The position numbers and the translations under genes are program-made. Below, piece after piece: positions 1 to 30,959 of a stretch of DNA of 30,959 nt. The notes beneath the pieces are model-generated. The model did not search any database. It saw nothing but the letters and a program-made list of their open reading frames with translations, and had not been told where the DNA came from. The stretch comes from a virus. The stretch's first letter is position 1; every line of letters begins with the position of its first letter. The DNA is taken from the IMG/VR virus record IMGVR_UViG_3300020183_000322, positions 1 to 30,959 of that record. One strand, 5' to 3'.

Positions 1-212
1 CTAGTCGTGGCTTGGGTAGCACTCGTAAAGAAGGCGGAAAAACAATAGTTGAAGATGATTTTCAGCTTATTTGTTTTGATTTCGTTCAAGAACCAAGCAC
101 TCCCGGTGCATTTATGATGAGCGAAGGCAAAAAGCGCACTCTTGATCCAAACAAAATATGGACAAAGGCAGATCGCTTAAACAGATTACTTAATGAAATA
201 GTAAAAGGATAA
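1..212 (+). CDS. gp21: Prohead core protease, C-terminal fragment (gp21-like)
   Basis: The reading frame is open at the window edge (first full codon at position 3), so only about the last 70 residues are present. The visible part contains SRGLGS, then a VEDDFQLICFDFV stretch, then EPSTPGAFM. This arrangement (SRG.GS, D..L...D.V..PS.PGAF) is the C-terminal part of phage prohead proteases of the T4 gp21 / herpes-type assemblin family, which cleave scaffold and capsid proteins during head maturation. The catalytic His and Ser would lie upstream, outside the window. A TTG at 12 is an internal codon, not a start. The position upstream of scaffold and capsid genes agrees with T4 order. The family call rests on motif recall, not on a search. 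Confidence 0.7.
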   Translation, partial: SRGLGSTRKEGGKTIVEDDFQLICFDFVQEPSTPGAFMMSEGKKRTLDPNKIWTKADRLNRLLNEIVKG

Positions 213-217
213 AGAAA

Positions 218-640
218 ATGGCTGAATTTCAATATAAAGCAGGTTTAGGAAGTGTTGGAAATTATCAAGTAAGTGGTATACCTTATGTCACCGGAAACTT
301 AGTTATTTCTGCTAGTACGCAAGCTCCAACAGTCATTACATTTCCTTCTATAACACAAAGAATTCATGTTCACAACAATGATGCTACTAATGGGTTAAGA
401 GTTGGCTTTAGTGTTCTTGGTGTAAGTGGCAGTTCCGCAAGTAAATATTGGCTAGTAGAGCCACACACAAATATTGGTAAAAATAACGATTATATTGAAT
501 TAAGAGTGAAAACAGATAAATTATTTCTTTTAAGTAATACTACAACAGATGTTTCTGGTGTATATATTGCAGCAGAATTAACGGGAATAACTGGCTATAG
601 CTTAACAAGTGAATATTCTGGTAGTGCTGGTATAGGATAG
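218..640 (+). CDS. Small virion-type protein, beta-rich (unassigned)
   Basis: A 140-residue protein of unrecognised family. It starts 5 bases after the protease stop behind an AAAGGATAAAG ribosome-site region. The composition is Ser/Thr/Gly/Val rich with few charged residues and no Cys, signal peptide or membrane span, as in phage decoration or fibre-associated beta-sandwich proteins. The central part (HVHNNDATNGLRVGFS and YWLVEPHTNI) looks like alternating beta strands. It is followed within 8 bases by the fibre-like gene, so the two are probably co-translated. A role as a head decoration or fibre-attachment protein is inference from composition and neighbours. Confidence 0.45.
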   Translation: MAEFQYKAGLGSVGNYQVSGIPYVTGNLVISASTQAPTVITFPSITQRIHVHNNDATNGLRVGFSVLGVSGSSASKYWLVEPHTNIGKNNDYIELRVKTDKLFLLSNTTTDVSGVYIAAELTGITGYSLTSEYSGSAGIG

Positions 641-647
641 TGAATAA

Positions 648-2429
648 ATGCGTATTTTAACAAGAATTACCGCATCTGGCGGTATGGACATATCGTCAGC
701 CGGTACTGATACTATAACGCTTGGTAATTCAACAGTTGATAAAATAATTGCTAATGCACCAATTACCGCTAGTGCTGGTATAACAAGTTCATTAGGAAAT
801 TTTGATACTCTATTTGTTAATGGTGTACAAATAACTGGCTCTTCCGGTGCTGGTAATTTAGTTACATCAGGAAATATTACTGGTAGCGGAACAAACGAAA
901 ACCCAATAACATTACAGCCAAATATTTCATTAACTTCTGTTACTGCTTCATACTTTACTGGTAGTGGTTATTATCTAACAAATATTCCTAACTCTGCTTT
1001 ACAAAATAGTTCTGTAATTATTAATGAACATAGTTTATCGCTTGGTTTATCTTTTAATGTAATTACCGGTTCTTCTAATTTAACTTCAAGTCAAGTTGGC
1101 AATACATTTACTATTGGTATAAAAAATGACGTTACTTTCCAAAGCGTTTCTGCTTCTTTCTTTGGCAATGGTTCACAAATTGACAATCTAACGGCTTCAA
1201 ATATTAGTAATTTTACAAATGACGTTAGAGGCCAATTTAGTGCCGGAACTAATATTGATATTACTAACGGAGTTATATCCTCAACTGGCGGTGGTGGTGT
1301 TAGCGCAGTATCATCTTCAGGAAATATTACTGGTAGCGGCACAAGTGATAACCCAATAACGTTACAACCAAATATTTCATTAACTTCTGTTACTGCTTCA
1401 TTTAGTGGTAGTGGTGCGAATATAACAAACATTACTGCTTCTAATATTAGTAATTTTGGTAGTGATGTTAGATCTCTAACTACTATAGCTGGTACTGCAA
1501 ATCAAGTATTGGTTAATGGTGGCACTGCCGCAGCTAGTGGATCTGTAACTTTATCGCTTCCACAAAGCATTGCTACAACAAGTTCACCAACTTTTGCTGC
1601 TCCAATAGCTACAACTGGTTATAGAATTGGTTCAAGTGGTATATACGGTGTTGATATAATAAACGTTTCTTTTCCTGTAGTTGCCAGAGGCGTAAGATTG
1701 ATTTCGGGATCTAATGCCGGTATTTCGTACACTGGAGATTATGTAGCGGTTGGTACTGCTGGCTCTACGAGTGGTATTTTGTTATCTAGTTCTGCAAATA
1801 TTGTTAATAGCGCTCCACTAATTATATTTAATGGTAACATTACTGCATCTAATAATATGCAGCTAATTAGTAATTTAACAGTAAACGGTATAACATCATT
1901 AAACTCTCATGTAACAGCAAGTAACTTTTTAGTTGCTAATACTTCATCATTAGTTGGACCAACTACTCTATCGAATACACTTACAACCGTTGGAGTGGCT
2001 ACTTTCTTAAATGATTTAAGTGGCACCCGTGCTGATTTTACATCGCTATATGTTAATGGTGTGCAAATAACTGGTTCTGGCGGTGGTGGTAGTACCGCAT
2101 ATGATATAGCGGGTATATATAATGGTAAACCACTCGCCTCAGAAACAATATTTAGATTTATTGCGGTTAGATCGTATGATTTTTCCACTACCAGCGCAGA
2201 TCATTATTTTTATAGTGCTATAACAAGTAGTGCTTCTAAAACCTTTGATTTATATAGAAATGCAACATTGATCGGGTCAGTGGCATTTAGTGCTAATAAT
2301 TCTTTTGGTACTGTTACAATAAATTCCGCTTCATTTGTTGCAGGAGAAACATTTAGCGTCTTAGCGCCAAGTTCTCAAGACACAACTCTTTCTGATTTAT
2401 ATTTTACATTTAAAGCTGATACTGTTTAA
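648..2429 (+). CDS. Fibre-like structural protein with internal repeats
   Basis: A 593-residue, Ser/Thr/Asn/Gly-rich protein with no Cys, typical of trimeric phage fibre shafts. Repeated units are visible: GNITGSGT..NPITLQPNIS followed by LTSVTAS occurs twice, 150 codons apart; NGVQITGS occurs twice (near residues 59 and 471); TASNISNF occurs twice. After a Gly-rich linker, the last ~110 residues (from YDIAGIYNGKP through RFIAVRSYDF to APSSQDTTLSDLYFTF) resemble a C-terminal domain I recall from other phage structural proteins, with the pattern GxxPGKP...RFVAVR...APxxxDATLxDxxxT. Binding to a receptor or decoration of the virion is inferred. Its location between prohead protease and scaffold genes, not near baseplate genes, leaves open a head fibre. 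Confidence 0.6.
   Translation: MRILTRITASGGMDISSAGTDTITLGNSTVDKIIANAPITASAGITSSLGNFDTLFVNGVQITGSSGAGNLVTSGNITGSGTNENPITLQPNISLTSVTASYFTGSGYYLTNIPNSALQNSSVIINEHSLSLGLSFNVITGSSNLTSSQVGNTFTIGIKNDVTFQSVSASFFGNGSQIDNLTASNISNFTNDVRGQFSAGTNIDITNGVISSTGGGGVSAVSSSGNITGSGTSDNPITLQPNISLTSVTASFSGSGANITNITASNISNFGSDVRSLTTIAGTANQVLVNGGTAAASGSVTLSLPQSIATTSSPTFAAPIATTGYRIGSSGIYGVDIINVSFPVVARGVRLISGSNAGISYTGDYVAVGTAGSTSGILLSSSANIVNSAPLIIFNGNITASNNMQLISNLTVNGITSLNSHVTASNFLVANTSSLVGPTTLSNTLTTVGVATFLNDLSGTRADFTSLYVNGVQITGSGGGGSTAYDIAGIYNGKPLASETIFRFIAVRSYDFSTTSADHYFYSAITSSASKTFDLYRNATLIGSVAFSANNSFGTVTINSASFVAGETFSVLAPSSQDTTLSDLYFTFKADTV
867..950 (+). repeat. Direct repeat copy 1 inside the fibre gene
   Basis: This stretch is nearly identical to 1317-1400. 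The ~80 bases encode GNITGSGT..NPITLQPNIS and LTSVTAS in both copies, and differences are mostly synonymous or fall in the variable TNEN/TSDN positions. The offset is exactly 450 bases, a whole number of codons, so recombination between copies would keep the frame. Confidence 0.9.
1317..1400 (+). repeat. Direct repeat copy 2 inside the fibre gene
   Basis: Second copy of the repeat at 867-950, in the same frame. After the shared LTSVTAS the copies diverge in length (YFTGSGYYLTN versus FSGSGANITN), which suggests an old duplication of a shaft module followed by drift. Confidence 0.9.
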
Positions 2430-2431
2430 TT

Positions 2432-2695
2432 ATGCCAACGATAATAGTTAAAAATATAAATCCAAATTTGCAAACCATAGTTATGAATATAACTGGTGAT
2501 TTATCTTTTAATAATTCAACAAACATTGAATTAAGTTCTGCTAATTTTACTAAAGCTGGTACATATATAATTATTACTTATACTGGTACATTGACTGGTT
2601 TTGCTAATTTAACAGTAACTCCACCGGTTGGCTTAACAGTACAAGAAATAATAAATGCTACTGATAATAAAGCTATTAAAGTGAGATTAGTTTAA
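2432..2695 (+). CDS. Small unassigned protein of the fibre cassette
   Basis: An 87-residue protein, unrecognised. It follows the fibre gene by 2 bases and its TAA overlaps the ATG of the next gene (2695), so all three are likely translationally coupled. The sequence is dominated by Thr, Asn, Ile and Leu, with short alternating hydrophobic stretches consistent with one small beta-sandwich. No Cys, signal peptide or membrane span is seen. It may be an accessory or capping subunit of the neighbouring fibre-like proteins. That is position-based inference only. Confidence 0.4.
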   Translation: MPTIIVKNINPNLQTIVMNITGDLSFNNSTNIELSSANFTKAGTYIIITYTGTLTGFANLTVTPPVGLTVQEIINATDNKAIKVRLV

Positions 2696-3630
2696 TGCCA
2701 TCATTTGATACAATATATTGGGATACGAATGGTAGTAATGGTGGCTTAGTAGGTGGTAGCGGCACATGGAGTACGTCTGTTGCTAATTGGAATCAAAATA
2801 GCGATGGCTCTGGAGATAATATAGTTTGGCCTAATGGAGTTTTAAAAGAAGCGGATTTTTCTTCTGGCGGTGGAACTATAACTCTTGGCACAAATATAAC
2901 AACTGGACAAATTTATACTACTGATACATGTACTTTCACTGGTAGTTATGTATTAACAATTGGTTATGGTCTTTTAGGTTCTAGTCAATATATATTTAAA
3001 GTGCCGGTTAGTTCTTCTGAGGATACAACATATGGTTTTCAAGCAATAAATCCAAGTAGTTTAACTTTTGAAAAAGGCTTAGAATGTAATTCTTTTAATT
3101 TTGGTGGTTCTGTTGTTATAACTCAAAGTTTAAATACGACTTCTAATTCTATAACTCATCAAATAAGCGATTCATTAATATTAAATTGTACTTCTAGTGT
3201 TGCAGGTAATTTTACAATTAATTCTGGTGGTAGTTTAACAGTAACGGCAAACAACACAGCAAGTTTTAATTCTTTATTTGATACTTATACTAACGATATT
3301 ACATCAAATGGATTATTGAATTTAAACAGCAGCGTGCAGATATCTGGTGTTCCAACTTTTAAAGGAACTGGTACTACAGCAATTTATTCCGATATTACTG
3401 GCGATTATGATTTAATTAAAGCTGGTACTGGAACGGTATTTTTATCTGGTAGTAAAAACTCTTTAAATTCAAGAGATATAAAAGTTAATGAAGGAACTCT
3501 TAAAGTAAAACCAGATACAACTTTTAATTCTAGTAATTTTATATGTTCTGGTACTTTAAACCTTATGGGCAATACTAGTATTTTTGGAAATGTTACTTTT
3601 GCTACCGGTACTTTACGTCTTGGTATTTAA
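2695..3630 (+). CDS. Beta-helix protein with autotransporter-type strand repeats
   Basis: A 311-residue protein. The N-terminus has the GSGTWSTSVANWN pattern that opens autotransporter-associated beta-strand-repeat proteins. Near residues 242-263 an AGTGTVFLSGSKNSL...VNEGTLKV segment matches the GTGTL.L.G.N...G.....GTL.V strand-repeat consensus. Other short strands end in SGGSLTV, SNGLLNLNS and CSGTLNLMG, so most of the chain is probably a right-handed beta helix. There is no translocator barrel and no signal peptide, so this is a virion adhesin or fibre rather than a secreted autotransporter. Its ATG overlaps the preceding stop codon. A terminator hairpin begins in its last codons. Confidence 0.6.
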   Translation: MPSFDTIYWDTNGSNGGLVGGSGTWSTSVANWNQNSDGSGDNIVWPNGVLKEADFSSGGGTITLGTNITTGQIYTTDTCTFTGSYVLTIGYGLLGSSQYIFKVPVSSSEDTTYGFQAINPSSLTFEKGLECNSFNFGGSVVITQSLNTTSNSITHQISDSLILNCTSSVAGNFTINSGGSLTVTANNTASFNSLFDTYTNDITSNGLLNLNSSVQISGVPTFKGTGTTAIYSDITGDYDLIKAGTGTVFLSGSKNSLNSRDIKVNEGTLKVKPDTTFNSSNFICSGTLNLMGNTSIFGNVTFATGTLRLGI

Positions 3631-3643
3631 AAAAATACCTTTT
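3622..3643 (+). terminator. Rho-independent terminator at the end of the fibre cassette
   Basis: GGTATTT (3622-3628), a four-A loop, and AAATACC (3633-3639) form a perfect 7-bp stem followed by TTTT. It overlaps the stop codon at 3628-3630 and separates the adhesin cassette from the head-core genes. The stem is AT-rich, so termination may be partial. Confidence 0.55.
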
Positions 3644-3656
3644 ATGTAATAAAATT

Positions 3657-3666
3657 CTATTTATAC
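3657..3666 (+). promoter_or_regulatory. CTATTTATA motif, candidate late control site
   Basis: CTATTTATAC lies 12 bases before the ATG at 3679. The same 9-mer core occurs at 7641 and 9518, also in gaps before late genes. If it were a T4-type late promoter, transcription would start inside or after the ribosome site here, so this copy may act differently, for example as a processing site. Confidence 0.25.
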
Positions 3667-3678
3667 ATTGAGGTTATC

Positions 3679-4080
3679 ATGAAAAAAGAAGAACTAAAAA
3701 AGTTAATAAAACCTTTAATCAAAGAATGCCTAAAGGAAGTGCTAATAGAAGAAGGTTTTACTAAAATGCTTTCCGAAAGCGTAAAATTAACTGAACAAGT
3801 TGAACAACCAAAAATAGTTCAACAATTAAATAATGAAGCTGTACAACAAAAAAAACAAAATCTAGTAGAAGCTAGAAAAAAAATGCTAGATGAAATTGGG
3901 ATGGGCGGTTTTGATGCTTTTGCTGGTACCGCACCGCTAACTGAAGGCGGTAATCCAAATACACCAGCAATTGCAGTAACAAGTTTTAATCCATCTGATT
4001 CAGGTGTTGATATTAGCAGATTAATGAGTGGTAAAATGAAAGCAACGTTTAATGCCCTTAATGGCAAGAAAGTGAAATAA
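3679..4080 (+). CDS. Putative prohead core protein
   Basis: A 133-residue protein. The first ~60 residues are a charged amphipathic helix (KKEELKKLIKPLIKECLKEV and following), residues 61-75 are another (VEARKKMLDEIG), and the C-terminal half is low-complexity (Gly, Pro, Ser, Asn) ending in NPSDSGVDISRLMSG. I recall proteins with this KPLIKECLKEVLIEEG start and DSGVDIS end near scaffold genes of other T4-like phages. The L-T-E sites (KLTE, PLTE) resemble the LxE/IxE sites used by T4-type prohead protease, which fits a core protein that is cleaved. It lies 3 bases before the next gene. The ribosome site is TTGAGG. The functional call is inference. Confidence 0.5.
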   Translation: MKKEELKKLIKPLIKECLKEVLIEEGFTKMLSESVKLTEQVEQPKIVQQLNNEAVQQKKQNLVEARKKMLDEIGMGGFDAFAGTAPLTEGGNPNTPAIAVTSFNPSDSGVDISRLMSGKMKATFNALNGKKVK

Positions 4081-4083
4081 GTA

Positions 4084-4386
4084 ATGAGTAAGCGTCCGAT
4101 ACATTTAGAAACAAAACTACCAAAAGGTTTACAACCATCTTTAGAAAATAATGAATTATTGATAAATAAATTTCTTAAAGCTTGTAGCAAAGAATCACTA
4201 ACACAATATCTATATGAATATTCCGCATATACAAAAAGGCATGATAAGCCAAGTGTTTTAGAACGCAGAAGGCAATTAAAATATAAGCGTAACGCACAAA
4301 TCGCTAATTTAGAAGCGCATACAGAAGAAAAAGTTTCTAAAAAGAAGAAAAAAGTTGTGCAAAAGCAAACACATACCAAACAATAA
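4084..4386 (+). CDS. Divergent ribosomal protein bS21-like protein
   Basis: A 100-residue, strongly basic protein. Residues 26-67 carry the bS21 layout: an N-terminal helix with KFLKACSK (compare RRFKRSCEK in E. coli bS21), a second helix ending at an aromatic/charged patch, then KPSVLERRRQLKYKRN (compare KPTTERKRAKASAVKRH). The C-terminus is a Lys-rich tail (KKKKK). bS21 homologues are known in phages, including T4-like marine phages, and are thought to enter host 30S subunits and influence initiation. Here it lies in the head cluster between a core-type protein and the scaffold, so a DNA- or scaffold-binding core role is the alternative. Homology is weak by eye. Confidence 0.5.
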   Translation: MSKRPIHLETKLPKGLQPSLENNELLINKFLKACSKESLTQYLYEYSAYTKRHDKPSVLERRRQLKYKRNAQIANLEAHTEEKVSKKKKKVVQKQTHTKQ

Positions 4387-4409
4387 TTGTCATTTTGGTT
4401 TCAAATATA

Positions 4410-4418
4410 CTATTTAAG
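4410..4418 (+). promoter_or_regulatory. CTATTTAAG, weak match to the recurrent late motif
   Basis: In the 75-base gap before the scaffold gene, ATACTATTTAAGAG shares CTATTTA with the sites at 3657, 7641 and 9518 but lacks the following TA. It is 44 bases before the ATG, a spacing that would suit a promoter. A short CCTG-AATTA-CAGG inverted repeat follows, just before the ribosome site. Confidence 0.2.
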
Positions 4419-4461
4419 AGAAAGTATTAGTATTTGTTCCTGAATTACAGGAGAATTTTTA

Positions 4462-5790
4462 ATGTCTGATTTGTTACAACAAGCTATTATTGATGCTGCT
4501 GCTCTTAAAGAAGCAGCTATCAAAAATGCTGAAAACACACTAGTAGAAAAATATTCACAAGAATTTAAACAAACAGTAGAAAAGCTCTTAGAGCAAGAAC
4601 AACCAGTTACCACAACTGATACATCTCCTGCTCCGGGTGCTGCGGTGCCTCCTGCTCCCGTAAGTGCTTCTCCTGCGAATAATTCTTCTGATAAAAAAGA
4701 TGCATTTAAAAGTGTTAAAACAGCATTTTTAGATGGCCCAGAAGATGAATTAATTACTATTAACTTTGATCAAATACGCGCTTCAATGATGGAAATGCTT
4801 GATCATGAAGAAATAGTTGAAGAAGAATATGATCGTACAGGAACTAGAACTGAAGATGTATCTAAAGATTCGCTAGCTGCTGGCGCACCATTAGAAGAAG
4901 AAAAAGAAGAGCAACAAGAATATGAACTAGATGAATCATTATCTGAAGAAGATGAATTAGAAGAAGGCTCTACATATTCTGGCAATGGAGAATCAGTAGA
5001 AAAGCTAGAAGAAATAGAACTAGTTGAATTAGAAGATCCGGCCACAGCTGGTTCACAAGAAACAGCTGACGCTGCTAGATTAAAAAAACAAGCTGCCGAA
5101 AAAGAACAGCAAGCAGCAATGAAAAAAGACGCAGCTACTAAAGAAAAAGCAAAAAAAGATGCTGCTATGGCCGCTTCAGCCCCGGAACCTGTTGCTGAAT
5201 CTATAGAATTATCTGAAGAAGAATTAATTGAATTGGCAGAAGAAATGCGTGTTGACTTAAAACCAGAAAGTCAAGGTCGTGGATATATGGGTTCAACAAC
5301 TGTTGAAAAACAACGTCTGATGGATGTTGAACGCGCCGCCGCCCGTGATGATGCCGCCGTAAAAGCACGCGAAGAAGAAAAAGAAAGATTAAAAGATCTT
5401 GTAAAAGAAAATGCTAAGTTAAAAGCATTTAATGATAAAATGTTGTCTACGCTTGAAATATTGAAAGAACAAGTAGAAAAAATGAATGTTTCAAATGCAA
5501 AACTTTTATACACAAACAAAGCTCTAGCGAATGTCTCCTTGAATGAGCGACAAAAAAATACAATTGTCGAATCTATTTCTAAAGCGGATAGTGTATTGGC
5601 GGCGAAAACAATTTATGAAACGGTTCAAAATGCTGTAGAGACAGTTTCTCCTGTAAAAGAAGCACCACAATCTCTACGCGAAACGTTGAATAGAACACAA
5701 TCGCCATTTGTAGTAAAGAAAACAACTGCTAATAGCATCAATGATGTTATGGCAGAACGCATGAAAGCCCTAGCGGGTATTAAAAAATAA
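4462..5790 (+). CDS. gp22: Prohead scaffold protein (gp22-like)
   Basis: A 442-residue, very acidic, coiled-coil protein placed directly before the capsid gene, as T4 gp22 is. Residues 1-50 form a helix. Residues 52-75 are Pro/Ala/Ser rich. Residues ~110-200 are extremely Glu/Asp rich with many LxE sites that could be cut by the prohead protease. Residues 205-235 are Ala/Lys/Gln coiled coil. Residues ~290-350 form a longer coiled coil (EEEKERLKDLVKENAKLKAF and on). The conserved-looking end includes LNERQKNTIVESI and VMAERMKALAGIKK. It would form the prohead core, direct capsid assembly and be degraded during maturation. The ribosome site is ACAGGAGAA. It is larger than T4 gp22 (269 aa) because of the acidic and Ala/Lys regions. 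Confidence 0.8.
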   Translation: MSDLLQQAIIDAAALKEAAIKNAENTLVEKYSQEFKQTVEKLLEQEQPVTTTDTSPAPGAAVPPAPVSASPANNSSDKKDAFKSVKTAFLDGPEDELITINFDQIRASMMEMLDHEEIVEEEYDRTGTRTEDVSKDSLAAGAPLEEEKEEQQEYELDESLSEEDELEEGSTYSGNGESVEKLEEIELVELEDPATAGSQETADAARLKKQAAEKEQQAAMKKDAATKEKAKKDAAMAASAPEPVAESIELSEEELIELAEEMRVDLKPESQGRGYMGSTTVEKQRLMDVERAAARDDAAVKAREEEKERLKDLVKENAKLKAFNDKMLSTLEILKEQVEKMNVSNAKLLYTNKALANVSLNERQKNTIVESISKADSVLAAKTIYETVQNAVETVSPVKEAPQSLRETLNRTQSPFVVKKTTANSINDVMAERMKALAGIKK

Positions 5791-5810
5791 CTATCTTAAG
5801 GAGATATAAA

Positions 5811-7556
5811 ATGAGTAACGTATTAGAAAGATTAACAGAAGGCGTTGTAGAACGCAATATGTTAAATGAAACAAAAGCAGTTGTAGGCAAGTGGGAAAAG
5901 TCTGGTCTTTTAGAAGGTTTAAAGACTGAACGTGAAAAGTCAACAATGGCAGTGTTGCTTGAAAACCAAGCAAAAGAATTACTCCGCGAAGCAACCACAA
6001 TATCAGGAGGTGATGTCCAAGGTTTTGCTGCTGTAGCTTTCCCAATAGTACGCCGCGTATTTGCTGGCTTAATTGCTAACGATCTCGTATCCGTACAACC
6101 AATGAGCTTACCATCCGGTCTTGTATTCTTCATGGATTTCCGCCGTGGTAGCAGCATTGGTAATGCGGCTGATAAAGTATTTGAAGTTTCTTCTTCATTC
6201 TTTGGTGATCGCCTTGGTGTACAAATCACTGGCGGTGTCCGCGTAGATGGAGTTGATTATGCTGAAAAGGGTTTCTATAATTTAGCTAATGGTTATAATA
6301 CATCACGTTTTCACAGTTCAGTAGCAACAGGTAGCGTTGGTGTAGAAGATTTCAAATTAGCAACTGCTACAGCGGCTCAACTTTCTGCTATTCGTCATGA
6401 TCCAGACATTCTAACTGACAGCACTTTCGTATCTGGTGCTGTATTATCCATTCCTTTGGTTTCTATGAGCCAAAGTGATCTATTAGCATTGCAAGATGTA
6501 TTTGCAGTGTCAATTGTCGGCTTGACAGCTTCTGTTTCTGCTGCTGCTGGTGATATTTCTGCTGGTGCTGCATTAGCTGGTACAACCACTCGCGTTGTAC
6601 GCCGTTTAACAAAAGTAGATGGTTCTAATCTAAAACTAGTAGTAGTTTCAGACTCTTCAACTGCTAAAGCAGACTTACTAAGTGGTAAAACACACGTTGG
6701 TCTTTCTTATCCAATTAAGGATAATCTTCAAAACGTTGGCACTAATGCTCTTGGTGCAACTGTTGGCGCTACTCCTTGGACCTTTGAAGGTTCAGCAGAC
6801 ATTCCAGAAATTGAATTAAAGGTTGATTCTTTCTCAATTACTGCTCGTACCCGTAAGCTCAAGGCACAATGGACTCCAGAATTAGGCCAAGACTTGAATG
6901 CTTATCATAACTTAGATGCAGAAGTTGAATTAACATCCATGTTGTCTGAACAAATCGGTCTTGAAATTGATCAAGAAATCCTAAACGATCTCGTCAAGGG
7001 TCAAACTGCTGGCGTTAAGTACTGGTCCCGCAGCCCCGGTAAGTTTGTAAATCGTGAAACTGGTGCTGAAATTGGCGCTTCTGGTACTCCTGATTTCACT
7101 GGTAACGTCAGCATGTGGTATGAAACTCTTGTTGAAACCATCAATGATGTATCTGCAAACATTCACCGTAAGACATTACGCGGTGGTGCAAACTTCCTAG
7201 TTTGCTCACCAGAAGTTGCTAACATTCTTGAATTCACCAGCGGTTTCCGTGCTTCCGTAACCAGCGATGTAGACAAGGGTTCCGTAGGCGCTGTTAAAGT
7301 AGGCGATCTAAACAAGAAATGGGATGTAATTGTTCACCCATACTTCCTCCGTAACGTAATTCTCGTAGGTCGTAAGGGCGGTTCCTTCCTAGAAAGCGGT
7401 TACGTATATGCACCATATGTACCACTACAATCTACACCAACCATTTTCGATCCAAACAACTTTACACCACGTAAGGCTGTTTTGACCCGTTATGGTAAGG
7501 CAATGGTTCGTCCAGACATGTATGGTCTTGTAGTAGTAACCAATTTGCTTGGTTAA
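5811..7556 (+). CDS. gp23: Major capsid protein (gp23-like)
   Basis: A 581-residue HK97-fold capsid protein of the T4 gp23 type. The diagnostic region at residues ~61-110 contains ATTISGG, VRRVFAGLIANDLVSVQPM and LPSGLVFFMD, matching the gp23 segment that starts at the mature N-terminus and continues through VQPM..P.G..F. The likely prohead-protease cut is after LLRE60, leaving mature residues 61-581. The C-terminal part includes KVGDLNKKWDVIVHPY and ends TRYGKAMVRPDMYGLVVVTN. The gene has a strong ribosome site (TAAGGAGATATAAA) and uses many AAG, AAC, TTC and CGT codons, unlike the AAA/AAT-rich neighbours, as expected for a very highly expressed protein. A strong terminator follows. Confidence 0.95.
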   Translation: MSNVLERLTEGVVERNMLNETKAVVGKWEKSGLLEGLKTEREKSTMAVLLENQAKELLREATTISGGDVQGFAAVAFPIVRRVFAGLIANDLVSVQPMSLPSGLVFFMDFRRGSSIGNAADKVFEVSSSFFGDRLGVQITGGVRVDGVDYAEKGFYNLANGYNTSRFHSSVATGSVGVEDFKLATATAAQLSAIRHDPDILTDSTFVSGAVLSIPLVSMSQSDLLALQDVFAVSIVGLTASVSAAAGDISAGAALAGTTTRVVRRLTKVDGSNLKLVVVSDSSTAKADLLSGKTHVGLSYPIKDNLQNVGTNALGATVGATPWTFEGSADIPEIELKVDSFSITARTRKLKAQWTPELGQDLNAYHNLDAEVELTSMLSEQIGLEIDQEILNDLVKGQTAGVKYWSRSPGKFVNRETGAEIGASGTPDFTGNVSMWYETLVETINDVSANIHRKTLRGGANFLVCSPEVANILEFTSGFRASVTSDVDKGSVGAVKVGDLNKKWDVIVHPYFLRNVILVGRKGGSFLESGYVYAPYVPLQSTPTIFDPNNFTPRKAVLTRYGKAMVRPDMYGLVVVTNLLG

Positions 7557-7582
7557 TAGTTAATTAAAGAAGCAATTCTTTG

Positions 7583-7615
7583 CCCCCTGCGACTCGCAAT
7601 CGCAGGGGGTTTTTT
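7583..7615 (+). terminator. Strong rho-independent terminator after the capsid gene
   Basis: CCCCCTGCGA (7583-7592) pairs perfectly with TCGCAGGGGG (7600-7609) across a 7-base loop and is followed by six T. It is the most GC-rich hairpin in the window. It would isolate capsid message from the neck and tail genes. Confidence 0.95.
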
Positions 7616-7640
7616 ATTTGTAAAAAGCTAATAAATAAAA

Positions 7641-7650
7641 CTATTTATAT
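7641..7650 (+). promoter_or_regulatory. CTATTTATA motif, candidate late promoter for neck/tail genes
   Basis: CTATTTATAT lies after the capsid terminator and 20 bases before the ATG at 7670. A new promoter is expected here because of the terminator. TATTTATA differs at two positions from the T4 late element TATAAATA. AATAAATAAAAC just upstream is an alternative late-type element. Confidence 0.35.
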
Positions 7651-7669
7651 TATTAATGAGGAATTAATA

Positions 7670-8962
7670 ATGGCGCTTCCTACGTTTTCTCCTGCTTCTG
7701 TATCAAGTAAAGTTATATTACCACCAACAGGTAATGTTAATAATGTTATAACTTCAAGTATACCTTTTGGTGTATATATTAATACAAATTATTGGAACAG
7801 TGAACAAATTAATGAATATAAAAATGGCTCTGCTGAACAAGTTGCATATATTTATAAAAAACTTGGTGGAGATGTATTAGATATAGAATTAGTAGAATCA
7901 CAAGTATATACTGCATATGAAGAAGCGTGTTTAGAATATTCATATTTAATCAACATACATCAATCTAAAAATGCACTACCATTTGTTTTAGGACAAAGCA
8001 CTGGCTCTTTTAATAGCGATGGACAATTAACTGGTAGTAATGCCTCTGACTTAAATAATGCTAATTTATCTTTTCCAAAAATGCAATTTACATATGCAAA
8101 AAATATTGCTATGGGAGTTAATACGGTTGCTTCTTTGAACAGCAATCAGCCAATTTATTCTGCATCGTTTTCTCCACAACCAGACGTACAAGATTATGAT
8201 TTACAAGCGGCAGTATCTTCATCAGCAGCGGCAAATGGTTGGAATTTGAATAATAAAAGAATAAATATTCATAAAGTATATTATAAAACGATTGGTGCTT
8301 CTTGGAATTTTTATGGTTATTTTGGTGGTCTTAACGTTGTTGGTAATTTATCAACATATGGTCAATATGCTGACGATAGCACGTTTGAAATAATACCAGT
8401 ATGGCAAAATAAACTACAAGCTATGGCCTATGAAGACGCAATTAAAACTCGCGTTAGCGATTGGTCTTTTCAATTAAGAAATAATAAAGTTCGTATATTC
8501 CCTGTACCAAATGCTTCTTCTCCAGCTAATTTTTGGTTTGATTTCAGCATTTCTGAAGATGCTTGGACGGAAACCGGTAAAAATCCAGATGGTTCATCTA
8601 TTGATTCCGGAGTAAATGGTATTAATAATATGAATACATTACCATTTCAAAACATTCCATATAATAAAATTAATAGTATTGGCAAACAATGGATTCGTCG
8701 TTTTTGCTTGGCGTTATGTAAAGAAATGTTAGGACAAGTTAGAAGCAAGTTTGCTAATGTTCCTATTCCCGGAGATGCTGTAACTTTAAATGGCGATAAA
8801 TTAATTACCGAAGGAAAAGAAGAACAAGATAAATTACGCGAAGAATTAAAAACGCAGCTAGCCGATATGACTTATTTAAAGATTAATGAAGATAGCGCAA
8901 AAATGATGGAAGATGCTTCTAAAACACAAACTTATAATCCAAACTTGATTTATGTAGGATAA
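7670..8962 (+). CDS. gp13: Neck / head-completion protein (gp13-like)
   Basis: A 430-residue protein. I start it at ATG 7670 (MALPTFSPAS) behind TGAGGAATTAAT. The in-frame extension to 7580 runs through the terminator and is not coding. Its place between the capsid gene and a gp14-like gene, followed by sheath and tube, is the T4 order 13-14-18-19. Helical segments such as ELVESQVYTAYEEACLEYSY and the C-terminal RRFCLALCKEMLGQVRSKF with an EQDKLREELKTQL helix are typical of connector/neck proteins. A Ser/Gly-rich loop (GQSTGSFNSDGQLTGSNAS) near residue 110 makes it longer than T4 gp13 (309 aa). It would sit below the portal and join head to tail. The gp13 label leans on gene order. Confidence 0.65.
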   Translation: MALPTFSPASVSSKVILPPTGNVNNVITSSIPFGVYINTNYWNSEQINEYKNGSAEQVAYIYKKLGGDVLDIELVESQVYTAYEEACLEYSYLINIHQSKNALPFVLGQSTGSFNSDGQLTGSNASDLNNANLSFPKMQFTYAKNIAMGVNTVASLNSNQPIYSASFSPQPDVQDYDLQAAVSSSAAANGWNLNNKRINIHKVYYKTIGASWNFYGYFGGLNVVGNLSTYGQYADDSTFEIIPVWQNKLQAMAYEDAIKTRVSDWSFQLRNNKVRIFPVPNASSPANFWFDFSISEDAWTETGKNPDGSSIDSGVNGINNMNTLPFQNIPYNKINSIGKQWIRRFCLALCKEMLGQVRSKFANVPIPGDAVTLNGDKLITEGKEEQDKLREELKTQLADMTYLKINEDSAKMMEDASKTQTYNPNLIYVG

Positions 8963-8966
8963 ATAA

Positions 8967-9482
8967 ATGGCAAGAAATAAAAAAACTAAAACAGAAGAAG
9001 GAAATAATATTGCCACCCAACCAGATGCGCCTCCTCCTCCGTTATTTCTTGGTGAGAAAGAGCGACAACTAGTAAAACAAATTAATGACGAAATTATTGA
9101 AAGAGTCATTGGTCAAACAATTACTTATTATCCAATAAGTCGCCAGTTTACAGAATATAATATTTATGGTGAAGCTATACAAAAAACTTTTTTAAGTCCA
9201 ATAAAAGTTTTAGCTCTTGTTAAGTGGGAGGGCAGCAGTACAACTACAGAAGCATTTGGTATAGATCGTAGAACTTCTATAACTGTCCAGTTTCACAAAC
9301 GTAGATTAACCGAAGATCAAGATCTGCTTGTTAGAGAAGGAGATTTTGTTCTTTATGGTGATACGTTTTATGAAATTATTACTCTAGCAGAACCAAAGTT
9401 ATTATTTGGTCAAATAGATAATAAATTTGAAATTATTGCTAAATGTATTAAGGCGCGTGAAAGCGTATTTAACGCCAAATAA
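8967..9482 (+). CDS. gp14: Neck protein / head-closure (gp14-like)
   Basis: A 171-residue protein that starts 4 bases after the previous stop. Features that resemble gp14-type neck proteins are the YYPISRQFTEYNIYGEA segment (residues ~52-68), then LALVKWEG, RTSITVQFHKRRL and VREGDFVLYGDTFYEI. That last part is a beta-barrel module in which the protein sits on the DNA exit channel. It is shorter than T4 gp14 (256 aa). The N-terminal 25 residues are charged and Pro-rich. With gp13-like it would close the filled head and provide the tail docking surface. In T4, genes 15-17 lie between 14 and 18; they are absent here. Confidence 0.65.
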   Translation: MARNKKTKTEEGNNIATQPDAPPPPLFLGEKERQLVKQINDEIIERVIGQTITYYPISRQFTEYNIYGEAIQKTFLSPIKVLALVKWEGSSTTTEAFGIDRRTSITVQFHKRRLTEDQDLLVREGDFVLYGDTFYEIITLAEPKLLFGQIDNKFEIIAKCIKARESVFNAK

Positions 9483-9517
9483 AAATAATAATTATAGTAT
9501 TTTCAAAAAAAGAACTA

Positions 9518-9527
9518 CTATTTATAT
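9518..9527 (+). promoter_or_regulatory. CTATTTATA motif, candidate late promoter for the sheath gene
   Basis: CTATTTATAT occurs in the 95-base gap before the sheath gene, 50 bases upstream of its ATG. The context ACTATTTATATTA is shared with the site at 7641. A small hairpin (CTACAAATTTTTGTAG, 9540-9555) separates it from the AAAGGAG ribosome site. Confidence 0.35.
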
Positions 9528-9577
9528 TAAGTATTTAGACTACAAATTTTTGTAGACTCCCAAAGGAGAATTAGATA

Positions 9578-12376
9578 ATGTCAGTTGCCAAGTTTAGATT
9601 TGTTTCCCCCGGTGTGCAAATAAATGAAATAGATAATTCACAGCTTCCTAGAACCCCAGAAGCTATGGGACCAGTAGTTATTGGTCGTTCGTTACGCGGT
9701 CCTATGATGCGCCCAGTAAAAGTACAAAGCTTTGCTGATTTTGTCGAATTATTTGGTGAACCGGTAGCTGGTGGTAAGGGTGGCGATGTATGGCGCGATG
9801 GTAATCGTTTAGCTCCTACATATGGCGTTTACGCCGCACAAGCATATTTAAGAAATTCTAATCCATTAACATTCGTTCGCTTGGGCGGTTTTCAAAATGA
9901 AAATGCTGGCAATACTACCGATGCAAAAGCTGGTTGGAAATTAGGTACTGAAACTGCTTATGGTTTGTTTTTAGCACCATTAACTGGTTCTAACCAAGTA
10001 TATAATGTTTCTGGTAGCGCACCATTGGCAGCAATTATTTATTCTAAAGATAATTCTATTGGTCTTAGTGGTTATCCATTAAGTGGCTCCACAAGAAGCG
10101 TAAGCAATCAAAAAGCAACTTGGGTTCGTACTGATGGTGCTGGTTTCGAAGTCCAAATGGTATTGAATGGCAAAAGTTTTAATGTTAACTTAAATGAATC
10201 TTCTAAAAAATATATTCGTAATGCGTTAAATGTAAATCCAACATTAACAAATTCTACTGTTGTTTCTTCTGCTGAAAACTATTTTCTTGGTGAAACTTTT
10301 CCAACTTGGGTAGCTGCTAAGGGCCACAGTTCAACAGCGGCTGACCAATATGCTGCAATATTGTTACCATTAGTAAGCAGCTCATTAGATTTTGGTAATT
10401 TCAAAAAAGGTGCTGAAGCCGCATCAACTGGCTGGATCGTATCACAACATAAAGGTGTGACCGGATCTTTTGAAGCTTCTGGTGCTTCAAATGCATATCC
10501 TGTAACAAATCTATTTAAATTAGTCGGTCTTTCTGAAGGTGAGTGGAATAGCCAAAACTTAAAAATTAGCATTGAAGATATCAAAGAACCAGCTAACGAA
10601 TTCATTAAATATGGTACATTTACTGTTTCTATCCGTAAAATTGATGATAATGATTTGAATCCTGTTTATCTTGAAAGATTTAATGGTTTAACATTAGATC
10701 CATCATCTGAAAACTTTATTGCTAGAAGAATCGGTGATAAATATACAGAATGGAGCTATACAGATAAAAAATATCTTGAATATGGTACTTACGATAATAA
10801 ATCTAAATTTGTTAGAGTACAATTAAATCCAGATGTAGAAAATGGCTTATCTGATGCCGATTTGTTGCCTTTTGGTTTCTATGGTCCACAAATACTAGAT
10901 GATAAATTAGTTACTGGTACTTCTTCTGGTAGTATTAGTGCTGCTGGTAGCTTTATTGGTACCCAAATTACCGGCTCTGCTACAAGCACATATTCTGCCA
11001 GCTTCTCACTTCCAGAATTACCATTAGTTATTTCTGGTAGCGATTTATCGTTTATACCTTCTCCATCATCTTTATATTGGGGATTAAAAACAAATTATGG
11101 AACTGTAAGAAAGCACAATAAAGACATTGTTGATGTAGTTCGCGCTCGTCCATATAATTATGACGCAGCAAAATATTCTTTCCTATTCAGTCTTGATGAT
11201 GTATCGGGTAGTGTTGTAAGTGGTAGCGTACTTGATTTGTCAACCTGCGCTTGGAGAGAGGGTTTTAGAAAAGATGGTCTTTCTTTAACCGCTCAAACAA
11301 ATACAACCGGTTCTATCACTAATTCTTCATTAGTTCTTTCAACATTTAATAAATTCACCGTTCCACTTGTAGGTGGCTTTGATGGTTTAAATATCGTTGA
11401 AAAAGATCCATTTAATAGAAGAGTATTGGCAGTAGGTGGTACCGATATTAGCAACTATGCTTATAATAGCATCAAAGTAGCAATTGAAAGCATTTCAGAT
11501 CCAGAAGTTGTTGAAATGAATTTAGCTGCTATTCCCGGTGTTGACAATCAATCCCTTACTGCTTTATTGTTAGATAAATGTGAACAACGCGGTGACGCAT
11601 TAGCAGTTCTTGACTTGAATGGCGATTATATCCCAGAAGAAGGTAAAGCCTCTCACACTACCACTGCTGCACAACGTAAACCAAATGTTAATACAACCGT
11701 ATCTAATTTAAAAGATCGTGCTATTAATAGCAGCTATGGTTGCTCTTTCTTCCCTTGGGTATTAGTTAGAGATAACCTAAATTCAAGCACTGTTTGGGTT
11801 CCACCTTCTGTTGCTGCCCTTGGTACATTCTCTAGCGCACAAGCTAACACAGAATTATGGTTTGCTCCAGCAGGATTTAATCGCGGTGGTTTAACAAATG
11901 GCGCTGCGGGTTTGCCAGTATTACAAACAGCCCTACGCTTAACTTCTAAAGATCGTGACACTCTTTATGAAGCAAATATTAATCCAATTGCTAGCTTCCC
12001 AGCAGAAGGTATTGTAATCTTTGGTCAAAAGACTCTACAAGTAACTCCTAGCGCCCTTGATCGTATCAATGTTCGTCGCTTGATGATTTACTTGAAGAAA
12101 GAAATTAGCCGTTTTGCTAGCACTATCCTATTTGATCCAAATGCAGCAGTAACTTGGAAGCGCTTTACAAATTTGGTTGTACCATTCCTTGATGGAGTTA
12201 AATCAAGATTTGGTTTAAGTGATTTCCGTGTGGTTCTCGATGAAACAACCACTACACCAGATTTGGTAGATCGTAATGTTGTTTACGCTAAGATTCTTTT
12301 GAAACCAACCCGTGCAATAGAATTTATTGCTCTTGACTTCGTAATCTTGCCTACTGGTGCATCTTTCGCAGATTAA
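9578..12376 (+). CDS. gp18: Tail sheath protein (gp18-like), enlarged
   Basis: A 932-residue contractile sheath protein. The N-terminus (FRFVSPGVQINEIDNS, then GPVVIGRSLRGPMM and FADFVELFGEP) and the C-terminus (from LFDPNAAVTWKRFTNLVVPF to YAKILLKPTRAIEFIALDFV) are the conserved sheath ends that form the inner, contractile core. The centre (~residues 110-600) is long and rich in Ser/Gly/Thr, with SGS/TGS motifs. It is presumably surface-exposed domains, giving a protein well above T4 gp18 (659 aa). The ribosome site is AAAGGAG. The second half uses more CGT, AAG and TTC codons than the first. Contraction of this sheath drives the tube through the host envelope. Confidence 0.95.
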   Translation: MSVAKFRFVSPGVQINEIDNSQLPRTPEAMGPVVIGRSLRGPMMRPVKVQSFADFVELFGEPVAGGKGGDVWRDGNRLAPTYGVYAAQAYLRNSNPLTFVRLGGFQNENAGNTTDAKAGWKLGTETAYGLFLAPLTGSNQVYNVSGSAPLAAIIYSKDNSIGLSGYPLSGSTRSVSNQKATWVRTDGAGFEVQMVLNGKSFNVNLNESSKKYIRNALNVNPTLTNSTVVSSAENYFLGETFPTWVAAKGHSSTAADQYAAILLPLVSSSLDFGNFKKGAEAASTGWIVSQHKGVTGSFEASGASNAYPVTNLFKLVGLSEGEWNSQNLKISIEDIKEPANEFIKYGTFTVSIRKIDDNDLNPVYLERFNGLTLDPSSENFIARRIGDKYTEWSYTDKKYLEYGTYDNKSKFVRVQLNPDVENGLSDADLLPFGFYGPQILDDKLVTGTSSGSISAAGSFIGTQITGSATSTYSASFSLPELPLVISGSDLSFIPSPSSLYWGLKTNYGTVRKHNKDIVDVVRARPYNYDAAKYSFLFSLDDVSGSVVSGSVLDLSTCAWREGFRKDGLSLTAQTNTTGSITNSSLVLSTFNKFTVPLVGGFDGLNIVEKDPFNRRVLAVGGTDISNYAYNSIKVAIESISDPEVVEMNLAAIPGVDNQSLTALLLDKCEQRGDALAVLDLNGDYIPEEGKASHTTTAAQRKPNVNTTVSNLKDRAINSSYGCSFFPWVLVRDNLNSSTVWVPPSVAALGTFSSAQANTELWFAPAGFNRGGLTNGAAGLPVLQTALRLTSKDRDTLYEANINPIASFPAEGIVIFGQKTLQVTPSALDRINVRRLMIYLKKEISRFASTILFDPNAAVTWKRFTNLVVPFLDGVKSRFGLSDFRVVLDETTTTPDLVDRNVVYAKILLKPTRAIEFIALDFVILPTGASFAD

Positions 12377-12393
12377 AAAATATTTTAAATACT

Positions 12394-12412
12394 ATATACT
12401 AATGTAGTATAT
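12394..12412 (+). repeat. AT-only-type inverted repeat between sheath and tube genes
   Basis: ATATACTA-ATG-TAGTATAT forms a near-perfect hairpin with a three-base loop in the 56-base gap before the tube gene. It has no T tract after it, so it is not a canonical terminator. It could modulate tube translation or mRNA ends. Confidence 0.5.
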
Positions 12413-12432
12413 ATATTAGGAGAATAAATAAA

Positions 12433-13026
12433 ATGGCATTTTGGAATGCAGCAGGACCAGAACCTAAAAGACAGTTTAGATGGTATATGTTGTTTGGTGG
12501 TAATAACGGAGCTGATTTAAGCAATATTCGCTTTGCATTAAAAAAAACCGATAAACCAAAATATAAAATTGGTGAAATAACACATAAATATTTAAATCAT
12601 AGTTTTTATTATCCCGGTCGTCTTGAATGGGAAGCAATCAATGTTACTTTTGCATCTGTAGCAGATCCAGATGCTACTTTATTAATGGATCTAGTAACAA
12701 AATTGGCTGGCTATATTGAACCAACAAATGAGAACGCGGTTGAAACAATCTCTAAGCAAAAATTTGGTGAAGCCATTGCTGCTAATGGTATTTCTTTAAT
12801 ACAAATTGATTCTAATGGTAATAAAATTGAAGAATGGTTATTAAATAATCCATTTTTTACAAATGTTAATTATGGTTCATTAGATTATGGTAGTGATGAA
12901 ATAGTGGAGATTTCTTGTACAGTGCGTTATGATTGGGCTAAACTCATTGGTAGTACTGCCGATGTTTCTGCAAACGACTCATATGATGACGCTATAGGAG
13001 AAGTTAAATCAGCTGGTACAAATTAA
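12433..13026 (+). CDS. gp19: Tail tube protein (gp19-like)
   Basis: A 197-residue protein directly after the sheath gene, as in T4. The opening MAFWNAAGPEPKRQFRWYML and the pattern KIGEITHKYLNHSFYYPGRLEWEAINVTF followed by the WLLNNPFFTNVNYGSLDYGSDEIVEI end are typical of gp19/gp54-type tube folds (T4 gp19: 163 aa). Stacked hexamers form the rigid tube inside the sheath, through which DNA passes. The ribosome site is TTAGGAGAATAAATAAA. No odd features were seen apart from a short Ser/Ala/Asp-rich C-terminal tail. Confidence 0.9.
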   Translation: MAFWNAAGPEPKRQFRWYMLFGGNNGADLSNIRFALKKTDKPKYKIGEITHKYLNHSFYYPGRLEWEAINVTFASVADPDATLLMDLVTKLAGYIEPTNENAVETISKQKFGEAIAANGISLIQIDSNGNKIEEWLLNNPFFTNVNYGSLDYGSDEIVEISCTVRYDWAKLIGSTADVSANDSYDDAIGEVKSAGTN

Positions 13027-13044
13027 AGAAAGCGTAGGTAGTAA

Positions 13045-13908
13045 ATGAGAAACAACGAAGAGCGTCTTGGTGCCAATATACAACGCCAAGACGCAACACC
13101 TGTAGAACAAGTAGCAAAACAAGCAGCACAAAGCGGTTTATCATTAGATTTTATAGTTCCAACAGAACTAGTGCCGCTGCCATCAAAAGGCAAATTTTAT
13201 CCACAAAATCACCCTTTGCATGGTAAAGATACTATAGAAATCAAGCAAATGACTGCAAAGGAAGAAGATATTCTTACTTCCCGCAGCCTATTAAAAAAAG
13301 GCGTTGCTCTTGATAAGCTAATAGCATCCTTAGTAACTGATAAAAGCATCAACACAGATACAATCACTTCAGAAGATCGTAATGCAATACTTGTTGCGGC
13401 ACGCATAGCAGCTTATGGGCCAAGTTATGATACGCAAGTTACTTGTCCATCTTGCAACGCAAAAGTAAAAAGTACGTTTGATCTTTATGAAAAAGTTTAC
13501 AAAGAAGAAGATGAAGAACCTCAAGCTGATTTTCCAGTAGAAATGAACGGTACTTTTGTTATTGAATTACCTTCTACTAAATGGCGCGTTATATGTCGTG
13601 CGTTAAATGGATATGATGAAAAGAACTTGATACGCATAAGTGAAAGCAAGAAAAATAGTGCTGGCGGTGATTCACTGTTAATGGAACAGCTAAAAGGCAT
13701 GATCGTTAGCATCCAGAACGTAGAAGATAAAGAGTTAATTAAAAAAGCCATAGAGGCTATGCCAGCGGCAGATTCAAGATATTTACGTAAAACATATAGC
13801 AAATATGTTAAAGGTATTGATTTAACAAAAACTTTTAATTGTTCTTCCTGCGGATATGAAACCGAAATGGAGGTGCCACTGACCGCAGACTTTTTTTGGT
13901 TTAAGTAG
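13045..13908 (+). CDS. gp26: gp26-like zinc-cluster tail/baseplate assembly protein
   Basis: A 287-residue protein with two CxxC pairs, CPSC (C134, C137) and CSSC (C266, C269), which would bind one zinc. T4 gp26, a baseplate-hub assembly protein, has the same layout of two CxxC/CxC knuckles and an ending with ..FF. The N-terminal part contains PLPSKGKFYP and IEIKQMTAKEEDIL, seen in this family. The reading frame stops soon after a seven-T run (13891-13897). The +1 frame is then open for another ~60 residues that look like real protein, so this may be the short product of a frameshift pair. The position between tube and tape-measure genes is where tail chaperone G/GT genes lie in many tailed phages. 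The ribosome site is weak (GTAGGTAG). Confidence 0.75.
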   Translation: MRNNEERLGANIQRQDATPVEQVAKQAAQSGLSLDFIVPTELVPLPSKGKFYPQNHPLHGKDTIEIKQMTAKEEDILTSRSLLKKGVALDKLIASLVTDKSINTDTITSEDRNAILVAARIAAYGPSYDTQVTCPSCNAKVKSTFDLYEKVYKEEDEEPQADFPVEMNGTFVIELPSTKWRVICRALNGYDEKNLIRISESKKNSAGGDSLLMEQLKGMIVSIQNVEDKELIKKAIEAMPAADSRYLRKTYSKYVKGIDLTKTFNCSSCGYETEMEVPLTADFFWFK

Positions 13909-14080
13909 CGAATACCAAGAAAATATCTATCAAATATTTTTCTATTTAAAATATTACGGTGGTTTCAGTCTTTTTGAGAGTTATAATTTACCAGTAGCAT
14001 TGAGAAAATGGTTTGTTGATAAACTCTCGGAACAATTAAAAGAAGAAAATGATGCTGTTCAAAAAGCATCTAGAAAATAA
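13883..14080 (+). CDS. +1-frame C-terminal extension of the gp26-like protein
   Basis: An open frame of 65 codons between TGA (13880) and TAA (14078), in the +1 frame relative to the gp26-like gene. It has no ATG, GTG or TTG until the TTG in the LPVALRKW region, so it cannot start conventionally at full length. The sequence has clear protein character: GLSSEYQENIYQIFFYLKYY, then GGFSLFESYNLPVALRKWFV, then a charged helix. I recall GGF...NLPV.LR-type segments following gp26 homologues in other T4-like phages. A +1 (or -2) shift at the T7 run would give ..TADFF-GLSSEYQ... A terminator follows immediately, so the segment lies inside the transcription unit. The alternative is a single extra T in the assembly. 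Confidence 0.65.
   Translation, partial: PQTFFGLSSEYQENIYQIFFYLKYYGGFSLFESYNLPVALRKWFVDKLSEQLKEENDAVQKASRK
13891..13897 (+). other. T7 run, candidate frameshift site
   Basis: Seven T in a row, read as TTT TTT TGG in frame 0, located 8 bases before the frame-0 stop TAG. Slippage of +1 or -2 joins the gp26-like frame to the downstream extension. Removal of one T would also fuse the frames. Confidence 0.5.
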
Positions 14081-14083
14081 ACA

Positions 14084-14116
14084 GAGAGCGAGCTAAAACT
14101 CGCTCTTTTTTCTTTT
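14084..14116 (+). terminator. Rho-independent terminator before the tape-measure gene
   Basis: AGAGCGAG (14085-14092), six-base loop, CTCGCTCT (14099-14106) form an 8-bp perfect stem followed by six T and a second T4 run. It lies just after the +1-frame extension and separates it from the tape-measure gene. Confidence 0.9.
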
Positions 14117-14160
14117 GTGCTCTAATTAACTTATACAATAATTATTTGAGGAATTTTTAA

Positions 14161-16923
14161 ATGGCACCACCTCCCACGCCACCCGGAACACCACCAGCGC
14201 CCGCTGCGCCACCCACCCCTCCTGCTGCTCCTCAACCGGGTGGCAGTCGTCAATTAACAGCATCTGAATTGGAATCTCTTAAAAGAGAAGCAGATTTAAT
14301 GAAATCAATAAATTTGTTGACCGAAACAAGATTGCAACAATTAACACAAATAGCTGAAAAGGAGGGAGCAATACAAAGAGATGCGGATAAATATATTAAG
14401 CAAAGATTAGAAAGAACTAATGAAATTGCCGATCTTGAAAAAAAAATATTACAAGAAACTTTAAAATTAGATAAAGCGGATGCACAAGTATTAACAAATT
14501 TACGTGAACAATTAGCTACAAAAAAAGAAGAACAAAAAAAAGAAGAGGAAAAATCAGAAAAAATCGCTAGAAGATTAGAGTTATTAAGAAAAGAAAAAGA
14601 AGAATTATTATTAAGAGCTGAAGCTATAAAACGTGAACGTAATCTTCACGTTGAAATATTTGATAGTATGAAAAGTCAGCTTGCTTCAACAACTGGTTTA
14701 AGCACATTATTTAATGCTCTTAATTCAAAAATGTCTTTACAAGCCGCTATAGTATTACAAGTAGCAGATATAGCTAGTAGATTATTTACTGATGTTTTAC
14801 AAGCTAATAGCCAATTTGCTGCCACCACTGGTCAAATAGCTGACATGACTAATTTTAGTGCAGAAGGTATGGCTAAGTTTGGTGTTGGTTTTAAAGATAT
14901 GCGCGAAGCAGCTGGATCTTTATTCGTAACAATGAGTGATTTTTCTAAATTACAACCAGACTTACAAACTAAATTAGCTGGTTCGGCTGCTGCAATGAAA
15001 AATCTAGGAGTTAGCGTTGAAACATCTGGTAAAAACTTTGATGCGTTAACCAAATCTCTCAAAATGACCGCTGAAGAAGCAGTGCAAACAAACGATAAAT
15101 TAGCTAGAGCAGCTATTGGTGCTGGTATTGCACCTAGCAAAATGTTGAGTGAGTTTGGTCCCGCCATGAGCAAAATGGCAGCTTATGGTAAACAAGGAGT
15201 AGATGTATTTATTGGCATGGAAAAAGCTGCTAAAAGTCTTGGAATGGAAATGGGGACTTTAAATGGTATTATTGGCGACTCCTTTGATACTTTCGAAGGA
15301 GCCGCTAGTGCTGCTGGTAAATTAAACGCAGTATTAGGCGGTGATTATTTAAATTCTGTAGAGATGTTAAATGCGACAGAAAGCGAAAGAATAGTTTTAT
15401 TAAAAGAATCGTTTGATGCTAGCGGAAAGAATTTTGATCAATTAAGCAAATATGAGAAAAAAGCAATTGCTGCTGCAATAGGCATAAGTGATTTAAATGA
15501 AGCAAATAAATTATTTAGTTCTTCTACATCTCAACTTCGCATGGATATGATGCAACAAGAAGCAACACAAGAACAGTTGGCAAAAACTCAAGCTGCCGCA
15601 GCGGATGTTACTAAACAAATGAGCGCTGCTTTTGATAGTTTAGTAGTTGCTATAGCTCCGTTAGCTACATTATTTAAATATTTCGTTGAAACTATTGTTG
15701 CATTGAATGATAAAACTCGCGGCTTATTGGTAATAATTGCTGCCGGTGTTGGTATATGGCTAGCTTCTACAAAAGCTATAATTGCTTTTAAAGAAGCTTG
15801 GGCTATTTTAGATTTGACAACTACAAGATCTAAAATTGGTTTAGTAATAGCTGCTGTTGCTATGGCTTTAATGTTTTTACATGATACTTTGCTTGTTCCA
15901 CATTCGCCAATATTACTATTTGCATTATTAATGCTACCGCCTATCATTTATGCAATAGGCGAAGCCGCAGATGCTAGTGAAAAAGGTTTGTTAGCGTTGG
16001 GTGCATCTGCATTAATGGTTGGTGCTGGCGTATTTCTTGCAGCAGAAGGCTTGGCAGCACTTGTAGCATCGTTTAATGGTTTAGGTGATGCTGCGCCTAT
16101 TGCGGCTGCTGCTTTAGGTATTTTTCTTATTGCATTCGTTGTCATGGTTGCAATAATGGCTAAAATGGCCCCAGTAACAGCAATAGCAGCGCTTGGAGTG
16201 TTAGCTTTAGGTGGCGCGGTATTGATGTTAGGTGGCGGTATAGCTCTTGCAGCGCTTGGTATGGCAGAATTAGTTAAAAGCATAGGCGCTCTTGCCAAAA
16301 GCCTTGGACCAGAAGCAGTTAAATCTTTATTAGCAATATCGGCATCAGTTTTAATGCTAGCTAGTGCAGCAACTTTAATGTTAATTGGTGCTTTTGGTAT
16401 TAGAGCATTAAGTGGTGCAATAGGCAGCATTAGAGATGCAATTGCTGGCGAAGGTACAAGCGAAAATATAAAAGCATTTGGCGATTCTATGCTTGGTTTA
16501 TCGCAAATATTAGCTTTTGAAGGTATTGAAGAAAGCGCAGCAAAAGTTGTAAATGCAATAAGAATGATAGCTGAAGAAATTGCCTCTATTAGTGAAGGTG
16601 ATAATGTTGTTAAATTTGGTACTGCTATGACTTCTTTAAATAATGTACTAACAACAGCAAAAACAGTTACTGAAGAAGAAATTAAACCAGCTAAAGGATT
16701 TATAGATGCTGCAAGACAATATTATGTTGCACAAGCGGCTTCTAAAGATACAGATAAAGATGCGCTAGTTGCTGCCATAAAAGAACTAAAAAATGTGTTT
16801 GCCGCTAAAGAAACCGCTGGCGGGGCAGAACAACCAATGAAAGTACGTTTAGTTGTTGGCGCTGATGAATTTGAAGCTAAGATGTTTGGTTTAAATAGTA
16901 ACACAGCAAATATTATAAGATAG
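14161..16923 (+). CDS. Tail tape-measure protein
   Basis: A 920-residue protein. Residues 1-30 are a Pro/Ala tract. Residues ~35-165 are a Glu/Lys/Leu coiled coil. Residues ~170-500 are mixed helices with many Ala/Met/Ser. Residues ~515-760 are a chain of long hydrophobic segments (LLVIIAAGVGIWLAS, SPILLFALLMLPPIIYAIGE, AALGIFLIAFVVMVAIMAKM and others) that could enter the host membrane during ejection. The last ~150 residues are charged. This is the usual pattern of tape-measure proteins, and the position after tube and chaperone-type genes fits. T4's equivalent is gp29 (590 aa), so a longer tail is possible because length scales with tail length. The gene follows a terminator and has a TTGAGGAATT ribosome site. 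Confidence 0.85.
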   Translation: MAPPPTPPGTPPAPAAPPTPPAAPQPGGSRQLTASELESLKREADLMKSINLLTETRLQQLTQIAEKEGAIQRDADKYIKQRLERTNEIADLEKKILQETLKLDKADAQVLTNLREQLATKKEEQKKEEEKSEKIARRLELLRKEKEELLLRAEAIKRERNLHVEIFDSMKSQLASTTGLSTLFNALNSKMSLQAAIVLQVADIASRLFTDVLQANSQFAATTGQIADMTNFSAEGMAKFGVGFKDMREAAGSLFVTMSDFSKLQPDLQTKLAGSAAAMKNLGVSVETSGKNFDALTKSLKMTAEEAVQTNDKLARAAIGAGIAPSKMLSEFGPAMSKMAAYGKQGVDVFIGMEKAAKSLGMEMGTLNGIIGDSFDTFEGAASAAGKLNAVLGGDYLNSVEMLNATESERIVLLKESFDASGKNFDQLSKYEKKAIAAAIGISDLNEANKLFSSSTSQLRMDMMQQEATQEQLAKTQAAAADVTKQMSAAFDSLVVAIAPLATLFKYFVETIVALNDKTRGLLVIIAAGVGIWLASTKAIIAFKEAWAILDLTTTRSKIGLVIAAVAMALMFLHDTLLVPHSPILLFALLMLPPIIYAIGEAADASEKGLLALGASALMVGAGVFLAAEGLAALVASFNGLGDAAPIAAAALGIFLIAFVVMVAIMAKMAPVTAIAALGVLALGGAVLMLGGGIALAALGMAELVKSIGALAKSLGPEAVKSLLAISASVLMLASAATLMLIGAFGIRALSGAIGSIRDAIAGEGTSENIKAFGDSMLGLSQILAFEGIEESAAKVVNAIRMIAEEIASISEGDNVVKFGTAMTSLNNVLTTAKTVTEEEIKPAKGFIDAARQYYVAQAASKDTDKDALVAAIKELKNVFAAKETAGGAEQPMKVRLVVGADEFEAKMFGLNSNTANIIR

Positions 16924-16933
16924 GAAAAAAATA

Positions 16934-17869
16934 ATGGCTTATCAAGGTTTTAGCAATTTATTTAATCAACCAACTCACCAGATTATTATTTATTCTTTTT
17001 CTATAAATACTAAAATGGTTTTTCCTGCTATAATAACAAATTTTTCTGATTCTTTTAAAAGCAATTGGAATAAAACATCTGTATTAGGTAGAATGGATCC
17101 AATAGCAACTTTTAAAGATACTACAAGAACGATTAATCTTGCCTTCGATTCTCCAGCATATAATGAAATAGAAGCCGCTACTAGAATGGCAGATTTACAA
17201 AATTTAACTAACGGTCTTTATCCCGTGTATCAGGATATAAAAGCTTCACAGAAAGGTACAAGTATATTATCTTCACCGCCAATGTTTCGTATAAAATTTG
17301 CTAATTTAATACAAAATGCCACTAAACCAGTAGACCTTGCTGATAGTGACGATGCGCTTAACGGTGGTTTATTAGGATATTTAGATGGTTTTGATTATAA
17401 ACCAGAGCTTGATGCTGGCGTTTTTATAGTTAAAAATTATATTATTCCAAAATTAGTTAAAGTTTCATTAAATTTTAATGTCTTGCATGAACATGGTCTT
17501 GGTTCAAGAATAGGCGATATTGGACCAGAGGTGAAAGTTGTACAATTTCCAAGATTAGCTTTTCAAGCCACAGAAGCACTTGTATCTGAGCTAGAAAGAC
17601 AAAGAATTAATAATGAGATAGTTGCTATTAGAGAAGAACAAGAAGCTGCTAGTAGCACTGCTGGCGTTCCCGTGGAAGCAACAACCACAGCACCAGAAGG
17701 TGCCACGGCACAAGAACCAACCGGTGCTGCGGCAGCAGGACGACAGCCCACTGGCGGTGTTGAAGTTGATGTTAGGAATGGTGCTGGTAAAAGTTCTCAA
17801 ATAGGATCAGCAATAGCTAATGCTTTAAGCGGTCAGGGTGATTCGACCAGACGCGGAGGTAGCCCATAA
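16934..17869 (+). CDS. Baseplate / tail-tube cap-like protein (gp48/gp54 class, tentative)
   Basis: A 311-residue protein. Residues ~30-60 (FPAIITNFSDSFKSNWNKTSVLGRMDPI) followed by TRTINLAFDSP, then SPPMFRIKFANLI, then LLGYLDGFDYKPELDAGVF and LNFNVLHEHGLG form a pattern I have seen in baseplate-proximal proteins of T4-like phages. The last ~100 residues are a low-complexity tail rich in Ala, Thr, Gly and Glu. It lies between the tape measure and a LysM protein, where tube-initiator or tube-cap proteins lie. Its ribosome site is GATAGGAAAAAAATA. Assignment to gp48 versus gp54 is not possible by eye. Confidence 0.55.
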   Translation: MAYQGFSNLFNQPTHQIIIYSFSINTKMVFPAIITNFSDSFKSNWNKTSVLGRMDPIATFKDTTRTINLAFDSPAYNEIEAATRMADLQNLTNGLYPVYQDIKASQKGTSILSSPPMFRIKFANLIQNATKPVDLADSDDALNGGLLGYLDGFDYKPELDAGVFIVKNYIIPKLVKVSLNFNVLHEHGLGSRIGDIGPEVKVVQFPRLAFQATEALVSELERQRINNEIVAIREEQEAASSTAGVPVEATTTAPEGATAQEPTGAAAAGRQPTGGVEVDVRNGAGKSSQIGSAIANALSGQGDSTRRGGSP

Positions 17870-17871
17870 CT

Positions 17872-18210
17872 ATGTTCAATAGATACAAATATAGAAGAGT
17901 TTTAACAAATAATCAAGAAATGTATGAAGAATTATTTAGAGAAAGAAATGTAAAATTTATTAAACAATATAACACTCCTACTTTTAATTATCCTACACAA
18001 GAAGATTATAATAATATAACTATCTTAGCGCATACATGGAAACTAGGAGATAGATTTTATAAACTAGCGCATACATATTATGGAGATTCAAAAGATTGGT
18101 GGATTATTGCAAAATTCAATGCAACACCAACAGAATCTCATGTTAAAATTGGTGATACGATATATATACCTAAACCAATTTCTAAATTGTTAAACTACAT
18201 GACAGGGTAA
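17872..18210 (+). CDS. gp53: LysM-domain baseplate wedge protein (gp53-like)
   Basis: A 112-residue protein. Residues ~55-100 form a LysM-like module: AHTWKLGDRFYKLAHTYYGDSKDWWIIAKFN, then HVKIGDTIYIPKP. The WWIIA/KFN and the GDTIYIP end are typical. T4 gp53, a baseplate wedge component, and P2 gpX-type proteins carry a LysM fold and lie at similar positions, where it binds the tail tube or baseplate rather than peptidoglycan. The protein is shorter than T4 gp53 (196 aa). Its ATG is 2 bases after the stop of the upstream gene and its stop is 3 bases before the next ATG, so it is translationally linked to both baseplate genes. Confidence 0.7.
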   Translation: MFNRYKYRRVLTNNQEMYEELFRERNVKFIKQYNTPTFNYPTQEDYNNITILAHTWKLGDRFYKLAHTYYGDSKDWWIIAKFNATPTESHVKIGDTIYIPKPISKLLNYMTG

Positions 18211-18213
18211 TAA

Positions 18214-21200
18214 ATGGCACCTCCGGAAAAAGACGAAAAAAAAGATACTTCTGCAACGTTAGCAGAAAATTCCCAAGCTTCTTATCAAAATTCTCTTGGT
18301 GAGCAGGCTGCATTGATATTGCTTTATCCGGAAATAAAAGCAGCATTAAAAAGCTTAGATCCTAAACTAGAACAAAAACAATATACCTATTTTTCTACTG
18401 ACCGTACAGAACAAATAGGCCAATTCGGCATTACAAATCAGCTAACAAAACAAGAGCAGATGGAGTTATTTTTTGATTCTGTAACTCCTGCTATTCTTTC
18501 CTATTTGTTGCCTTCTATTAAATTATATAAATGTCTTTATAACATTGGTTCTGATCCAAAAAATGCTAGTCAAGCAAGATTTGATTATAAAACATATGAT
18601 TGGCGTATACCATTTGACGATATTCCTGTTTCATATAAAAACTCTGACGGTATTTATGAATCAAGCGAAATTGTTGAAGATACATTAAAAGACTTGTTAT
18701 CTGGCAAAGGCTCATTAAAAGGTGCAGGAATAAAATCTTTTAATTATCAATATGTAGGTACAAATCCTGCTGAAGTTAATACAAATATAAAAGTAAGTTT
18801 AGAATTATTTTTTCAAAATATTGAAGATTTATTAAAACCAATAACTATAACCAAAGATGATCCTCGCATTACACCAAGTGCTGCAAAGGCAGCAGATTTT
18901 AAAGAAAATAAATTCCTTTATAGTGATTTAGTAAATCAATCTGCAAGAACATATAAAGATGATATTACTAAACAAACCATTATTAATGAATATTATTATA
19001 GAATAAAAGCTATTGTTGGATACGCACCAATAAAAGATGAAATTTTTGATAAACTAATTGATGAAGAATCAATATTAAAATATAATATTCCTCAATCAAG
19101 AATAAAAACTTATAAAAAAGATTTAAAAAGAGCAATAGAATCTACAAAATTAATTTTATTTTTAACACCTTATTCGCACAATATTTCTTTTAATGATGAT
19201 GCGACTTTAGCACTAAAAATAGAATATCACGCAAGCGTAGATAAAATTCTTAATTCTGAACAGGCTGATATTCTAAAAATTTCATCCTTTTATGCACAAT
19301 TTGAAAATGCTAAAATAAAATTAGAAAACTTCTTAGATAGAAGACAAGCAGAAGTAGATAATATTAGAAATGCAGATCCAAAATTAAATTTTAATGCCAA
19401 TGATAAAGAAGAATTAATAAAACAATTAAAAGCATCTGGCGAATTCTCAGATGTAATGCTAGATGCTTTAAAAAATGAAAATGTTGGTTTAAAAACTGCA
19501 CTATATTCTTCTATATATCAAATATTAACTGGCATTGATCCTAAAAATAATATTACAGAAAAAAATCTATTTACTACAGAAATAAATGCAAATATTGTTG
19601 GTGTTAGGGCGGATGGTAATTCATTTTTGCCAGCGGCATTTGATCCACAGGGTAGAGCCTTGCAATTTGCTATTGAAGTTCGTTTAAAAGAATTAGAAAA
19701 AGAAAAAAGAGTTGGGCAAGTAAGAAAATTAAATTTGTTAGAGATAGATGAAAAGGCAAAAAGAGATCAACTTTTTTTCTTAACTCAAGTTGCAAATTTT
19801 AAAGCTTCTATACGCAGTCCTCCCACTCCACAAAATCCAAGCGAAACTCCTGCTACGCCACCACCTTCTAATCCGTTACTAGATCAAAAATTGCTACCAT
19901 ATGTAGAAAATAAACGTATATTAATTATTGGCGATGATACAATGTTTAAATCGGGAGATGCCAATGTTAATCCTCTATTTAAGCAATTAGAAGAAGTTTT
20001 TAAAGCTAATAATGCTCAAAGCGTTGTGCCAATTCTTATACCTTATGGCACTTCTGTAGCAACTGCTTTTACGGAAGATGGCTTATTCTATAAACGAAAT
20101 TATAATGGCACTAATAGTATTAGATTTATACCAAAAACTAGTAGAAATAGACTTGCTTTAGATCAATTTATAGGAAAATATGATATTGTAGTGTCTTTTT
20201 TTGGTTATGAAGATGCAAATACAATATTCACAAGTAATGTTGGCGAATTTACAAAAGTTTATTATATAACATGGGCAAATTATTATACAGAATTTGTTAA
20301 TAGCTTTTTAAAAGGCTTTAGAAAAAGCAACATGTGGACAGGATATAGACTAGAAGATGGTACGCAAGATAAATTAAATGCCTCATTTAATTATTATGAT
20401 GCAGATTCTTTTATATTATTTCCGGGTCAAGTAAAAGCTAATACACAAATTGGCAAAGTTCGTAGATATAAATCTACTTCTGATGGTACAAAAGAGGAGA
20501 TAATAGATGGAGGAATAGATCTAAAAACGCAATATGGAATAGAAAATGAAAATAATCAAACTGTTCAATCTTTTAATAGAAGATTAGATTTGTTATTTGG
20601 AGAATTAAACGGCGTACAAGGAGAAAAACAAAAAGCTTTTTATGAAGCAAAGAAATTATCTGGTGAGCTACAAAAAAAAATGCAACTACAAGCAGATGAC
20701 ACAGAAACACCAAAAGATTTAGTTCCATCAAATAATTTTCAAGATAGTGCTAAAATTTTAAGAGGCGATTATTATAAAAATGCGAATAATACACTTTTAT
20801 TAAATGGCGAAGGCATAGAAAATTTAAAGAAAAAATTATTAGATGCCATGAAGGCAAAGCACGAAAAGCGTCCTAAAAAAAATGTTCCACCAACTGATCC
20901 TGTAGTTGTTGCAAATGGTACGGAACAAAAACAAAAAGAAATTCAAGAAAAAGAAAATAATAAATTTGCTAAACTAACTGTTGATGCTAATGGATATGTA
21001 AATGTAAAATTTGTATTACTTGGCGATTTGTTGGATTCTGCTTTGGAATGTTTGCAATTAATATTTCCAAAAGAAAGCATACCAAGAATTATTTTAGGAA
21101 ATGTGCAAGTTGAAATACCTTTAATGTTTTCTGGTATGTCATCTGCTAGTACAACTTCAAAAACAGGAAGTATTATAATGAATTTAGCAGATGTTCCTAT

Positions 21201-22170
21201 TTGTTTAGATTATTTACAAAATTTCCTACTAAATAAATTAGTTAAACCACAAAGAGAAGTGTATACCGTTATGTCTTTTTTAAAAGACGTTGTTTCTGAT
21301 TTAATTATTCCAGCTGTTTCGCCAGCCGTATTTGGCGAGAGTGTAGCAATAAATTCTAATATAAGATATTCTATGCTTTCTTTAACCGTAGAGGCAGAAG
21401 AAGGTGGAAAAGATCCTATATTTAAAATGCTACCTCAAGAAATAGGCAATAAACAATATCCTTTATTAACCGATAATGAAGTAAATGATCTTATTAGATT
21501 GCAAGATAGAACAATTAATGATCCACCACAAAAAACAGTAGATTATTTATTTATCTATTGCTCTACTCAAGTACCAGAAAAATTAAAAGGTGATGACAAA
21601 GATGATACTCTTAATAAAGTATTTCATTTTAGAATAGGCGCAGATAAAGGTATAGTTAAAAAAATTACTTTTAATGCTACAGACAATCGATTTTATCGTG
21701 AAAGCGTTGCGGCTCAAGAAGGTAATTTAAAACAAGGTTTGATAAAGCAGGTATATGATGCAAACATAACAATGTTTGGCAATAATATATTTAGACCCGG
21801 TGATTTTATTTATATTGAACCAACTTTTGGCTATGCTGTTAGAGATACCACAAGAGAAACCGACTTAGAAGATAAAATTGGATTAGGCGGCTATTATCAA
21901 GTAATAAATGTTAGTACTAATATAAATGACAGTGGTTTTGAAACTAGCATGAAATGTATATTCTATTCTCATAGAGCATATGATAAAGACGGTAATCTAG
22001 TTGGTATAAAAAATAAAAAAATTAAATCCCCAACTTCTCCTTTTCGCTCTACAGAACAGATACAAGCTTATAAAAACGAAAAAAATGAAAAAGAAAGATT
22101 GGAACGCGCAGCCGACGAAAGAAGAAAAGCATTGGATGATAGAACAGCTAATCCAAGATCAAGATTGTAA
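18214..22170 (+). CDS. Giant baseplate protein with an SGNH-like insertion
   Basis: A 1318-residue protein, the largest here. Residues 1-545 and 890-1318 look like one baseplate hub or wedge-type protein. Paired strand motifs such as FNYQYVGTNPAEVNTNIKVS (near 177) and ISFNDDATLALKIEYH (near 320) recall gp48/gp54- or hub-like domains, and the C-terminal part contains VQVEIPLMFSGMSSA. Residues ~566-740 form a separate domain: RILIIGDD (573-575), then PYGTSVA, then DIVVSFFGYEDAN (G664, N669) and DADSF (729-731). This order recalls SGNH/GDSL hydrolases, but GDS is GDD and the terminal DxxH is absent. Coiled, Lys/Glu-rich linkers flank it. It follows the LysM gene by 3 bases. The baseplate role is inferred from position. 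Confidence 0.55.
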   Translation: MAPPEKDEKKDTSATLAENSQASYQNSLGEQAALILLYPEIKAALKSLDPKLEQKQYTYFSTDRTEQIGQFGITNQLTKQEQMELFFDSVTPAILSYLLPSIKLYKCLYNIGSDPKNASQARFDYKTYDWRIPFDDIPVSYKNSDGIYESSEIVEDTLKDLLSGKGSLKGAGIKSFNYQYVGTNPAEVNTNIKVSLELFFQNIEDLLKPITITKDDPRITPSAAKAADFKENKFLYSDLVNQSARTYKDDITKQTIINEYYYRIKAIVGYAPIKDEIFDKLIDEESILKYNIPQSRIKTYKKDLKRAIESTKLILFLTPYSHNISFNDDATLALKIEYHASVDKILNSEQADILKISSFYAQFENAKIKLENFLDRRQAEVDNIRNADPKLNFNANDKEELIKQLKASGEFSDVMLDALKNENVGLKTALYSSIYQILTGIDPKNNITEKNLFTTEINANIVGVRADGNSFLPAAFDPQGRALQFAIEVRLKELEKEKRVGQVRKLNLLEIDEKAKRDQLFFLTQVANFKASIRSPPTPQNPSETPATPPPSNPLLDQKLLPYVENKRILIIGDDTMFKSGDANVNPLFKQLEEVFKANNAQSVVPILIPYGTSVATAFTEDGLFYKRNYNGTNSIRFIPKTSRNRLALDQFIGKYDIVVSFFGYEDANTIFTSNVGEFTKVYYITWANYYTEFVNSFLKGFRKSNMWTGYRLEDGTQDKLNASFNYYDADSFILFPGQVKANTQIGKVRRYKSTSDGTKEEIIDGGIDLKTQYGIENENNQTVQSFNRRLDLLFGELNGVQGEKQKAFYEAKKLSGELQKKMQLQADDTETPKDLVPSNNFQDSAKILRGDYYKNANNTLLLNGEGIENLKKKLLDAMKAKHEKRPKKNVPPTDPVVVANGTEQKQKEIQEKENNKFAKLTVDANGYVNVKFVLLGDLLDSALECLQLIFPKESIPRIILGNVQVEIPLMFSGMSSASTTSKTGSIIMNLADVPICLDYLQNFLLNKLVKPQREVYTVMSFLKDVVSDLIIPAVSPAVFGESVAINSNIRYSMLSLTVEAEEGGKDPIFKMLPQEIGNKQYPLLTDNEVNDLIRLQDRTINDPPQKTVDYLFIYCSTQVPEKLKGDDKDDTLNKVFHFRIGADKGIVKKITFNATDNRFYRESVAAQEGNLKQGLIKQVYDANITMFGNNIFRPGDFIYIEPTFGYAVRDTTRETDLEDKIGLGGYYQVINVSTNINDSGFETSMKCIFYSHRAYDKDGNLVGIKNKKIKSPTSPFRSTEQIQAYKNEKNEKERLERAADERRKALDDRTANPRSRL

Positions 22171-22185
22171 TTTTGGAGTAAATTT

Positions 22186-23520
22186 ATGAGCGTATTACCA
22201 AAAGGATTAGGAAAAAATTCAACTGTCTCAAAAAGCTCTCTTTTTGAATATAGAAAAAATTATACAGAACATTATATTCCTGAAATTAAATTAACTGCAA
22301 CTATTATTCCCGAAGAAGATAGCAACGTTTTAAACTATAACGGTATTGTTCCGTTTGCCAACACTTACATGGAAAATTCCATGTTTGGTTGTATTGACAA
22401 AGAAGGTGATATTATTATTCCTAAAAGCAAAGATTTAGGCTTTGTAGATGTTTCAGTAGCAAACGCTAGCGGAGATATAAAACTGTTAAACTTTGTTGCT
22501 GATGCTTATAAAGATTTTAAAGATTATTGCTTTAATTCAGTAACTCTAGGTAAAGTCTCAGCAGACAGTCCTTTGATGAATTTTAATATTACTAAAGGGT
22601 TTACTGATATAAATACTGTTGTTGTTTCTTATTTAAATATTTATATTGAAACCTTTAAACAAGAATCCATAACGAATAAAGTACTTAATAATTCTATTAT
22701 AGATTATAAATCTTTTACAAATTTATTTGTTGAATTTTTAAAAAGACAAATAAATTATGGTCGTGTAGTAACAAAATCTAGTCTTGTATTACATAACTTT
22801 TTTTCTTATTTTCCTAGTGGTATGATGTTTGATATAAAAACTGATAGAGCAGATGATGATTTATTAAAATATAATAAATATTTAAATACACCAGAATTTG
22901 CTACTTTTCAAAGAGGTTGTTTGAGATTTGGATTTAAAATAGATCAAAATATTCCTTGGAGATTATTAGCTGATATTAATTCTCCTGCGATGCGACCATA
23001 TTTAGAAAAAAATAATATTGCTTCTCCTGATGAGATATTTAGAAATTATTTTAAAAAAGCTTATCTTGATGATTTGCAATATTTAAAAGAATATTTTTAT
23101 CAAGCATATTTGTATTTTATATTAGATAATGAATACTATTTTAATGATTTAAATAATTTAACTTATAAACAATTAATGGAAAACGTTAAAATAAACAGTA
23201 ATGTTTCTAGACGATATGTTGTTACAAGAGAAAAATATTTTAAAACTTTTCCTAATTATTATTGGTTAAGATTGTATACATATTTTAAAAATATAGAAAC
23301 AAGAAGAGGTCTTACACAGCAAGAATTTGATAATATTACTAGACAAGCTTCTGTTTATTTTCAACACCCAAATAGAAATTTTACTGGATTTGCGACTAAA
23401 TTTGTTAATGATTATTTTAAATCTTATAATCATGTAGTTTTTTATAGAGCTTTACAAGCTAAAACCAATGACATAGACTTGTCTGCTAGTAATGCCGGTA
23501 TGCCAAATATAATTATTTAG
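22186..23520 (+). CDS. Virion-type protein, unassigned
   Basis: A 444-residue protein that I do not recognise. It is rich in Asn, Tyr, Phe and Lys, has no signal peptide, membrane span or obvious motif, and has two Cys in the first third. Helical, aromatic segments (NYFKKAYLDDLQYLKEYFYQAYLY near residue 285, YYWLRLYTYFKNIETRRG near 360) alternate with loops. It follows the giant baseplate gene after 15 bases with a TTTTGGAGTAAATTT ribosome site, so it is probably a late structural gene, perhaps a baseplate wedge subunit. It ends 8 bases before the polymerase-like gene. Any function beyond that is unknown. Confidence 0.45.
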   Translation: MSVLPKGLGKNSTVSKSSLFEYRKNYTEHYIPEIKLTATIIPEEDSNVLNYNGIVPFANTYMENSMFGCIDKEGDIIIPKSKDLGFVDVSVANASGDIKLLNFVADAYKDFKDYCFNSVTLGKVSADSPLMNFNITKGFTDINTVVVSYLNIYIETFKQESITNKVLNNSIIDYKSFTNLFVEFLKRQINYGRVVTKSSLVLHNFFSYFPSGMMFDIKTDRADDDLLKYNKYLNTPEFATFQRGCLRFGFKIDQNIPWRLLADINSPAMRPYLEKNNIASPDEIFRNYFKKAYLDDLQYLKEYFYQAYLYFILDNEYYFNDLNNLTYKQLMENVKINSNVSRRYVVTREKYFKTFPNYYWLRLYTYFKNIETRRGLTQQEFDNITRQASVYFQHPNRNFTGFATKFVNDYFKSYNHVVFYRALQAKTNDIDLSASNAGMPNIII

Positions 23521-23528
23521 AGGTATAT

Positions 23529-24743
23529 GTGATATTTCAAACTCTTGATGATAAAAATGAATGTGTTGGAATTTATTATAAAAATAATTTGTTATTTAAT
23601 TCTATACTTCCAAATGACATTGACAAAACATGGTCATATTCAGCATTTTTAAAAAATAGAAATATTCAATTTGCTGAACTATATTGCAATGGTAAAAGCT
23701 TAGATGATGTGTGCCCTAGTCAATTTAAAAATGATTGGGAACAGGCTACTAATGTGATTAAAAATCACATTTTGGCTTGCAATAGTGCAAAAATTAATTT
23801 AAAAGAAAATTGTTTTTTTGATTTAGTACCGAAAAAGATATTATCTAAATATTGTGAAGTAAAAAATAATATCACTAAACATGTTTTTGAGACACATGAT
23901 AAACCGTTAGAATATAATTTTTATAAAAGGTTTATTGAACTTGTTACCGATATAAAATACAGAAATCTTAATATAAATTTAGAAAACATGCATAATAAGT
24001 TGTATAAAGATTCTGCTGATGCATTTTATAAGAAAATTTGTAGTAATAAAAATTATATTAATTATAATATCTTTGGAAGTGTAACTGGAAGACTAACTGT
24101 AGAAAAAGATAGTTTTCCTATTTTAACTTTTCCAAAGCAATATAGAAATATTTTGTTACCAAATAACGATTGGTTTATTAGTTTTGATATGAATGCAGCA
24201 GAAATACGTACTGCTCTTGCTTTGGCTGGTAAACAACAACCATTTGGCGATTTCCATGATTGGACAATAGCCAATGTTTATAATAATGAATTGAATAGAG
24301 CAGATGCAAAACAAACTACAACATCATGGCTTTATAATTCTAATTCATTAAATGCATTGAAATATGATATTCGTTTATCTAATATCTTTAATAAACAAAA
24401 ATTAAAAAATGATTATTGGATTAATGGAATAGTTAAAACTCCATTTAATAGAAATATAGAGGCGGATGAGCATCATGCAATTTCATATTTAAATCAATCA
24501 ACTTTCATTGATTTATTTCACAGACAAATAATTAAAGTAGATGATTATCTACAAAATAAAAAGTCTTTTATTGCATTTATGATTCATGATGAATTAGTAT
24601 TAGATATAACAGAAGACGAAAAAAATAATCTTATTGATATAATTAAAATTTTGCAAGACACACCATATGGTATTTTTCCTGTCAATATTAAAGCAGGAAA
24701 AAACTTTGGTGAAATGAAAAAGCTAAATTTAAAGGTTGAATAA
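23529..24743 (+). CDS. Compact, divergent family-A DNA polymerase
   Basis: A 404-residue protein with GTG start (the ATG just before runs into TGA; ribosome site TTAGAGG). It carries the family-A polymerase signatures in order: TGRL (186-189); motif A FDMNAAEIR (D220, E225, R227); DFHDWTIANVY, comparable with DIHRATAAEVF; motif B with R257, K261 and Y269 spaced as in Pol I R754/K758/Y766; an NQST segment like Pol I MQGT (Q849 equivalent); motif C IHDE (H353, D354, E355). Both metal-binding aspartates are present. Odd points: the Pol I F762 position is Thr, the Gly after the motif-B Tyr is Asn, the thumb/fingers region is short, and no 3'-5' exonuclease motifs are visible in residues 1-150. 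Its stop overlaps the next ATG. Confidence 0.75.
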   Translation: MIFQTLDDKNECVGIYYKNNLLFNSILPNDIDKTWSYSAFLKNRNIQFAELYCNGKSLDDVCPSQFKNDWEQATNVIKNHILACNSAKINLKENCFFDLVPKKILSKYCEVKNNITKHVFETHDKPLEYNFYKRFIELVTDIKYRNLNINLENMHNKLYKDSADAFYKKICSNKNYINYNIFGSVTGRLTVEKDSFPILTFPKQYRNILLPNNDWFISFDMNAAEIRTALALAGKQQPFGDFHDWTIANVYNNELNRADAKQTTTSWLYNSNSLNALKYDIRLSNIFNKQKLKNDYWINGIVKTPFNRNIEADEHHAISYLNQSTFIDLFHRQIIKVDDYLQNKKSFIAFMIHDELVLDITEDEKNNLIDIIKILQDTPYGIFPVNIKAGKNFGEMKKLNLKVE

Positions 24744-25564
24744 TGCAAACAGTTATTTGTCTTGGACCAAAAGCATGTGATGTTGGTGAGCTTTTTGAAA
24801 AAAACAATGCTTATAAGGTTAAATTAATTGATAAAGATATAGAAGGACAAAATTGTTTTTCTCTCCCTAAACAAAGAACACCAGAAGATTATGAAAAAAA
24901 TTGTCCCGATCTAAGTCATTTTTTATCAGATTGTACAGAAGATATATTATTTATAACTTCTGGTGATTGTGATGTACTGAGTGCATCGCTTTCTATATTA
25001 AAAAATATAAAAGAAAAATGTATCAGTATTATGTACTTAAAACCTGTAAAAAGTTTTAATGTTAATTTAGTTGATAAACTTGCATTCAATGTGTTTCAAG
25101 AATATACTAGGTCTGGATTATTTAAAAAAATTTATCTTATAGATGGTTCGCAATTAGAGGATTTTTTAGGAGAAATACCAATTTCGGATTGGTATGAAAA
25201 TTATTTATTATTAATATATAATACTTATATTTCAATAAATTCTTTGAATAATAAAGAACCTGTAATTAACAATTATTATTCTCCAAAAGATGTTTCTAGA
25301 ATATGCACTTTTGGTTTTTATGATTTAGAAAATGATAATGAAAAAATGTTATTTAAGTTTAACAATACAGATGATAAATGCTATAATTTTATCATTAATG
25401 AAAATGCATTAAAAACAGATAGCAAACTATTTAAATTAATAAAAGAAAATATGAAAAATAAAGCAGTTGACAACACAAAAATTTCATATACCATACACTC
25501 TACAAATAACGAAAAAAATTATTGCTACGTAGTAGCGCATACAAAATTTATACAAGATTTTTAA
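24743..25564 (+). CDS. Degenerate tubulin/FtsZ-like protein, coupled to the polymerase
   Basis: A 273-residue protein whose ATG overlaps the polymerase stop codon. Residues 1-135 follow the order of an FtsZ/tubulin GTPase domain: VICLGPKACDVG (T1-like nucleotide loop), VKLIDKD, then DILFITSGDCDVLSASLSIL where FtsZ has VFVTAGMGGGTGTG.., then ISIMYLKP, then a helix and KKIYLIDGSQLEDFLG like LIVIPN.KL. The Gly-rich T4 loop is replaced by GDCDVLSA, so GTP hydrolysis or polymerisation is doubtful. The later part contains SRICTFGFYDLE. I recall similar proteins (CLG...ICTFG) in other T4-like phages with no known role. Function is unknown; the coupling suggests a partnership with the polymerase. Confidence 0.55.
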   Translation: MQTVICLGPKACDVGELFEKNNAYKVKLIDKDIEGQNCFSLPKQRTPEDYEKNCPDLSHFLSDCTEDILFITSGDCDVLSASLSILKNIKEKCISIMYLKPVKSFNVNLVDKLAFNVFQEYTRSGLFKKIYLIDGSQLEDFLGEIPISDWYENYLLLIYNTYISINSLNNKEPVINNYYSPKDVSRICTFGFYDLENDNEKMLFKFNNTDDKCYNFIINENALKTDSKLFKLIKENMKNKAVDNTKISYTIHSTNNEKNYCYVVAHTKFIQDF

Positions 25565-25569
25565 AACTG

Positions 25570-25599
25570 TTGTAACTCTAATGCAGACCGTGTTAGAGT
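25570..25599 (+). promoter_or_regulatory. Possible sigma70-type promoter before the SSB gene
   Basis: TTGTAA (25570-25575), an 18-base spacer, then TAGAGT (25594-25599) preceded by TG plus one base (extended -10). It is imperfect but similar in arrangement to the promoter at 27627. The -35 to -10 region overlaps the first leader hairpin. Confidence 0.4.
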
Positions 25600-25631
25600 C
25601 TAGCCATCAACCGGGAGATTTGCCGGTTGAT
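25575..25631 (+). promoter_or_regulatory. Two-hairpin leader of the SSB gene (putative operator)
   Basis: Hairpin 1: ACTCTAA (25575-25581) pairs with TTAGAGT (25593-25599). Hairpin 2: ATCAACCGG (25606-25614) pairs perfectly with CCGGTTGAT (25623-25631), with an 8-base loop, ending 5 bases before the AAAGGAG ribosome site. There is no T tract. T4 gene 32 is translationally autoregulated through a structured leader, so this may be the counterpart here. Confidence 0.55.
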
Positions 25632-25649
25632 ATATAAAGGAGAAGTAAA

Positions 25650-26411
25650 ATGGGTATTGATCTAAAAAAGATGAAGTCTAAGTTGAATGCATTGCAAAAC
25701 AAGGGTGGTAGCAACAAGACAAACTTTTGGAGTCCAAAAGAGGGACAAACGTATTCTCTTCGTGTAGTTCCAACGCCTGACGGAGATCCATTTAAGGAAT
25801 ATTGGTTTCACTATGAAATCGGTTCACAAGGTGGCTTCCTTTGCCCAAAGAAAAACTTTAGTGATTCTTGTCCTGTCTGTGATTTTGCAAGCAAGCTCTA
25901 TAAGGAGAAAGACGAAGAAAGCTCTAAGATGGCTAAGAAGTTCCTTCCAAGACAGCGTTTTTTTTCTCCAATCGTCGTTCGTGGAGAAGAGAAGGAAGGT
26001 GTAAAGATCTGGGGTTATGGTAAGCTTGTATATCAAGATCTTATCAACCTTGTTCTCAATCCAGACTATGGTGATATCACCGATACAACAAACGGTACTG
26101 ATTTGACCATTGCCGCTAATAAAGTTCCCGGTGCATCTTACCCAACAACCAAGGTAACGCCAGCGCGTAAGACCAGCAAGCTTTGCCAAGGTAGTGATGA
26201 AGATTGCAAGGAATTGCTAGAATCGCTTCCTGATTTTGACGCTTTGCATACTCGTAAGACAACTGAAGAAGTAGCAGCTATTCTTGATGAACATCTAGCT
26301 GGTACAACTGATGAAGAAGCCGAAGCAGGCTCTTCTGAAACAAAGAAGTTTGCTGCTGTAAAAGCTGCAAATCCTGTTGATTCTGCGTTTGCAGAATTAC
26401 TTTCTCAATAA
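25650..26411 (+). CDS. gp32: Single-stranded DNA-binding protein (gp32-like)
   Basis: A 253-residue protein. The basic N-terminus (IDLKKMKSKLNALQNKGG) corresponds to the gp32 cooperativity domain, followed by FWSPKEGQTYSLRVVP, the start of the gp32 core. A zinc site is visible: H54, C65, C74, C77, with the same C-x8/9-C-x2-C order as T4 gp32 (H64, C77, C87, C90). The C-terminus is Glu/Asp/Ala rich with DSAFAELLSQ at the end, for contacts with partner proteins. It coats ssDNA in replication and recombination, with UvsX and the helicase encoded downstream. Codon use (AAG, CTT, TTC) marks high expression. The leader has two hairpins that may be a regulatory target. It is shorter than T4 gp32 (301 aa). 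Confidence 0.92.
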   Translation: MGIDLKKMKSKLNALQNKGGSNKTNFWSPKEGQTYSLRVVPTPDGDPFKEYWFHYEIGSQGGFLCPKKNFSDSCPVCDFASKLYKEKDEESSKMAKKFLPRQRFFSPIVVRGEEKEGVKIWGYGKLVYQDLINLVLNPDYGDITDTTNGTDLTIAANKVPGASYPTTKVTPARKTSKLCQGSDEDCKELLESLPDFDALHTRKTTEEVAAILDEHLAGTTDEEAEAGSSETKKFAAVKAANPVDSAFAELLSQ

Positions 26412-26412
26412 C

Positions 26413-26441
26413 TGAACAGCAGAATGAATGTATAGTATAAA
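26413..26441 (+). promoter_or_regulatory. Sigma70-type promoter overlapping the terminator before uvsX
   Basis: TGAACA (26413-26418), 17-base spacer, TATAAA (26436-26441). The start would fall near 26448, so the left arm of the 26441-26470 hairpin would be largely missing from transcripts made here. Confidence 0.5.
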
Positions 26442-26476
26442 GAGGGAACAGGGTAAAACTTGTTCCCTCTTCTTTT
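26441..26476 (+). terminator. Rho-independent terminator between gp32 and uvsX
   Basis: AGAGGGAACA (26441-26450) pairs perfectly over 10 bp with TGTTCCCTCT (26461-26470), with a 10-base loop, followed by TCTTTT. It lies directly before the TAGGAGAAACT ribosome site of uvsX. Confidence 0.85.
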
Positions 26477-26486
26477 AGGAGAAACT

Positions 26487-27620
26487 ATGTCAATGGCAAA
26501 AAACAAAAATAAAGAATCAGCAGGAAAAGTATCTATTGATCAATTAAGAGAGTTGTTAAATAAAAAAAGTGGTCGTGAAGTTGCATTTGATTTGCAAGAA
26601 GATAATCCAACAGAAGTAACCGAATGGATTTCAACTGGTTCAAGATGGTTGGATTCAATTATTTGTCGTGGTAAGCTCGCAGGCATTCCAGTAGGTAAAG
26701 TAACAGAACTAGCTGGCCTAGAAGGCAGCGGCAAATCTTATATGGCTGCACAAATTGCTGCTAATGCTCAAAAGATGGGAATTGATGTTATTTATTTTGA
26801 TTCCGAAAGCGCGATAGATCCAGAATTCTTGACAAAAGCTGGTTGTGATATTTCAAGAGTACTTTATACACAAGCAGAAAGTGTAGAATTTGTTCTTGAA
26901 AGCATTGAGGATTTGTTGAAGAACAACCAAAATAGAATGTTATTTATTTGGGATTCTATGGCGCTCACGCCAAGCAAGACTGATCTTGATGGTGACTTTG
27001 ATCCACAATCTTCAATGGCAGTTAAGCCACGCATACTTGCAAAAGGTTTATCTAAGCTTATCCAACCAATTGCTAATAGCCAAAGTACACTTCTTGTTCT
27101 TAATCAATTAAAAACAAATCTGCAAGTACAAAATATTAAGTATGCTACAGATAGCGAACGTTATACTACTCCGGGTGGTAAAGCACTTTCCTATGCGTAT
27201 AGCTTGCGTGTTTGGTTAACTGGTCGCAAGGCAAAAGACAGCTACGTTATTGATGAACGTGGTTATAAAATTGGTAGCGAAGTTAAAGCACGGCTTGAAA
27301 AATCCCGTTTCGGTACAGCAGGACGCGAATGTTTATTCAAGATTATGTGGGGTGGAAGCGTTGGGGTGTTAGATAATGAAAGTATCTTTGAAGCCGTGAA
27401 ACCATTTATCAAACAAATGGGTGCATGGTATGAAATGGATATTGCTGGTACACCAAAGAAATTCCAACAAAGTAATTGGGAAGAATTTATGAAAGAGGAA
27501 TCTTTCAAGAAAGCTGTTCTTGATATTATGGACCGGGAAGTAATTGTTAAGTTTGACACCCGCGAAGGTGATGCAAAGAACTTCTATAATATTGAAGGTG
27601 GCGAAGAAGAAGCAAATTAG
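26487..27620 (+). CDS. uvsX: RecA/UvsX-family recombinase
   Basis: A 377-residue protein (T4 UvsX: 391). I choose ATG 26487 behind TAGGAGAAACT; the in-frame TTG at 26460 lies inside the terminator hairpin. Walker A is GLEGSGKS (residues 77-84), Walker B is MLFIWDSMAL, and the loop-2 region SQSTLLVLNQLKTNLQ is followed by YTTPGGKALSYAYSLRVWLTG, as in UvsX. Residues 1-45 are the N-terminal helix region. The acidic C-terminus is GGEEEAN. It forms a filament on ssDNA coated with the upstream SSB and promotes strand invasion for repair and recombination-dependent replication. It is preceded by its own promoter/terminator and followed by another such element. Confidence 0.95.
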   Translation: MSMAKNKNKESAGKVSIDQLRELLNKKSGREVAFDLQEDNPTEVTEWISTGSRWLDSIICRGKLAGIPVGKVTELAGLEGSGKSYMAAQIAANAQKMGIDVIYFDSESAIDPEFLTKAGCDISRVLYTQAESVEFVLESIEDLLKNNQNRMLFIWDSMALTPSKTDLDGDFDPQSSMAVKPRILAKGLSKLIQPIANSQSTLLVLNQLKTNLQVQNIKYATDSERYTTPGGKALSYAYSLRVWLTGRKAKDSYVIDERGYKIGSEVKARLEKSRFGTAGRECLFKIMWGGSVGVLDNESIFEAVKPFIKQMGAWYEMDIAGTPKKFQQSNWEEFMKEESFKKAVLDIMDREVIVKFDTREGDAKNFYNIEGGEEEAN

Positions 27621-27626
27621 TATCTG

Positions 27627-27656
27627 TTGACAATCTTGGCCGCACCAGTGTAGAAT
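27627..27656 (+). promoter_or_regulatory. Strong sigma70 promoter before the UV-damage endonuclease gene
   Basis: Perfect TTGACA (27627-27632), 18-base spacer, TAGAAT (27651-27656). The -10 element sits in the loop of the terminator hairpin 27640-27667, so termination from upstream and initiation of the next gene share the same bases. Confidence 0.8.
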
Positions 27657-27676
27657 AGCTGGTGCGGTTTTCTTTT
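27640..27676 (+). terminator. Rho-independent terminator after uvsX
   Basis: CCGCACCAG (27640-27648) pairs perfectly with CTGGTGCGG (27659-27667), with a 10-base loop, followed by TTTTCTTTT. It starts 20 bases after the uvsX stop codon. Confidence 0.9.
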
Positions 27677-27685
27677 GGAGGTACT

Positions 27686-28615
27686 ATGGGTCTTAGCATC
27701 TGTTGTCAGTGGATCGAGGAACGAACTAAGCGGAATGGCACCAAAGAGATTGTGAATCTTATTGATGAGAAAATGTTGCAACTTGGTACTTACAAGTCCG
27801 GTAAATATTCTCAAGAAAGAATTATTGAAACTTATCATAATAATGTTGATGAACACATCAAGATTTTTCCTAAGCTTGTAGAAAATAACATCAAGTCGTT
27901 TAGACTTACAAGTACGCTATTTCCTCTGTTTGAGTTTTGCAGCGATCTAGCTAAGAATGATTATTCATTAAAGAACAAACTTGCTTATCTTGGTGGCTTA
28001 TTCCATAAAAATAATATTCGTGTTACTTGCCATCCCGGTCAATTTACTGTAATCTCTAGTGATAGCGACAAAGTAATTGCAAATAGCATTCGTGAACTTG
28101 AATATCATGCATGGATTTTTGATATGATGGGATTTGAACAAACTCCCTATTATGCAATTAATATTCACGGTGGCAAGAAAGACCGTGCAGATAAAATTGC
28201 ACAAACTTATTCTGCCCTTCCAGATAATGTCAAGAAGCGTTTGACTCTTGAAAATGATGAAAAGTGTTACAATGTAAAGGAGCTACTAAATGTCCACGAA
28301 AAAACTGGTATTCCTGTCGTCTTTGATTCTCATCACTATACTTTTGGAAGCAATGATCTATCTTTCGTAGATGCATTTCTTGAGACAACTAAAACGTGGG
28401 GAAAGATTAAACCATTACAGCACATTTCAAATACAGAACCGGGAATGGAAAATGGCTCCTATACACAACGTAGAACGCATTCTAATTATATTCACTATGT
28501 TCCTGATTTACAGCTAGCTGCTATTCGTGATAATCTTGTTGATGTTGATGTAGAAGCAAAGATGAAAAATCTTGCTGTTCTACAGATGCGGAAACAGTTT
28601 GACATTGCAGTTTAA
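27686..28615 (+). CDS. uvdE: UV-damage endonuclease (UvdE/UVDE family)
   Basis: A 309-residue TIM-barrel endonuclease. The start is ATG 27686 behind TTGGAGGTACT. The upstream in-frame GTG at 27662 is inside the terminator. UVDE motifs appear in order: FRLTSTLFPL (family R.SS.LFP), CHPGQFTVISS (HPGQF..L.S), NIHGGKKD, LTLENDE, VVFDSHHYTF (P.V.D.HHH), QHISNTEPG and HSNYIHYVPD. These supply the His, Glu and Asp metal ligands of the three-metal site. It nicks 5' of UV photoproducts and other lesions. T4 itself uses the unrelated DenV glycosylase, so this is a different solution to the same task. It sits with recombination genes and has its own sigma70 promoter. A second promoter begins inside its last codons. 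Confidence 0.92.
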   Translation: MGLSICCQWIEERTKRNGTKEIVNLIDEKMLQLGTYKSGKYSQERIIETYHNNVDEHIKIFPKLVENNIKSFRLTSTLFPLFEFCSDLAKNDYSLKNKLAYLGGLFHKNNIRVTCHPGQFTVISSDSDKVIANSIRELEYHAWIFDMMGFEQTPYYAINIHGGKKDRADKIAQTYSALPDNVKKRLTLENDEKCYNVKELLNVHEKTGIPVVFDSHHYTFGSNDLSFVDAFLETTKTWGKIKPLQHISNTEPGMENGSYTQRRTHSNYIHYVPDLQLAAIRDNLVDVDVEAKMKNLAVLQMRKQFDIAV

Positions 28616-28626
28616 TTTGCTATTAT
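28599..28626 (+). promoter_or_regulatory. Strong sigma70 promoter before the deaminase gene
   Basis: Perfect TTGACA (28599-28604), 16-base spacer, TATTAT (28621-28626). The -35 element lies inside the last codons of the uvdE gene. The start would be near 28633, shortly before the AAGGAG ribosome site (28640-28645). Confidence 0.8.
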
Positions 28627-28651
28627 ACACACACTTACCAAGGAGCTACAT

Positions 28652-29120
28652 ATGGATACGGATACGACGACGAGCTATACGAAGAAGCACAACGAGATCC
28701 CTGATAACCAAATTACAAGAGGGGAGGCATCTAAAAAAGTACGGAGGTATCTTCCAGCTAGCTAGAAAGCTTGCTGTTAGCTCTACGTATGGTAATTTTA
28801 GACATGGTGCGGTTCTTGTGCGCGGTGGTGCCATTATTGGCTTGGGAGTCAATTCAGAGCGGTATTGTTCAGTTGGAAAGGATTACCGACCTGAAGAAAA
28901 GGGAAATGCCACGTACCATGCGGAAATCAAGGCGCTCTTAAATATTCCTAGACACGTCACTAAGGGTGCTATTATGTATGTTGCTCGCTGTTCTAAGAAC
29001 GGCGAAGACGCCCGTATTAGCAAGCCATGTAATATGTGCCACGCAGTTATGGAAGAGCGTGGTATTCGTAAGGTATATTATACTGTTGATAATGAAACCG
29101 TTGGTACTTACAAGTTTTGA
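28652..29120 (+). CDS. CMP/dCMP-type deaminase, frame broken near an A6 run
   Basis: A zinc deaminase fold is clear in the frame ending at 29120: FQLARKLAVSS, HGAVLVRGGAIIGLGVN, the catalytic HAE (28917-28925) and the zinc-binding PCNMC (29025-29039), ending VYYTVDNETVG. It would deaminate a cytidine/deoxycytidine compound in nucleotide supply. The deaminase frame has no ATG, GTG or TTG after the predicted transcription start. The only well-placed start is ATG 28652 (AAGGAG 7 bases before), which opens a different frame that stops at 28765 after 37 residues. Loss of one A in the A6 run 28733-28738 would join them as ..GEASKK-YGGIFQLARK.., a 155-residue protein of normal size. I interpret it as one gene with a sequence error, a mutation, or a +1 shift. 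Confidence 0.7.
28733..28738 (+). other. A6 run at the deaminase frame break
   Basis: Six A read as AAA AAA (codons 28-29 of the ATG 28652 frame). Moving +1 here leads from that frame into the deaminase frame, just before the first conserved residues. It is the most likely place for an indel error or slippage; the GGGG at 28720-28723 region is a second candidate. Confidence 0.45.
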
Positions 29121-29127
29121 GGATTAG

Positions 29128-30093
29128 ATGGATAAAAAACGTATATTAGTTATTGATGCAAATAATTTGTATTTAAGAAATTATACCGTTAATCCTTCTA
29201 TTGCCACCAATGGTGAACCTATTGGTGGTATTTTCGGTTTTATTAAAAGCTTACAAAAGTTAGCAAAGTTTACTAACCCAAATAGGATAGTAATTTGTTG
29301 GGATGGCAAGGGTGGTTCTACTAAGCGTAGAATTATGAATAAGAATTATAAGAATGGTCGCAAACCATTACGTCTTAATCGCAATGTGCAGTTACTTGAT
29401 GAAAATCAGGAATTAAAAAATAAAATATGGCAGATGACTAGACTAGTAGAATATCTAAATAATATGCCACTTATACAATTGCTGCTAGATAGCGTAGAAG
29501 CAGATGATTTGATATCTGCAATTGTGCAACACCAATCTTTGCAAAACTATAATAAAATTATTGTTTCAAACGATAAAGATTTCATTCAACTTTGTAATGA
29601 AAGTACAGTATTATACCGTCCAGTAAAAGAGGAAATTTTGAATACAAATAGAATTGTAGAACAATATGGCATTCACCCTTCTAATTTCTGTTTGGTACGA
29701 GCCATTTGTGGTGATAAAAGCGATAATCTGGACGGCGTTGGTGGTATTGGTATCCCAACAGTTGCTAAAAGATTACCGATCTTAAAAGAACAAAAAAACC
29801 TGATGATTAAAGATGTTATAGATTATTGTAAAAATATAGATTCCGAAATAAAAGTTTATAGCAGCATTATAGAAAATGAACAGCAGATAATTGATAATTA
29901 CAAAATTATGCAATTAGCCATCCCAAATGTTTCTATACAAGATGTAGAAAAAATTAATTACACACTTGAAAATAGCGAGTGTACTTTTAATAAAACAGAA
30001 ATAATAAAAATGATGTTGAAAGATGGTTTTGGAGAGGTTAATCTAGAAGAGTTGTTTGGATACATGCAGAAGATTGTTTTGGAGAATTGCTAA
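29128..30093 (+). CDS. rnh: 5'-3' exonuclease / flap nuclease (T4 RNase H-like)
   Basis: A 321-residue FEN-family nuclease, close in size to T4 RNase H (305 aa). Metal-binding motifs: VIDANN (D10), SVEADDLI (E124, D126, D127), SNDKDFIQL (D149, D151), GDKSDNLDGVGGIG (D196, D199 plus the helix-hairpin-helix DNA clamp). The GGSTKRRIMNKNYKNGRK segment corresponds to the basic bridge region. It removes RNA primers from lagging strands, working with the SSB (gp32-like). It starts 7 bases after the deaminase stop (TTGAGGATTAG ribosome site) and its TAA overlaps the helicase ATG. Confidence 0.92.
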   Translation: MDKKRILVIDANNLYLRNYTVNPSIATNGEPIGGIFGFIKSLQKLAKFTNPNRIVICWDGKGGSTKRRIMNKNYKNGRKPLRLNRNVQLLDENQELKNKIWQMTRLVEYLNNMPLIQLLLDSVEADDLISAIVQHQSLQNYNKIIVSNDKDFIQLCNESTVLYRPVKEEILNTNRIVEQYGIHPSNFCLVRAICGDKSDNLDGVGGIGIPTVAKRLPILKEQKNLMIKDVIDYCKNIDSEIKVYSSIIENEQQIIDNYKIMQLAIPNVSIQDVEKINYTLENSECTFNKTEIIKMMLKDGFGEVNLEELFGYMQKIVLENC

Positions 30094-30959
30094 TGAGCCA
30101 ATTTTTAAATGAAGCGCCGACATTTGAGAGATATGGTACAAAGTTTCAAGAGAATCTTGTTCAGCTAATGCTGGATGATAGAGCATTTGCTGACCAAATT
30201 AGCGAAGTTCTAGATATCAACTTCCTTGAGTTAAAATATTTGCGTGTGTTTGTAGAAAGACTTTTTGATTATCGTCGTAAATATGGAACGCATCCATCGC
30301 GGGATACAATTACAACTATTTTACGTACTGAATTAGAAAAAGAAAATGAATTGCTACAAAAGCAAGTTCGTGATTTTTATGCTAGAATTAGTAGCAATGA
30401 ATTTAGTTTAGATGGCGAACAACATATCAAAGATATTTCTCTTGATTTTTGTAAGAAGCAAAAGCTTAAGGAGGCTATGATCAAAAGTGTTGGACTTATT
30501 CAAAACTCATCCTATGATGAAATCAGCAAAATTATTAATGATGCTCTTAAGTTAGGAACGGATAATAATCATGGTTATGATTTTATTGTTGACTTTGAAA
30601 AACGCTTTGAATTGAAAGCTAGAAATCCAGTTAGTACTGGATGGGAATTAATTGATAATATTACCAAGGGCGGTCTTGGTCGTGGTGAACTTGGTGTTGT
30701 TATCGCTCCTACAGGTGCTGGTAAAAGCATGGCGTTGGTTCATCTAGGAGCTATGGCGCTACAGGCAGGATTAAACGTAGTACATTATACGCTTGAATTA
30801 CAGGATAAAGTCGTTGCTCTGCGCTACGACTCTTGTATTACTGGCATTTCTTTAACAGACGTAAAAGATCAAAAAGATATGGTTTGGAATGGCGTTAAAG
30901 ATGTAAAAGGCAAACTGATTATTAAAGAATATCCTACAAAGTCTGCTTCTACTAATACA
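30093..30959 (+). CDS. gp41: Replicative DNA helicase, N-terminal part (gp41/DnaB-like)
   Basis: An open frame of 289 codons that runs off the window end; its ATG overlaps the exonuclease stop (TAATG). The first ~165 residues are the helical N-terminal domain, then PVSTGWELIDNITKGGLGRGELGVVIAPTGAGKSM with Walker A PTGAGKS, then LNVVHYTLELQDKVVALRYD, which is the helicase H1a region with the catalytic Glu. This is the RecA-like core of DnaB/gp41 helicases, a hexamer that unwinds the fork and binds primase. Walker B and the remaining motifs lie beyond the window. T4 gp41 is 475 aa, so about 60% is present. Confidence 0.92.
   Translation, partial: MSQFLNEAPTFERYGTKFQENLVQLMLDDRAFADQISEVLDINFLELKYLRVFVERLFDYRRKYGTHPSRDTITTILRTELEKENELLQKQVRDFYARISSNEFSLDGEQHIKDISLDFCKKQKLKEAMIKSVGLIQNSSYDEISKIINDALKLGTDNNHGYDFIVDFEKRFELKARNPVSTGWELIDNITKGGLGRGELGVVIAPTGAGKSMALVHLGAMALQAGLNVVHYTLELQDKVVALRYDSCITGISLTDVKDQKDMVWNGVKDVKGKLIIKEYPTKSASTNT

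Follow-up and report, generated by a model that had tools for sequence, protein, structure and literature searches.

The G and GT proteins of phage lambda arise through a -1 frameshift, and a known case of +1 frameshifting is RF2 (prfB), whose site (CUU UGA) has a Shine-Dalgarno-like element 3 nt upstream. The two lambda proteins have a common body, which binds the tape measure, while GT has in addition the T part, which binds the tube protein (PMC5009743). The G-T shift is described in the same 2016 review as conserved in long-tailed phages 'except T4', and a probable +1 G-T shift is noted for HSTV-2, a haloarchaeal myovirus (PMC5009743). The gp26 and gp51 proteins are listed as hub assembly chaperones by Leiman et al. 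(PMC3004832). Sullivan et al. (PMC3037559) observed that cyanophage gp51 is cut down to ~20% of its normal length and is similar to the C-terminus only, and they do not mention frameshifting; similarly, baseplate, gp26 and cyanophage are unmentioned in PRFect (PMC10885494). A full-text literature search, with subscription papers and preprints outside its reach, returned neither a report of a gp26 frameshift nor a paper that links gp26/gp51 to G-T frameshifting.

Gene order and family of the gp26-like protein

The window (the whole 30,959-nt stretch of an IMG/VR virus record that was analysed) carries on its plus strand, where the hexamer, frameshift site, extension and hairpin given below also lie: (i) a tail sheath gene (9578..12376; phrog_23 tail sheath, E 5e-73), (ii) a tail tube gene (12433..13026; phrog_4542 tail tube, E 4e-22), (iii) a gp26-like gene in frame 0 (13045..13908), and (iv) a gene for a 920-aa protein (14161..16923). 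The 287-aa product of the gp26-like gene, termed here the short form ('G'), is a member of the T4 gp26 family by its match to PF12322 (T4_baseplate; 67.7 bits over residues 57-285, compared to a curated cut-off of 24.5) and also matches phrog_150 (E 7e-18). The 920-aa gene is taken as the tape measure by position only: the annotated tape measure of phages immuto and LIS04 occupies the same place, the immuto protein aligns weakly with that of the window, and a profile search of the 920-aa protein detects no PHROG or Pfam match. The gp26-like gene is, thus, situated between a tail tube identified by profile and a tape-measure gene identified by position. Further downstream (23529-24743), the window encodes a 404-aa protein in which DNA polymerase A-like motifs (FDMNAAEIR and HDELVLD) are read by eye and an exonuclease domain is, by eye, apparently absent.

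The slippery site and its +1-frame extension

The gp26-like gene ends with GAC TTT TTT TGG TTT AAG TAG, of which GAC TTT TTT TGG (13888..13899) forms the candidate frameshift site, with a putative P-site TTT (13894-13896) and A-site TGG (13897-13899). The run of seven T (13891-13897) is followed by the frame-0 stop (13906-13908) at the 8-base distance given in the earlier note. Past the T run, the +1 frame reads FFGLSSEYQENIYQIFFYLKYYGGFSLFESYNLPVALRKWFVDKLSEQLKEENDAVQKASRK and closes with a stop at 14078-14080. The extension ('T' tail, 13898..14080) is 60 aa plus stop, and the fused long form is predicted to be 344 aa. The earlier note described this frame as about 60 codons in length, devoid of an early start codon and closed just before a terminator, and each of these points is borne out: the frame has 60 codons and ends at 14080; no ATG, GTG or TTG appears until the TTG at 14000, which falls inside the conserved core; and an intrinsic terminator-like hairpin (14083..14108), with a 10-pair stem and a subsequent T run, lies directly beyond. 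Since an opening of 62 codons has a ~1% chance of occurring at a random point in base-shuffled sequence, length alone is weak evidence and conservation is decisive.

Conservation among close relatives

A search of IMG/VR with the gp26-like protein retrieved 80 loci, from which 55 unique sequences, including the window, were compiled (duplicates removed, readable across the site, 45-66% identical); no relative was found in GTDB genomes using a short-form profile. All 55 sequences have TTY TTT TGG, with TTT and TGG each present in 55/55 and the frame-0 stop 3, 4 or 6 sense codons on, counted from TGG. The P-site TTT is invariant, compared to 330 TTT and 110 TTC among the Phe codons elsewhere in the gene, while the preceding Phe codon is TTT in 48 and TTC in 7 of the sequences and the GAC upstream is found in 52/54. 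The extension is likewise conserved in 55/55, with the common +1 peptide FGL(S/T)xxYxxxxYexFFxLKYxGG(F/W)SxxExYNLPxxLRxWFvxxL. Of the differences between the sequences in the extension, 28% fall on the first, 18% on the second and 55% on the third codon position of the +1 frame, the pattern that a protein-coding frame would leave. Being related, the 55 sequences are not 55 independent events; their identity reaches down to 45%. The gp26-like/+1-extension arrangement is far from chance, and both the conservation of the shift site and the coding nature of the tail can be read from the sequences themselves.

The homopolymer at the site could point to a sequencing error or a decayed gene, yet both are exceedingly improbable: the same frames recur in all 55 unique sequences, which come from many metagenomes, as well as in the completed genomes of cultured phages, and the tail is under coding-type constraint. 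The earlier note named six T in one clean frame, a simple fusion, as contrary to a frameshift. Dozens of independent metagenomes exclude this outcome, as do the relatives with TTC TTT TGG.

These TTC TTT TGG relatives also bear on the nature of the slip. Slippage of RNA polymerase on the T7 run, to generate mRNAs in the other frame, would suit the window and the 48/55 unique sequences with seven T. It is very unlikely, because 7/55 sequences have TTC TTT TGG (TTCTTTT, only four T) and 28/61 sequences of a second clade have TTTCTTT; these runs are too short, and the arrangement is nonetheless retained. A slip of -2 in place of +1 is rejected, as the TTC TTT TGG relatives would mis-pair. A shift on the stop codon itself, in the manner of RF2, is also rejected: a conserved Gly-Leu of the +1 frame precedes the stop, and the shift must, therefore, occur earlier than the stop codon.

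A conserved GGAGGT hexamer

A Shine-Dalgarno-like hexamer, GGAGGT (13869..13874), is present in 51/54 unique relatives. The Glu codon within it is GAG in 53/54 sequences compared to 221/979 (23%) elsewhere in the gene; the hexamer is under real synonymous constraint. GGAGGT begins 25 nt upstream of the slippery codon, with 19 nt between the two, which does not match the spacing in RF2, and the site differs from the prfB type in having this distance in place of ~3 nt to the P-site codon and in having TGG in the A-site. A consensus RNA fold at the site has weak pairing (-2.1 kcal/mol) between GGAGGT and ACTTTY with one covarying pair and is unconvincing as a structure element.

Other +1 lineages

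The +1 shift layout extends beyond the window to relatives that include Flavobacterium, Microcystis and Rhodothermus phages. Relatives of Flavobacterium phage immuto form a second +1 clade of 61 sequences, of which 60 have TTT YTN TGG, with CTT (28), TTT (29) or CTA (3) as the second codon; the sole exception (L234) has TTT CTT TAC and, thus, TAC for TGG in the A-site. A start codon is absent from the first 8 tail codons in 60/60 sequences of this clade. Phages RM378 and Mel-JY01 have TTT TTT TGG. A layout of gene and shifted tail is found in cultured RM378, Mel-JY01 and immuto and, with the -1 site described below, in RaK2, PA5oct-type MIJ3 and Atu_ph07. In SP-15, LIS04 and SagM-GXN1 (L084, L086 and L088), which have Gram-positive hosts, a +1-frame tail is observed with no TTT TGG; a CC CGA TTY stretch occurs upstream of the stop in these phages, and the shift site may differ.

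A -1 branch in cyanophages, KVP40-type and jumbo phages

The gp26 gene of cyanophages and KVP40-type phages ends with T TTT TTC, one codon and a stop in 78/78 unique sequences, and a homologous tail is encoded in the -1 frame in 78/78. The U_UUU_UUC heptamer is kept against the codon background of this clade, as TTT outnumbers TTC among Phe codons elsewhere (558 to 219) and 65% of Ser codons end in T. The genes of RaK2, PA5oct-type MIJ3 and Atu_ph07 end as T TTT TTC, and that of XacN1 has T TTT TTT. The earlier note had asked for a check that the T7 run and the out-of-frame extension are conserved among related phages. Such conservation is seen in three clades, with one refinement: the signal that is kept is not the T7 run itself. 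In the +1 clades TGG is preceded by a slippery P-site codon (TTT or TTT-YTN), and the -1 clades keep T TTT TTC.

Records of this branch label the -1 tail 'gp51 baseplate hub assembly catalyst', as a separate gp51 in the cyanophages. The gp51 of S-RIM8 (2732-2869 of locus L095) is annotated from an internal ATG and is, therefore, probably truncated, as the conserved tail begins before that ATG, in the frame that is -1 to gp26. At 3863-4057 of locus L069, phrog_20255 (a 63-aa family) matches the tail colinearly (E 8e-5) and may represent this tail, listed there as an ORF of its own.

These annotations raise the alternative that the tail is a separate small gp51-like protein, made by termination and re-initiation near the gp26 stop with no fusion. 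In 44/78 sequences of the -1 clade the tail's frame contains an ATG no more than 12 nt from the stop, and phiM9, VAP7 and KVP40 have a stop-start overlap at the end of gp26; separate initiation of the tail is, therefore, possible in these cases. As an account of the system, re-initiation is improbable: no start is found in the first 8 tail codons of the immuto clade or of close relatives of the window, the conserved peptide starts directly past the slip codon, the slippery codons are invariant, and T4 has the tail joined to a gp26-like body. A start-less out-of-frame extension combined with a conserved slippery site is, thus, a property of the close clade of the window and of the immuto clade, not of all the -1 clade. 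The earlier note listed, as evidence against a frameshift, homologues in which the extension forms a gene that has a start codon of its own. The two +1 clades do not have this arrangement, but it is possible in part of the -1 clade and in phiM9, VAP7 and KVP40.

Homology of the tails and the T4 gp26/gp51 pair

Two profiles match the gp51 protein of T4 (249 aa): PF12322 at residues 1-201 (E 4e-52) and phrog_634, 'baseplate hub assembly catalyst', at residues 147-246 (E 1e-23). T4 gp26 matches PF12322 and is without the tail. The -1 tail of cyanophage S-RIM8 also matches phrog_634 (E 4e-21). Genes 26 and 51 of T4 are two genes, divergently transcribed; for gene 26 (5803-6090 of locus L094), the annotation gives an internal product, 26', as well. 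Profile comparisons, each run with twenty column-shuffled controls, relate the tails stepwise: the +1 tail to the immuto tail (E 1.5e-13; lowest shuffled control 0.002), the +1 tail to the -1 tail (E 1.3e-5; control 0.008) and the -1 tail to the T4 gp51 tail (E 1.9e-10; control 0.0005). Compared directly, the +1 tail and the T4 gp51 tail are not significantly related (E 0.45) and are joined through the -1 tails. Structural models were built of the short form and of one T4-type gp51, and the latter is predicted to have a tail of helix, short helix and helix.

The number of PF12322 genes per record follows the same division. Two are found in 6/6 two-gene phages (T4, 44RR, 05F and three others) compared to one in 10/10 frameshifting phages that have a match; Mel-JY01 and immuto, both with the frameshift layout, have no match in this whole-record profile search. 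As judged from the stepwise homology and the family copy number, both sequence observations, T4 gp51 is most simply read as another copy of the gp26 family with the tail fused in frame, and T4 gp26 as the short form. That T4 uses two genes to make the short form (gp26) and the long form (gp51) is, on this basis, likely. Because two copies in one group stand against one copy in the other, gp26 probably behaves like lambda G, and the shifted form and T4 gp51 like GT. The earlier suggestion that gp26 acts like G is, thus, strengthened by T4 gp51 appearing as a gp26 paralogue that bears the extension in frame.

Proposed mechanism and role of the two forms

Programmed frameshifting at the gp26-like site is very probable given the conserved slip codons and the out-of-frame coding tail; the slipping itself, its efficiency and the chaperone role are what we infer. 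The gene at 13045-13908 would yield the short, G-like chaperone in standard translation, and a minority of ribosomes would slip +1 at UUU-U ahead of the slow UGG codon. A +1 slip of tRNA-Phe on UUU-U is favored because UUU and the U of UGG are common to all 55 sequences. The P-site tRNA-Phe would move one base forward and re-pair with UUU while tRNA-Trp is awaited, and reading would resume at GGU. The slip would add a helical tail of 60 aa to form the GT-like long form. By analogy to lambda, the shared body may bind the tape measure and the tail may recruit the tube or hub, after which both forms leave.

That the short form and shifted long form act as a tail-assembly chaperone pair is likely, and, by analogy, the anatomy appears to work like that of G/GT. 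In Pfam, the gp26-like body matches no known chaperone family of the lambda type, and sequence and fold searches of the PDB detect no significant relative. Among the matches listed, one PDB entry alone, the HK97 tail assembly chaperone 2ob9, exceeds a TM score of 0.5 to the gp26-like model (TM 0.54 by target length), and this match is not significant (E 3.9). A related account accepts the frameshift and assigns to the long form solely the classical gp51 role of a hub-assembly catalyst, with no tube recruitment of the lambda T kind. T4 gp51 is known as a hub assembly factor that is essential and does not occur in the particle (PMC3004832), and no homology to lambda T is found, both of which suit this account. 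It is considered unlikely, as the gene is flanked, like its lambda counterpart, by the tube and tape-measure genes, a short and a long form have a common body, and the modeled body weakly resembles the HK97 chaperone fold.

Extended to the T4-type phages as a general device, the chaperone pair would be produced by (i) a +1 shift, (ii) a -1 shift on U_UUU_UUC, as in cyanophages, KVP40-type phages and several jumbo phages, or (iii) two paralogous genes, 26 (short) and 51 (long). It is reasonably probable that such a short/long pair is universal in T4-type phages, mostly by +1 or -1 shifts and, in the kin of T4, by the paralogues 26 (G) and 51 (GT).

Comparison with known systems

The gp26-like locus shares with lambda G/GT the position of the gene between the tube and the tape-measure position, a short form and a predicted shifted long form with a small C-terminal domain, and a conserved slippery site near the stop. 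By contrast, the predicted shift of the window is +1 (UUU-U before UGG), and the body belongs to the T4 gp26 family, of zinc-ribbon type, for which homology to G is not detectable at the sequence level. If the proposed reading is correct, the data remove the exception of the T4 superfamily from G-T frameshifting (PMC5009743). The haloarchaeal HSTV-2 is similar in its probable +1 direction and contractile tail, a likeness drawn from its description.

The prfB site of RF2 is closest to the second +1 clade, in which CUU UGG C is one base from CTT TGA C of prfB, and a slippery P-site codon precedes a slow UG-codon in both. The systems differ in that the A-site codon is sense UGG, not a stop, that no Shine-Dalgarno-like element lies 3 nt upstream, and that constitutive production of isoforms, not autoregulation, is expected here. 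The cyanophage/KVP40 branch resembles dnaX-type U_UUU_UUC sites in its perfect X XXY YYZ heptamer and a purine-rich GAG GGN ~10 nt upstream, which is not the mechanism of the clade of the window.

T4 gp26/gp51 are of the same PF12322 family, gp51 with the tail in frame and gp26 without it, and differ as two divergently transcribed genes compared to one frameshifted gene. A shifted tail would account for the resemblance of cyanophage gp51 to the last fifth of T4 gp51, which was noted without explanation (PMC3037559), and annotations in many marine phages would be corrected. T4 gp26 and gp51 are essential and have no agreed mechanism, and the present reading supplies one that can be tested: if true, the long unexplained 'hub assembly catalyst' gp51 of T4 is GT and gp26 is G. 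The +1, -1 and two-gene arrangements would, thus, form a natural series of solutions to one need across multiple lineages.
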